Origin: Paracoccaceae bacterium
GTDB lineage: Bacteria > Pseudomonadota > Alphaproteobacteria > Rhodobacterales > Rhodobacteraceae
NCBI GenBank assembly: GCA_017852835.1
Contig: JAFMKS010000001.1
Coordinates: forward strand, 1 to 64,000
Length of the DNA: 64,000 bases
Reading direction: 5' to 3'
The notes below the pieces were generated by a model. That model was not told the DNA's origin and ran no database searches. It saw only the letters and a list, made by a program, of their open reading frames with translations. Below are positions 1 to 64,000 of this stretch, in pieces. Positions within the stretch are counted from its first letter, which is position 1. Each line of letters opens with the position of its first letter. Both the position numbers and the translations under genes were made by a program.

Positions 1-66
1 CATAATGTAACTCATATCGATATGCCTGTATCACCTTCGCGTGTTTGGGCAGCGATGAACAGCTAA
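1..66 (+). CDS. coxL: 3' end of a CoxL-type (xanthine dehydrogenase/CO dehydrogenase family) molybdopterin large subunit, truncated by window start
   Basis: Frame 1 reads ...HNVTHIDMPVSPSRVWAAMNS* with stop at 64-66; 'HIDMPVxPxxVWxA' is typical of the CoxL C-terminus; immediately followed by a CoxM homologue. Confidence 0.7.
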   Translation, partial: HNVTHIDMPVSPSRVWAAMNS

Positions 67-80
67 TCGGAGGCAAAAAA

Positions 81-866
81 ATGTATAACTTTGAGTTCGA
101 AAAACCTTCGACAATTGCAGATGCAGTTTCTGCAATGGCCGCTGAAGAGGCACAAGCGCTAGGCGGGGGTCAAACATTGATCCCTACCCTAAAGCAGCGT
201 TTGGCCAGCCCCTCAAAATTGGTAAGCCTTTCAGGTATTGCCGAAATGAAGGGTGTTTGCGAAGCTGATGGCGGGATTTCTGTCGGTGGTGCAACAACAC
301 ACGCGACTGTAGCAGCTGAAGCAGGCGCCTATCCTGCACTTGCCGCACTTGCGTCAAACATTGGTGATCCAGCTGTCCGAAACCGCGGAACAATCGGCGG
401 ATCATTGGCCAATAATGACCCAGCGGCGTGCTACCCATCTGCAGCCTTGGCATCAGGCGCAACAATCGAAACAAACTCTCGTGCGATTGCGGCAGATGAT
501 TATTTCCAGGGTATGTTCACAACCGCGCTAGAAGAGGGAGAGATCATCACAAACGTTCGCTTCCCAATTCCAGAAGCGGCCAGCTATCAAAAATTTGAAC
601 AACCAGCGTCACGTTTTGCGATGGTTGGTGTTTTTGTTGCGAAATACGCAGACGGTGTTCGTGTTGCTGTAACTGGCGCGTCAGAGGACGGCGTTTTTCG
701 TTGGACAGAAGCAGAAGAGGCGCTTAGCGGCAACTTCTCTGCGGATGCTATCGAAGGACTGTCTGTCTCGGGCGATGGCATGATCAGTGATCTGCATGGC
801 TCTGGTGATTACCGTGCACACCTTGTTAAGGTGCTAACAAAGCGTGCAGTTGCTGCAGCAAGCTAA
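81..866 (+). CDS. coxM: CO dehydrogenase/xanthine dehydrogenase FAD-binding (medium) subunit family protein
   Basis: MYNFEFEKPSTIADAVSAM...ALGGGQTLIPTLKQRLASP...IGDPAVRNRGTIGGSLANNDPAACYP; start at 81 after GGAGG-like SD. Confidence 0.85.
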   Translation: MYNFEFEKPSTIADAVSAMAAEEAQALGGGQTLIPTLKQRLASPSKLVSLSGIAEMKGVCEADGGISVGGATTHATVAAEAGAYPALAALASNIGDPAVRNRGTIGGSLANNDPAACYPSAALASGATIETNSRAIAADDYFQGMFTTALEEGEIITNVRFPIPEAASYQKFEQPASRFAMVGVFVAKYADGVRVAVTGASEDGVFRWTEAEEALSGNFSADAIEGLSVSGDGMISDLHGSGDYRAHLVKVLTKRAVAAAS

Positions 867-888
867 GGTTCGAATAAATAAAATAATG

Positions 889-916
889 CGGCCGCTGAAT
901 GATCAGCGGCCGTTTT
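889..916. terminator. Bidirectional intrinsic terminator between coxM and rpe
   Basis: Perfect 10-bp stem cggccgctga-atga-tcagcggccg followed by tttta, between convergent genes. Confidence 0.85.
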
Positions 917-919
917 AGT

Positions 920-1600
920 TTACACAGAAAACGATTTTCTGATCGCATCCATGTTTTGTCCGTACACCTCAGGTTTATCGACGGACCCGCCTTTGAATAC
1001 AGCTGATCCAGCGACCAAAACATCTGCGCCTGCCTCGACCAATTTCGGTGCTGTATTTGGATCTACACCGCCGTCGATTTCAATATGAACAGGACGATCA
1101 CCGATCATGCTGCGCAGCGCGCGCACTTTATCCGCCATATCGATAAATTTTTGACCACCAAATCCGGGGTTAACGGTCATCACACAAATCAGATCGACCA
1201 TGTCTAGCAGATGTTGAACAGATTCCGCAGGTGTTCCAGGGTTTAATGCAACACCTGCCTTCATCCCTGCCGCTTTGATTGCCTGAACCGTACGATGGAT
1301 GTGCGGCCCTGCCTCGATATGGGCGGTCAGGACATCAGCACCCGCATCAGCATAGGCATCGATATATGGGTCTACTGGGGAAATCATCAGGTGAACGTCC
1401 ATCACTGTTTTCACATGTGGACGGAACGCCTTTACCGCAGGTGGACCGAAGGTAAGGTTAGGAACAAAATGCCCATCCATGACATCCACATGAACCCAAT
1501 CTGCGCCGTGATCTTCGATTGCACGGATTTCAGCACCGAAATTTGCAAAATCTGCTGACAAAATTGATGGGGCAATTTTAACTGAACGATCAAATGCCAT
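920..1600 (-). CDS. rpe: Ribulose-phosphate 3-epimerase
   Basis: [53 protein letters not shown]; start chosen at 1600. Confidence 0.95.
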
Positions 1601-1747
1601 GAAGCACTCCAACTGGTGATTTTCTGCGTGCATAATAGGCTTATCCCTCGATGTCGAGTGCGTGCGTATTGTCGAAAGCGAAACTTGGATTGTCCTTCGC
1701 ACATTTTCAAATTATAGCATCCCCAACATTTATTGGGAGAATCCGAC

Positions 1748-2575
1748 ATGTCGAACGAACAATTGGAAGCAGCAATTGAATCCGCATGGGAAAATCGCGA
1801 CGCGATTACACCTGCCACGCAGGGTGAAACACGTGAAGCCATCGAAGCTACGCTAAATGCGTTGGATAGCGGTTCATTGCGTGTTGCACAAAAGTTGGAT
1901 GACGGTTCATGGCACGTGAATCAATGGGCCAAAAAGGCGGTTTTATTGGGTTTCCGTATCAAAGATATGGAAATTCAATCTGGAGGCCCACAAGGCAGTG
2001 GCTGGTGGGACAAGGTTGATAGCAAATTTGTGGGTTGGGATGAAAACCAATGGAAGGCCGCAGGGTTCCGCGCGGTTCCAAATTGCGTTGTTCGTAAATC
2101 TGCATTTATCGCACCTGGCGTTGTTTTGATGCCATCTTTTGTGAACCTTGGCGCATATGTTGACGAAGGAACCATGGTTGATACATGGGCAACTGTTGGA
2201 TCATGCGCACAGATTGGTAAGAATGTGCACCTATCTGGCGGTGTGGGCATCGGTGGTGTTCTTGAGCCTATGCAAGCTGGGCCAACAATTATCGAAGACA
2301 ACTGTTTTATCGGTGCGCGTTCAGAGGTTGTTGAAGGCTGCATCGTTCGCGAAGGTTCCGTGTTGGGAATGGGCGTTTACATCGGCAAATCAACCAAGAT
2401 CGTTGATCGTGAGACGGGTGAAGTGATGTATGGTGAGGTTCCACCGTATTCAGTTGTGGTATCGGGTTCGATGCCATCGAAAAACGGAATTAACCTATAC
2501 TGCGCCGTGATTGTAAAACGCGTAGACGAGCAAACACGCAGTAAAACGGGCATCAACGAACTGTTACGCGACTGA
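1748..2575 (+). CDS. dapD: 2,3,4,5-tetrahydropyridine-2,6-dicarboxylate N-succinyltransferase
   Basis: [20 protein letters not shown]..., left-handed beta-helix repeats; SD then ATG at 1748. Confidence 0.95.
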
Positions 2576-2639
2576 TATTTCGTTTGCGGGTTGGTTCAGT
2601 AAAATCTGCAAAAACGTATTATCAATGTTAGAAATCAAA

Positions 2640-2661
2640 AGGCGCCCAGTGATGGGCGCCT
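2640..2661. terminator. Bidirectional terminator between dapD and ilvD
   Basis: aggcgccca-gtga-tgggcgcct, 9-bp perfect stem between convergent genes, A-rich/T-rich flanks. Confidence 0.85.
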
Positions 2662-2667
2662 ATTATT

Positions 2668-4494
2668 TTAGTCGACTACGCGTACCGCGCCTTGGGCCGC
2701 GGAGGTTGTCAGCGCTGCATAGGCCTTGAGCGCAGTAGTCACTTTGCGTTTACGTGGCTTTGAAGGTTTCCAGCCGTGCGCCTCTTTCGCGGCGCGGCGC
2801 TCTGCCATAACTTCGTCTGAAATGACTAGGTTGATCGAGCGGTTTGGAATATCGATTTCGATAGTGTCACCATGTTCCACCAATGCAATCGCGCCACCTT
2901 CGGCCGCTTCGGGCGAGACGTGACCAATCGACAAACCAGATGTGCCGCCAGAGAAACGTCCATCTGTTACCAATGCACACGCCGCACCCAGTCCTTTCGA
3001 TTTCAGATAACTGGTTGGATACAGCATTTCCTGCATTCCGGGGCCGCCACGTGGACCTTCGTAAAGGATCACAACGACATCGCCTTCTTTGACCTTACCT
3101 GTCAGAATATCGTTCACGGCATCATCTTGGCTTTCTACAACATATGCAGGGCCGGAAAACTTCAGGATGCTTTCGTCAACACCTGCAGTTTTTACGATGC
3201 AACCGTCTTCTGCAATGTTGCCGAACAAAACAGCAAGTCCACCATCCTGAGAAAAGGCGTTTTCTTTGTCGCGGATCACGCCACCCGTGCGGTCCATGTC
3301 AAGTGTGGTGTATTTGTTGGATTGCGAAAACGCTTGCGTCGTGCGAACGCCACCTGGTGCAGCACGATAAAAATCATGAACATCGGGGTTGTTTGTACGC
3401 ATGACATCCCAGTTGTCTAATGCATCGCCCATTGTTGGTGAGTGCACAGTTTTGGTGTCGCGATGGATCAATCCCGCACGATCCAATTCGCCCAAGATTG
3501 CCATGATGCCACCCGCGCGATGGACATCCTCCATGTGAACATCACTTTTGGCTGGTGCGACTTTACTTAGGCATGGAACTTTGCGTGACAATCTATCGAT
3601 ATCTTCCATGGTAAAGCCTACCTCACCTTCGTAAGAGGCCGCCAAAAGGTGCAGAACTGTGTTCGTTGATCCGCCCATCGCAATATCCAGCGCCATCGCA
3701 TTTTCGAAGGCCTCGAATGTGGCAATGTTGCGGGGCAGTGTACTGGCGTCATTTTGTTCATAACAGCGACGTGCAAGATCAACGATGCGTTGACCTGCCT
3801 CAAGGAACAGCGCCTTACGATTAGAATGCGTTGCAAGCGTTGAACCGTTTCCTGGAAGGGATAATCCCAAAGCTTCGGTCAAACAGTTCATTGAGTTCGC
3901 TGTGAACATACCAGAGCATGATCCACAAGTTGGGCACGCGGCCTCCTCAATCTGTTGGACCTGTTCATCTGTGTACTTGTCATCTGCGGCAGCAACCATT
4001 GCGTCGACAAGATCGAGCGCGATTTCCTTGCCATCAATTACCGCTTTGCCGGCTTCCATTGGACCGCCAGAAACAAAAATTGTTGGGATGTTTAGGCGCA
4101 TTGAGGCCATCAACATACCTGGAGTGATTTTGTCACAGTTTGAAATACAAACCATTGCGTCGGCACAGTGGGCATTCACCATGTATTCGACTGAATCCGC
4201 GATGATTTCACGGGATGGTAGGGAATAAAGCATGCCATCATGGCCCATCGCAATTCCATCATCCACAGCGATGGTATTGAATTCCTTGGCAACGCCGCCT
4301 GCAGCCTCAACCTCGCGGGCAACCATTTGTCCCAGGTCTTTCAGGTGCACGTGGCCCGGAACAAATTGCGTAAATGAATTGACGATCGCGATGATTGGTT
4401 TGCCAAAATCGCTATCTTTCATACCAGTGGCGCGCCACAATCCGCGAGCGCCTGCCATGTTACGACCATGGGTAGAAGTTCTTGAACGATACAT
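2668..4494 (-). CDS. ilvD: Dihydroxy-acid dehydratase
   Basis: [75 protein letters not shown] motif. Confidence 0.97.
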
Positions 4495-4646
4495 TGTTTG
4501 ATCTCCTTCGTTGAAACCAGAAACAAAAATCTATGCTTGAACGCAAGCCCAATAGGAAAAAAATGCGCATGAAATTGATATTTTGAAGGTTTGCATTCCC
4601 TAATTGGCATGGTTACATCGGAGTGAAACCCAATAAGGCCGCCATA

Positions 4647-5009
4647 ATGTCAGAAAAACGCGAAAAAAAGCCAAAGAAACATCAGGTTTACACTTTGCTT
4701 GTTCAGGTGGGCCGTTCACAGAATGATGGCTTCCCCAAAAAGGCGACGGGTGCCGCGTTGATTTGTTATTCAAGCGGCGTGGACGAGGCAGAGGCCGTGC
4801 GTGAAACGGTTGCAATTTTGAAGCAGGCCGATTTAGCACCATTGGATGTCACTGGGTATGGAACTTTAGACGAACGCTTGTCAGAGGGGCATGAAATTGA
4901 CGATGCCGAGATCGAGCTTATGAACCGAGCCCTAGAGGAAAATTCAGTAATTGTTGCGCAGATGACACCTTTTTTTGGAGACGAAGCACAATCGGGGACA
5001 GAGCATTGA
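4647..5009 (+). CDS. Conserved hypothetical protein (~120 aa)
   Basis: ORF in frame; MSEKREKKPKKHQVYTLLVQVGRSQNDGFPKKATGAALICYSSG; overlaps start of downstream HAD gene (ATGA-type coupling). Confidence 0.6.
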   Translation: MSEKREKKPKKHQVYTLLVQVGRSQNDGFPKKATGAALICYSSGVDEAEAVRETVAILKQADLAPLDVTGYGTLDERLSEGHEIDDAEIELMNRALEENSVIVAQMTPFFGDEAQSGTEH

Positions 5010-5653
5010 GTAAGGTCATTTTCCTTGACCTTGACGGCACGCTGACGGACGCGGGCCCTGGCATCAAAAACTGTTTTAATTATGCCTTGGAACGAATGGG
5101 GCTGCCAGAAATCAGGACGAATAACGATTGGATTGTTGGTCCGCCTTTGTGGGACAGCTTTGCCAAAGTCGGCGTTGCAGACGACCAACTTGATCACGCT
5201 GTTGACCTATACCGTGAAAGGTATCGTGATATCGGGTACCTTGAAAACGCATTGTACGATGGTGTACTTGATCAATTAAGTCGACTGAAAGATCGTTCAT
5301 TCGCTTTGTGCTTAGCCACATCCAAGGCAGCAGAATACGCTGTTAAAATAACCGCGCATTTTGGCATTGATCGATATTTGGACCATCAATTTGGATCCGA
5401 GCTTGATGGAACTAGATCTGCCAAGACTGATTTACTGAAGCATGGTTTGAATGTAACCAGTAGCAGCGCACAAGATGCCGTGATGGTTGGGGATCGTAGT
5501 TTTGATATAGTGGGTGCACATGCAAACGAGATGGCGGCATTTGGTGTGTTGTATGGGTACGGCAATCAAGATGAACTGGAAGGCGCTGGTGCAGATGGAT
5601 TAATTCAGGACCCATCTGAGCTTGCACACTCGTTAATCACGTTTTTTGAATAG
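5006..5653 (+). CDS. HAD-superfamily hydrolase, phosphoglycolate phosphatase-like
   Basis: [23 protein letters not shown] and [18 protein letters not shown] motifs. Confidence 0.85.
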
Positions 5654-5661
5654 AGACTGAA

Positions 5662-6807
5662 ATGAAGAATATTGACGCATTCGAGTTAACTGCGAACCTG
5701 ATCAAATGCCCATCTGTGACCCCAGACGAAGGTGGGGCGATCACGTTATTGGACGAATTGTTGTCGCAAAACGGGTTCGAATGTACGCGCATCGAACGAG
5801 GTGGTGTCAGTAATCTTTTTGCGCGTTGGGGCGGTGGCAATAACGGGCGCACCTTTGGGTTTAATGGTCACACGGATGTTGTTCCGGTTGGCGATATCGC
5901 TGCATGGAGTGTTGATCCATTTGGTGCCGAGGTAAAGGATGGATTTCTTTATGGGCGTGGTGCTACGGATATGAAATCTGGTGTCGCGGCTTTTGTTGCA
6001 GCGGCAATTGATTTTACGTCCAATACCCCGCCTGACGGTTCGGTTGTCATTACCATAACGGGTGACGAAGAAGGCGATGCCATTGACGGTACGACAGCCA
6101 TTCTTGATTGGATGAATAACAACGGTCAGTCGATGGACCATTGTTTGGTAGGTGAGCCGACAAGCCCAAATCACATGGGTGAGATGATGAAAATCGGCCG
6201 CCGTGGATCATTGACCGCGTTCATAACAGCGCAAGGTGTTCAGGGACATTCCGCCTATCCCCATCGCGCCAATAATCCCGTTTCGGCAATGGTGCAATTG
6301 ATGACTGCGCTTGAAGAGACCGCTTTGGATGACGGAACCGAGCATTTTGATCAATCCACGCTTGCAATCACGACGATCGACGTAGGCAACACAGCAACAA
6401 ATGTTATCCCAGAAAAATGTCGGGCGACCGTGAACATTCGATTTAACGATGCTCATTCGGGACAGTCACTTATTGATTGGCTGCAACATCATTTGGATTC
6501 AGTTTCTGAAAAAACAAAAACCCGCTTTCAGATGAATGTGAAGATTTCGGGTGAAAGTTTTATTACGCCGCCTGGTGAACTATCCGATCTTATTTCCCAA
6601 GCGGTGCAAGAAGAGTTGGGTGTGACACCAGAATTGTCCACAACTGGTGGTACATCTGATGCCCGGTTTGTCAAAAATTTATGCCCTGTCACCGAATTTG
6701 GACTGGTCGGAAAAACAATGCATGCTGTTGATGAACGGGTCGAAATTGCCCAAATTCATCAATTAAAAAGCATATATGGGCGTATTCTAAAGAACTATTT
6801 TGCCTGA
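5662..6807 (+). CDS. dapE: Succinyl-diaminopimelate desuccinylase
   Basis: [13 protein letters not shown]...[12 protein letters not shown]...[14 protein letters not shown]...[10 protein letters not shown]. Confidence 0.95.
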
Positions 6808-7435
6808 TCGACGCCCGATATTGATCGTCATGGTCAAGGCCCCAGTGGCAGGCCGCGTCAAAACGCGACTTGGCCGTGATATCGGAATGACCAATGCGGC
6901 CTGGTGGTATCGTCATCAAACTGCACGATTATTGCGTCAATTATGCGACCCAAGGTGGCTTATTGTTTTGGCGGTTGCAAAAACACCTAATCAACCTGAT
7001 CCACCGATCTGGCCCAAAGAATTAAAGAGAGTGGATCAGGGAACTGGGGACATTGGTCAACGAATGAAACGGCTTCTTGCCCGTTTTCAAAAGACACCCG
7101 CTATTATCATTGGTTCGGATATTCCATGGATCAAAAAACGTCATATTGCCGAGGCGTATAAACGTCTGTCCAAAAACCAATTTGTGTTTGGGCCATCAAC
7201 CGATGGAGGTTTTTGGTTGGTCGGTGCGCCGCGGTGTACGTCGCTCCCAAACTCAATATTCACAAATTGTCGATGGTCGACTGAATTCGCTTTGATGGAT
7301 GCAAAGCGGAGCCTATCTGATAGAAACAGTGAAGATGTTGCAACCCTGTCCGATGTTGATGATGTAAACGATTTGCTTGAATTCGGATTTGCGATGACGA
7401 CAAAAAATATTCGTGTTAGTGAGCCACATGAATAA
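6800..7435 (+). CDS. TIGR04282/DUF2064-type glycosyltransferase family protein
   Basis: [23 protein letters not shown]...[10 protein letters not shown]...[13 protein letters not shown]. Confidence 0.8.
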
Positions 7436-9689
7436 GTTACCATCAAAGAAAGATATCCTAGATTGGATTTCGGATAACCCAACGCTGACTGCGAAACGTG
7501 ATATTGCAAAGGCGTTTGGAATTAAGGGCCCAGATCGAATTGAGCTAAAGAAAATTTTGCGTGAACTTGAAGCCGATGGCCACCTAAGTAAGCGCAAAAA
7601 TTCTTTCCGCGACCCCAACCAATTACCGCCTGTCAGTATCGTTGAAGTGATGGCTCCGACATCTGACGGCGATTTGTTTGCGCGGCCGCTTGAATGGGAT
7701 GGCGACGATGTAGAGCCGATTATTTTATTTATGACACGTAAATCGGACCCAGCGCTGGGTCGTGGTGATCGAATATTGGCGAAGCTAACGAAGGTATCTA
7801 ACGAACAATATCAATATGAGGGTCGTTTGATCCGCAAAATAGGGATCAGCCCCACACGTGTCCTCGGTGTGTTCAGGCAAACGTCTGAAGGTGGTCGCAT
7901 TGTTCCAATTGATAAAACGGGCAAAGAATGGACTGTCCCCGAACAAGGGCGGCGCGGGGCGAAAGACGGAGAGTTGGTCTTAGCCGAACAGATTGGTCCG
8001 AAAGCGCGTATGGGATTACCCAAGGCGAGTGTCGTAGAGAGATTGGGCAACCCTTCAGCACCAAAAGCAGTATCACTGATCGCGATCCATCAACATGGCA
8101 TTCCAGATCATTTCCCGGATGATGTCGTTGCCGAAGCGGACAATCAAAAGCCAGCTCCACTGGGCAATCGGACTGATTTTCGCGATGTACCATTTGTCAC
8201 TATTGATCCTGCTGATGCGCGAGACCATGATGATGCATGTTTTGCTGAACTTGATCCTGATCCAAAAAACAAAGACGGATATCTAATCTGGGTCGCGATT
8301 GCGGATGTTGCCCACTATGTCACGCCCTCGTCAAAATTGGATCAAGAGGCGCGGTTGCGGGGGAATTCAACATATTTTCCAGATCGCGTCGTTCCAATGC
8401 TTCCAGACCGTCTATCTGGTGATTTATGCTCGTTGCACGAAGGCGTTCCGCGCGCATCAATCGTTGTGCGCATGCAGATCGATAAAGATGGTCAAAAACT
8501 GGGACATAGGTTTTTTCGGGGACTGATAAAATCGCATGCATCGCTAACTTATGAAGAGGCGCAAAGCGCAGTTGACGGTGCACCGAATGATAAATGTTTA
8601 CCCTTATTAGAGACTGTTATTCGCCCATTATACGATGCATATCACACATTGGTGAAGGCGCGCGAACTTCGTGCACCCCTAGATCTTGAACTGCCCGAAC
8701 GTCGTGTTGAATTGAGCGACGAGGGCAAAGTGATATCCGTCAATTTCAAAGATAGGCTTGATGCGCATAAGTTGATCGAAGAGTTTATGATTTTGGCTAA
8801 TGTGTCTGCGGCAGAGGTTTTGATCGAGAAAAAGTCGCCTTTATTATTTCGTGTTCATGAAGAGCCATCAGATGATAAACTGGAGTCATTACGCGAAACC
8901 GCAAAATCGGCCGGATTGGTTCTTGCCAAAGGACAGGTTCTTCGCACGAAACACCTTAACATGTTATTGCGGCAAGCGCGCGACACAGAGCATTCAGAAC
9001 TGATCAACATGTCAACGCTGCGATCAATGACACAAGCCTATTATAGTCCCGAAAATTTTGGACATTTTGGTTTGTCTCTTCGTTCGTATGCACATTTTAC
9101 CTCACCCATTCGACGCTACGCAGATTTGATTGTGCATCGTGGTCTAATTTCTTCGCATGGATGGGGTGACGATGGCCTGACGGCATTTGATATCGAAAAC
9201 CTGGCTGAAACGGCAAATAAGATTTCGGAAACGGAACGTCGATCAATGTTGGCAGAGCGGGACACAACGGATCGCTATTTGGCGGCCTATTTGTCCGAAA
9301 AAATGGGATCCGAGTTTCAAGGTAAAATAAGCGGAATTGCCAAATTTGGGATATTTGTTCGATTGGATGAAACAGGGGCTGACGGCATCATCCCCATTCG
9401 TTCGTTAGGGCGTGAATATTTCGATTACGATCAAACAACCAACACTTTGATGGGCAGCGAAACAGGCATCACATTTTCATTAGGATTGCGTGTTATGGTG
9501 CGTTTGACCGAAGCAGAGCCAACTGCGGGCGGCGTCGCATTCGAACTCATATCAATTAACGATGAGATATATAAGCGCACAGGCGGACGGCGGGGTCGCG
9601 GCGACCGACCCAAACGCATGCTGGTCAAATCCAAACGAAAAGCTGCAAAATCGAAATTGAAAGCGCGTCGTAGACGGACGGGTTCATGA
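7428..9689 (+). CDS. rnr: Ribonuclease R
   Basis: RNB domain FVTIDPADARDHDDACFAE, HFTSPIRRYADLIVHR, S1 domain and basic C-terminal tail. Confidence 0.93.
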   Translation: MNKLPSKKDILDWISDNPTLTAKRDIAKAFGIKGPDRIELKKILRELEADGHLSKRKNSFRDPNQLPPVSIVEVMAPTSDGDLFARPLEWDGDDVEPIILFMTRKSDPALGRGDRILAKLTKVSNEQYQYEGRLIRKIGISPTRVLGVFRQTSEGGRIVPIDKTGKEWTVPEQGRRGAKDGELVLAEQIGPKARMGLPKASVVERLGNPSAPKAVSLIAIHQHGIPDHFPDDVVAEADNQKPAPLGNRTDFRDVPFVTIDPADARDHDDACFAELDPDPKNKDGYLIWVAIADVAHYVTPSSKLDQEARLRGNSTYFPDRVVPMLPDRLSGDLCSLHEGVPRASIVVRMQIDKDGQKLGHRFFRGLIKSHASLTYEEAQSAVDGAPNDKCLPLLETVIRPLYDAYHTLVKARELRAPLDLELPERRVELSDEGKVISVNFKDRLDAHKLIEEFMILANVSAAEVLIEKKSPLLFRVHEEPSDDKLESLRETAKSAGLVLAKGQVLRTKHLNMLLRQARDTEHSELINMSTLRSMTQAYYSPENFGHFGLSLRSYAHFTSPIRRYADLIVHRGLISSHGWGDDGLTAFDIENLAETANKISETERRSMLAERDTTDRYLAAYLSEKMGSEFQGKISGIAKFGIFVRLDETGADGIIPIRSLGREYFDYDQTTNTLMGSETGITFSLGLRVMVRLTEAEPTAGGVAFELISINDEIYKRTGGRRGRGDRPKRMLVKSKRKAAKSKLKARRRRTGS

Positions 9690-10765
9690 GTTTTGATCAA
9701 TGGATTGATGCGCATTTTCCAAAACTGATGGGGCATGTTCAGTTACTTCCTGAAGTATTGGAAAAAGATAAACAGCAGGCCGAATTCACACTGCCGCCAT
9801 GGGATTATATTGATCGGCTTGCGACACCAGAGCGGATGATCCTTGGGCAAAAATATTTGGTTGAATTTGATACAGAATTAAACCGCATATTTGATAGTTA
9901 CGGCGTTTCACCTTCGCTGTTATTGGCGATCTGGGGCATCGAAACAAATTTTGGTAAGACCCCAGGCACCTTTCCAATTGGTTCGGCACTGGCAACACTG
10001 GCTTTTGCAGGCCGCGCGCGACGCCGAACATATTTCACAGCACAGTTACGGTACTATTGCTCGGAAATTCGTCCATTGCAGGGTGAGGGGCGGTCTATCT
10101 ACGGCAGCTGGGCTGGTGCGTCTGGGCATATGCAGTTTATGCCAGAAACATACGCCAAATTTGGGGTTTCATATCGCTCTACCGGGCCCGCGAATATTTG
10201 GGCTTCGATCCCCGATGCATTGATGTCGGCTGCGAATTATTTGGCCGCAGAAGGGCTTCACGAAGATGACTATCTTATCAAAAAGACTGATATAGAGACT
10301 GAGGTCGATTATTCTTGGGATGGTACTAATTACGCTGCTGAGGCCATAGTCTGGGATGAGCGCGGTCTGAAGATTGAGGGTGCGAAAGACGGGGAAAAAT
10401 ATTTTTGTGTATCGCCCGTAGGTCGACATGGACCGCGGATTTTGTTGGGTGGACAGGCGTTGGCCCTTTACAAATATAATCGCTCAATTAACTATGTGTT
10501 GGCGGTTTCAAAACTTGCGACCATGATTGATGGTGGACATATCGATTGGTCCTGGGATCGTACAGCCAGACCGTTGGGTAGATCAGAGCTCACAGAATTA
10601 CAGTCAGTTTTGACTGACCTGGGTTACAACGCAGGTGCATCAGACGGAATTATCGGGCCAGATACAGTTCGCGCAGTGATGCAAGCACAAAATGGGCTGG
10701 GAATTGAGCCGGATGGTTATCCAGATTTGGAACTGCTTGCGCGCCTAAAGACCCTAAAAGATTAA
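9686..10765 (+). CDS. Lytic murein transglycosylase (MltB family) with C-terminal peptidoglycan-binding domain; no signal peptide visible
   Basis: SPSLLLAIWGIETNFG, SWAGASGHMQFMPETY; C-terminal LQSVLTDLGYNAGASDGIIGPDTVRAVMQAQ. Confidence 0.88.
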   Translation: MSFDQWIDAHFPKLMGHVQLLPEVLEKDKQQAEFTLPPWDYIDRLATPERMILGQKYLVEFDTELNRIFDSYGVSPSLLLAIWGIETNFGKTPGTFPIGSALATLAFAGRARRRTYFTAQLRYYCSEIRPLQGEGRSIYGSWAGASGHMQFMPETYAKFGVSYRSTGPANIWASIPDALMSAANYLAAEGLHEDDYLIKKTDIETEVDYSWDGTNYAAEAIVWDERGLKIEGAKDGEKYFCVSPVGRHGPRILLGGQALALYKYNRSINYVLAVSKLATMIDGGHIDWSWDRTARPLGRSELTELQSVLTDLGYNAGASDGIIGPDTVRAVMQAQNGLGIEPDGYPDLELLARLKTLKD

Positions 10766-13092
10766 CCTTCGCCCCAGGGGATCCAAACCGTTTTCTTTTC
10801 TACTGCGTGATCCAAGAATTCGCGGATCTCCGTCGCTACGTTCACTTGAGTCCAAGTGCGTTTTAAGTTTGTTGCTGAATGTTCTTCGATCATTGATGAA
10901 ATTGCTTCGGTTTCTTCACACCAAACGGCATCGATACCCATGTGCATCGCAGTGTGTTTTGCAACATCGCTGTGGTCTGCAAACAATATATTCACCGCTC
11001 CTGCTGGAATATCAGATGTTTCAATCACTTGGATCAGCTCTCCCGCAATGACTGGATTGATCTCTGATGGGAATATTATCACACGGTTTCCAACCGCGAT
11101 GGTTGCGGCGATCATACGCACCAAACCCAGCAAAGCATGTTCTGCGGGCGCAAATGCGGCAATCGTCCCGATAGGTTCGTTCAGAGACAAAGCAAGGCCG
11201 CGCATCGGGACATTACGCACGTCACCATCAAATTTGTCAGACCATGCTGCACATTCAAAAATGGTTTCTAGTGTCGCTTGCACCTCGTCCACGCCTGACA
11301 TGCCGCGTGGTTGGAAGGTGTCGATTAGTGCGGCGATTTCATCTGCGCGCACTGAAAGATTTTCGGCAAAGTAATAAAGTATTTGCGATCGTAAATGACC
11401 AGTTGAAGATGACCAACCAATGGCTTTATTCGCCGCTTCAACAGCATTTCTAAGATCTTTTCTGTTCGAGATTGGGATATCGTATGTTGCGGCATTGGAC
11501 GAATCAGATATCTGTTTTGTATATCCACCATCTGGCCGTAATTGTTTTCCACCAACATAATTTTTATAGGTCCGATTAATGGAAGCGGCGCGATTTGGAG
11601 TTGTTTTTTTGGTTGAATAATCAGCGGGTTCCTTAGGTACATTGACTGGGCGCGTGTAGGCCATTAGTCCTTCCCATCCACCTTCGCGTCCAAACCCGCT
11701 TTCTTTGGTCCCGCCGAACCCAGCGGCGGCATCAAAGAAGTTTGTTCCATTTACCCAAACAACGCCCGCTTTCAGTTTTGGCGCCATTCCAAGGGCAAGG
11801 TTTATATTTTCACTCCAAACCGATGCGGCTAGGCCATATCGAGTGTTATTTGCCAACGCGACAGCCTCAGATGGTGTTCTGAATGTGGTGGATACTAGGA
11901 CGGGGCCAAATATTTCTTCTTGCATCAAAGTATCGCTTGTTTCCACGTTTCGAATTAAGGTTGGAGGGTGATAATACCCATCATCGGGCATCGTCGTCTC
12001 TGCGGTCGTGATTTTTGAGGGGGCGCAGGACGACAGCATGGACTTGATGCGATCTAATTGTGCCTGACTGTTTATCGCACCCATATCAATTGATTTGTCT
12101 AATGGATCGCCAATCCGCAGCTTTTTCATTCTGTTTACAAGTTTGGAATAAAATTTATCCGCGACACCTGCCTGCACCAGTAATCGTGATCCCGCACAGC
12201 AGACTTGCCCCAGATTAAACCAAATTGCATCAACAACCCCTTCCACTGCGCTGTCTAAATCCGCGTCATCAAAAACGATGAAGGGTGATTTTCCACCAAG
12301 TTCAAGGGTTAGCGATTTCCCTGAACCCGCTGTCGCCTGTCGGATTTTTCGGCCCACATCGGTTGATCCAGTGAATGCGATTTTTTGTACGTCTTTGTGA
12401 CGCACGATCATGTCGCCAACATCTCCATCCCCTGTTACGATATTTACAACGCCCTTTGGTACACCGGATTGCGCGCAGATTTCTGCGAATAACAAGGCAG
12501 TAAGTGATGTTGTTTCCGCAGGTTTCAAAACCACTGTATTACCCACGGCAAGCGCGGGTGCGATTTTCCACGCTAACATAAGCATAGGAAAGTTCCATGG
12601 AATAATTTGTCCGCAGATGCCGATAGGTTTGCGATTTGGCAGCTCTTTGGACATCAGCTGCGCCATCCCAGCGTGATAATAAAAATGCCGGTGGACAAGC
12701 GGGATATCAATATCACGCGACTCCCGAATAGGTTTACCGTTATCTAGTGTCTCCAAAACACTGAAAAGGCGTGCATGTTTTTGGATGTTCCGTGCGAGCG
12801 CATAGAGCACTTTTGCGCGTTCAAACCCTGAACGTGTTCTCCACTCCTTAAATGCACGGTTCGCAGCGGCAACGGCGCTATTTACATCTGCCGATGAAGC
12901 TTGGCTCACATGTGCCAAAGACTTTCCAGTGGCCGGATTTATTGTTTCGAAGTGATCTGTTCCTGAAACGAATTCACCGTCGATAAAGTGACCGAAAATC
13001 CGATTATTTTTATCCAGCCACGCGTTTGCTTCTTCGGCGCTTTCAGGGGCGGTTCCGTAGTCCATATTTTGGTAGATTTCCTTGATATCCAT
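10762..13092 (-). CDS. Two-domain aldehyde dehydrogenase (ALDH16-like): active N-terminal ALDH plus degenerate C-terminal ALDH domain
   Basis: TLELGGKSPFIVFDDADLDSAVEG and FNLGQVCCAGSRLLVQ in N-half; C-half repeats ALDH fold (YKNYVGGKQLRP... LNEPIGTIAAFAPAEHALLGLVRMIAATIAVGNRVI) without a catalytic Cys motif. Confidence 0.85.
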   Translation of the reverse strand: MDIKEIYQNMDYGTAPESAEEANAWLDKNNRIFGHFIDGEFVSGTDHFETINPATGKSLAHVSQASSADVNSAVAAANRAFKEWRTRSGFERAKVLYALARNIQKHARLFSVLETLDNGKPIRESRDIDIPLVHRHFYYHAGMAQLMSKELPNRKPIGICGQIIPWNFPMLMLAWKIAPALAVGNTVVLKPAETTSLTALLFAEICAQSGVPKGVVNIVTGDGDVGDMIVRHKDVQKIAFTGSTDVGRKIRQATAGSGKSLTLELGGKSPFIVFDDADLDSAVEGVVDAIWFNLGQVCCAGSRLLVQAGVADKFYSKLVNRMKKLRIGDPLDKSIDMGAINSQAQLDRIKSMLSSCAPSKITTAETTMPDDGYYHPPTLIRNVETSDTLMQEEIFGPVLVSTTFRTPSEAVALANNTRYGLAASVWSENINLALGMAPKLKAGVVWVNGTNFFDAAAGFGGTKESGFGREGGWEGLMAYTRPVNVPKEPADYSTKKTTPNRAASINRTYKNYVGGKQLRPDGGYTKQISDSSNAATYDIPISNRKDLRNAVEAANKAIGWSSSTGHLRSQILYYFAENLSVRADEIAALIDTFQPRGMSGVDEVQATLETIFECAAWSDKFDGDVRNVPMRGLALSLNEPIGTIAAFAPAEHALLGLVRMIAATIAVGNRVIIFPSEINPVIAGELIQVIETSDIPAGAVNILFADHSDVAKHTAMHMGIDAVWCEETEAISSMIEEHSATNLKRTWTQVNVATEIREFLDHAVEKKTVWIPWGEG

Positions 13093-13096
13093 TTGA

Positions 13097-14056
13097 TCAC
13101 CCCATTGCATGTCTAAATGATGCTGAATATGCGCCAGTGGCAAAGTGTTCGAGTTGACGTTCTATATCCCCCAGCAATGATGATGCGCCAAAACGGAACA
13201 GTTCGGGGCGGGTCCATTCGACATCCAACTCTTCTTTCATCATCGAGAGGTAGACCAAGGCGTCTTTTGCTTTTGAGATTCCACCTGCAGGTTTGTAGCC
13301 AACCTTGTAACCAGTTTGTTCATAAAATTCACGGATTGCACGCACCATGACTAAAGAAACGGGCAGGGTCGCGTTAACGCTTTCTTTTCCTGTCGAAGTC
13401 TTTATAAAATCAGCACCCGCCATCATGCAGATTAAGGATGCCCGCGCGACATTACGCAATGTCCCAAGCTCACCTGTCGCTAAAATTGCTTTGACGTGTG
13501 CTTCGCCGCAGGCTTCTCGGAACAACTTCATTTCGTTGTAAAGAGCTTGCCAATCTTGGTTAAGGACATGTCGGCGACTTATCACAATATCGATTTCTGT
13601 TGCCCCCGCCGCAACGCTTTCTTCAATTTCTGCAATGCGCAGCTTTAGCGATGAGAGGCCCGCTGGAAATCCAGTTGATACCGCCGCGACAGGGATTTGG
13701 CTTTCTGATAAGGCAGCAACAGCAGCAGGAACCATTTCATGATATACGCAGACCGCACCAGTAGTAAGCGGATCTATACCCAGGGATTTCGCCAGATCGG
13801 CTTGCAATGGATGTCGCGCTTTGGCACATAATCTTCGCACGCGGTCCTCGGTATCGTCACCGGATAATGTCGTCAAATCGATGCAGGAAATGGCGCGCGC
13901 CAGCCAAGCGGCCTGGAATTCTTTTTTAACGCTTCTGCGCGTTCCAAGGGTCGCTGCGCGTCGTTCTATCGCGGATTGGTTTGCTTGGGCCGCCATAACC
14001 CAATCTAAATCCAGTTCGTGACAGATATTTCTGTTGGTGGTGTTCGAAATATTCAT
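13097..14056 (-). CDS. deoC: Deoxyribose-phosphate aldolase
   Basis: ISCIDLTTLSGDDTEDRVRRLC, GATEIDIVISRR, ADFIKTSTGK, VGYKPAGGISKAKDAL. Confidence 0.93.
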   Translation of the reverse strand: MNISNTTNRNICHELDLDWVMAAQANQSAIERRAATLGTRRSVKKEFQAAWLARAISCIDLTTLSGDDTEDRVRRLCAKARHPLQADLAKSLGIDPLTTGAVCVYHEMVPAAVAALSESQIPVAAVSTGFPAGLSSLKLRIAEIEESVAAGATEIDIVISRRHVLNQDWQALYNEMKLFREACGEAHVKAILATGELGTLRNVARASLICMMAGADFIKTSTGKESVNATLPVSLVMVRAIREFYEQTGYKVGYKPAGGISKAKDALVYLSMMKEELDVEWTRPELFRFGASSLLGDIERQLEHFATGAYSASFRHAMG

Positions 14057-14128
14057 CTCAGTGTCCGTTCGCCAATATTCGAAATGGATTGCAGATAACG
14101 GATATAAACACAAATCTAAAATACGAGA

Positions 14129-14175
14129 TTGAGAGTCATTCGCAATTAGGTTGACTTTATGCGAATGACTCGCAT
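14129..14175. promoter_or_regulatory. Two operator-like palindromes upstream of the metal ABC operon (Fur/Mur-family-like)
   Basis: Site 1 ttgagagtcattcgcaa (14129-14145) and site 2 atgcgaatgactcgcat (14159-14175); each near-palindromic, and together a perfect 12-bp inverted repeat gagtcattcgca/tgcgaatgactc (14133-14144 / 14160-14171). Confidence 0.65.
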
Positions 14176-14205
14176 ATTCAAATACGCAAGGTAAGGAGTC
14201 ATTCT

Positions 14206-15159
14206 TTGAACATCAATCGCCGTCGTTTTATGGGTTTATCTACCGCTGCTATTGCTGCGCCGCATATCGCATTGGCGGGTCAGTCATTGAATATTGTCTG
14301 TACGGTCGGAATGCTTGCAGACACGGCCAAGCAAATTGCCCCTTCAAACGTCACAATTCGTGCACTAATGGGGCCTGGAACAGATCCCCATGCGTTCCGA
14401 CAGACACGTGGCGATGTTGTCGCGTTAACAAAGTCGGATTTGATTATACGTCACGGATTGTATCTTGAGGCGCAGATGGAGGATTTGTTTGCCAAATTAG
14501 GCAAACGGAAAACAATTTTGTCGGCTGGCGAAGCTGTCCCCGATCAGCATCTGTTGCCATATGATGATGCATCGGCGCAGTATGATCCGCATGTTTGGAT
14601 GGACCCAGCGCTGTGGACCCATGTAGCAGACGCAATTGCAGCAGAATTATCGTCTAAATTACTGAAAAACTCTGCTGAGATCGCCGAAAACCATGCACGT
14701 TTCGTAGCCAATTTGATACGATTAAAAGATTATGGCCATGACATATTGGCCAGCGTTCCTAAACAAGAGCGTGTGCTGTTGACGGCACATGATGCATTTC
14801 GCTATTTTGGATCGGCGTATGATTTTGACGTTATGGGGGTCAAGGGTATTTCCACGACGAGTGAGGCGGGACTTTATCGGATCGAGGAATTGGTAGATCT
14901 GATCATAGAACGTCAGATAAAGGCAGTGTTTGTTGAATCCTCACAATCAGACCGTAATATCCGTGCTCTGATCGAAGGAACCGCTGCCCGCGATCATGAT
15001 TTGAAACTTGGTGGGCAATTATTTTCTGATGCGATGGGACCGGCCGGAACCTATGAAGGAACATACGTTGGGATGATGGATCACAATCTAACCACCATCG
15101 CGCGCGCACTTGGCGTCGATGCCCCGACGCGGGGCATGAATGATAAATTGAACGTGTAA
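14206..15159 (+). CDS. sitA: Metal (Mn/Fe/Zn) ABC transporter substrate-binding protein, SitA/MntC-like, Tat-like signal
   Basis: NRRRFMGLSTAAIAAPHIALA leader; MLADTAKQIAPSNVTIRALMGPGTDPHAFRQTRGD; TTG start. Confidence 0.85.
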   Translation: MNINRRRFMGLSTAAIAAPHIALAGQSLNIVCTVGMLADTAKQIAPSNVTIRALMGPGTDPHAFRQTRGDVVALTKSDLIIRHGLYLEAQMEDLFAKLGKRKTILSAGEAVPDQHLLPYDDASAQYDPHVWMDPALWTHVADAIAAELSSKLLKNSAEIAENHARFVANLIRLKDYGHDILASVPKQERVLLTAHDAFRYFGSAYDFDVMGVKGISTTSEAGLYRIEELVDLIIERQIKAVFVESSQSDRNIRALIEGTAARDHDLKLGGQLFSDAMGPAGTYEGTYVGMMDHNLTTIARALGVDAPTRGMNDKLNV

Positions 15160-15160
15160 C

Positions 15161-15901
15161 ATGTCTGCTGATGCAATTTCCGCAACCGAATTGAGCGTTG
15201 ATTACGATGGAGTAACAGCGATCCAAGATGTCGATTTTACCGTCCGCGCTGAAAAACTGACTGCAATTGTTGGCCCGAATGGGGCGGGGAAATCGACACT
15301 AATTAAGGCTCTTTTGGGGTTAATCCCGAACCGTAACGGAACAATTTCATGTTTTGGGACGTCACCAAAACAGTACAGAAAAAACATTTCATATGTCCCA
15401 CAGCGTGCGCAAATCGACTGGGAATTTCCAGCCAATGTATTCGACGTTGTTGCAATGGGTTTATACGGTGAATTGGGCCTTCTGCGCCGCTTTTCATCCG
15501 CACACAAAGATAGGGTGCAAAGTGCATTAACGGATGTGGATATGGCTGATTTCGCAGCGCGTCAGATTTCACAACTGTCAGGTGGCCAACAACAACGCGT
15601 ATTTCTGGCGCGTTCTATTGTACAAGATGCTGAGCTTATTCTGCTGGATGAACCGTTTGGCGGGATCGACTCAAAATCTGAAGCTGTGATTGTCGATATT
15701 CTGCGTCGTCAGAAGCAGCATGGAAAATCAATAGTTGCTGTTCATCACGATTTGTCGACTGTCAAAGACTACTTTGACGATGTAATTTTGCTAAACAAAA
15801 CAGTTACCGCCTTTGGTCCCATCAATGATGTCTTCACCAAGTCAAACATCGAAAAGACCTATGGTGTATCCAATCTGGATTTTTTGACAGGCCGTTCATG
15901 A
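15161..15901 (+). CDS. sitB: Metal ABC transporter ATP-binding protein, SitB/MntB-like
   Basis: IVGPNGAGKSTLIKALLG, LSGGQQQRVFLARSIVQDAELILLDEPFGGID. Confidence 0.9.
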   Translation: MSADAISATELSVDYDGVTAIQDVDFTVRAEKLTAIVGPNGAGKSTLIKALLGLIPNRNGTISCFGTSPKQYRKNISYVPQRAQIDWEFPANVFDVVAMGLYGELGLLRRFSSAHKDRVQSALTDVDMADFAARQISQLSGGQQQRVFLARSIVQDAELILLDEPFGGIDSKSEAVIVDILRRQKQHGKSIVAVHHDLSTVKDYFDDVILLNKTVTAFGPINDVFTKSNIEKTYGVSNLDFLTGRS

Positions 15902-16752
15902 CGGAACTGATTGGTTATAATACCGCGCTCGCACTTGTTGGCGCTTTGTTATTTGGCTTTTCAAGCGGCCATGTGGGTGCGTTCGTTTATCTGCGCAAAG
16001 CAAGTTTGCTAAGCGATTCACTTGCCCACGCAACGCTTCCAGGATTGGTCATTGGTTTTCTTGTTTCAACTTTTTTGGGAATGGAAGAGAAGAATTCTTT
16101 GGTGTTGCTCTTGGGCGCTGGGGTATCGGCACTCTTTGGCGTGGTCGTCATTCAATGGATTACGGCGCGTACGAAATTGGGATTTGACACTGCAATTGCA
16201 GCTGTACTTTCGGTCTTTTTTGGCTTTGGGATTGTGTTACTGACGGGTGTTCAATCCGTGTCAGTTGGTCAACAAGCGGGGCTTGAGGATTACATTTTGG
16301 GTTCGGTATCAGGGATGCTGTTACAAGATGTGGTTGTGATCGGTTTGGTTTCAATCATGTGCAGCGCGGCTGTGGTGGTATACCGCCGCCTATTAACTGC
16401 ATTTATTTTTGATCCTGTCTTAAGTGAAATGGCAGGATACGCTCAACACAGAATGTCATTTCTACTCAGCCTACTGACATTGGTAATAACCATAATCGGA
16501 TTGAAGATTGTTGGTTTAATTCTGGTCGTCGCAATGTTGACGATTCCTGCAGCAACGGCACGCCTTTGGACAACTGGCGTGTGGTCGATGTCGTTACTAT
16601 CGGCCTTATTTGGTTCGGTCGCTGCTGGCATCGGCGTGATCATTTCCGCGCTGCTTCCAAGTTTGCCGTCTGGAGCAGTCATTGTAGTACTCATGTTTAT
16701 TGCACTGGGCCTATCTATTGTTGTCACGCACCTTAGGGGTTCAAATGTTTGA
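15898..16752 (+). CDS. sitC: Metal ABC transporter permease, SitC-like
   Basis: ABC-3 family: LLSDSLAHATLPGLVIGF, hydrophobic, 4-nt overlap with sitB. Confidence 0.88.
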   Translation: MTELIGYNTALALVGALLFGFSSGHVGAFVYLRKASLLSDSLAHATLPGLVIGFLVSTFLGMEEKNSLVLLLGAGVSALFGVVVIQWITARTKLGFDTAIAAVLSVFFGFGIVLLTGVQSVSVGQQAGLEDYILGSVSGMLLQDVVVIGLVSIMCSAAVVVYRRLLTAFIFDPVLSEMAGYAQHRMSFLLSLLTLVITIIGLKIVGLILVVAMLTIPAATARLWTTGVWSMSLLSALFGSVAAGIGVIISALLPSLPSGAVIVVLMFIALGLSIVVTHLRGSNV

Positions 16753-17677
16753 TGACTTTTTTCTAATCAGCTTTGTACCGATTTTAACGGGTCTTTTTTC
16801 GGCTCTGTCATGTACATTGGTTGGAAATATTTTGGTTCTACGAAAACAGGCGATGTTGTCCGACACGATTAGTCACGTAGTGCTACCAGGCATTGTTATT
16901 AGCTTCCTAATTTTTGGAAACCTTGGCTCCCATTTCATGTTGGTGGGCGCAGCGATCGCTGGCCTAACAGCTGTTGGCACAATTGCGGTACTACGAACAT
17001 ATACGTCAATGGATAATTCTGCTGCGATGGCCACCACATTATCGGTTTTCTTTGCTGCAGGCGTCCTGATGATTGAACTAACCGCAGGCGGAAACGTTCA
17101 TTTAGATGTCGAACATGCGCTTTACGGGAATTTGGAAAGTTTGATCTGGATTGATGGGGAAAGTTTGATGTCCGTCTTCGATTCAGTCTCACGCCAAACG
17201 ATACCTGTTGAACTGACCCGTGCCATAATTGGTTTTGTTCTTATCGCGTCAGTAATGTTTGTATATTGGAGATTTCTTATCGTTTCGACGTTTGATCACA
17301 CATTCGCCGAAATTTCAGGCGTGCCCGTTGGGGTTGTATCCGCTGGTGTAGCATTGGCAGCAACAAATGCAGCAGTTATTTCATTTGATGCTGTGGGTTC
17401 AATCATCGTTATTGCAATGTTTGTTTGCCCGCCTGCCGCCGCGCGTGTTCTAACCCACAGCCTTCGAGATCAAGTTTGGCTGAGCCTGTTATTTTCCTCA
17501 TTATCCGCTGTCCTGGGATACGCGGTTGCTGGATATGTCCCAATCTTATTAGGATTTGAAACTTCAATCAGTGCTGCGGGAACAATCGCCACCCTAAGCG
17601 GTGTGATTTTGGCAGGCGCCATATTTTACGGCAAACGCCAACGATCTTATGATTTTTTGGACGGACACCAAACATAA
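16745..17677 (+). CDS. sitD: Metal ABC transporter permease, SitD-like
   Basis: ABC-3 family: QAMLSDTISHVVLPGIVISFLIFG; second permease in operon, as in SitABCD/MntABCD. Confidence 0.88.
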   Translation: MFDDFFLISFVPILTGLFSALSCTLVGNILVLRKQAMLSDTISHVVLPGIVISFLIFGNLGSHFMLVGAAIAGLTAVGTIAVLRTYTSMDNSAAMATTLSVFFAAGVLMIELTAGGNVHLDVEHALYGNLESLIWIDGESLMSVFDSVSRQTIPVELTRAIIGFVLIASVMFVYWRFLIVSTFDHTFAEISGVPVGVVSAGVALAATNAAVISFDAVGSIIVIAMFVCPPAAARVLTHSLRDQVWLSLLFSSLSAVLGYAVAGYVPILLGFETSISAAGTIATLSGVILAGAIFYGKRQRSYDFLDGHQT

Positions 17678-18065
17678 CCGTCATGACATTGAATAAACGC
17701 TTTTCTCAACCCATGAGGTTTCTTAAGCGCGGGTTCTAATCCGTGATATTGGTGTTCTTCTGCGTTTTTAACAGCCGTATCGGGATCACAATCACACAGT
17801 CGAATTTCAATTCCTAATCCGTGTGGAGGGTTGTCGGGCATCAGATTGATCATTGGATGCGAATGGTATGTATGATCCGCATGTAATTGCAACACATGAT
17901 TTCCGTGAGATACGGTTGCAAAGTCATCGCTTACCTGATGACATTTCAGCGCGAAAACACTTTCCAAAAATATACGGTTCTGCGTACATCTTTCACCAAT
18001 ATATTTACTCCAACGCCACTAAGCGATCTGCCAAATTCGTCTGCTGAAATAGTGTCATAACTCAT
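17647..18065 (-). pseudogene. Frameshifted VOC (glyoxalase/bleomycin-resistance-like) family gene
   Basis: N-part MSYDTISADEFGRSLSGVGVNILVKDVRRTVYFWKVFSR* from ATG at 18065 (stop 17946-17948); continuation in a different frame ...ALKCHQVSDDFATVSHGNHVLQLHADHTYHSHPM...DGYVWCPSKKS* ends 17647. Confidence 0.7.
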
Positions 18066-18174
18066 TTGGGCCTCTAATTATTGTGCTATAATTTACATAT
18101 GCGCTGTTATCAGCCAGCATGATGCAGATAGGTCTGTCGATCAAAAAATTGTACTGCAACAATTGGGAAATTAC

Positions 18175-19650
18175 ATGCACGAAACGCCAAATAGAATTTT
18201 GACACCAGAACCCATTGAAACAAAACAATTTCACAACGCGAATGACGCGTGGGAACATGTTAATAAGATATATACGTCTTCCATCTCTTTTCTGCGCTCA
18301 AAATTTCAGGCAGTTTTATCTCATCAATCGGGGCATCAACGTTATCGGGCATTTTATCCAGAAATCCGGATTACAACGACAACGTATGATCAAATTGATA
18401 GCCGTCTAAGCTTCGGTCACGTTCCAGGTCCCGGTCGGTATTCCATCACCGTGACACGCCCTGATTTATTCAAGAACTATTTGACGCAGCAAATGGCCTT
18501 GTTAATCGAGAATCACAAGGTCGCCATCGAAATTGCAGTTTCTGAAACGGCAATACCTATTCATTTTGCGATGATAGGAGCAACCAGTCTTGATATTCCA
18601 TTAGAAAGTGCGGGAAACCTTAGTTTACGGGATATTTTTGATGTTCCCGATTTGGGTACGACCAATGATGATATTGTGAATGGGTTAAACACAGGGGAAA
18701 CAGAGGAAGAGGCGCTGGGGCTATTCACAGCGCAACGGGTTGATTATTCTCTCGCACGATTGGCACACTACACTGCAACTGATCCTGAACATTTTCAGAA
18801 CTTTGTGTTGTTCACTAACTATCAATTTTATGTGTCGGAATTTGAAAACTATGCGCGCAAAATGCTTGCCGATCCGTCGTCTGAATACACAAGTTTTGTT
18901 AGCACTGGGAATGTTGAAATTAGTGATCCAGATGCCGAGATAACTTATCCAACGAAGCTACCGCAGATGCCCAGCTATCATCTGAAGCGTCCCGATGGGA
19001 ACGGTATCACGTTGGTCAACATTGGTGTTGGCCCATCAAATGCGAAAACGGCCACGGATCATATCTCCGTTTTGCGACCACACGCGTGGCTAATGGTGGG
19101 CCACTGCGCGGGTCTGCGCAATAGTCAGAGTTTGGGTGACTTTGTACTGGCGCATGCCTATCTACGCGAAGATCGCGTGTTGGACGATGATCTGCCCGCG
19201 TGGGTCCCCGTTCCGGCCTTGGCAGAAGTACAAATCGCCTTGGAAAAAGCCGTTGCTGACATTACCAAGGTTTCAGGTTTTGAGCTTAAGCAAATAATGC
19301 GGACCGGAACCGTGGCGACTGTTGACAACAGAAACTGGGAATTACGCGACAACAGCGGCCCTGTTCATCGTCTAAGTCAATCGCGCGCCGTTGCGCTGGA
19401 TATGGAAAGCGCAACAATTGCTGCCAACGGCTACCGGTTTCGCGTACCCTACGGAACGCTCTTATGTGTGAGTGACAAACCTTTGCATGGGGAACTTAAG
19501 TTACCTGGGATGGCATCATCATTCTATAATACACAAGTTTCGCGGCACTTGCTGATCGGAATTCGCGCCATGGAATTGCTTTGTGAAATGCCTCTTGAGC
19601 GTCTTCAAAGTCGAAAATTGCGCAGTTTTAACGAAACAGCGTTTCTTTAG
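18175..19650 (+). CDS. amn: AMP nucleosidase
   Basis: GITLVNIGVGPSNAKTATDHISVLRPHAWLMVGHCAGLRNSQ; VALDMESATIAANGYRFRVPYGTLLCVSDKPLHGE. Confidence 0.92.
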   Translation: MHETPNRILTPEPIETKQFHNANDAWEHVNKIYTSSISFLRSKFQAVLSHQSGHQRYRAFYPEIRITTTTYDQIDSRLSFGHVPGPGRYSITVTRPDLFKNYLTQQMALLIENHKVAIEIAVSETAIPIHFAMIGATSLDIPLESAGNLSLRDIFDVPDLGTTNDDIVNGLNTGETEEEALGLFTAQRVDYSLARLAHYTATDPEHFQNFVLFTNYQFYVSEFENYARKMLADPSSEYTSFVSTGNVEISDPDAEITYPTKLPQMPSYHLKRPDGNGITLVNIGVGPSNAKTATDHISVLRPHAWLMVGHCAGLRNSQSLGDFVLAHAYLREDRVLDDDLPAWVPVPALAEVQIALEKAVADITKVSGFELKQIMRTGTVATVDNRNWELRDNSGPVHRLSQSRAVALDMESATIAANGYRFRVPYGTLLCVSDKPLHGELKLPGMASSFYNTQVSRHLLIGIRAMELLCEMPLERLQSRKLRSFNETAFL

Positions 19651-19778
19651 GCCTGTTTTTTGGGAAAAAAAGGATGAATTTGTCAGAAAAAGTCCACTAT
19701 TTGTTGTGTTTCGTCGCAACATTCAGTTAAATCTGTTTTACGAGGCCCAAACAGTAGGGCAGTGTAAGGAGTATAAGA

Positions 19779-20066
19779 ATGTCTAAACCAATGACAAAGA
19801 CACAGCTTGTTGCGGCGCTGGCCGAAGAAATGGGCGCTGACAAGAAATCTGCAGGCGCGGCTTTGGACGCGATCTGTGGAATTATCACACGTGAAGTTTC
19901 TGGCGGCGGTGCTGTCACTTTGCCAGGCGTTGGCAAAATCCAATGTCGTGAACGTCCAGAGCGCATGGTGCGCAACCCATCAACTGGCGAACAGTTCAAA
20001 AAGCCAGCTGACAAAGTTGTTAAAATGACAATCGCGAAAGCATTGAAAGACAGCGTAAACGGTTAA
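19779..20066 (+). CDS. HU-family DNA-binding protein
   Basis: MTKTQLVAALAEEMGADKKSAGAALDAI...VTLPGVGKIQCRERPERMVRNPSTGEQFKKPADKVVKMTIAKALKD. Confidence 0.9.
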   Translation: MSKPMTKTQLVAALAEEMGADKKSAGAALDAICGIITREVSGGGAVTLPGVGKIQCRERPERMVRNPSTGEQFKKPADKVVKMTIAKALKDSVNG

Positions 20067-20093
20067 TTCGAACGACTGTAGATCAAAGTTTTT

Positions 20094-20120
20094 GGGGTCG
20101 CGTTTTTCGCGGCCCCTTTT
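20094..20120 (+). terminator. Intrinsic terminator downstream of the HU-family gene
   Basis: ggggtcgcg-ttttt-cgcggcccc followed by tttt. Confidence 0.85.
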
Positions 20121-20172
20121 CATTTGGGATTAGGCGTGAAATGAATTCCTACGAATAGTAATGGAGTGCGAC

Positions 20173-21036
20173 ATGGACGGCAGGGCGTTATTTTTGGGAT
20201 TGGCCTTTGCGCTTATGTGGTCCTCTGCCTTTACCTCGGCTCGGATTATTGTGGCCTATGCGCCGCCGCTCTATTCACTCTCTGCACGATTTTTGATTTC
20301 TGGCTTAATCGGAGTGATCATTGCGCTGATATTGGGGCAGAGTTGGCGGCTAAGCAGAAAGCAATGGATATCTGTCGCTGTCTTTGGGGTTTGCCAAAAT
20401 GCGCTATACCTTGGCTTGAATTTCGTCGCGATGCAAACGGTAGAGGCCTCTTTGGCGGCGATCATTGCGTCGACCATGCCGTTGATTGTTGCATGTGCGG
20501 GCTGGATCATCTTTAGGGAACGTTTATCGGCACTTGGGATTTGTGGACTAATCGCTGGTCTGATTGGGGTTGCATTGATTATGGGATCACGCATTCAGGC
20601 GGATGTGGATTTATTTGGCATCGCGCTTTGTGTTGTTGGCGCAGTGTCTCTTGCCGCGGCCACCCTATCCATGCGCGGTGTTTCATCATCTGGGAATTTT
20701 TTAATGATCGTCGGTCTTCAGATGCTGGTTGGAAGTCTGACTTTATGGGTTCCTGCAATGATGCTGGAAACGCCAACTATCGTTTGGACGAACGCCTTCG
20801 TATATGCGTTTATTTATACAACGCTTGTGCCAGGGCTTTTGGCAACGCTTGTTTGGTTTATTTTGGTGGATCGAATTGGTGCGGTGCGCGCGTCAACATA
20901 CCACTTTCTTAATCCCTTTTTTGGGGTTGCAATTGCGGCGGCGATACTGCGTGAAGGATTATCAACCCTCGATATCTTGGGTGTCGCTATTGTTGCAGGT
21001 GGAATTTTGGCCGTCCAACTCGCGAAACGATCCTAG
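20173..21036 (+). CDS. DMT-family (EamA) transporter
   Basis: 10-TM hydrophobic pattern; [13 protein letters not shown]...[26 protein letters not shown]. Confidence 0.88.
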
Positions 21037-22133
21037 CCGATCATTCCTTGGTTTTCACCAATTTGACCACGGTGTAGCAGCATGTGATCCAAAATGACAC
21101 ATGCCATCATCGCTTCGGCAACAGGAACTGCCCGAATACCAACACAAGGGTCATGTCGTCCCTTTGTGATGACTTCGATTGGTTCACCACTTTTCTTAAT
21201 TGAATTCCTTGGCGTCAGAATTGAAGATGTGGGTTTTACAGCAAATCGAACAATCAGGTCTTGGCCTGTGGAAATTCCGCCCAGAATACCGCCAGCGTGA
21301 TTAGAGCCGAAATAATGACCATCGTTACCCATGTAAATTTCATCGGCGTTTTCGGACCCCGTCAGGGCCGCGGCTGCCATTCCATCGCCAATCTCAACGC
21401 CTTTTACGGCATTGATCGACATCATCGCCGCCGCAAGATCAGTGTCTAACTTACCGTAGATGGGCGCGCCCAAGCCAGCAGGGACACCACGTGCAACAAC
21501 CTCGATCACGGCCCCAACAGAATCGTGGGATTTACGCAGTTCGTCTAAGTAAGTGGCCCAGTCTTCCGCTGCCTTTGCATCAGGTGTCCAAAACGCATTT
21601 TTCTCTATTTCGTCCCAATCAAAGTTATTACGGTCAATTGTCTTGGTGCCAATTTGGGTCATGTACCCAGTGATTTGAACGTCAGGGCACAATGATTTGA
21701 TTGCTGCACGTGCAACGCCACCTGCTGCAACCCGCGCGGCAGTTTCGCGCGCTGATGATCGACCGCCACCGCGATAGTCGCGAATTCCGTATTTTTGCCA
21801 ATAGGTGATATCGGCATGACCTGGACGAAATGTCTCGGCTATATCGCCGTAATCTTTTGATCTTTGGTCGGTGTTTTTGATCATCAGCTGAATGGGTGTT
21901 CCCGTCGAAACACCATCGAAAACACCAGACAGAATTTCAACTTCATCTGGTTCGCGCCGCTGCGTGGTGAATTTGTTTTGTCCTGGCTTTCGCTTGTCCA
22001 ACCAATGTTGAATCATCGCGGCATCAATCGCCACGCCTGGCGGGCACCCATCAACAGTTGCACCGAGTGCCGGACCATGGCTTTCACCCCAAGTGGTGAT
22101 GCGAAATAAATGTCCAAAACTGTTCATACTCAT
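21033..22133 (-). CDS. aroC: Chorismate synthase
   Basis: [33 protein letters not shown]...[20 protein letters not shown]. Confidence 0.97.
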
Positions 22134-22274
22134 TTTGATGCTCCTTGCTCTGGGATTAACTAATTCCACAACATTCAAGGTGCAAGGTATACTTGTAATT
22201 GCCTTCAGGTATCAGAAATGCGATTGGACTCTTATTTTCCTTGTCTTTGCCTCTGTTGCACACTAAATCTCGCC

Positions 22275-22357
22275 TCACCTCGGGGTGCCTTTGGGCTGAG
22301 ACGCATGTGCGGACCCGTTGAACCTGATCCGGGTAACTCCGGCGGAGGGAAGGTCCA
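22275..22357 (+). promoter_or_regulatory. TPP riboswitch (THI element)
   Basis: Conserved core ggggtgcc...gggCTGAGAcgcatgtgcggaCCCGTTGAACCTGATCCGGGTAActccggcGGAGGGAagg directly upstream of thiB. Confidence 0.95.
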
Positions 22358-22397
22358 GTGAACGTCTGGGTCCCCTCTTCACCAAGAAGGGAATGTT

Positions 22398-23378
22398 ATG
22401 AAAAATACTCTACTTATCTCTACCATGTTGTCGGCAACTGCGGCATTCGCCGAAACACCAGTATTGACCGTATATGCACCTGACTATTTTGCATCTGAGT
22501 GGGGCCCTGGCCCTGCAATTGAAACCGAGTTTGAAAAAGCATGCGGATGCGATTTGCAGTTTTCTGCCGGTGATTTGCTGCCGCGTATTATGCTTGAGGG
22601 CAGCTCTACCGATGCGGATATCGTCATAGGTTTGAACACCGATGTTACGAAAAAGGCACGTGAAACGGGTTTGTTTGCGGAACATGGCCAAAACAATGCG
22701 GATCTGAAACTGCCAATTGAATGGACGGATGGCACGTTTTTACCATTTGATTGGGCCTACATATCGTTCGTTTATAATGCTGATAAAATGTCCACCATGC
22801 CATCCTCATTCGAGGATTTGGTAAATCTGCCTGCTGACCACAAAATCGTTATTCAGGATCCGCGCAGTTCGATTTCTGGGCTGGCACTCGTTTTATGGGT
22901 TAAGGCGGTCTACGGAGATAAGGCCGCGGATTACTGGACACGCCTGTCACCGAACATTTTGACAGTCACCAGCGGTTGGTCAGAGGCTTACGGTTTGTTC
23001 ACAGAAGGTGAAGCCGATGTGGTGCTATCATTCAATACATCGCCCAGCTACCACATCGTCGCGGAAGAGGACGAAACCAAAAAAGCGGCAATTCTCGAAG
23101 AAGGTCATTATCCTTATTTTGAATTGGTCGCCAAAGTTTCATCAACGGATGTACCCAATTTGGCAGATGCATTTATGGATTTTGTGATGTCTTCTGAATT
23201 CCAGTCGATCATCCCATTTACAAACTGGTCATACCCTGCGGCCCAATCATCAGATGAATGGCCAGAGGTTTTTGCAAATCTACCTGCGCCTACAAAGACC
23301 GTTTATTTTAATGAACAACAGGCAGCGGAACTTCGAAATTCTGCGGTTGAGGAATGGCGCAACGCGTTGTCCAAATAA
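22398..23378 (+). CDS. thiB: Thiamine ABC transporter substrate-binding protein
   Basis: Signal peptide; TVYAPDYFASEWGPGPAIETEFEKACGCDLQF...; downstream of TPP riboswitch. Confidence 0.93.
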   Translation: MKNTLLISTMLSATAAFAETPVLTVYAPDYFASEWGPGPAIETEFEKACGCDLQFSAGDLLPRIMLEGSSTDADIVIGLNTDVTKKARETGLFAEHGQNNADLKLPIEWTDGTFLPFDWAYISFVYNADKMSTMPSSFEDLVNLPADHKIVIQDPRSSISGLALVLWVKAVYGDKAADYWTRLSPNILTVTSGWSEAYGLFTEGEADVVLSFNTSPSYHIVAEEDETKKAAILEEGHYPYFELVAKVSSTDVPNLADAFMDFVMSSEFQSIIPFTNWSYPAAQSSDEWPEVFANLPAPTKTVYFNEQQAAELRNSAVEEWRNALSK

Positions 23379-24865
23379 GTACAAGCATTTTGTATTTGCT
23401 TGTTTTCGCCATGCCCATTTTGGGCCTGGCGACTTACGGTGGGGTGGATTTGCAATTCACCGCGGCTGATATCGCTGCAATTAGATTTACGGTTCTTCAG
23501 GCGATTTTGTCAGCTGCCCTGAGTGTAGCTTTAGCTATCTCCGCGTCACGTGCATTGGCACGCCAAAATTTCAAAGGGCGCGAAGTGCTGATTTCTATAT
23601 TGTCAGCGCCTTTCATATTACCTGTGATCGTCGCAATTAGTGGTGTACTTTTCATTTTTGGCCGCGAGGGGGTCTTCAACCAATTCCTCGGCTCGCTTGG
23701 CCAAGAAACCGTGTCTATTTATGGCCTTTCTGGTATCTTGTTGGTGCATGTATTCTTTAACCTGCCACTTGCTATTCGGATACTATTGTTTGGTTGGGGC
23801 GCAATACCAATCGAACATCACCGAGTTGCACGCGGTTTGAAGCTAAATGCTTGGACCCGGTTCAAAATCATTGAATTGCCGATGCTTGTCTCTCGCGTGC
23901 CTGCAGCAACGGCAATCATTTTTGTGATTTGTTTGTCCAGTTTTGCAGTGGCACTGCTACTTGGCGGCGGACCACGCGCGACAACAGTCGAATTGGCAAT
24001 TTATCAGGCTTTTCGGTTCGATTTTGATATTGCCAAGGCGGGGCAGCTCGCTCTGGTTCAGACGTGTTTCGCCGCTGTTGCAATCATTATCAGTTTTGCT
24101 GTGATGAAACGTTTGGACGTTGGCATTGGATATCTTCCAACCGAACCTATGGGGCATTCGCGCACCGTGCGTATGGTCGATCTCGGCATGATTTTGATGG
24201 TTGCAATTTTTATGTTGGCTCCAATCCTTGCGGTCATATATCGCGGGTTGCCTCATCTGACTGAACTGCCAACTTCGGTTTGGAGCGCCGCAGCTACGTC
24301 CGTTTTCATTGCATTGCCTTCAGCTGTGCTCTGTATACTCATCTCCGTTTTTATGGCTCACCGACTGGGTGAAAGTATCAGTATTTTGGCGCTGTCGATC
24401 TCGCCATTGGTTTTGGGCGTTGGGTTGTTCGTTATTTTTAGACCCTATATTAACCCTTTTGACGTTACTCTTTTGATTGTGGTGTTATTGAATGCGGTGT
24501 TGGCCGTACCATTCACCTTACGCCTCATTTTGCCTGAAATTCAAAAGAGTCAGTCAGACTTTGGGCGTTTATCCCGAACGATGCGTATGTCTGCTTGGGG
24601 TATGTGGGCTTGGGTGATCTTGCCACGTCTGTTTCGACCGCTTGGGTTTTCGTTTGGCCTTGCACTTGCCCTATCTCTTGGGGATTTGGGTGTGATTGTT
24701 TTGCTTGGCAGTCCCGAAAAAGCGACATTGCCCTATCAAATCATGCAGTTACGCACAGGGTACAGGCTTGATTCGGCGGCAGGAGCATCGATGTTGTTGC
24801 TTATGATGTGTTTGTTCGCGATTGTTACTTTCGATGGGTTGGGGCGCCGATATGCTAAGCATTAA
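23354..24865 (+). CDS. thiP: Thiamine ABC transporter permease
   Basis: Two-domain permease following thiB; FKIIELPMLVSRVPAATAIIFVICLSSFAVALLLGGGPRATTVELAIYQAFRFDFD. Confidence 0.92.
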   Translation: MAQRVVQISTSILYLLVFAMPILGLATYGGVDLQFTAADIAAIRFTVLQAILSAALSVALAISASRALARQNFKGREVLISILSAPFILPVIVAISGVLFIFGREGVFNQFLGSLGQETVSIYGLSGILLVHVFFNLPLAIRILLFGWGAIPIEHHRVARGLKLNAWTRFKIIELPMLVSRVPAATAIIFVICLSSFAVALLLGGGPRATTVELAIYQAFRFDFDIAKAGQLALVQTCFAAVAIIISFAVMKRLDVGIGYLPTEPMGHSRTVRMVDLGMILMVAIFMLAPILAVIYRGLPHLTELPTSVWSAAATSVFIALPSAVLCILISVFMAHRLGESISILALSISPLVLGVGLFVIFRPYINPFDVTLLIVVLLNAVLAVPFTLRLILPEIQKSQSDFGRLSRTMRMSAWGMWAWVILPRLFRPLGFSFGLALALSLGDLGVIVLLGSPEKATLPYQIMQLRTGYRLDSAAGASMLLLMMCLFAIVTFDGLGRRYAKH

Positions 24866-25544
24866 AAATCTAAAATTTGGTCATGGGTCGCATATTGTGG
24901 TTGCTGAAAATACTGCCTTTGGCGGTGGTATTTATGGGGTAATCGGCCCATCTGGATCGGGCAAATCTACGTTTTTAAACACACTGGCAGGTTTTCATGA
25001 TTGTCAATCTGGATATGCAATTTTTGAAGATGGTGATTTGCTAACCCAAAGGGTCGAGGATCGGCCAATCGCAATGTTATTTCAGTCAAACAATCTATTT
25101 CCGCATCTTACGATTTTTCGCAATGTTGCACTTGCTATGACATCGCGGCGATGGCTGACAAAATTTCAGCAACAGCAGGTTAGCAATGCATTGGATCGCG
25201 TGGGCCTGTCAGGGTTTGAAAACCGTAAACCAGGTGAACTGTCGGGTGGCCAACAAAGCAGAGCAGCATTGGCACGCGTTCTGCTTCAGAAAAAACCAAT
25301 ATTGTTGCTGGATGAACCATTCGCCGCATTAGGGCCAGCGATGCGGAACGAAATGTTGGATTTGGTCAAAGAAATCGCAAAAATCGACAATCAAATCGTG
25401 TTATTGGTTACGCATTCCCCAGACGATGCGTTGCGCATTTGTGATCAGACCATTTTCGTATCAAACAAACGGCTTTGGCTGGCTGGTGATACCAAAATTG
25501 CGTTGCAAAACATTCCAAGTGAGATGCAAGATTACTTTGGTTAA
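24852..25544 (+). CDS. thiQ: Thiamine ABC transporter ATP-binding protein
   Basis: [54 protein letters not shown]. Confidence 0.92.
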
Positions 25545-26848
25545 AGCACAAACCGACTTAGGTCCGCATCACCGCTAAGTTCACCAATGTTTTGCTGCAC
25601 AAATGCTGCGTCCACAGTAAATGCTTCGCCGGATTTGTCAGGAGCCGAAAATGAAAGCTCTTCGAAAATCCGTTCCATCACTGTGTACAAACGACGCGCA
25701 CCAATATTTTCAACGCTTTGATTTACGTTGGCTGCTATTCTGGCGATTTCGCGAATACCACTGTCTTCAAATTCAACTGTGACGCCCTCGGTTTCCATCA
25801 GGGATGCATATTGCCGCGTTAGGGCGTTATCGGTTTCAGTTAATATGCGAATAAAGTCATCTTCGGTCAAAGCACGCAATTCAACGCGAATTGGCAAACG
25901 ACCCTGAAGCTCAGGCAAAAGATCCGAGGGTTTCGCCACGTGGAATGCACCTGAGGCAATAAACAATATGTGGTCAGTTTTGATTGGGCCGTGTTTTGTA
26001 CTGACTGTGGTCCCTTCGATCAAGGGCAATAGATCACGTTGTACACCCTCACGGCTGACATCAGCACCTCTTGCATCAGTACGTGCACACACTTTGTCAA
26101 TCTCGTCCAAAAATACGATGCCATTTTCTTGCACGGATTCTAATGCCATGCGCGTCACTGTTTCGTCATCCAACAGTTTATCGGCCTCTTCTCCGATCAA
26201 CACATCGTGGCTTTCGGCTACGGTCATTTTGCGTTTCACTGTGCGCCCACCAAAGGCTTTGCCAAATATATCGCCAATGTTCATCATGCCCATTTGTGAT
26301 CCTGGTTGTCCGGGAATGTCGAACATGGGCATTGGGTTCGCTGTTTCGGACACCTCAATTTCGATTTCTTGATTGTCCAATTCACCGTCCAGTAATTTGC
26401 GACGGAACATTTCGCGTGTCGCATCACGCGCGTCAGGGCCCGCGATCGCATCAATCACGCGATCCTGGGCCTGTTTCAATGCGTTTGCCTTCACGTCCTC
26501 GCGCATTTGAATGCGGGTGGAATTAATGGCGGCATCTACCAAATCCCTGATGATTTGCTCAACATCACGGCCTACGTAGCCAACCTCTGTGAATTTTGTG
26601 GCCTCTACCTTGATGAATGGGGCATTCGCCAATTTTGCCAACCGTCTGCTGATTTCGGTTTTCCCAACACCTGTTGGGCCGATCATCAGAATATTTTTCG
26701 GATATACCTCATCCTGCAGGTCCGCTGGCAATTGTTTGCGCCGCCAACGCGAACGCAACGCAACAGAGACGGCGCGTTTCGCATCGTTTTGACCAATAAT
26801 AAAACGGTCTAACTCGGACACGATTTCACGAGGCGTAAGATCACTCAT
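25541..26848 (-). CDS. hslU: ATP-dependent protease ATPase subunit HslU
   Basis: [40 protein letters not shown]...[46 protein letters not shown]. Confidence 0.97.
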
Positions 26849-26849
26849 A

Positions 26850-27416
26850 TTAAAGGCTTTCAACAGTAAGGTTGCCGTTTGTATAAACGCAAATTTCGGC
26901 GGCAATTGACATTGCTTTGGTTGCGATCGTGTGCGCATCCAGATCACTGTCCATCATTGCACGTGCCGCCGCCAAGGCAAAGTTGCCGCCTGATCCAATT
27001 GCTGCGATGTCATGTTCTGGTTCAAGTACATCACCTGCACCAGTGATGATCAGCAATAGATCGCCATCTGTCACGATCAACATCGCCTCAAGCTTTTGGA
27101 GATATTTATCTGTACGCCAATCTTTGGCAAGTTCAACCGATGCACGGGCAAGTTGTCCTGGACTGGCCTCTAACTTCGCCTCGAGGCGTTCAAGAAGCGT
27201 GAATGCATCCGCAGTGGAACCTGCAAAGCCCGCAATGACGTCATGACCCCCTGGGGATAATTTTCGCACTTTTCGCGCCGACCCTTTGATAACGGTTTGT
27301 CCAAGGCTGACTTGACCATCCCCCGCAATGACAACTTTTCCGTCCTTCTTTACGCCGACAATCGTCGTGCCATGCCATCCGGGAAATTCATTATTATCCA
27401 AGGAACAATCTTTCAT
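26850..27416 (-). CDS. hslV: ATP-dependent protease subunit HslV
   Basis: [40 protein letters not shown]. Confidence 0.97.
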
Positions 27417-27430
27417 CTAAATGGTCGGAA

Positions 27431-27456
27431 TAAGAGGCTTTATTCAAAGCCTCTTA
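27431..27456 (-). terminator. Hairpin terminator downstream of trxA (between trxA and hslV)
   Basis: Perfect 11-bp stem taagaggcttt-attc-aaagcctctta. Confidence 0.7.
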
Positions 27457-27482
27457 GCTTTTCTCATCTACAGCTCAGATGT

Positions 27483-27803
27483 TCAGATTGAGTCTTCAAT
27501 CCACTTTTGAAGGGCTGCTTTTGGTGCAGCGCCTGCGCGATTTGAAATGACTTCACCATCTTTAAAAATGAACAGCGCTGGAATACCGCGTACGCCCATT
27601 GACATGGCCGCATTTTGGTTTGCATCTACGTCCACTTTGGCAACTTTTACTTTGCCAGCCATTTCATCTGACAATTCCTCTAGGATGGGACCGATTTGTT
27701 TACATGGTCCGCACCATTCTGCCCAAAAATCAACGACGACTGGGACATCTGAATTACGAACTTCTTCATCAAAGGTCGCGTCTGTTACTGCAACTGTTGC
27801 CAT
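27483..27803 (-). CDS. trxA: Thioredoxin
   Basis: [40 protein letters not shown]. Confidence 0.96.
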
Positions 27804-27857
27804 CTGGCTTCTCCTAAACATTGATTAATCAAGAAGTATGCAAGCCGCGTTCAAACG

Positions 27858-30800
27858 TCAAGATTTGCAAAGGTTAGTTTTCGCATCCAACAGGATGCGC
27901 TGTGGAATTTCCATGAATTTTGCCTCAGCCGTCCATAAAATGCCCGTTTTGATAGCGTATTTTTGATAAAGCTGTTTGATGGCGTGTTCGTAGATCACCA
28001 TTTGATTCAAAATCCCAATGGGGATTTGCTCAGCAGTTTCTGGGATTGCGCGGTTGGTTTTAAAATCGACAACGAAAACAGTTTCATCCTGCACGATCAA
28101 GCGATCAATGATCCCATGAAAGCAACGCTCGGAATATTCAGGTAGAACCGTGACAAAGGGGACTTCGGCAAAAGCATCTTTTTCAAAGATCCAACTTAGG
28201 TCAGGAGTGCCTAGTGCTTGCGTTGCACTCTCATAAGCGTGCAAGGCAATGTTTTCATCAATAGGCTGCTCCAATTTAACGCGCAGATTATTCGCGATCT
28301 GTGGCCAATTTTCCGTCGGATGAACAGGCAGATTTTCCAGCAGTAGGTGAACATAAGAACCGTAATTTTTCGCGGTTTCGCTATCCCAATTCACATCACT
28401 GGGCAGAGCCTTTGACCCTGGTAGTTCCGAGGGTGAAATGAGAACCGAACGCTCTTCTTGATTTGCTGGACTATTCTGTAACCATGTTGGTAATTCGACT
28501 TGGTTCTCTCCGGTCTTTTCGACATTGGCGTTTTGCAGCACCGGCCAATTACCATACTCAAGACGCCTGCCGTTACCTACAGGCGTTGTTAACCGCACTC
28601 CACCAGCAGCCTCAATGCCTTCGGTGATTTGTGAATGCCAACATTCAGAGGCATTTTGTACTTTGCCAGCCCCGGCAACGATTAACCATTTTTCTGCTCG
28701 CGTCATTGCGACATATAACAATCGATTGCGTTCTTCTTTTTCTTTTTCAAAGCATAGATCGTAAAGCTCTGCTATCGCGGCAGGGCGATCATTTTTGGTT
28801 CCACTCCACACAACTAAATCATCAGCATCAAAAAAATGCCCGCGCACATCGGCGCGCCGATCAACCGTATCTGGTAAAATGACGATGGGTGCCTCGAGCC
28901 CCTTTGATCCATGAACTGTCATCACGCGAACTTGGTTCTGTGCATTGTCCATTTGGCGCTTTATCTCGATATCTTTGTCGCGAACCCACGCGATAAAGCC
29001 GACAAGACTGGGCACTTCGACGGCCTCATATTCCAGTGCGATGGATAAAAGTGAATCAATACCGTCTTTGGCCTCGGGTCCTAGGCGTGACAAAAACCTT
29101 CCTCGTCCCTTATGTTTTGTCAGAATACGTTCAAGGATATCGAAAGGGCGCAACAGGTCGGTCTTGTTACGCAAATCTTCTAGGACCGATAGCTCATTCT
29201 GATATTCCTTGCGATTGGTACGCATTGCCTCAAACAGATGCTTGCCGTCCCGATCGTGCGCAAGTGTGAATAATCTTTGCTCATTCCAACCAAACAAAGG
29301 GGACTTAAGTATCGTTGCCAAAGCAAGGCTATCTTCTGGAAGAGCTAAAAATTCAAGAACGGCGAGCAAATCTTTAACAGCCAATTCAGATAATAATCGT
29401 AGCCGATCGGCACCTGCAATCGGGATATTCAGGTTTTTGCAGGCCCTTATGATTTCGTGAAATAGATCCTTACGGTTTTGAACTAGGATCAGGAAATCTC
29501 TTGGTTCAATTTTACGTCCAGTCCATTCGCCGTCGATCAATTTGTCAGGAAGCACCGTTTCAGAGTTTAACAATTCGGAAATTTCATGCGCGATGGACTG
29601 TGCCAAATGTCCTGTTTCACTGGAACGACCCATAATATCAACGGGGTCTTCCCAATTACCTTCATCTTCGGGCTCACTTGGCGGAATTACGGGCCAAAGA
29701 TCGACCCGGCCAGGCAAGGTGGTGTGAAATGCTTTGTGCGTTGCCTGTTCGGTAAACCCAGCTTTGGAGGCTTGTGCAAATACATGATCGACACATCGCA
29801 GAATTGCAGGTGAAGATCGAAATGAATATTCCAGCGCTGTTGATTGAAACGCCTGTTGGGAAGCGTTTAATTTGGTTGCAAATTCTTCCCTCATACGGTC
29901 GAATTCGCGCGGATCGGCCCCCTGAAACGAATAGATCGACTGTTTTTTGTCGCCAACAACGAAAATGGTTCGATTGATGTCGCGTGCACCGCTTCCGCTT
30001 GTGAATTCTTCGGCTAGCTTTTCAATGACGGCCCATTGGGTTGGGCTTGTGTCTTGGGCTTCGTCAACCAAAATATGGTCAATCCCCCCATCCAGCCGAA
30101 ATAGAACCCATTGGGCAACCGCAGATATTGAAAGCAGGTCCTTAGTTTTCAGGATCAAATCTTCGAAATCCAACCAACCGCGCCGTTGTTTTTCCTCTTC
30201 ATAAATCTCGACAAAGCGACACCCAAATTTTGACAAAGTGATGCTTGCGTTTAATGATTTGATGGCATTTTTTGCATGCTTGAAATCATGAATGCGTTGC
30301 ATGAAAGCATTCAATTCATTGCAATATGGGGCTAACTCCCCTTCGCGCAGTACCTTGGTGCCGATTTTGTCTATCTTTGGTTCAAATGGGGGTGTTGATT
30401 TCAGAAAAACAGTCTCTAACACAGTGAATTTCTCGACTGATCGTTCAGTGCACAATAGCAACTTTTCGGATAATTTTGCGGCTGATGCACCACCTGCATG
30501 CAAAATGGGGACTAGTTTCTTCACAAATTCCAGATCTGCATCATTGAATGATGAATGGAACAATTGTTCAACGGATGTATCTTGTGGGGCACCAAGAAAG
30601 CTTGCGATCTGCATGCTGGATGCCCTGTTGCTGAAGTACGATTTTCTGGAGATAATCTCGGTTAGAAGAGTGTCAAAGGATGCTTCACTGACCAATCGGT
30701 TCATATCGTTGAAAAGGATGCGATCCATTTGGTTTTCACTCATCTTATTCAGAGCAAGTTTCGCTATTTCATCTCTTGCTAACTCGTCAATTTCTGTGAA

Positions 30801-31223
30801 ATCAGGCGTAACGCCTGCTTCGAGTGGAAAACGCCTCAATAGTGATGAGCAAAACGAATGAATGGTTTGAATTTTTAACCCACCTGGCGCCTCAATCGCA
30901 CGCGCAAACAGTGTTCTAGCATGTGCAAGATCAGTTTCTGAATGCGTTGTTTGATCTGTAATTTCGCTTAGGGCGTGACGTAAGTCTTCGTTATTCAACA
31001 TTGCCCATTCGCCCAAACGCTTGAACAATCGGTTCTGCATCTCGGCGGCCGCAGCTTTGGTGTAGGTCAAACATAGAATATGTTCGGGTGCAACGTCCTC
31101 TAAAAGCAATCTCGCAACGCGGTCTGTTAATACCCGTGTTTTTCCGGACCCTGCATTGGCCGATAACCAAGTAGAGGTTTCGGGGCGTGCCGCAGTCAAT
31201 TGTGCTCTGCTGGCTTCGTTCAC
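27858..31223 (-). CDS. addA: Double-strand break repair helicase AddA (alphaproteobacterial type); GTG start suggested
   Basis: TSTWLSANAGSGKTRVLTDRVARLLLEDVAPEHILCLTYTKAAAAEM; ILVDEAQDTSPTQW; C-terminal nuclease VFVVDFKTNR. Confidence 0.95.
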   Translation of the reverse strand: MNEASRAQLTAARPETSTWLSANAGSGKTRVLTDRVARLLLEDVAPEHILCLTYTKAAAAEMQNRLFKRLGEWAMLNNEDLRHALSEITDQTTHSETDLAHARTLFARAIEAPGGLKIQTIHSFCSSLLRRFPLEAGVTPDFTEIDELARDEIAKLALNKMSENQMDRILFNDMNRLVSEASFDTLLTEIISRKSYFSNRASSMQIASFLGAPQDTSVEQLFHSSFNDADLEFVKKLVPILHAGGASAAKLSEKLLLCTERSVEKFTVLETVFLKSTPPFEPKIDKIGTKVLREGELAPYCNELNAFMQRIHDFKHAKNAIKSLNASITLSKFGCRFVEIYEEEKQRRGWLDFEDLILKTKDLLSISAVAQWVLFRLDGGIDHILVDEAQDTSPTQWAVIEKLAEEFTSGSGARDINRTIFVVGDKKQSIYSFQGADPREFDRMREEFATKLNASQQAFQSTALEYSFRSSPAILRCVDHVFAQASKAGFTEQATHKAFHTTLPGRVDLWPVIPPSEPEDEGNWEDPVDIMGRSSETGHLAQSIAHEISELLNSETVLPDKLIDGEWTGRKIEPRDFLILVQNRKDLFHEIIRACKNLNIPIAGADRLRLLSELAVKDLLAVLEFLALPEDSLALATILKSPLFGWNEQRLFTLAHDRDGKHLFEAMRTNRKEYQNELSVLEDLRNKTDLLRPFDILERILTKHKGRGRFLSRLGPEAKDGIDSLLSIALEYEAVEVPSLVGFIAWVRDKDIEIKRQMDNAQNQVRVMTVHGSKGLEAPIVILPDTVDRRADVRGHFFDADDLVVWSGTKNDRPAAIAELYDLCFEKEKEERNRLLYVAMTRAEKWLIVAGAGKVQNASECWHSQITEGIEAAGGVRLTTPVGNGRRLEYGNWPVLQNANVEKTGENQVELPTWLQNSPANQEERSVLISPSELPGSKALPSDVNWDSETAKNYGSYVHLLLENLPVHPTENWPQIANNLRVKLEQPIDENIALHAYESATQALGTPDLSWIFEKDAFAEVPFVTVLPEYSERCFHGIIDRLIVQDETVFVVDFKTNRAIPETAEQIPIGILNQMVIYEHAIKQLYQKYAIKTGILWTAEAKFMEIPQRILLDAKTNLCKS

Positions 31224-34168
31224 TGCAATCGCTCCTTCTTTGGAGGGTGCGATACATCCCATTCCCCGTAACGTGATAGGTGATCATAGTCTGAAAAATC
31301 GTCAGACTTGAACAATGCTCGACGTGCGGTGAAACCTTGATCTGGATCCTGATAACGTTCAATCAGTTGACGCAGTTTGCGATATGCTTCTTCAACACTT
31401 TCCTTTTCGAATGGCGCGTTCACGATCTTGGCGGGATTTCCCAAGCCTACGAATGCAGCATTAAACACTTTATTAGGCTCTATTTTCGCAAAACCAGAGT
31501 GTTCTGCCACTAGTGCAAGAAGGTACAATTGTTTGTCAAAGTATAGTTGTTGTTTTTCGGTCGGTGCGACGCCAGTTTTGTAATCGTATATTACGAATGA
31601 TCCGTCTGAGCGCTGATCAACACGATCAGCGATTGCACGAATTGTGAAGTTTAATTCGGGGATCACCAATCGACCAGACGCCTCAAATCCAATTGGTTCA
31701 GCATTTTTGCGGCGCTCTGCCTCACCATCTATCAACCAATCGATCACTTGATCCAATCGATTGCGCCAAAATACCTGGGTTGATGGCCAGGGAACTGAGT
31801 TATGAAGAGTGTCTTCCAATATCTCCATAAATTTTTCCCGACGCCAATCTGCTGGAATATTAGGCCATTCGCGAAAGTAATTTTCCAGCACTTCGTGAAC
31901 AACTGTTCCACGCATTCGCGCATCTGGCGTTGCATTTAATGGATTAAGTCGACGCAATCTCAGGATATGTTTTGCATAAATTGCATACGGGTCACGAATT
32001 AGGGTACGAACGTCGGTCACGGCTAATGTTTTTGGCCGTGCTTCGATTGGCGGGCAGGGTGCGGGACGGAGAGCTGATCTAATAGAACCCTCGCAATTCG
32101 CATTGTCGATTTTATCCGTTAATGCCAGCCAAAATGCGCCACGTTTCCTCATATTGTCTAATGCGACAGGACCATTTTGTTCGGGCAATCCATTTAACAA
32201 GTTCATTAAACGGTTAATCCATCGGGACGGAACCGTTTCGGCGTCGTTTGAGCGAATGGAACGCGTAATCCATACGTTTTTTTGACATATCAACTGTTGG
32301 TAATCATGCGCAGAGAGACCAATTTTTCGCTCTGGTACACGCAGACCTGTACCTTTTCGCATTTGCCGATTCAACCATGGATCGCTGTCACCTGTTTCAG
32401 GCCACGTTCCCTCGTTCAATCCCGCAAGGATATAGAGATCAGCGCCCTGAACACGTGCCTCTAAAGTTCCCCAAATTAATACCCTAGGATGGGTTTCATT
32501 TGTTTCGCGTAGCGAATCTTTGGCCAATAGTCCCTTAAAAATGCTTAAGTAGTCCCTAATATCGCATTCCAACGCAGTTTCGCTCGTCTCGCTCAGCCGA
32601 TCAATGATCCGACGGATAGGTTGGGCAGATGGCCCCTGCCAAAGACGACTCTCATCACCGCTTTTATAGGTACTTCCGTTTGCGATTTTCTCACTCAGCT
32701 CAACGTGTGTATGCAGCCATATATCGAAATTTTGCTCAGATTGTTTCTCGGGAATTATGAAACAGTCGGAAAACCACTCACACCACTGTTCTACCAAATC
32801 ACTTGATTGTTTTTCTGCCCAATCTGCCAACACTTCTGTTGTCGGTGAGACTATACCATCTCTTCTAAGATACAGTTCAAGCTCTCGGGTTAGGCGCAGA
32901 TGTTCACCGCGGGTTTCATCATCGTTGTGACAATGCGGATGCTGGAGAATAGCGAAAATCTGAGAAATTTTAACTTCACTTCCCAGCAAATTCGCAGTTT
33001 CTCGCAAAAACCGACCAACTGGCGTCAGGGTCAGCGGTATCCCCGCACTATCATCTGGGGTGATTTCCCATCGCGCCATGATCGAGGATACGTAGCGCGA
33101 AATCTCTCGATCTGGTGTAATTAGGGTCGCGGTTTCACCCGTCTCAACGGCCTGACGCAGCCGCAGAGCGATCGCCAACGCCTCTTGTCGTTTTGATACC
33201 GCCTCCACCAGCGTGATTCCGTCTGTAGCTTGAATTAAGTTTCTGAGTTTTGGCCCCTCTCTCATCCAGCTATCTGTCACCGGTGCGGGCCGTAGACTGA
33301 GCGAGATCAGGGAGGATCGGTCGGTATCAGTAGGCGCATTTGCCCAGTTCGAAACCTTTGTTGGATCGGTGCCACATGTTTCGACGACTTTCGCCAAGCG
33401 AAATTGTGGATGATCCTCGGTTGCGCGGTCTGATAATAGATGCGACCACATTGATTGGGGCGCATCAAAATCAAAACCCGGCAATATGATGTGGCCATTT
33501 GATAATTGTGAGACGGCCGCCATCAGGTCCAATGTTGGTCTCCGCGATCCAGTTGAACCCAGTACATAAACAGAGTCTAACATTGGATTTCTTGACCAAT
33601 ACTCTGTCAAATTTGCCGTTTGGTCCTTTAATGAACTTGCTGCGATCTGACCATTTTGATTGTCTAAGTATCCAAATATAATTTTCAAAAATTCCAGCGC
33701 GTTTCGCCAGTGCCCTGATTGATCTTGAACGTTCAGTTCCATCAAACTCTTGGCACTGACGTTTTCTTCCACAATCTCGTTCATCAGGCTTTGAAGACTA
33801 TCAGAAAGTGAAAATAGGGACGATTTTGGCGCAAAACTGGGCTGTGCATTCAGCAGTCCAGACACAAGGCGAATAAACTCGAACTTTTCGCTAATTGTAT
33901 TCGTGTCATTCGTTGGAAAAGACCCATGCATTAGGCTGCCTAGATCACCTATCAAATGTAATTTGGGAAGCAGCATGCATTTTTGTTCGGCGAAAATCTC
34001 GATCAGGCGCGAACGCATGCGTGATGTATTAACGATCACATTTATTCGGGCAAGTTCATGTGGGGGGCGATCCACATATCTTTGGATTAATCCATTTACG
34101 AACTCGCGTGGGTAGTCCGAACCTAAAGGAATGCCATAAATGCGTGGATGTGGTTCTTTAACTGCCAT
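31220..34168 (-). CDS. addB: Double-strand break repair protein AddB
   Basis: Adjacent to addA; C-terminal FVIYDYKTG nuclease motif; LAGLNEGTWPETGDSDPWLNRQMRKGTGL. Confidence 0.93.
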   Translation of the reverse strand: MAVKEPHPRIYGIPLGSDYPREFVNGLIQRYVDRPPHELARINVIVNTSRMRSRLIEIFAEQKCMLLPKLHLIGDLGSLMHGSFPTNDTNTISEKFEFIRLVSGLLNAQPSFAPKSSLFSLSDSLQSLMNEIVEENVSAKSLMELNVQDQSGHWRNALEFLKIIFGYLDNQNGQIAASSLKDQTANLTEYWSRNPMLDSVYVLGSTGSRRPTLDLMAAVSQLSNGHIILPGFDFDAPQSMWSHLLSDRATEDHPQFRLAKVVETCGTDPTKVSNWANAPTDTDRSSLISLSLRPAPVTDSWMREGPKLRNLIQATDGITLVEAVSKRQEALAIALRLRQAVETGETATLITPDREISRYVSSIMARWEITPDDSAGIPLTLTPVGRFLRETANLLGSEVKISQIFAILQHPHCHNDDETRGEHLRLTRELELYLRRDGIVSPTTEVLADWAEKQSSDLVEQWCEWFSDCFIIPEKQSEQNFDIWLHTHVELSEKIANGSTYKSGDESRLWQGPSAQPIRRIIDRLSETSETALECDIRDYLSIFKGLLAKDSLRETNETHPRVLIWGTLEARVQGADLYILAGLNEGTWPETGDSDPWLNRQMRKGTGLRVPERKIGLSAHDYQQLICQKNVWITRSIRSNDAETVPSRWINRLMNLLNGLPEQNGPVALDNMRKRGAFWLALTDKIDNANCEGSIRSALRPAPCPPIEARPKTLAVTDVRTLIRDPYAIYAKHILRLRRLNPLNATPDARMRGTVVHEVLENYFREWPNIPADWRREKFMEILEDTLHNSVPWPSTQVFWRNRLDQVIDWLIDGEAERRKNAEPIGFEASGRLVIPELNFTIRAIADRVDQRSDGSFVIYDYKTGVAPTEKQQLYFDKQLYLLALVAEHSGFAKIEPNKVFNAAFVGLGNPAKIVNAPFEKESVEEAYRKLRQLIERYQDPDQGFTARRALFKSDDFSDYDHLSRYGEWDVSHPPKKERLQ

Positions 34169-34835
34169 GAAATTTCTGTTTTGCCTGCTCGAATGCCTGT
34201 TTGGTTCCGATATCAATCCACGGATCTGGGTATATCACGGCTTTTGCGCGTTTATGATAGATCATGTCGTCCCAAATTGCGTTAAGTGAAAAAACTGTCT
34301 GGCTAAAGTCTCTAACAATCTGTGATTTTATGATCTGACAACTGGCGTATGTGTAAATCCCGCCCCGTGTTATCACGTTATCATCACCAATTGAAAAGTC
34401 ACCTTTTTTGCCTGTTCTGCCCTCTGCGTTTTCGGGCGTTACACACAACAACAAAGCATCCATTGTTTCAGGATCCCACTGTTCCATCAAAAGCGTCAGA
34501 GGATTGATCCCCGTCCATAAGGTATCGGAATTCATTGTGAATACGGTGTCCAAGTTTTGCGCCAAAGATATTCGTTTAAGCCCGCCACCCGTATCCAAAA
34601 TCTCATTCTCTTCCACAAAAACAGAGACATCTGAACTAGTGAAATAACTTACCAACTTCTCCGACTGAAAATGCGCGTTCACGGAAATTGAGGGGACCAT
34701 GCTATTTCTTGCGTGCGCAATTGCATGTTCGATCAATGCCGAACCGTTAAACGACAGAAGTGGTTTGGGGGTGTCGACAGTTAATTCCTGCATCCGGGTT
34801 CCAAAACCTGCTGCGAAAATGACCGTTGGAAACAT
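34158..34835 (-). CDS. murU: Nucleotidyltransferase, MurU-like (MurNAc-1-phosphate uridylyltransferase family)
   Basis: FPTVIFAAGFGTRMQELTVDTPKPLLSFNGSALIEHAI; paired with phosphotransferase. Confidence 0.8.
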   Translation of the reverse strand: MFPTVIFAAGFGTRMQELTVDTPKPLLSFNGSALIEHAIAHARNSMVPSISVNAHFQSEKLVSYFTSSDVSVFVEENEILDTGGGLKRISLAQNLDTVFTMNSDTLWTGINPLTLLMEQWDPETMDALLLCVTPENAEGRTGKKGDFSIGDDNVITRGGIYTYASCQIIKSQIVRDFSQTVFSLNAIWDDMIYHKRAKAVIYPDPWIDIGTKQAFEQAKQKFHGS

Positions 34836-35800
34836 TACTGACTCTCATACTTTCGTTCGTAGCGTTCTAAAGGTAAGGACAAGTCCGCGTTTAAAGTCAC
34901 GCAATCTTCTGACTCTAATGCTTGATGGACGTACCTTAATGTGCGCGGAACAAAGGTGGCGTATTTGGTTTTCCCTTGACTAACCAAGCGATCAAAAATG
35001 CCCAATATGCGCAGATTCCGCTGCAATTTTAACGCATTTATTGCTCGGGATATCTGCGTGCGATCGATCCCTTTTTTAAAGGCAAAAGAATTGATTAAAT
35101 ACTCGCGCAGGTCCTCGTCCAAGTCCCGTCTTACGTCCCACAAGAGTGAAACAAGATCATAGCAAGGGTCACAGTTAAACGCGTCTTGGAAATCAAGAAT
35201 ACCAACCTGTGCTGGCCCAGTTCTGTTTGGAATCCAAACCAAATTTTCGACGTGACAATCACGTAAGGATAAGGTGCTCTGCTTTGATAGGGAACGATTG
35301 AACAACTCATGCAGTTTTGTGCGCATAAGTTGCAAATTCCCATGCGTGCAATTTGCAACTTCGGGGACCTCAAAAAATGGATTTAGCATTTCTGTTAAAT
35401 TGTCTGGTGTCGCAACTGATCGCTTCATTCCTGGTCCAGCTTGTAATCGGCACAGCATCGAAATGGCGGCCTTATATCTTTCGGGTTCTAAAGCTTGGTC
35501 TATTTCTAAATCTTGGGCAAATGTTCGCACGCCAAGGTCCTGAAGCAACATCAAGCGATGTGTTCGATCACTTGCATAAATTTCAGGTGCGCTTAGCCCA
35601 ATGGAATTCAAGTAATTTGCGACGTCTTGAAATGCGTCAAAGCTTTTTGGGCTTTCCAATTCAGCATCCATTAAAATGGCCGAACCAGAACAGCTTGTGA
35701 GCCTAAAATATTTACGATTTGACGCATCGGGTGAAATTGGGACGATATGATCGTAGGCCCAGTCAGACTTGGTCAGGAAAGTATCATAAACATCATTCAT
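34835..35800 (-). CDS. amgK: Aminoglycoside phosphotransferase-family kinase, AmgK-like
   Basis: DASNRKYFRLTSCSGSAILMDAELESPKSFDAF; LRDCHVENLVWIPNRTGPAQVGILDFQDAFNCDPCYDLVSLL. Confidence 0.8.
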   Translation of the reverse strand: MNDVYDTFLTKSDWAYDHIVPISPDASNRKYFRLTSCSGSAILMDAELESPKSFDAFQDVANYLNSIGLSAPEIYASDRTHRLMLLQDLGVRTFAQDLEIDQALEPERYKAAISMLCRLQAGPGMKRSVATPDNLTEMLNPFFEVPEVANCTHGNLQLMRTKLHELFNRSLSKQSTLSLRDCHVENLVWIPNRTGPAQVGILDFQDAFNCDPCYDLVSLLWDVRRDLDEDLREYLINSFAFKKGIDRTQISRAINALKLQRNLRILGIFDRLVSQGKTKYATFVPRTLRYVHQALESEDCVTLNADLSLPLERYERKYESQ

Positions 35801-36257
35801 GACCAGGTAGCTTTTCATCCCATTTTTTGTTTGTCCAACTGAAGTGAAACACCCGTGTTTCATGACCGCTTGCACTAATATTGATATTCAATGCGGAGTT
35901 AGGAAGGAAGTCGGTGATTTGATCGGGCCATTCAATCAATATGGTTGCGCTTTCAATCGCGTCCAACAGGCCAAGTTCTATGACTTCGCTAGGGTCACTC
36001 AATCGATATAGGTCCGCGTGCCAGAGTTCTCCGATTTCGGTGTCATATTGCTGAACAAGTGTGAATGTGGGTGACGGAATATCTTCTTCAAATTGTAACA
36101 CTGATTGGATAAGTGCGCGGCAAAAATAACTTTTCCCTGCGCCGACGTTCCCATTCAACAAAATTATATCTTCAGCCGCGAGGTTGTTCGCCAACTTCGC
36201 TGCATAAATCGCTGTTTGTTCGGGGCTATCAAATTGTACTGTTCTCGAATTTGCCAT
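35793..36257 (-). CDS. tsaE: tRNA threonylcarbamoyladenosine biosynthesis ATPase TsaE
   Basis: ILLNGNVGAGKSYFCRALIQSVLQFEEDIPSPTFTLVQQYDT...LWHADLYRLSDPSEVIELGL. Confidence 0.94.
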   Translation of the reverse strand: MANSRTVQFDSPEQTAIYAAKLANNLAAEDIILLNGNVGAGKSYFCRALIQSVLQFEEDIPSPTFTLVQQYDTEIGELWHADLYRLSDPSEVIELGLLDAIESATILIEWPDQITDFLPNSALNINISASGHETRVFHFSWTNKKWDEKLPGHE

Positions 36258-36297
36258 GCACAACAAATGACAGTTCGAAATTTGTCTGACAAGAGCT

Positions 36298-37741
36298 TTA
36301 GTAGGTAAAACAAACTGTAGTATGCTGCCCCATGAGAGGGACAATTTGTACGCTAATGCGCTGCTCGTTTTCGTAGATTATGTCCTCTCTCCAACCTTCG
36401 CTTTCGTCGATTTGATTAATAAAATCACGTCTCTCTCCTCACAGACCGGTAGGTTTAGAGCGCGATTGCCACAGCTTGCTGGCGTCTTGGATTGTTGATC
36501 GGTTTTCTGGGTCAGTTGATAGGCCATCCCATAAATGCGCATGTGCTTCGTTTTGGTGATACAATTCACCAGAAATTGAGAAGATAGCGATTGCGCCGTC
36601 TAGATTGTTGAAAAGTTCGCGGTGTAATTCCAATTCGGCAGTAAAACTGCCGCGACATTGATATTTCTGCAGTCATATCTTCAAACAAAAATGCCAATGC
36701 GCCATCTGGGTGCCGACGCCCAGAAATCCGAAATGTTGCACCGGAGGGTAAATTCCAAATTTCGGTGTAGGTCCTCTCGGTTGCTGCCGCGACCAAAATG
36801 GCAAGCTTTTCCCTCCAGCGCACATATTTTGGTCTCAGGCATGATTTGATTATCCCAAAGCTTATCGAACGCAGTTAACAAATTTGGGCGTGCGCTTAAA
36901 AAATCGGCGGTAAGGGCGGTAAGGTCAATCAATGCGGGATTAAAAAGCATTAATTGCCTGTTTCGATCAAAAATTGCTAGACCAATGGAAAGCGTGGCAA
37001 AGGTTTTTGTAAGGGTTTGGACAAAATTTTTCTGTGCTTGCTGTGCGCGTACGATTTCGGTGATGTCCAATGCATATTGGACCGAGCTTTTGGGTACTGA
37101 AAATTTGTTGATATCGAACCAGAGCGGTGGTTTTTTTCCACCGCGAATTTCACACGCTCGACATGAATATCGTTAGATGTTGCAAAGCGAATAAGCTGCT
37201 TCCCGAGATCGCTGCCAAGTTCGCGGAAAGCGGCATTCGACATCATGACGTTTCCCGATTCAGCGATTTACTAAACGGGAAACGGCGTGTTTTCCACGAC
37301 ATTCTGTACCATTTCCAATTCATGTTTTGCGCGGCGCAAAGTATAAATGTTAGAAGCAGTGGCAGAGCCTAATAGCTCTATTTGTAAATCTTAATGTTTT
37401 TTTGTAACCCGCAAAATTGCCGGATCGTGCTTCCAAGGCGAACCGAGTTCGTTGATGCCGTCTTTGCCATCTGCAAGCGATGTTGCATCAGGAAAATGAT
37501 GTTCAAAAAACGTTAATAAATCTGCTAAACCATCGGCCAATTTCAGGTCTCGCAACATGTTATGTGCGGCATCTGTATTGTGCCTTAATTCGTTTCCCTG
37601 AAACCATAATGTAATCTTTTGATCGCTTTCTGTGGATTTGGAGTTCAAAGGAAAGTTGGTTTTTAGGATAATTAAACCTGAAACCAGCAGGATCGCTGAA
37701 ATTGATGCCAAAAAAACAGTAATTTCAACAAGATGTTCCAT
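36298..37741 (-). pseudogene. Decayed DivL-like multi-PAS sensor kinase gene lacking the HisKA/HATPase region
   Basis: Collinear fragments across frames: MEHLVEITVFLASISAILLVSG...LWFQGNELRHNTDAAHNML...VTKKH*DLQIELLGSATASNIYTLRRAKHELEMVQNVVENTPFPV**IAESGNVMMSNAAFRELG.../fs/KKPPLWFDINKFSVPKSSVQYALDITEIVRAQQAQKNFVQTLTKTFATLSIGLAIFDRNRQLMLFNPALIDLT.../fs/RWREKLAILVAAATERTYTEIWNLPSGATFRISGRRHPDGALAFLFEDMTAEIS.../fs/AELELHRELFNNLDGAIAIFSISGELYHQNEAHAHLW...SKPTGL*GERRDFINQIDESEGWREDIIYENEQRISVQIVPLMGQHTTVCFTY*. Confidence 0.82.
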
Positions 37742-37794
37742 AAAGATGTCCCATTATTTTGGATTCAAAGGACAGAAAACTGGTTAATAATTCG

Positions 37795-39177
37795 TTAATA
37801 TTGATCCATCATGACATTGGGTCCAAGCTCTTGGGCACTGTGTTCGATCTGCGAACGTTCCCAGGTGATTTGAACAATTGCGCCTGATCGTTCAGTCGAT
37901 TTTTGACGAACCGTATCGGCGTTTGAACCGTTGGCGAATTTCAACGATGCACCAGTGCGTTCCAAAAGTGTTTTGGCAATAAATAAACCTAACCCCATTC
38001 CTTTGTATCCGGGTCGTTGATTGCGATCAGACCCCTGTTTTTTTGAACGCACAAAAGGGTCACCAATACGGTTTAACATATGCTCTGGATATCCTCGGCC
38101 ATCATCTGAAATTCGAATGGCGATTTTTTCATCGTCCCATGAATAGTCCACCCAAATTGCACTATTTGCGAAATCCACCGCGTTTTGGATCATATTACGC
38201 AGACCGTGGATGATTTCTGGATGTCGATAGATTTTGGGCTGATCAGCGGGATCAAGATCACCAATAATTGCCGAATTAACTATTTTACCGCGCTCGACAT
38301 GTGGTTCGGCGGCTTCGCGTAAAACTTCGCTTAATGGTGCATTCCTTAGGTGCAGATCATCTTTGCCCACCCGGCCCATAGAGTGCAAAATATCGCGACA
38401 ACGATTTGCTTCTTGTCGGATCAGTTCCGCATCTTCTTTCAGATCAGGATCATCTGACAGATCTTCGACCAACTCGCCTGCGGTTAGTTTGATCGTCGCC
38501 AGTGGTGTTCCAAGTTCATGTGCTGCCGCGGCGATCACGCCACCCAGATCAGTGAGTTTTTGTTCCCGCGAGAGTGCGATTTGCGTTGCAAATAGGGCAT
38601 CCCCCATAGTTGCCATTTCTTGAGTGGTTCTGCGCGCGTAAATGCTTAGGAACACAACGGTAATGACAATCGCTGCCCAATTCCCAAAAACAAAGACCTT
38701 TGGGATTTGCATGGTGAATCCCTGCGCTGTCATCAAGGGCACATAATATTTGGACAATACCGTAACAATGATTAGCGAAATTCCCCCGATTAACACGGCG
38801 GATCGAATCCCTAATACAGAGGATGATATTACCACTGGTGCGATGACCAAGATGCTGAATGGATTATTCAAACCACCAGTGAGATAAATCAAAGCTGAGA
38901 GTTGGAACAAATCGAATAAAGAAAACAACAAGTTTTCTGTTTCTGATAATCGTTTGTTTTCGGGATATAGATAGGTGGCCAGCAAATTTGCTATGATCGA
39001 AAGCCCAATGAATAAAAGGCAGTAATCAATTGGAATTTGCAGGCGATAGTATTGCAGCGCTACGAACACTGCAATTAACTGCCCGACAATCGCAACCCAA
39101 CGAATTGCGATTGATGTGCGCAATCTGATCCAATTACTGCGTGTATCTTCAATAAAAAGCGATGGATCATCGGACAT
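37795..39177 (-). CDS. regB: Redox sensor histidine kinase RegB/PrrB
   Basis: 6-TM N-terminus with YLTGGLNNPFSILVIAPVVIS; H-box AAHELGTPLATIKLTAGELVEDL; redox-Cys context QEANRCRDIL. Confidence 0.93.
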   Translation of the reverse strand: MSDDPSLFIEDTRSNWIRLRTSIAIRWVAIVGQLIAVFVALQYYRLQIPIDYCLLFIGLSIIANLLATYLYPENKRLSETENLLFSLFDLFQLSALIYLTGGLNNPFSILVIAPVVISSSVLGIRSAVLIGGISLIIVTVLSKYYVPLMTAQGFTMQIPKVFVFGNWAAIVITVVFLSIYARRTTQEMATMGDALFATQIALSREQKLTDLGGVIAAAAHELGTPLATIKLTAGELVEDLSDDPDLKEDAELIRQEANRCRDILHSMGRVGKDDLHLRNAPLSEVLREAAEPHVERGKIVNSAIIGDLDPADQPKIYRHPEIIHGLRNMIQNAVDFANSAIWVDYSWDDEKIAIRISDDGRGYPEHMLNRIGDPFVRSKKQGSDRNQRPGYKGMGLGLFIAKTLLERTGASLKFANGSNADTVRQKSTERSGAIVQITWERSQIEHSAQELGPNVMMDQY

Positions 39178-39259
39178 GTTTGTCGCATCCCTGTTTTCGT
39201 TTCGTTTCGAATAGCTTATATGCCCAAGATATGACAGCGATTAGGGATAAGATACGCCA

Positions 39260-39892
39260 ATGCAACGGATGATTCAAATTACTGCAATTCTGCTTGTTTG
39301 CGTGAGTTTGTTAGTCTCGGTATTGTTTGCGACAGGGGTGGGCCCATTTTCAGACGATGAAGATCAGTTTGCGGATTGTCGTACATCGGCTGTAGCAGGC
39401 GGCAGTGCTGCGATCGGCGGTCCATTTGAGTTGGTTGATCACAAAGGACGCGCTGTTACTGAGCAAGATGTAATCGTTGAGCCAAGTTTGATCTATTTCG
39501 GCTACACTTTCTGCCCTGACGTGTGTCCATTTGATACCGTTCGCAATGCCGAAGCCATAGAATTATTGGCAGCGCAAGGTCTTTCTGCCACCCCGATCTT
39601 TATCTCGATTGACCCTGAACGCGACACGCCCGAAGCATTGGATGCATATGTCGAAAATATACACCCCAAGATGGTCGGGTTAACAGGAACAGAAGAACAG
39701 GTAAAAGCCGCATCAAAGGCCTATCGCACGTATTACAAACGCCACAACGATGATCCTGAATATTATATCGTGGATCATTCTACGCAAACCTATTTAATGT
39801 TGCCCGATTATGGTTTTGTTGAGTTTTTCAATAGAAACACAAGTGCCGAACAAATTGCGGAAACGGCAGCATGTTTCATTGAGAATAGCTGA
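39260..39892 (+). CDS. senC: SCO1/SenC family copper chaperone
   Basis: GGPFELVDHKGRAVTEQD...LIYFGYTFCPDVCPFDTVRNAEA; HNDDPEYYIVDHSTQTYLMLPDY; between regB and regA. Confidence 0.92.
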   Translation: MQRMIQITAILLVCVSLLVSVLFATGVGPFSDDEDQFADCRTSAVAGGSAAIGGPFELVDHKGRAVTEQDVIVEPSLIYFGYTFCPDVCPFDTVRNAEAIELLAAQGLSATPIFISIDPERDTPEALDAYVENIHPKMVGLTGTEEQVKAASKAYRTYYKRHNDDPEYYIVDHSTQTYLMLPDYGFVEFFNRNTSAEQIAETAACFIENS

Positions 39893-39965
39893 CAATATCT
39901 GGTTTGACCCCAAAGCCTTATATCGCTAACCTAACGCCTAGACGACGCGAGAGTGGAGAAAAGTT

Positions 39966-40520
39966 GTGAGTCCCAGCGATAGCATTGATCTAGGTGAAGA
40001 TAGATCTCTTTTACTTGTTGATGATGATGAACCGTTTCTTCGCCGCCTGGCCAAGGCCATGGAAAAGCGTGGGTTTGAGGTTGAAACAGCAGGCTCTGTT
40101 GTCGCAGGGCGGGCAATCGCGACAGCACGTCCCCCTGCGTATGCCGTGGTTGATTTACGACTTGAGGATGGCAACGGCTTAGACGTTGTTGAGGTCTTGC
40201 GAGAAAAGCGCCCAGATAGCCGTATTGTTGTTTTGACTGGTTATGGGGCAATCGCCACCGCTGTTGCGGCCGTTAAAATTGGTGCGACGGACTATTTGGC
40301 AAAACCTGCCGATGCAACAGATATTACGAATGCCCTTGTTGCAAATGGCGATGACCTACCACCGCCACCTGAAAATCCAATGAGTGCAGATCGTGTACGC
40401 TGGGAACATATCCAGCGCGTGTATGAGCTATGCGACAGAAACGTGAGTGAAACAGCGCGACGTTTGAATATGCACCGCCGTACTTTGCAGCGTATTTTGG
40501 CCAAGCGAAGCCCAAAATAA
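39966..40520 (+). CDS. regA: Response regulator RegA/PrrA (ActR family)
   Basis: SLLLVDDDEPFLRRLAKAMEKRGFEV...VVDLRLEDGNGLDVVEVLREKRPDSRIVVLTGYGAIATAVAAVKIGATDYLAKPADA; HTH ETARRLNMHRRTLQRIL. Confidence 0.95.
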   Translation: MSPSDSIDLGEDRSLLLVDDDEPFLRRLAKAMEKRGFEVETAGSVVAGRAIATARPPAYAVVDLRLEDGNGLDVVEVLREKRPDSRIVVLTGYGAIATAVAAVKIGATDYLAKPADATDITNALVANGDDLPPPPENPMSADRVRWEHIQRVYELCDRNVSETARRLNMHRRTLQRILAKRSPK

Positions 40521-40521
40521 T

Positions 40522-41229
40522 CTATTTCTGACTTAGCAAAGCTTGAAATGTGTCGACGAATTCTTTGCGAACCTCTTTTGGGGGGCGCAATTTGATTTTG
40601 AAGGTGTCCACATAATATTCGTCTATGACACCAAATAGTTTATTGGCCTCTTTTTCATAAAATCCAGCAATTTCTGATGCCTCTAGTCGCGCACTGTATT
40701 TGTCGGCCTGCTTGATCTGCTTTTTTAATTCTGCGGGAATTTTGGCAGGTAGCCCAAACCGTATGTGAATCGCGGCCGCAAGGCGTTCGTCCAATTCTTC
40801 ATAACCCGAACCCACAGCATGTTTTACAGGTGATATCATGTCTCCGATGACGTATTCAGGTGCATCATGTAGCAATGCGAACATACGTTCCTGTACATTT
40901 GCTTTTGGTCTAATCCCTTCAAAAATACGAAGAACCAACAAAGAATGCTCAGCAACGGAATAGGGGAAGTCTCCGTGTGTTTGCCCATTCCAACGCGCGA
41001 CAAACGACAAACCATGCGCGATATCCTCGATCTCGATGTCCATCGGCGTTGGATCCAGTAAATCCAATCGCCTTCCCGAGAGCATTCGTTGCCATGCACG
41101 TTTTTGTTTCAATTTGATCTCATGCCGTTGTTTGGTTTTTGGTGCCAAAAATTTTGGTTTTATGCAAGCCGGCGGTGGCGCATTCTCACCAAGGTAAAAA
41201 ACCACACTAAAAAATAGCATCCGCAGCAA
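40522..41229 (-). CDS. HD-domain phosphohydrolase (YfbR-like); true start may be nearer 41085-41100
   Basis: [78 protein letters not shown]. Confidence 0.85.
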
Positions 41230-41289
41230 GAGTTGTGTCGTATTTCAATGTATGTTACGCGACCCTCAAAATCATCGGAGACAAAGCAG

Positions 41290-42675
41290 ATGAGTGATTA
41301 TGTTGTTAAGGACATAGCTTTAGCGGATTTTGGCCGCAAGGAATTGGACATTGCGGAAACTGAAATGCCTGGGTTGATGGCGCTGCGCTCTGAATACGGC
41401 GAAAGCAAGCCACTGAAAGGCGCACGCATCGTCGGCTCGCTTCACATGACGATCCAGACAGCGGTTTTGATTGAAACATTGGTGGCACTGGGTGCTGATG
41501 TGCGCTGGGCGTCTTGCAACATCTTTTCAACACAGGACCACGCAGCGGCAGCCATTGCCGCCGCGAACGTTCCTGTCTTTGCGATCAAAGGCCAGTCGTT
41601 GGAAGAGCATTGGGATTACTTGGATAAATCATTCATGTTCCCAGAAGGCCCAAACATGATCTTGGACGATGGCGGTGATGCGACATTGTACGTTCTATTG
41701 GGCGCACGTGCAGAAGCGGGCGAAGATATCATTCCCGTGCCACAGTCCGAAGAAGAGGCCGTGATTAAGGCGCAGATCAAAAAGCGCATGGAACAATCGC
41801 CAGGTTGGTTCACGAAAACCCGCGATGCGATCAAAGGCGTGTCAGAGGAAACAACAACGGGTGTGCACCGCCTGTATGAATTGGTGAAAAATGGCCAACT
41901 ACCGTTCCCTGCGATCAATGTGAATGACTCAGTTACTAAGTCCAAATTCGACAACAAGTATGGTTGTAAAGAATCCCTTGTTGACGGCATTCGCCGCGCA
42001 ACCGACACGATGATGGCGGGTAAGACTGCAGTTGTCTGTGGATATGGCGACGTGGGCAAAGGCTCTGCCGCGTCACTTCGCGGTGCAGGTGCGCGTGTTA
42101 AGGTGACCGAGGTTGATCCAATTTGTGCGCTTCAGGCCGCTATGGATGGGTTTGAGGTTCTAACACTCGAAGACGCAGTTGAAACGGCAGACATCTTTAT
42201 CACCACAACAGGCAACAAAGACGTCATTCGCATCGAACATATGCGCGCGATGAAGGACATGGCGATTGTTGGAAACATCGGTCACTTTGACAACGAAATC
42301 CAAGTTGCGCACTTAAAGAACCACAAATGGACCAACATCAAGGACCAGGTAGACATGATCGAAATGCCATCAGGCAACCGTATCATTCTGCTTTCAGAGG
42401 GTCGTCTCTTGAACCTTGGTAATGCAACTGGACACCCATCCTTTGTCATGTCAGCCTCGTTCACGAACCAGGTTTTGGCGCAGATTGAACTTTGGACAAA
42501 GGGTGATGAATATAACAATGATGTTTACATCCTACCAAAGCATTTGGACGAAAAGGTTGCGCGCCTGCATTTGGATCGCATCGGTGTGAAGCTTACAACA
42601 CTTGCCAAAGATCAAGCAGACTACATCGGCGTCACACCAGAAGGCCCATTCAAGCCAGAACATTACAGATATTAA
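41290..42675 (+). CDS. ahcY: Adenosylhomocysteinase
   Basis: [64 protein letters not shown]-terminal KPEHYRY. Confidence 0.97.
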
Positions 42676-42703
42676 ACGCAAAGCTTAAACCTATTGCTTG
42701 CAA

Positions 42704-42736
42704 GCCCTGTGTGAAATTCATGCAGGGCTTTTTTTG
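42704..42736 (+). terminator. Intrinsic terminator downstream of ahcY
   Basis: gccctg-(tgtgaaattcatg)-cagggc followed by ttttttt. Confidence 0.8.
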
Positions 42737-42844
42737 TGCGCTCTGCGCCACAACTTCTCTTCGTCCTCGCAGATTTTGTTTGTCATCGCACGGTTTTTGA
42801 ATAAATATGACAAAAGTAAATAAAATAATCCAAAATGGCATATT

Positions 42845-43185
42845 ATGAGAAAGCGCGACGAACTGATCGAAAAGTATGCAGATGATCTGAAAAATAAGTG
42901 TGGAATGTAGCCAGACATGGATTTGTTGACAACTGTTACCATTGGATGTGGGCCTTCAATCTAGAATGCGGATGCGTCCACAGTTGCTGGGAGCCAAGAG
43001 AGCGAGTTGGAAACAGTCAAAACAATTTTCTTATCAAGAAACTTGGCTAGTCTGATGGGCCTGAATTGATGGATGAAATCAATAGCGTGATCGAAACATA
43101 TCGCCGTCCCGAACGGAACAAATATCGCGCCGTTGTTTATTACATGCTGACCAAGCATTTCGGTAAAGAGTCTGTCTATTCTTAA
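42845..43185 (+). pseudogene. Decayed DUF2853 family gene
   Basis: MRKRDELIEKYADDLKNKCGM*PDMDLLTTVTIGCGPSI*NADASTVAGSQESELETVKT/fs/NFLIKKLG*SDGPELMDEINSVIETYRRPERNKYRAVVYYMLTKHFGKESVYS*: three internal TAG stops and one frameshift in an otherwise well-preserved family sequence. Confidence 0.85.
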
Positions 43186-43267
43186 GGGTTTCAATATTAA
43201 AAACTGTTTTGAATAAATTGCGAAATAGTCTTTGCTTGGAAATCTTACCCTGTCATGTATTGTTGTT

Positions 43268-43288
43268 TTGTCCGGCTAGGAAGGCCGG
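43268..43288. repeat. Perfect 7-bp inverted repeat, possibly a terminator relict
   Basis: gtccggc-taggaag-gccggac in the intergenic region downstream of the DUF2853 remnant. Confidence 0.5.
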
Positions 43289-43356
43289 ACCCATTCTTTT
43301 ACATCGCTGTCGATTTATTACCGCTAAACTAGCAGTCTGTTATGGTACATACGTCA

Positions 43357-43779
43357 TCAATCAGAGTTGGTATTACCAAGTCCACAGATAACCGCCCACT
43401 CCTCGGCAGTGACGGGTTGCACGGATAAGCGAGCGTTTTTGACCAAGACCATTTCGGTCAATCGTGGATCCGTTTTTATCTGTTCTAGGGTCACAGGAAT
43501 TTGCATCGATTTTACGGCGCGAATATCCACGCATTCCCAACGTGGATCATCAGTTGTGCTATCGGGATGAGCGTTGGCACAGACTTCGACAATGCCGACG
43601 ATTTCTTTGTCCTTTTGTGAATGATAAAAGAACCCTAAATCACCAACATTCATCTGGCGCATAAAATTACGCGCCTGATAATTGCGCACACCATCCCATT
43701 CTTCACCGATATCGCCTTTGGTGATCTGCTGATCCCACGACCACGTGGACGGTTCAGATTTGAATAACCAATATTGCAA
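43357..43779 (-). CDS. EVE-domain protein
   Basis: MQYWLFKSEPSTWSWDQQITKGDIGEEWDGVRNYQARNFMRQMNVGDLGFFYHSQKDKEIVGIVEV. Confidence 0.92.
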   Translation of the reverse strand: MQYWLFKSEPSTWSWDQQITKGDIGEEWDGVRNYQARNFMRQMNVGDLGFFYHSQKDKEIVGIVEVCANAHPDSTTDDPRWECVDIRAVKSMQIPVTLEQIKTDPRLTEMVLVKNARLSVQPVTAEEWAVICGLGNTNSD

Positions 43780-43782
43780 AGT

Positions 43783-44055
43783 TTAGATTACCTTATTCCA
43801 TTGAATAAGTTCTGCACTTTGGAACAAGCCTGCAAGGTTGTAGGGATCATTCTTTGCCCAGTCTTCCGCCTGGGCCATGGTGTCAACTTCTAACACAACA
43901 AGTGAGCCACACATATTCCCATCGCTATCCAGTAATGGACCCGCATGCCGCGCGAGTCCAGTTTCCTTCATATAGGCAAGATGATCTTCACGATTTGCTT
44001 TGCGTGTTTCCAGGTGATCAGGTTTATCTTTTGCGATTAATGCAACAAGCATCAT
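43783..44055 (-). CDS. YciI-family protein
   Basis: [33 protein letters not shown]...GSLVVLEVDTMAQAEDWAKNDPYNLAGLF. Confidence 0.9.
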   Translation of the reverse strand: MMLVALIAKDKPDHLETRKANREDHLAYMKETGLARHAGPLLDSDGNMCGSLVVLEVDTMAQAEDWAKNDPYNLAGLFQSAELIQWNKVI

Positions 44056-45011
44056 TCTTCCTTTTGTGGGCGCGCAAGCAACGCGGCTAGTAATGTTTCT
44101 ACGTCTTTTGTGCCAGTTACTAGATCAGAAACTGATCTAATGATTGGCACATCCAAACCCAATTTATCTGCCTTCGTCAATGCAGCTTGGGCGGTAAATT
44201 TTCCTTCTACTGTTGTATTTTCTTTAAAATCTCGCCCTTGGCCCAGTTGCATTCCGTAACGAAAATTCCGTGACTGTTCGGACATACAGGTCAAGCTTAG
44301 GTCGCCAAATCCTGATAGTCCGCATAACGTTGTGTCAAGACCGCCCAACGCGGCTGTGAAACGGCGCATTTCCGCAAATCCACGTGTCATCAGCGCGGCC
44401 CGCGCGCTTTCACCCAATCCCGCGCCAATTGCCGCGCCGCAACCAATAGCAATAACGTTTTTCAATCCGCCACCCAATTCCGCACCAATAACGTCCTGTG
44501 TCCGGTACAGGCGAATATTTTTTGACACTAGCTGATTTTGCAGTGCAATGCCTAATTCTGCCTGTTCGCAGGCCAACGTAAGCGCTGTGGGTAGTCCTCT
44601 TGCGATATCATTAGCAAAGCTGGGGCCGGTAAGGATTGCGGCCTGATCTGAAACGTTTTTCAGCATGTCCACCGGCCCTTTGCCAGTTTCCATGTCAAAT
44701 CCCTTGCAACATGCGATAAGGGTTCTTCGCTGCAGATGTGTATGATTTTCTTCTATAAATTTGCGCAGACTTTGTGTTGGAACCGCGATTAAAATTGCAT
44801 CAGAATCACAAGCTAACTTGAAATCAGACGTGACATATAACGATGTTGGAAATGGACAGTTCGGCAAACGGTCTTTGTTTTCTCGGTCCTGTGAAAACGC
44901 AATAACTTGTTTCGGGTTTCTGCCCCATAAAGTTATTGAATTATCGCCTGTTGAAAGCGAAATCGCCAAAGCGGTTCCAAATGCACCACTGCCTAGAACA
45001 GAAATCTTCAT
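44052..45011 (-). CDS. gpsA: Glycerol-3-phosphate dehydrogenase [NAD(P)+]
   Basis: [18 protein letters not shown]...[19 protein letters not shown]...[18 protein letters not shown]. Confidence 0.95.
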
Positions 45012-46108
45012 GCTTTAGCGCCCTTTTTACCATGCCCGATCAATGGCCTTTTTGATTGGTCCAGAGGCCATCGCGGACGCGCGACCAAATGCGTTGGATC
45101 GACCAAATCATTCATGTAAATTTCTGCAGCGGCATATGCGATCATTGCCGCATTATCCGTGCAATATTTTAAAGGAGGTGCGTTAAATGCAATCGAATGA
45201 TCCGCACATAAATCTTGCAGCTTGGCGCGGATCTCTGAATTAGCTGCAACTCCACCTGCCACGGTAAAGGTTGGTGTTTGCGGAAGTAGTTTGAAATATT
45301 CCACAATTGCACGGCGCGTTTTTTCGACTAGTACATCCGATATCGCTCTTTGAAAACTAGATGCAATATCGTTGACGTCTGATTGATGAAGACCACCCTT
45401 ATAACGAACGATTTCATCACGAACACGCAAAACGGCGGTTTTTAAACCTGAAAATGACATGTCGCATCCCTCACGATCCAACAGTGGACGTGGAAGCGTG
45501 AATTTGGTTGGGTCACCATCACGTGCTGTGGCATCAATTGAGGGTCCCCCTGGCTGTGGTAGGCCCAGCAATCTGGCTGTTTTATCGAATGCCTCGCCCG
45601 GAGCATCATCAATGGTGCCACCTAGCCTTACAAACTGATTTGTCCCTTTCACGATCAAAAATTGGCAGTGCCCGCCAGAGATCACCAACATCAAATATGG
45701 ATATTCAATTGCATCTGTCATTCTGGGCGTCAGAGCATGACCTGCTAAGTGGTTAACGCCAACCAAGGGTTTTTGTGCGCCCATCGCAATTGCCTTGGCT
45801 GACATGACACCCGACAACACGCCACCGATCAAACCAGGACCTGACGTGACCCCAATTAAATCGACATCTTCTAGGTTCACGCATGCCTGATCAAGCGCTT
45901 GCTCTACACACAGATCAAGCATTTCTGCATGTGCCCTTGCCGCGATTTCTGGAACCACACCGCCAAAGTCTTTGTGTAGATCCGTCTGACCAGAAACAAC
46001 GGAGGAAAGAATCTCGGTATCTGTTTCAGTTGACACTCTTAAAACGGCTGCTGCGGTATCGTCGCAACTGCTTTCTAGCCCTAAAACCAATAACTTACCA
46101 TCAGCCAT
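45008..46108 (-). CDS. tsaD: tRNA N6-adenosine threonylcarbamoyltransferase
   Basis: [17 protein letters not shown]...[14 protein letters not shown]...[14 protein letters not shown]...[13 protein letters not shown]. Confidence 0.97.
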
Positions 46109-46175
46109 GTTCTATCCGTTGTGTCTAGTTTGATTGGCAGCTATCATTACCATGTAACTTACTTAACCTTATGCA

Positions 46176-46889
46176 ATGCACCAAGATCACGAACCTAAAA
46201 TTATTCTGACACGTCCCGAACCGGGGCTGACGAAATTTTTAGGTCAGCTTGCACAAGAAATTCCAAGTGCAAATGTATATTGCGAAGCCCTACAAGTAAT
46301 AGATTTCATACCCTATCAAGGTGATTTAACGCGGTATAGCGGGTTTGTTTTTACTTCGTCAAATGGTGTTCGCGCAGCCAAGCGATGGAATTTGCCCACT
46401 CGCCTTGGTTTTGGCGTGGGAAAGGTCACGACAGAGCTTGCGCGTTCATATTGTGATCCGGTCTACGATGGCGGATCTGATGTCGAGGCGTTGATCGCAC
46501 TAATAGAATCAATGATGCCTGACGGACCATTGTTGCATATCCGCGGGCGTGTCAGCATCGGTAATTTGGCCACGCGACTTTCGGAATATGGGATCGAAAC
46601 GCATGAAGCGGTTGGGTATGAACAAAACGTTTGTGCGCCTTCAGATGCATTGATCCAATTGTTACAAGGGGGAAAGCCGATGATTCTTCCCCTATTTTCG
46701 CCGAAAAGTGCAAAGATATTTAAGACGCTGTCCACAAATCGGGAACATTGGCATGTTGTCGCCATGAGCCAAGCTGTCGCAGAGATTTTTGATGCCAATA
46801 ACGTATTGAAGTTGGACATTGCGCAAAAACCGAATGGGGCAGCAATGTTGAATTGCGTGGTGAATGCATGGCGAAGTTATGTGGTTTGA
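46176..46889 (+). CDS. hemD: Uroporphyrinogen-III synthase
   Basis: IILTRPEPGLTKFLGQL...FVFTSSNGVRAAKRW...GPLLHIRGRVSIGNLATRLSEYGIETHEAVGYEQ; upstream of hemY. Confidence 0.85.
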   Translation: MHQDHEPKIILTRPEPGLTKFLGQLAQEIPSANVYCEALQVIDFIPYQGDLTRYSGFVFTSSNGVRAAKRWNLPTRLGFGVGKVTTELARSYCDPVYDGGSDVEALIALIESMMPDGPLLHIRGRVSIGNLATRLSEYGIETHEAVGYEQNVCAPSDALIQLLQGGKPMILPLFSPKSAKIFKTLSTNREHWHVVAMSQAVAEIFDANNVLKLDIAQKPNGAAMLNCVVNAWRSYVV

Positions 46890-46922
46890 GACAGAAAGCT
46901 TTATTGTTGTTGGAGTATTGGA

Positions 46923-48059
46923 ATGACAGATGAAAAAGATGAAAAAGCTGTTGAGCCGATTGATGATCAAACCCACAACATCGAGGATGCGGTTGTTGTA
47001 GAAGACGCGCAGGAAGTTGTTAGCGATGAACCATCAGAGGATGCTGTCACTGATGTTTCAGAGGCCGGCGATACTAAACGGAAATCAACTGGCGTTGTGC
47101 CATTACTCGTTGCTGGATTTATTTGTGCTGGTCTTGGATTTGGTGCTGCAATTTTGTCCCAACCCTCTAACCCGATCTGGCCTGTGCATCCTGATGTGGC
47201 ACAGTTTCGTGATGAAGCGACTGGTCAAATCACAGGCATAGATAAGCGTTTAAACGCGTTAGAACGGCGTGTAACAGACGCTGATCAACGTGCAGTAGGT
47301 GCTGTGTTCCAATCTGATCTTGATGCACTGACCGCTGGCTATGATCAGCGATTTTTAGGGATCGCATCACAGCTTGAAAACTTTGATAAGCGTCTTGCCG
47401 CGCTAGAAAAAAGTACAATTGAATCTGCTATACCCGATGAATTGGTCACACAGTATCAGGACGAGGTGAAACGCCTGAAAGAAACATTAGAGGCACAGCG
47501 TGAAAGCCTGCAAAAATTCATGTCGGAAACTGCACAAACCGCAAATGAGGTGGCCCAGCGTGCAAAAGATACAGTTGCACGAGGTATTTTGGCGCAAATC
47601 CGTGCTGCGATTGAAGCGGGCGGCCCATTTGACACCGCAATCAAGGAATTTGATGAACAGGTTGGACAGGCGCTTCCAAACCAGTTGCGTTCATTTGCCG
47701 AAGAGGGGGTTCAAACCTATCAAGAATTGCGGGATAGTTTTGCAGAAGCTGCACGATCGGCTCTAAACGCTGCGCGTGATGAACTTAACGAAAGCGAAGG
47801 CTTCACGGGAATTGGCAACTACCTGCGCAAACAATTTCAGGCCAGATCAGTAACACCAAAAACGGGTGATGATGCGGATGCGGTTTTGTCGCGTGCAGAA
47901 CAAGCGTTGCGTGAGAACGATTTGAATGGCGCGTTGAATGAACTGGATGCATTGCCAGATGCAGCACGCCATCAGATGCAACCTTGGATCGATCAAGCAC
48001 GCGAACGTCAAGACGCGCTGGAACAATTAGACATTTTAAGCCAAGAAATAGGAAACTAA
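46923..48059 (+). CDS. Mitofilin/COG4223-like inner-membrane protein
   Basis: Acidic N-terminus, one TM (GVVPLLVAGFICAGLGFGAAILS), coiled coil; located between hemD and hemY as is common in Alphaproteobacteria. Confidence 0.75.
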   Translation: MTDEKDEKAVEPIDDQTHNIEDAVVVEDAQEVVSDEPSEDAVTDVSEAGDTKRKSTGVVPLLVAGFICAGLGFGAAILSQPSNPIWPVHPDVAQFRDEATGQITGIDKRLNALERRVTDADQRAVGAVFQSDLDALTAGYDQRFLGIASQLENFDKRLAALEKSTIESAIPDELVTQYQDEVKRLKETLEAQRESLQKFMSETAQTANEVAQRAKDTVARGILAQIRAAIEAGGPFDTAIKEFDEQVGQALPNQLRSFAEEGVQTYQELRDSFAEAARSALNAARDELNESEGFTGIGNYLRKQFQARSVTPKTGDDADAVLSRAEQALRENDLNGALNELDALPDAARHQMQPWIDQARERQDALEQLDILSQEIGN

Positions 48060-48062
48060 GTC

Positions 48063-49520
48063 ATGCTGACATCACTGTTTAAAATTGTGTTATTCCTCAT
48101 GATTGTGGTGGCTATTTCATTTGGCGCTACACATTTGATGGACGGTGACAATACGATCATTGGTGATTTGATGATCACTTTGGGCGGGGTTGAATACACC
48201 CTTAGTGCAATAGAAGCGGTCATTGTTTTAACGCTTTTGGTTGTGTTGATTTGGGTTGGGTTGAAGTTGTTGTCGCTACTTGTCGCGACGTTGCGGTTTA
48301 TCAACGGTGATGACACGGCCATTTCGCGCTATTTTAATCGATCCCGTGAACGGCGTGGGTATCGCGCGTTGTCCGAAGGAATGATGGCCCTTGCGTCGGG
48401 TGATGCGAATGCTGCGATGACCAAGGCAGGTCAGGCAGAGCGGTACCTGCAGCAGCCAACCTTGACCAATTTGCTTGCGGCGCAGGCTGCGGAAATGTCT
48501 GGGAATACGACACGTGCCGAACAGATTTACAAAGAATTGATTAAGGATCCCCAAACCCGATTTGTGGGTGTCCGCGGGATCATGAAACAACGCCTTGCGA
48601 CGGGCGACACAGATGTTGCGCTTAAACTGGCGCAAAAAGCCTTTGAATTAAAGCCCAAGCACGAAGAGGTGCAGGATGTTTTGCTACAGCTTCAGGCTAA
48701 ATCGCACGACTGGCAGGGCGCGCGCAAAACCCTTGGTGTGAAACTTAAGCAGGGGAAAATACCACGTGATGTTCATAAACGCCGAGAGGCTGTTTTGGCA
48801 TTGTCTCAAGCCGCGGATGTCATCGACGAGGAAAATTCAATCGAGAAACGAGAAGCGGCGATTGAAGCGAACCGTCTGTCACCAGATTTGGTGCCCGCAG
48901 CAGCGATGGCGGCGCGTGAATATATCGCGCAGGGCAAGCCAAAATTGGCAGTTCGCGTCATTAAAAAGGCCTGGGAAAGTCAGCCACATCCTGATTTGGC
49001 AGCGGCCTTTTCAGAAATTGCACCAAATGAAACGCCGCAAGAGCGCCTTAAGCGTTTTGCGCAGCTTTCAAAGTTGAACCCATATCACATTGAGTCACGT
49101 TTGATGATGTCTGAACTGAACCTTGCAGCCGAAGATTTCCCAGAGGCGCGGCGCGCATTGGGGGATATCGTGGAGAACGAACCCGATGCACGTGCCCTAA
49201 CAATCATGGCCGCGATTGAGCGGGGTGAAGGCAGCTCGGACGAGGTTGTGCGCGGTTGGCTGACCAAAGCGTTGTCAGCTCCGCGTGGACCTCAGTGGGT
49301 TTGTGACAAGTGTAACACCATCCATTCTGACTGGGTGCCTGTCTGTTCATCGTGTGATGTGCTGGACACGCTAAGCTGGAAGCAAGCGCCGCAAAATGAA
49401 ATGCAGACAAGTACAGGGATTGAAATGCTCCCACTTTTGATGGGAGCATTTCAGGATGAAATGGATGAAGGTGATCTAACTAAAATAGATGAGCCAGCGA
49501 TGGATCAAAGCCAAAGCTGA
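48063..49520 (+). CDS. hemY: HemY-like TPR membrane protein with C-terminal zinc-ribbon-like motif
   Basis: Two N-terminal TMs, TPR array, FNRSRERRGYRALSEGMMALASGDANAAMTKAGQAERYL; C-terminal WVCDKCNTIHSDWVPVCSSCDVLDTLSW. Confidence 0.85.
   Translation: MLTSLFKIVLFLMIVVAISFGATHLMDGDNTIIGDLMITLGGVEYTLSAIEAVIVLTLLVVLIWVGLKLLSLLVATLRFINGDDTAISRYFNRSRERRGYRALSEGMMALASGDANAAMTKAGQAERYLQQPTLTNLLAAQAAEMSGNTTRAEQIYKELIKDPQTRFVGVRGIMKQRLATGDTDVALKLAQKAFELKPKHEEVQDVLLQLQAKSHDWQGARKTLGVKLKQGKIPRDVHKRREAVLALSQAADVIDEENSIEKREAAIEANRLSPDLVPAAAMAAREYIAQGKPKLAVRVIKKAWESQPHPDLAAAFSEIAPNETPQERLKRFAQLSKLNPYHIESRLMMSELNLAAEDFPEARRALGDIVENEPDARALTIMAAIERGEGSSDEVVRGWLTKALSAPRGPQWVCDKCNTIHSDWVPVCSSCDVLDTLSWKQAPQNEMQTSTGIEMLPLLMGAFQDEMDEGDLTKIDEPAMDQSQS
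49422..49452 (-). terminator. Perfect 12-bp hairpin inside the hemY 3' coding region, positioned as terminator for the aglK side
   Basis: gaaatgctccca-cttttga-tgggagcatttc; 27 nt beyond the aglK stop codon on the minus strand. Confidence 0.6.
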
Positions 49521-50541
49521 GGTCCTGACCAACTTCTATTTCGGGCACATCTTGTCCCGCAAAACGGAACGGCGTTCCGTCTTGGGTGCGCAATTCCACG
49601 ACGGTTTCTGTACCTAATCGTTCGACAAGTGTCACGGTACCCTTCAGCTGACCGTTGGGATCCAAAACCAAATGTTGTGGTCGCACACCCATGCGAACCG
49701 CAGCTCCGTTTGATTTTTCTGTCGCGACAAGACGCAGACCACTTATCTGCATTCCTGATCCATTGAATTTAGATGTCGACGCATCTGTTAATTCACCATC
49801 AAAGAAATTCATTTTGGGAGATCCAAGGAAGCCCGCCACAAATTCATTATCTGGGAAATTAAACAAATCCATCGGCGAACCAACTTGCATGATTTCACCG
49901 TCTTTTAGAACTACGATTTTATCCGCAAGCGTCATAGCCTCGACTTGGTCGTGGGTCACATAGATCGTGGTTGCACCCAGTTGTTTGTGCAATTTTGCAA
50001 TCTCAACGCGGGTGTCATGGCGCAGCGCGGCGTCAAGGTTTGACAGGGGTTCATCGAATAAAAATACATCTGGATTGCGCACAATCGCACGTCCGATTGC
50101 AACACGCTGACGCTGACCACCGGAAAGCGCAGCGGGACGGCGATCCAGCAGATGTTCCATTTGCAAAATTTTTGCAGCGGCCTCTACGCGCTCTTGAATT
50201 TCGGCCCTGGCGACGCCCTGCAAGCTTAGCGAAAAGGCCATGTTGTGAAAAACGCTCATGTGTGGGTAAAGCGCATAGGATTGGAAAACCATCGCAATGC
50301 CGCGCTCAGAAGGTGGTAAATCCATAACAGGACGGTCGGCGATGATGATTTCACCGCTTGTCAGGCTTTCTAATCCTGCGATAAGGCGTAGTAGGGTTGA
50401 TTTACCACATCCAGATGGCCCCACAAAAACAACAAACTCACCCTTGTCGATAGACAGGTCAACGTCGCGGATGACGCGGGTTTTGCCGAATGTCTTCTCA
50501 ACATTTCTAAGTTCTACCTGTGCCAAATTAAATCTCCTCAA
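49480..50541 (-). CDS. aglK: Sugar ABC transporter ATP-binding protein (UgpC/AglK/MalK type)
   Basis: VFVGPSGCGKSTLLRLIAGLESLTSGEIIIADRPVMDLPPSERGIAMVFQSYALYPHMSV; C-terminal TOBE region; last gene of aglEFGAK. Confidence 0.88.
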   Translation of the reverse strand: MRRFNLAQVELRNVEKTFGKTRVIRDVDLSIDKGEFVVFVGPSGCGKSTLLRLIAGLESLTSGEIIIADRPVMDLPPSERGIAMVFQSYALYPHMSVFHNMAFSLSLQGVARAEIQERVEAAAKILQMEHLLDRRPAALSGGQRQRVAIGRAIVRNPDVFLFDEPLSNLDAALRHDTRVEIAKLHKQLGATTIYVTHDQVEAMTLADKIVVLKDGEIMQVGSPMDLFNFPDNEFVAGFLGSPKMNFFDGELTDASTSKFNGSGMQISGLRLVATEKSNGAAVRMGVRPQHLVLDPNGQLKGTVTLVERLGTETVVELRTQDGTPFRFAGQDVPEIEVGQDLSFGFDPSLAHLF

Positions 50542-52081
50542 AGGATGCAGTTAGTGTGTCAAAATCAAAGGTGCAGCGCAGAGTTTGTGCGTTGCTGATA
50601 CGATCAAATACCAATGTACGCGCATCACCGCTTACGGCGCTCATCGTATTGGCATTCATGATAGCCGGCTGATTTTTACGCCAAGCCAAGAATTGCGCAA
50701 ATTGTCGATAGATGGATCCATCTGTTTGGGCCATGTCCAATCCAGCGCGCTTCAAATGTTGACCGGATATAGGAAGCCATGTCGCATCTGCTGTTGAAAA
50801 ACCACCGTGTTGATTGGATTTTTCCCAAACCATCGGCGTGCGGCAGGTGTCGCGTCCCAAAAACGCTGGTGCAAATTTTACACCCCAGGGGTCTTGCATT
50901 TGCTCTACAGGGATATCCGTAACGTCCTCAAGCCCGAGTTCCTCGCCCTGATAAACACAACTTGAACCGATCAAACAGGTTTCCAGTTTAAGCAGCAACA
51001 GTTGCATTGCATCGCTTTGGTCAGGACCAAGACCCAGTGCAGCAAGTTGACGTGTTGCCGAGCGTGGAACGTCATGGTTTGAAAAGGCAAAGCATAAGCG
51101 ACCAGTGCCATTAAACACATCAACCGCATTGTTAATCGCATTGCGCAGGCCATCAACACTCAACCCACCCCATGCCAATAGATCAAAGTTATAGGTTGCG
51201 TGAAGTCGTCCAGTGTCGGTAAAGGTTTTGCTGACCTCCATGGCGCAGCCTTTGTCGCCGTCCACTTCACCCATCAAAAACCGATCACCATCGTATTCAT
51301 CTGTGATTTTTCGATAATTTTCGCTGAATGTTTGAATGGCAGGCTGATTTAGCTGCGCAACATCATGCAATTGGCGAAAAAATGGTTGTTGTTGTTGTGG
51401 TAAATCACCAGGAACAAAGTTTGGGTTAGCAGAATTATCCAAATAAGGTGCTTGATCGCCATTGATTGTATGAACCGCATCCAAACGGAAGCCATCGACA
51501 CCGCGATCAAACCAAAACCGTGCAACCTGGTTCAACGCATCGCGTACCTCTGGATTGGCGTGGTTCAAATTGGGCTGTTCTGATAAAAAGTTGTGCAGAT
51601 AGTATTGCTGACGACGGGGCTCCCAACTCCATGCTTGGCCACCAAAGAATGATAGCCAATTGTTCGGAACTGTGCCGTCAGGATTTGGGTCGACCCAATG
51701 AAACCAATCTGCTTTTGGATTATCGCGTGATTGACGGCTTTCTTCAAACCATGGGTGCAAATCCGAGCAGTGTGCTGGAACGATGTCGATCATCAATTTC
51801 ATGCCTAGGTCATGAATTTTTGCAATCATTTCATCAAAATCAGCAAGAGTGCCATATTCAGGATTTATGTCGCAATAGTTTGAAATATCATACCCAAAGT
51901 CCCGCTGAGGAGACATGAAAAACGGGCTGATCCAAATCGCATCAACTCCTAATCCCGCGATATATTCCAACCGCGATGTGATCCCCTTTAGATCACCAAT
52001 CCCATCCCCATTCGAATCCTGATAAGAGCGAGGATAAATTTGATAAATGACGGCGGTTTCCCACCATTTTAGGTCTGACAT
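50528..52081 (-). CDS. aglA: GH13 alpha-glucosidase
   Basis: WWETAVIYQIYPRSYQDSNGDGIGDLKGITSRLEYIAGLGVDAIWISPFFMSPQRDFGYDISNY; GFRLDAVHTI; FSNHDVPRSATR. Confidence 0.93.
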   Translation of the reverse strand: MSDLKWWETAVIYQIYPRSYQDSNGDGIGDLKGITSRLEYIAGLGVDAIWISPFFMSPQRDFGYDISNYCDINPEYGTLADFDEMIAKIHDLGMKLMIDIVPAHCSDLHPWFEESRQSRDNPKADWFHWVDPNPDGTVPNNWLSFFGGQAWSWEPRRQQYYLHNFLSEQPNLNHANPEVRDALNQVARFWFDRGVDGFRLDAVHTINGDQAPYLDNSANPNFVPGDLPQQQQPFFRQLHDVAQLNQPAIQTFSENYRKITDEYDGDRFLMGEVDGDKGCAMEVSKTFTDTGRLHATYNFDLLAWGGLSVDGLRNAINNAVDVFNGTGRLCFAFSNHDVPRSATRQLAALGLGPDQSDAMQLLLLKLETCLIGSSCVYQGEELGLEDVTDIPVEQMQDPWGVKFAPAFLGRDTCRTPMVWEKSNQHGGFSTADATWLPISGQHLKRAGLDMAQTDGSIYRQFAQFLAWRKNQPAIMNANTMSAVSGDARTLVFDRISNAQTLRCTFDFDTLTASFEEI

Positions 52082-52084
52082 TAT

Positions 52085-53311
52085 TTATCCACCCTTGACG
52101 GATCCGGCCAAGAGGCCGCGAATGAAATAGCGTTGCATTGATAAAAAGACGATGACAGGAACGATCATGGAAATGACGGCTGATGCGTTCAGCAAGTGCA
52201 GCTGATCTTTGAATGTTCCCAGTTGTTTTTGCAGGCGGATTGGAAATACCAAATCCTCGGCATTGTTTGGGCCAATATACAGCGCCACAATCAAATCGTT
52301 CCAAACCCACAAAAATTGGAAAATACTGAATGATGCCAGCGCGGGAACAGACAGCGGCACAATCAATTTCGTAAAAATTTGCAGATGGTTGGCCCCATCA
52401 ATTCGCGCACTTTGCAAGAGTTCCTTGGGCAGTCCCACGATGTAGTTGCGCAACAGATAGATCGCCAACGGTAAGCCAAAGGCAGTATGCGTAATCCAGA
52501 GGCCCGCAAAGGATTTTGAGGCGACCTGACAGGTGTCATTTACCTCGCAATCCGTCAGCCATTGGTTCAATTGTGTTGCCCATGATGCAATGCCGCTGAA
52601 CCCTTGTAACACAGGAAGAAATGCAAGCTGTGTGGGGACAACCATCAAAGAAACTACAATAACAAATAACCAATCGCGCCCTGGGAATGACATCCATGCA
52701 AAGGCATACGCCGCAAAGGCGGCGATTGTGATTGGTATGATCGTGGCCGGAATTGTAACGATAAAGGATGAGATTAGCGCGTTTGGAACGTTTTTATTGT
52801 CAAACAAAACTTCGACATAGGCATCCGAACCGAACACCGGATCCTGATCGATGAACGCATCCAGTTTTTTGGGCTTTGGTGCGGTTTCCTCGGCGAAGGT
52901 CCAGGTAAAATCGCCATTTTCCTGAAACACAAAATCCCCGCCGCGCACATCCATAACCTCACCAGCGGGAACCAGTTTGCGGATCAGCACGGTTTTGTCT
53001 GGGTTCTCGGGGTCAGGCACACGCCCCTTAAACAAGATAGAATTTACTTCGCCTGTTACAGGAAAACTTGGGTCATCTTTGTTCAGGCGTTCAAAAATAT
53101 TTCCCGTCATCACAGTCAGTTTTTCAGCCTCACCATTTTCGTGCGTGCTAAAGCGCTGACCCAATTCGGTTGGCGTAAAGGCCGTCCAGAAACCTGATGT
53201 CTTCGACGCGGTTTCCGAGCGAAGCGATGTAGTAACTAGCGCAACAAATGGGACAACCCAGATGAATACAATTAGCGCCAGCACAACGTGTTTAAGTGAT
53301 CGTGCAACCAT
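52085..53311 (-). CDS. aglG: Alpha-glucoside ABC transporter permease (AglG type)
   Basis: Large periplasmic loop after TM1, then ALISSFIVTIPATIIPITIAAFAAYAFAWMSFPGRDWLF; EELLQSARIDGANHLQIFTKLIVPLSVPALASF-type EAA motif. Confidence 0.88.
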   Translation of the reverse strand: MVARSLKHVVLALIVFIWVVPFVALVTTSLRSETASKTSGFWTAFTPTELGQRFSTHENGEAEKLTVMTGNIFERLNKDDPSFPVTGEVNSILFKGRVPDPENPDKTVLIRKLVPAGEVMDVRGGDFVFQENGDFTWTFAEETAPKPKKLDAFIDQDPVFGSDAYVEVLFDNKNVPNALISSFIVTIPATIIPITIAAFAAYAFAWMSFPGRDWLFVIVVSLMVVPTQLAFLPVLQGFSGIASWATQLNQWLTDCEVNDTCQVASKSFAGLWITHTAFGLPLAIYLLRNYIVGLPKELLQSARIDGANHLQIFTKLIVPLSVPALASFSIFQFLWVWNDLIVALYIGPNNAEDLVFPIRLQKQLGTFKDQLHLLNASAVISMIVPVIVFLSMQRYFIRGLLAGSVKGG

Positions 53312-53323
53312 CTCGCCTACCCC

Positions 53324-54577
53324 TTAATGACCAAGTTCTTTTTGTTCGCGGCGGATGCGCCACGCATTGAAAATCATGTTTGGAACAACCGTCAGCATCA
53401 GCATTACGGCAATTGATGCAAACAGATTATCAACATTATCACCACCAATGGACCAGTTGTTACGCGCATTTTCCATCATTGTCGCCAGCAACAGTTTGTC
53501 ATCGTCATTCGCGGACAGGGCATAGGGTATGTCGAATACCTTTAGCACCAAAATGACAAGCGTTGTCCAAACAACCAAAACGGTTGAATAAATCTGTGGC
53601 AGTTTCACACGGAAGAACAGTTGGAAAGGATTGGCACCATCGATTGTCGCGGCTTCAATGGTGTCTTGTGGGACACCGCGAAGCGCAGCTGAAAAAATGA
53701 CCATGGCAAATCCAGTTTGGACCCAAACCAAAATCCACATAAGAAAGAAGTTGCCCCAAAATTTCAGATTGTAAAGCGGTTCGTTGTATTCTGCGGTATG
53801 GCCAAGCAGGGCTTTTAACAAACCGATTTGATAGGAGGGCGTGACACCGTTGATGGTTTGTTGCGCCTCAATCCCACCCCCGGCAAAGATATTTCGCCAA
53901 ATTACCGCGGCCCCAACGAATGAAATTGCCAAAGGTACAAAGATCAGCGTTTTAGCAACAATACCCCAGCGCACTGAGTCCGCTAATACCGCGATCAACA
54001 AACCCAAAGAAATACAGCATGTCGGCACAAGGATCAGCCACATCAAACTGTTTCGCATCGCCAAGCGGAACTGCAGATAACCCAATGCGGATTCATCCCA
54101 AAGGAATGCATAGTTGCGAACAGTTGGTGTTCCATCCGCCTCTTGGAAGGAAATACTAAGCGTTGAAAAGGCGGGGATTAACAGGAATAGAAGTAATAAA
54201 ACAAGGGCAGGACCAACAAAAATCCAAGGCTGAATCGCTTCAATTATTGTCGACTGACGACCAAGGGAGCCCTGCGACGATACACGTGCAAGCCCCATGT
54301 TTAACCAGTTTGAAATCCAGAAGTATAGAAACGAAATACCAACCGCGATAAAGATTGCGCGGATTGCGAAACCGATTTTTGAAAAACGTTCAATGGTGTC
54401 AAATTCCGGAAACGACCATTCGTTCGTGCGATGCAGCCAAATACCAATATTTGCAAAAAAGTCATCAATCGGCCCAGTCGCAACAAAGGCAACAACGGCT
54501 GTTGTGGGCAGAAGAAAGACAACGGTTAATAAGATTGCCAAACCATTGCCGGCTATTACAGGTCTAATTGAACGCAT
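53324..54577 (-). CDS. aglF: Alpha-glucoside ABC transporter permease (AglF type)
   Basis: GIVAKTLIFVPLAISFVGAAVIWRNIFAGGG; EAATIDGANPFQLFFRVKLPQI. Confidence 0.88.
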   Translation of the reverse strand: MRSIRPVIAGNGLAILLTVVFLLPTTAVVAFVATGPIDDFFANIGIWLHRTNEWSFPEFDTIERFSKIGFAIRAIFIAVGISFLYFWISNWLNMGLARVSSQGSLGRQSTIIEAIQPWIFVGPALVLLLLFLLIPAFSTLSISFQEADGTPTVRNYAFLWDESALGYLQFRLAMRNSLMWLILVPTCCISLGLLIAVLADSVRWGIVAKTLIFVPLAISFVGAAVIWRNIFAGGGIEAQQTINGVTPSYQIGLLKALLGHTAEYNEPLYNLKFWGNFFLMWILVWVQTGFAMVIFSAALRGVPQDTIEAATIDGANPFQLFFRVKLPQIYSTVLVVWTTLVILVLKVFDIPYALSANDDDKLLLATMMENARNNWSIGGDNVDNLFASIAVMLMLTVVPNMIFNAWRIRREQKELGH

Positions 54578-54620
54578 GAGTAGGTCCGAAACGATTTAAT
54601 GATGTTTCAAATTGAGGAAA

Positions 54621-54638
54621 GGGCGCAATCGCGCGCCC
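54621..54638 (-). terminator. Intra-operon hairpin between aglE and aglF (attenuator/mRNA-stabiliser candidate)
   Basis: Minus strand gggcgc-gcgatt-gcgccc followed by tttcc, just after aglE stop. Confidence 0.55.
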
Positions 54639-54664
54639 CTTCGCTATAGTGTCTGCAATCTAAA

Positions 54665-55999
54665 TTACTTGATTGCGTCCCAAGCTGCCTGAATATTGTC
54701 AGCAGTTGTTTGTGCATCCTGACCGTTTGCAAAGGCTGTCATCTCTGACCAGAATGCGCCCGCACCGATCGCACCTGGCATTAGGTCAGATGCGTCAAAG
54801 CGGAATGTTGTTGCGTTTGACAGAATTTCACCTTGCTTACGAAGTGCTGGTGTCGCGTATGCGTTTAGGTCGGCACCTTTGTGCGCAGTTAGGAACGTGC
54901 CTTGTGACATCCATGCTTCGTGTGCTGATGCTTCTTTCATATACTCAAAGAAGGCACGTGTCGCGGGTGAGTCTTTGGTCATTGTCCAAAGAGTACCCGC
55001 GCCCAAAACGGGGTTGCCTAGATCTTTTGACGCATATGGTGGGAAGTAGAAGAAGTCTGCTTCACCGTTTGCAACTTCTTCACCTTTTTTCGGGAAGAAC
55101 GCTGGAATGAATGACGCCTGACGGTGCATCATGCAGCTTGCTGGTGATGAGAATAGACCTTTTGGCGCGTCGCCAAAGAATGTTGTCGCAACAGATGATG
55201 CACCACCCGCAACATAATCGTCATTGCGTGAGAATTGGCCATATACTTCCATCGCGTTCAATACTTCTGGGCTGTTGAACGGTAGGTCGTTTGATACCCA
55301 GCGGTCATAGTTTTCAGGAGACGTTGTGCGCAGCATCAAGTCTTCCATCCAGTCTGTCGCTGTCCAACCAGTCGCGTTTCCAGATTCTACACCGATACAC
55401 CATGGTGTGTTGCCGTCTGCAACCATTTGGTCTGACAATGCGATTAGCTCTTCCATAGTTGATGGAATTTCATAACCGTTGTCTTCGAACTGCTCTGGTG
55501 AATACCAGACCAATGATTTCAGGTCCATTTTGAACGCAAAACCGTAGAAGTTTTTGTTGCCGTCCGCATCTGCGTATGTACCAAGATCGACCCATGATTG
55601 GCCCGCACCGTAGTTTGCCGCCATCCAGTCTGCAGATGCTTGACCTAGTGGTACAAGGTGGCCTTCTTTCGCCATATCACCTGCCAAACCTGGCTGAGGG
55701 AAGATTGCGATGTTTGGTGCGTTGTTTGAACGTAGGTCTGCAACGATCAATGCCGCAAAGTCACGAGAACCAGAGTACTTAACAACTGCGCCAGTTGCTT
55801 TTTCAAAGCAGCTAACTGTGTTCGTTAGCATTTCTTCGTCTTTGCCCTCCATAGAGCCCGCGATTGTGATGACTTCACCGTCAAAGCGACCTAGGTCACC
55901 CAATTTTGATGGTGTGTCACACACGTCAGCACTTGCAACGCCTGCAAGCGTGAAAGATGCAACAGCAGCCGCACCCAGTGTCTTGAAGTTGATAGCCAT
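54665..55999 (-). CDS. aglE: Alpha-glucoside-type ABC transporter substrate-binding protein (AglE)
   Basis: Signal peptide; ITIAGSMEGKDEEMLTNTVSCFEKATGAVVKYSGSRDFAALIVADLRSNNAPNIAIFPQPGL; FFYFPPYASKDLGNPVLGAGTLWTMTKDSPATRAFFEYM. Confidence 0.88.
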   Translation of the reverse strand: MAINFKTLGAAAVASFTLAGVASADVCDTPSKLGDLGRFDGEVITIAGSMEGKDEEMLTNTVSCFEKATGAVVKYSGSRDFAALIVADLRSNNAPNIAIFPQPGLAGDMAKEGHLVPLGQASADWMAANYGAGQSWVDLGTYADADGNKNFYGFAFKMDLKSLVWYSPEQFEDNGYEIPSTMEELIALSDQMVADGNTPWCIGVESGNATGWTATDWMEDLMLRTTSPENYDRWVSNDLPFNSPEVLNAMEVYGQFSRNDDYVAGGASSVATTFFGDAPKGLFSSPASCMMHRQASFIPAFFPKKGEEVANGEADFFYFPPYASKDLGNPVLGAGTLWTMTKDSPATRAFFEYMKEASAHEAWMSQGTFLTAHKGADLNAYATPALRKQGEILSNATTFRFDASDLMPGAIGAGAFWSEMTAFANGQDAQTTADNIQAAWDAIK

Positions 56000-56087
56000 A
56001 AAAATTTCTCCCAATTTTTTATGATTGGTGATTTTTCACCATTAAGGCTCCGCTGTGAATATCACACCGTATCCCGATGTTTACCGC

Positions 56088-56200
56088 TAACATTTTGTTA
56101 AATTAATGGTCAAGCTAAGATAGTACCAAACACGGAAAAATGCTTAAATTTATGGATTTTTCACTGATTTTTTTGCACCATTAAACTTACGTTACGTAAG
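56088..56200. promoter_or_regulatory. aglE upstream region with two short palindromes (candidate operators)
   Basis: taaca-ttt-tgtta (56088-56100) and cttacg-tta-cgtaag (56186-56200) between the flavin reductase stop and the aglE start. Confidence 0.35.
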
Positions 56201-56216
56201 ATCCATCACATGGAAT

Positions 56217-56693
56217 TTACCCAGCGACGTATTTTCCATTTGAAAAGATCAATGGTGAACCGTCGGTTGCCCGAAAATCAATAACTTTCCCAACGATGAT
56301 TGTGTGGTCACCACCATCAAAAGTTGCGTGTTGTTGGCACATGAAACGTGCAACACCACCCATTAAGTATGGGCATCCAGTCGCAGCGTGTTTCCAATCT
56401 GTCTCGCTGGATCCGCCTGCTGATTTGGCGAAATCACGACACAGGTCCAGTTGGTCAAATGACGCGATGTGAATGGCGAATTCAGTTGCATTCACAAACG
56501 CATCATACCGACGCGAGGATTTCGCAGGGGACCACAGCACAAGCGGTGGATCAAGCGAGAGACTTGCAAAACTGTTTGCGGTGATCCCCATTGGTCCGTC
56601 TGGACCGCTGCATGTGACAATAGTCACACCTGTCGCGAAACGACCCAATGCATCGCGAAATGCGCGCTCATGAAAGCTTGTTGGCGTTGTCAT
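56217..56693 (-). CDS. Flavin reductase family protein; SmoA candidate
   Basis: FHERAFRDALGRFATGVTIVTCSGPDGPMGITANSFASLSLDPPLVLWSPAKSSRRYDAF; last gene of an LLM monooxygenase operon. Confidence 0.88.
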   Translation of the reverse strand: MTTPTSFHERAFRDALGRFATGVTIVTCSGPDGPMGITANSFASLSLDPPLVLWSPAKSSRRYDAFVNATEFAIHIASFDQLDLCRDFAKSAGGSSETDWKHAATGCPYLMGGVARFMCQQHATFDGGDHTIIVGKVIDFRATDGSPLIFSNGKYVAG

Positions 56694-56701
56694 CTTTATC
56701 C

Positions 56702-57592
56702 TTACGCAACTTCACGTCCAAGCGCGGCCGTGTAAATTTCATACCATGTTTGGCGATCCATTTTCACGTCTAATGCAGCTGACATGCCCTTTATCCGATC
56801 AAGTGAATTCGTACCAAGGACAGGTAGTATGCGAGAGGGATGTGCCAAGAGCCATGCAATCGCAACAGCGGTTTCATCAACATTATTTTGTAATGCCACA
56901 TTGGATAGGGCGCTCATGATGTCTGGATGATCGCCGGAAAACAGCGCGCCACCTGCCAATGGCGACCATGCCATCAAAGGTGTTCCGATCCGCTGATGAA
57001 AGGCGACATCTCCGTTCACAAATGAGTCATGCGCCAAAACACTCAGTTCAATTTGATTGGTAACCAGCTGATTTTTCATCGCTGATTGCAAAAGTTCCCA
57101 ATCATAGTGTCGAAAATTCGATACGCCAACACTGCGAACCTTGCCTGATGCAATGACTTCATCCAATGCGGCCCCTGTTTCGTGGTGATCCATCAATGGG
57201 TCAGGCCGGTGGATTAGAAGCAAATCAATGTGATCAATCCCCATCAAACGAAGTGAATGATCAACGGACGCCAAAATGTGCGCACGCGAAGTGTCATAAT
57301 ATTTCACGCGTGCGTCTGCGTATCGACCAACAGGTGCGATGATATCACATTTCGTGACGATCTCCATTTTGTTGCGCAAAGTTGATCCAGACAGCGCATT
57401 TCCCAAAATTTCTTCGGCCTCATACCCACCATAAATATCTGCCTGATCAAATGACGTAATGCCCTGATCCAAACTTGCATCAATTTTAGCGCGCACGTGG
57501 TTAGGACTGGTATTTTTGTCATCGCCTAATCGCCACATGCCATAGACGATCCGCGACAGGCTAACCTCTTTATTCAGGGAAATACGTTCCAT
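56702..57592 (-). CDS. Aldo/keto reductase; SmoB (6-oxo-glucose reductase) candidate
   Basis: SLSRIVYGMWRLGDDKNTSPNHV...SFDQADIYGGYEAEEILGNAL...MEIVTKCDI...IDLLLIHRPDPLMD (AKR catalytic Asp, Tyr, Lys, His contexts). Confidence 0.9.
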   Translation of the reverse strand: MERISLNKEVSLSRIVYGMWRLGDDKNTSPNHVRAKIDASLDQGITSFDQADIYGGYEAEEILGNALSGSTLRNKMEIVTKCDIIAPVGRYADARVKYYDTSRAHILASVDHSLRLMGIDHIDLLLIHRPDPLMDHHETGAALDEVIASGKVRSVGVSNFRHYDWELLQSAMKNQLVTNQIELSVLAHDSFVNGDVAFHQRIGTPLMAWSPLAGGALFSGDHPDIMSALSNVALQNNVDETAVAIAWLLAHPSRILPVLGTNSLDRIKGMSAALDVKMDRQTWYEIYTAALGREVA

Positions 57593-58746
57593 TATTTTCT
57601 AACTCCTGCGCCCAGTGGCGTCATTGGTGTTTTGGATGGCACACGACCATATGCATGCGGCAGAGAACATGTTTTCATGTTCGGCAGCACTTTGGTGCCA
57701 AAATGTTTGCATTCGTCAATATGTGGGTAGCCCGACAAAATGAAAGCGCGAATGCCCATTTTTTGATAGGCTTCAAGCTCACTCAAGACTTGATCCGCAG
57801 ACCCAACAATGGCCGCCCCACACCCTGAACGCGCGCGCCCAACACCCGTCCAAAGATGGGGTTCGACATATCCAAATTCATCTGCAATATCGCGGTTTTT
57901 GGCCTGATGTGAAACGCCCAAGGATGTGCTGTCTAGCGCTCGTTCGCGGATTTTGCGACCATGTTCATCATCGAGCTTGGACACAATGTGCTCTGCGTAT
58001 TCTTTCGCCTCTGCTTCAGTATCACGTACGATTACATGAACACGTAAACCATAATCTAATGTGCGATTATAACGCTCTGCAACTGTATTTACGGCCTTCA
58101 TACGCTCTGCGATTTGCTCTTTGGGTTCAGGCCACATCAAGTACACATCACAGTGCTGTCCGCATAACTCAAGCGCGGCAGGCGAGTAGCCTCCAAAATA
58201 CAACAATGGACCGCCCGTTTGATACGGTTTCGCTGGATCGGATGTCAGCCCTTGGAAATTATACACCTCACCCTGATAGTTGATTTCATCCTGCGTCCAA
58301 GCTTGTTTCAGGATTTCGACCACCTCGCGCGATCGCTGATACCGAAATGCGCTATCCGCCTTTTCACCTGGAAAATCGCTACTGATTATGTTCACGGTCA
58401 ATCGTCCGTGCATCATGTGATCCAGTGTCGCGATTGTACGGGCCAGCATGATGGGCTGCATTTCTCCGCAACGCACGGCGGCGAGCATATTGATCCGATC
58501 AGTGATTGGGGCACAGCCCGCCACAAAGCTCAGCGTGTCTTGGCCCACCTGATAGGACGAAGGACACAAAATATTACGAAATCCGTGTTCTTCTGCGGTT
58601 TTTACAATTGTGCTGCAGTGATCCCATGATGAACGCAGTGATCCATCGGGTTGCCCCAAAAATTGATAGTCATCTGAACATAGGGCAGAAAACCATGATA
58701 CCTCTACTGCGTCCAAATCTGGCGATGTTATGGGAACAATCGTCAT
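57592..58746 (-). CDS. SsuD-like LLM-class flavin-dependent monooxygenase; SmoC (sulfoquinovose monooxygenase) candidate
   Basis: VSWFSALCSDDYQFLGQPDGSLRSSWDHCSTIVKTAEEHGFRNILCPSSYQVGQDTLSFVAGCAPITDRINMLAAVRCGEMQPIMLARTIATLDHMMHGRLTVNIISSDFPGEK; alternative start at 58761. Confidence 0.85.
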   Translation of the reverse strand: MTIVPITSPDLDAVEVSWFSALCSDDYQFLGQPDGSLRSSWDHCSTIVKTAEEHGFRNILCPSSYQVGQDTLSFVAGCAPITDRINMLAAVRCGEMQPIMLARTIATLDHMMHGRLTVNIISSDFPGEKADSAFRYQRSREVVEILKQAWTQDEINYQGEVYNFQGLTSDPAKPYQTGGPLLYFGGYSPAALELCGQHCDVYLMWPEPKEQIAERMKAVNTVAERYNRTLDYGLRVHVIVRDTEAEAKEYAEHIVSKLDDEHGRKIRERALDSTSLGVSHQAKNRDIADEFGYVEPHLWTGVGRARSGCGAAIVGSADQVLSELEAYQKMGIRAFILSGYPHIDECKHFGTKVLPNMKTCSLPHAYGRVPSKTPMTPLGAGVRK

Positions 58747-58790
58747 GCCAACCTCATCCAATGAATTACCACTTGCGTAGCATCAGATTT

Positions 58791-58812
58791 ATAGTAGATC
58801 AATAGTGTATCA
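58791..58812. repeat. Two 11-bp tandem direct repeats in the divergent LLM-monooxygenase/gntR promoter region
   Basis: atagtagatca / atagtgtatca (9/11 identical), one helical turn apart. Confidence 0.5.
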
Positions 58813-58831
58813 ATTTTTTATTCTGGACCAG

Positions 58832-59527
58832 ATGAGCAATCAACAAAGCCTGCCAAAATATCTTCAGATTAGTGAACTGCTGATCCGCGATATCGCCGCG
58901 GGCCGCCTTGAGGATGGTGCGCGCCTACCTACTGAACGCGACTTGGCAACACAATTATCAACATCCGTTGGCACACTGCGCAAAGCATTGTCGGAATTAG
59001 AGCGGCAGGGATTGGTAGTACGGGTCCAAGGATCAGGAAACTACATTCGATCCAAATCAGAAGTGAATTCGATTTATTCCTTCTTTCGCGTAGAATTATT
59101 AGAGGGTGGCGGGCTTCCTCGGGCAGAGGTTCTTGACGTGTCCAAGCAACCCAAACCCACTGAATTTCCCTATTTCGGGTCTAATAATGATGGTTTCAGG
59201 ATCCGCCGCATGCGGTATTTGAACGATATTCCAGCCGCGCTGGAAGAGATTTGGTTAGACGCAAATCATGCAAAACACATTACCCCCGCGGATCTAAACG
59301 AAGCGCTTTATGTGTATTATCGCAAATCGCTTGATCTATGGATCACGCGGGCCGAGGATCGCATTGGATTGCAGCCAAAACCAACGTGGTGCCCCAAATA
59401 TTTGCACCTTGATGACATCACAGTCTGTGTGGAACGGCTGAGTTTTGATCAGCGCGATCAGCCCGTTGAATTTTCCAAAAGCTGGATCAACTCTAACGTT
59501 GCCCAATACGTGGCACGCATAAAATAG
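58832..59527 (+). CDS. GntR-family (HutC/UTRA subfamily) transcriptional regulator
   Basis: LPKYLQISELLIRDIAAGRLEDGARLPTERDLATQLSTSVGTLRKALSELERQGLVVRVQGSGNYI; UTRA-like effector domain. Confidence 0.93.
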   Translation: MSNQQSLPKYLQISELLIRDIAAGRLEDGARLPTERDLATQLSTSVGTLRKALSELERQGLVVRVQGSGNYIRSKSEVNSIYSFFRVELLEGGGLPRAEVLDVSKQPKPTEFPYFGSNNDGFRIRRMRYLNDIPAALEEIWLDANHAKHITPADLNEALYVYYRKSLDLWITRAEDRIGLQPKPTWCPKYLHLDDITVCVERLSFDQRDQPVEFSKSWINSNVAQYVARIK

Positions 59528-59535
59528 GAGCAGTT

Positions 59536-60627
59536 ATGAAAACGGTTAAATATGGAATAATCGGTTGCGGCATGATGGGCCAAGAACATCTGCGCAATAT
59601 TGCATTGCTGCCTGATGTCGAGGCGACAGTCATTTTTGAACCTGACGCAGGGATGCGTGCGGCAGCAGCTGAGTTGGCACCCAAGGCAAAGTTTGCTGAA
59701 AGTGAAGCGGACGTTTTACATGACCCTGATATTGATTGTTTGTTGGTGGTCTCGCCAAATCACGAACATTTGCGTCAGTTAGAATGCGCATTGGACGCAC
59801 CTCATCGCCCGATCCTGATAGAAAAACCCCTATTCACCCAAGAAGATGGGGCAGAACGGATCAAACAATTTGCTGCACAGTATTCAGCACCAGTCTGGGT
59901 TGCCATGGAATACCGCTATATGCCGCCTGTTGCGGCACTGATCGATAATTTGGATATATCCACTGGGGGTGCGCGGATGTTAACCATTCGTGAACACCGC
60001 TTCCCGTTCTTGGAAAAGGTTGGGGATTGGAACCGGTTCAACGCCAACAGTGGTGGTACATTCGTTGAAAAATGCTGCCACTTTTTCGATTTGATGCGTT
60101 TAATTCTGAAATCAGATCCTGTTCGCGTGATGGCATCGGGTGGGCAAGTCGTAAACCATTTAAATGAAACCTATGATGGTAAGGTGCCTGATATTTGGGA
60201 TCATGGGTACGTGATCGTTGATTTTGCAAGCGGTGCGCGCGCCATGTTAGAATTGTGCATGTTTGCCGAGGGTGCCGAATTTCAGGAACACATTATTGCA
60301 ACTGGGCCTGATGGGATCATTGAGTCCCTTGTGCCTGGACCCGAGCGATTTTGGCCGACAGAAACATTGGGGCCCAGTCCGACGCCCAAGTTAATTGTCA
60401 GTCCGCGTAACCCAAAAGGCCCGATTGAAAAGGAAATTCCCGTCGATCCAACAATCTTGGCGGCGGGAGATCACAATGGATCAACCTTTTATCAACATCA
60501 GAAATTCGTTGATATGGTACGCAATGGTAGGCAGCCAGAAGTGTCGCTGAATGATGGAATGTGGGCGGTTCGTATGGGTCAAGCCGCCCAAGAAAGTGCG
60601 CGTACAGGTCAAGCCATCATTTTATAA
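59536..60627 (+). CDS. Gfo/Idh/MocA-family protein; candidate NAD+-dependent sulfoquinovosidase (GH188/SqgA-like)
   Basis: YGIIGCGMMGQEHLRNIALLPDVEATVIFEPD Rossmann motif; ILIEKPLF; EHRFPFLEKVGDWNRFNANSGGTFVEKCCHFFDLMRLIL; same transcriptional unit as gntR. Confidence 0.85.
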   Translation: MKTVKYGIIGCGMMGQEHLRNIALLPDVEATVIFEPDAGMRAAAAELAPKAKFAESEADVLHDPDIDCLLVVSPNHEHLRQLECALDAPHRPILIEKPLFTQEDGAERIKQFAAQYSAPVWVAMEYRYMPPVAALIDNLDISTGGARMLTIREHRFPFLEKVGDWNRFNANSGGTFVEKCCHFFDLMRLILKSDPVRVMASGGQVVNHLNETYDGKVPDIWDHGYVIVDFASGARAMLELCMFAEGAEFQEHIIATGPDGIIESLVPGPERFWPTETLGPSPTPKLIVSPRNPKGPIEKEIPVDPTILAAGDHNGSTFYQHQKFVDMVRNGRQPEVSLNDGMWAVRMGQAAQESARTGQAIIL

Positions 60628-60703
60628 AACGATCATAAACGAACATTATTGACCAAAAACGAAAATACAGACATAAACGCCCCAAGTCGGTTAAGGGGCG
60701 TTT
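60627..60703 (+). promoter_or_regulatory. glpD upstream control region: 10-bp-phased AAACGA repeats and an SD-overlapping hairpin
   Basis: AAACGA at 60627, 60637 and 60657; 9-bp perfect stem aaacgcccc (60675-60683) / ggggcgttt (60695-60703) containing the aagggg SD-like sequence before ATG 60707. Confidence 0.6.
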
Positions 60704-60706
60704 CAG

Positions 60707-62272
60707 ATGTCTGATTATGATTTTGATGTCTTTATCATCGGGGGCGGTATTAACGGGTGTGGTATCGCACGTGATGCAGTCGGACGTGGGTATCGCGTGG
60801 GTCTGGCCGAAATGAATGATCTTGCTTCGGCAACATCTTCGGCATCTACAAAATTATTTCATGGCGGCCTTCGTTACCTAGAATATTTTGAATTCCGGTT
60901 GGTGAAAGAGGCGCTGGTTGAACGCGAACATTTGCTGCATGCCATGCCGCATATCAGTTGGCCAATGCGTTTTGTTTTGCCAATCGCGCCCGACATGCGA
61001 TTTGACAACAGCACGCCGACATCACGATTGTTGCAAAAGATCATGCCGTGGATGAAGGGCCGCAGGCCTGGTTGGTTAATTCGACTGGGTCTGTTTTTGT
61101 ATGACCACATGGGTGGCCGAGAGGTTTTGCCCGCGACGAAAACGTTGAATTTGCGCACCGCACAAGAGGGAGGTCCGCTGAAACAATTGTTTGTGAAAGC
61201 ATTTGAATATTCCGATTGCTGGATCGAAGATTCTCGGCTTGTGACATTGAATGCGCAGGATGCACAGCAGCGTGGCGCAACGATCATGACGCGTACCAAG
61301 GTGGTTGCGACCAGCCGACAGTCGGACCATTGGATTGTTACGCTGTTGGATCAAAAGACCCAAGTTAGACACGAAATCACGACGAAAATGATTGTGAACG
61401 CGGCTGGCCCGTGGGTTGGTGAATTGTTGGGTCAAACTCTGGGATTGAAAACCAATGAAGGCGTGCGATTGGTTCGTGGAAGTCACATTGTTACCCATAA
61501 GTTATACGATCATAACAAGGCCTATTTTTTTCAAGGAACGGATGGGCGTATCATTTTTGCGGTTCCCTATGAACGTGATTTCACGTTGATCGGCACAACG
61601 GATCAGGATCACTTAGATCCAGATGCACCGGTCGAATGCACCGCCGAAGAACAGGCATATCTATTGAAATTTGCCTCGCAATATTTTGAAACCCCAGTGA
61701 CTAAGGATGATATTGTTTGGACGTTTTCTGGTGTGCGCCCGCTTTACGATGATGGGGCGTCATCCGCATCGGCTGCGACGCGGGATTATGTGTTAAAGGT
61801 GGACAATTCAAATGGGCAAGCGCCTGTTTTGAATATCTTTGGCGGGAAAATCACAACCTATCGAAAATTGGCGGAAAGCGCGTTGGTTGAAATCGAAAAT
61901 GCGCTGGGCATCAAATCTGGGCCATGGACAAAACGCGTGCCATTACCTGGCGGTGATTTTGACGTAGATGGGTTTGATGAATTGGTCGAAAATCTGTTGG
62001 ATACCTATGATTTTCTGACACCTTCTTGGGCCACGCGAATGGTTCGTATGTATGGAACGAATGCGGTAAAAATCATTGCCACGGTCACACAAACACCTGA
62101 TCAAAAACAGAATTTTGGATGTGATGTTACCGCGGCTGAACTGGATTGGGGCATTAAAAACGAATTTGTTCAAACGGCAGACGATTTTGTGTGGCGGCGT
62201 TCGAGGATGGGTCTCAAACTTACCTCAGCACAGATTGATGTGATCAATACATATATTTTGGATAACCAATAA
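60707..62272 (+). CDS. glpD: FAD-dependent glycerol-3-phosphate dehydrogenase
   Basis: DVFIIGGGINGCGIARDAVGRGYRVGLAEMNDLASATSSASTKLFHGGLRYLEYFEFRLVKEALVEREHLL. Confidence 0.96.
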   Translation: MSDYDFDVFIIGGGINGCGIARDAVGRGYRVGLAEMNDLASATSSASTKLFHGGLRYLEYFEFRLVKEALVEREHLLHAMPHISWPMRFVLPIAPDMRFDNSTPTSRLLQKIMPWMKGRRPGWLIRLGLFLYDHMGGREVLPATKTLNLRTAQEGGPLKQLFVKAFEYSDCWIEDSRLVTLNAQDAQQRGATIMTRTKVVATSRQSDHWIVTLLDQKTQVRHEITTKMIVNAAGPWVGELLGQTLGLKTNEGVRLVRGSHIVTHKLYDHNKAYFFQGTDGRIIFAVPYERDFTLIGTTDQDHLDPDAPVECTAEEQAYLLKFASQYFETPVTKDDIVWTFSGVRPLYDDGASSASAATRDYVLKVDNSNGQAPVLNIFGGKITTYRKLAESALVEIENALGIKSGPWTKRVPLPGGDFDVDGFDELVENLLDTYDFLTPSWATRMVRMYGTNAVKIIATVTQTPDQKQNFGCDVTAAELDWGIKNEFVQTADDFVWRRSRMGLKLTSAQIDVINTYILDNQ

Positions 62273-62338
62273 AATCAGCGTACTCTTGTTCTTTGTCGCA
62301 AAAAACCTTACCTCCTGTGTAACCAAGGAGTGTTCACC

Positions 62339-62629
62339 ATGATGGCAATTTACGGACCTTTGCAACTGATCCTAAGTGTTGTGTATTTTATGATGATTAT
62401 CCACATCATCATGAGTTGGCTGATCAATTTTCAGGTTCTTAATCTTCATCAGCCTTTGGTGGCGCAAATTTGGATTGGTTTGAACAAATTGCTTGAGCCG
62501 ATCTACCAACCCATTCGCCGCATTTTGCCAGATACACGTCCCATGGATTTGGCGCCTTTGGTGGCGTTTATCATTGTCATTTCGCTTCAAAATTACATTC
62601 TTCCAGAAATTTTTCGCGCGTTTCTTTAA
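62339..62629 (+). CDS. YggT family membrane protein
   Basis: YGPLQLILSVVYFMMIIHIIMSWLINFQVLNL...LLEPIYQPIRRILPDTRPMDLAPLVAFIIV. Confidence 0.92.
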   Translation: MMAIYGPLQLILSVVYFMMIIHIIMSWLINFQVLNLHQPLVAQIWIGLNKLLEPIYQPIRRILPDTRPMDLAPLVAFIIVISLQNYILPEIFRAFL

Positions 62630-62724
62630 TTAAAACAAAGATGTGCAATATTTCGATAATCCGTGACTTGTCATGGCCAATTACCTATGGGACATTGGGT
62701 AACGAGCAGTAACCAAGGTAAATA

Positions 62725-64000
62725 ATGACGCAGGCATCAGCAGTTTTGCGCGATGTATTTGGGTTTGATGACTTCAGACCCGGGCAAAAGGATATTGTTG
62801 ATGCCGTTACTCAGGGCGAAAATGTCCTGGCCATTATGCCCACAGGTGGCGGAAAATCCCTTTGTTATCAATTGCCTGCTCTGTTGCGCGATGGTGTGAC
62901 GATTGTGGTATCCCCGCTGATCGCACTGATGCGCGATCAGGTTCGTGCTTTGCGTTCCATTGGTGTTGGGGCAGGGGCGCTGACATCTGCAAATACCCAA
63001 GAAGAAAATGATGAAATTTTCGCAGGACTTGAGGATGGTTCCCTGCGTCTTTTGTACCTCGCACCCGAGCGTTTGGGCTCCGCTCAAATCACGTCGGTAT
63101 TACGTCGGTATCGCGTCGGTATGATATCGGTGGATGAGGCCCATTGCGTTAGCCAGTGGGGTCACGATTTTCGTCCCGATTATCTAAAGATTGGCGAATT
63201 GCGCCGACAGTTGGGTGTCCCACTGTCTGCCTTTACGGCCACTGCAGATGCCGAAACACGTGTGGAAATTGTCACGCGCCTGTTTGATGATCATCCGCCA
63301 AAAACCTTCCTGCGTGGATTTGATCGCCCAAATATTCATCTGGCCTTTGCTGTCAAAAACAACCCGCGTCGACAGATTGTTTCCTACGCCGATGCGCGGC
63401 GTGGGCAGTCGGGGATTGTGTATTGCGGAACACGGTCAAAAACCGAAAGCCTGGCCAAGGCATTGGCGGACGAAGGGCACCAAACCTGTTTCTATCATGG
63501 AGGAATGGATCCCGTTGATCGGCGTGTGGTTGAGGAACGCTTTAACAAAGAAGAGGGCCTAATCGTGGTGGCCACGGTGGCCTTTGGCATGGGGGTGGAT
63601 AAACCTGATATCCGTTGGGTGGCGCATGCGGATCTGCCAAAATCAATCGAGGCGTATTATCAGGAAATTGGACGCGCGGGGCGCGACGGGGCCGAGGCCG
63701 AAACCCTGACGCTATATGGTGCGGACGATATTCGTTTTCGACGCACCCAAATCGACGAAAGCCTTGCGCCACCTGAACGCCGACATGCCGATCATGGGCG
63801 TTTGAATGCGCTCTTGGGATTGGCCGAGGCGTTGAAATGTCGCCGTTCGGTCCTTTTGGAGTATTTTGGGGAGCAGGCGCAGAATTGTGGCAAATGCGAT
63901 CTGTGCGAAAAACCACCTGAAACCTTTGACGGCACAACGGCCGTGCGCAAGGCGCTTTCTGCGATGTTGCGCACGGATGAACGCTTTGGCGCAGGCCATT
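62725..64000 (+). CDS. recQ: ATP-dependent DNA helicase RecQ (runs off window end; absent from supplied ORF track)
   Basis: MTQASAVLRDVFGFDDFRPGQKDIVDAVTQGENVLAIMPTGGGKSLCYQLPALL...SVDEAHCVSQWGHDFRPDY...ATVAFGMGVDKPDIRWVAHADLPKSIEAYYQEIGRAGRDG. Confidence 0.96.
   Translation, partial: MTQASAVLRDVFGFDDFRPGQKDIVDAVTQGENVLAIMPTGGGKSLCYQLPALLRDGVTIVVSPLIALMRDQVRALRSIGVGAGALTSANTQEENDEIFAGLEDGSLRLLYLAPERLGSAQITSVLRRYRVGMISVDEAHCVSQWGHDFRPDYLKIGELRRQLGVPLSAFTATADAETRVEIVTRLFDDHPPKTFLRGFDRPNIHLAFAVKNNPRRQIVSYADARRGQSGIVYCGTRSKTESLAKALADEGHQTCFYHGGMDPVDRRVVEERFNKEEGLIVVATVAFGMGVDKPDIRWVAHADLPKSIEAYYQEIGRAGRDGAEAETLTLYGADDIRFRRTQIDESLAPPERRHADHGRLNALLGLAEALKCRRSVLLEYFGEQAQNCGKCDLCEKPPETFDGTTAVRKALSAMLRTDERFGAGH

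Follow-up and report, generated by a model that had tools for sequence, protein, structure and literature searches.

A predicted GH188 NAD+-dependent sulfoquinovosidase in the sulfo-SMO locus of a HIMB11-like Rhodobacteraceae bacterium

The closest described counterparts of the protein analysed here are FlSqgA (PDB 8qc2/8qc8) and ArSqgA (8qc3/8qc5/8qc6), the founding enzymes of GH188, in which NAD+ oxidises C3 of the sulfoquinovose (SQ) glycoside, elimination across C1-C2 and addition of water follow, and C3 is finally re-reduced (Kaur et al. 2023, PMC10755693). Enzymes of this kind release SQ, a sulfosugar of plants and algae, from fragments of sulfolipids. A characterised SqgA is recognised by NAD+-dependent, metal-independent hydrolysis of SQ glycosides, during which solvent deuterium enters at C2. 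The first SqgA was found in an Arthrobacter sulfo-EMP cluster; among marine Roseobacter bacteria, sulfo-SMO clusters without GH31 nearly always contain GH188 as well (Kaur et al. 2023, PMC10755693). In Agrobacterium-type sulfo-SMO, the sulfoquinovosidase (SQase) is the GH31 enzyme SmoI. A 2026 review cites Ma et al. 2025 on the SQases of marine Roseobacteraceae. Here we focused on a locus within the first 64,000 nucleotides of contig JAFMKS010000001.1 (this whole stretch is hereafter called the window), which comes from a bacterium in the same genus as Rhodobacteraceae HIMB11. The locus encodes a Gfo/Idh/MocA protein that an earlier, sequence-only reading had proposed to be a GH188-like SQase replacing a GH31 enzyme.

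Assignment of the window protein to GH188

The first result of this study is that the window protein, which we call SqgA, is with a probability of roughly 95% a GH188 NAD+-dependent sulfoquinovosidase, its predicted activity being carried over from the published enzymes. The reading frame is intact, with an ATG start and 363 codons followed by a stop, and both halves of the protein fall into the Gfo/Idh/MocA superfamily in Pfam (GFO_IDH_MocA, 7e-17; GFO_IDH_MocA_C, 1e-20). An N-terminal glycine motif of the GxGxxG type (G10-C-G12-M-M-G15, GCGMMG) and an EKP motif (residues 96-98) are present; the reading frame is exactly the one described from the sequence alone, and both types of motif had been noted there. 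When all solved structures were searched with phmmer, the best matches were 8zn9 (498.6 bits), 8qc2 (345.1) and 8qc3 (339.4), so that the nearest solved sequences include the two enzymes that define GH188; the next match was a dehydrogenase at 52.6 bits, and inositol dehydrogenases scored about 52. The alignments to 8qc2 and 8qc3 span SqgA residues 2-361, so that the protein resembles the characterised SqgA enzymes along its whole length, and identity to the full-length solved homologues is 47% or more (167/357, or 47%, for ArSqgA). The closest of these, 8zn9, is named only "Oxidoreductase, putative" and carries the same residues as the window protein. A match of 499 bits to 8zn9, together with at least 583 relatives in a search of genome contigs, places the family signal far beyond chance. 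From these relatives, 80 were fetched for the locus and residue counts given below.

Curated Pfam and NCBIfam searches of SqgA returned no GH188 model, and the assignment therefore draws on the closest solved structures, the conserved residues and the phylogeny. In the crystal structure of ArSqgA, SQ is touched by K107, Y136, R166, L170, K172, E189, H193 and H321 (PMC10755693). In the phmmer alignment, K107, Y136, E189, H193 and H321 correspond to identical residues K97, Y126, E178, H182 and H313 in the window protein, and the sulfonate triad R166, L170 (through its backbone) and K172 to R155, L159 and K161. Together with E153 (codon at 59992-59994) these residues make nine positions (K97, Y126, E153, R155, L159, K161, E178, H182 and H313), none of which varies among the 80 relatives or the three solved GH188 sequences in a MAFFT alignment; as a set, they are absent from the inositol dehydrogenase 4mkx, the dehydrogenase 3ezy and seven Gfo/Idh/MocA paralogues from the same genome. 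One number in the literature does not fit this scheme. At the offset that suits the eight other residues, the Glu163 named in PMC10755693 falls on V/R, and residue 164 of ArSqgA is a Glu that matches E153; judging from the aligned sequences, the printed number looks to be off by one. The window SqgA is not among the Tyr-variant GH188 groups of PMC11465081.

Phylogeny points to the same conclusion. In an IQ-TREE analysis of 43 sequences, GH188 including SqgA forms one group at 100/99, with the inositol dehydrogenases and own-genome paralogues outside; since the non-GH188 sequences sit on very long branches, only the split between GH188 and the rest was used, not the order outside it. Within GH188, 8zn9 groups with Roseobacter insulae, whereas SqgA clusters with HIMB11 and two other loci (L023 and L026) in a small subclade (94/96).

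Two other readings of the protein have to be weighed against this evidence. It could be a Gfo/Idh/MocA dehydrogenase that acts on inositol or another sugar with net reduction of NAD(P)+ and lies beside smoABC by coincidence. Such a reading can draw on the best NCBIfam match, TIGR04380 (inositol 2-dehydrogenase), which at 104.8 bits is far under its 355-bit cutoff, and on the Rossmann and EKP motifs, which are common to the whole superfamily. We nevertheless regard it as extremely improbable, because inositol dehydrogenases score 6-10 times fewer bits than the GH188 structures, each catalytic and sulfonate-binding residue is of the GH188 type and the set is missing from 4mkx and 3ezy, the tree separates the two groups, and smoC is linked to sqgA in every one of the 80 relatives. 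Alternatively, a true GH188 enzyme might have a main substrate other than sulfoquinovosyl glycerol (SQGro), such as a sulfofucoside or an SQ glycan with beta linkages. Members of GH188 do cut SQ glycosides of either configuration, alpha as well as beta (PMC10755693), and there are related pathways for sulfosugars; yet the residues contacting SQ are the same as in ArSqgA and FlSqgA, and the SmoC encoded next to it belongs to the SQ monooxygenases, which makes another main substrate very improbable. All sequence-level checks that the earlier reading had called for turned out in its favour.

A sulfo-SMO locus with GH188 in place of GH31

The second result concerns the genes around sqgA (Table 1), which lies directly downstream of gntR, at a distance of 8 bp, and divergently from smoCBA on the minus strand, in the arrangement that had been noted beforehand. 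SmoC scores 708 bits against PDB 7oh2 and 706 against 7olf, compared with 192 for the alkanesulfonate monooxygenase structures 1m41/1nqk, and SmoB scores 410 bits against 7bby/7bbz, compared with 204 for the next family. We take 7oh2/7olf and 7bby/7bbz to be the characterised sulfo-SMO enzymes, their PDB names themselves being generic. SmoA, SmoB and SmoC are encoded together beside sqgA, as expected of the sulfo-SMO pathway, and by sequence these neighbours are true sulfo-SMO genes. Two starts deserve comment. The smoC reading frame as called covers 57592-58761, but translation probably begins at the ATG at 58746 (MTIVPITSPDLD), the start seen in relatives; gntR can open at a GTG at 58805, with its ATG at 58832 as the likelier start. 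We also think that gntR and sqgA are probably cotranscribed.

Table 1. Features of the sqgA locus, in window coordinates
Feature	Coordinates	Strand	Evidence or remark
AglE-like ABC solute-binding protein, start of Agl-type operon	54665..55999	-	Replaces the usual TRAP transporter; putative role in SQ/SQGro uptake
smoA, flavin reductase	56217..56693	-	Pfam Flavin_Reduct 6.8e-38
smoB, aldo-keto reductase (6-oxoglucose reductase)	56702..57592	-	PDB 7bby/7bbz match
smoC, FMNH2-dependent sulfoquinovose monooxygenase (LLM monooxygenase)	57592..58746	-	PDB 7oh2/7olf match
Candidate operator ATCAATAGTGTATCAAT in smoC-gntR gap	58798..58814	+	Conserved in 79/80 loci
gntR, GntR/HutC-type regulator with UTRA domain	58832..59527	+	Pfam GntR 2.4e-18, UTRA 2.4e-19
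sqgA, predicted GH188 NAD+-dependent sulfoquinovosidase, 363 aa	59536..60627	+	phmmer to 8zn9/8qc2/8qc3, conserved residues, tree
glpD, glycerol-3-phosphate dehydrogenase	60707..62272	+	NCBIfam NF008899 716.7 bits, cutoff 360

This gene content is a stable association. Both gntR and smoC occur in the sqgA locus of all 80 relatives and smoB in that of at least 74 (three matches of 26% identity being left out of the count), and the divergent order, in which smoABC and gntR-sqgA lie on opposite strands, is kept in nearly all of them, one locus (L036) being rearranged. Within the HIMB11-like genus, GH188 is found in 4/4 genomes at 96-100% identity.

No GH31 SQase is encoded in the sulfo-SMO cluster, and none was recognised by a GH31-model search of the source genome, which is 82.5% complete. 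The sole match over the cutoff in that genome (G000:C117) was rejected as an SQase, as it is a GH36 alpha-galactosidase (Melibiase, 1.2e-106). The congeners G001 (99% complete) and G002 (95% complete) have no clear GH31 either; weak matches to the model in G001 and G003, at most one per congener, have a reading frame similar in length to the GH36 gene. It is possible that a GH31 gene was missed in the 82.5%-complete genome. The proposal that GH188 stands in for the GH31 enzyme is supported by a cluster devoid of GH31 and by the GH36 identity of the one genomic match over the cutoff. The locus shares with the GH188 systems of Kaur et al. 2023 the fold family, the full length and the mapped residues of SqgA as well as its placement in an SQ catabolic cluster without GH31, while differing from the first Arthrobacter case by its sulfo-SMO setting and 47% identity. 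With Agrobacterium-type sulfo-SMO it has homologues of SmoA, SmoB and SmoC in common, but it has GH188 where that system uses SmoI, which was not found in the genome.

A shared intergenic element and the flanking genes

Between the divergent units lies an operator-like element, ATCAATRGTGTATCAAT, consisting of two ATCAAT boxes 11 bp apart. It recurs within 2 mismatches in 79/80 loci, in 78 of them in the smoC-gntR gap and in one, L036, by gntR, and 12 of its 17 positions are invariant across these 79 loci; the conserved block among relatives reads roughly TTGATGTAGATCAATRGTGTATCAATTT. In L036, where smoC has been relocated, one copy lies by gntR and a second upstream of smoC (L036:782), and outside the smoC-gntR gap these are the only 2 matches in 1.43 Mb of locus DNA. 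The window copy is the only exact one in its own genome. The simplest reading is that the element is a candidate operator of the GntR regulator, and the evidence is suggestive rather than proof because the motif was defined on the same loci and the loci are related. Among the papers listed by a literature search, none was on point for an operator of this GntR regulator.

In 50/80 relatives the locus contains a TRAP transporter that is an orthologue of the one in a Ruegeria locus (L028), and at the same spot the window, HIMB11, L023 and L026 have an ABC operon of the AglE type that includes a GH13 alpha-glucosidase. In the window, this operon occupies 49480-56014 and is codirectional behind smoA. 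Its AglE-like solute-binding protein has no Pfam match. Matches to the DctP protein of L028 in four congeners lie at only 22-31%, and a close TRAP orthologue is therefore lacking there. We did not accept the Agl solute-binding protein as a dedicated SQ binder: a 92% homologue from a different genus (L102) lacks a smoA gene within 1.5 kb, which counts against a strict SQ role, smoA and aglE are separated by about 200 bp, and this gap contains no further copy of the operator motif. On the other side, glpD starts 79 bp downstream of sqgA and neighbours GH188 in just one of the 80 relatives, HIMB11; GlpD could consume the glycerol of SQGro. A broader scenario, in which the HIMB11-like lineage lost the TRAP transporter, SQGro enters through the Agl-type ABC system with glucosylglycerol and other alpha-glucosides as further substrates, and GH13, GH188 and GlpD form one sugar-glycerol locus, seems to us unlikely.

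Proposed pathway and its meaning

By analogy with the published enzymes, SqgA would hydrolyse SQGro, and probably further SQ glycosides of alpha or beta configuration, through an oxidoreductive cycle: bound NAD+ would accept a hydride from C3 of the SQ glycoside, the aglycone would leave by elimination across C1-C2 with removal of the C2 proton, and, after addition of water at C1, NADH would give the hydride back to C3. SmoC, with FMNH2 from SmoA, would then desulfonate the freed SQ to sulfite and 6-oxoglucose, which SmoB would reduce to glucose. The adjacent GntR protein would probably keep the two divergent units repressed until it binds a ligand related to SQ. The sequence-only reading had called this a fully NAD/flavin-driven pathway. 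Its pairing of a sulfo-SMO set with an NAD+-dependent SQase holds, but NAD+ is not a driver: as it is reduced and re-oxidised in each GH188 turnover, the net reaction is hydrolysis and the cofactor is catalytic, none being consumed.

The sequence-only reading of this locus was correct, and the presence of GH188 in Roseobacter sulfo-SMO clusters is already published as a generality (Kaur et al. 2023, PMC10755693); to that picture, the transporter swap and the conserved operator-like element add small points. Our analysis supports the idea that a coastal bacterium of the HIMB11 type is able to use sulfolipid head groups in the form of SQGro, beyond free SQ. Use of SQGro by such bacteria matters for tracing marine sulfonate flux, a general point already made in the literature.
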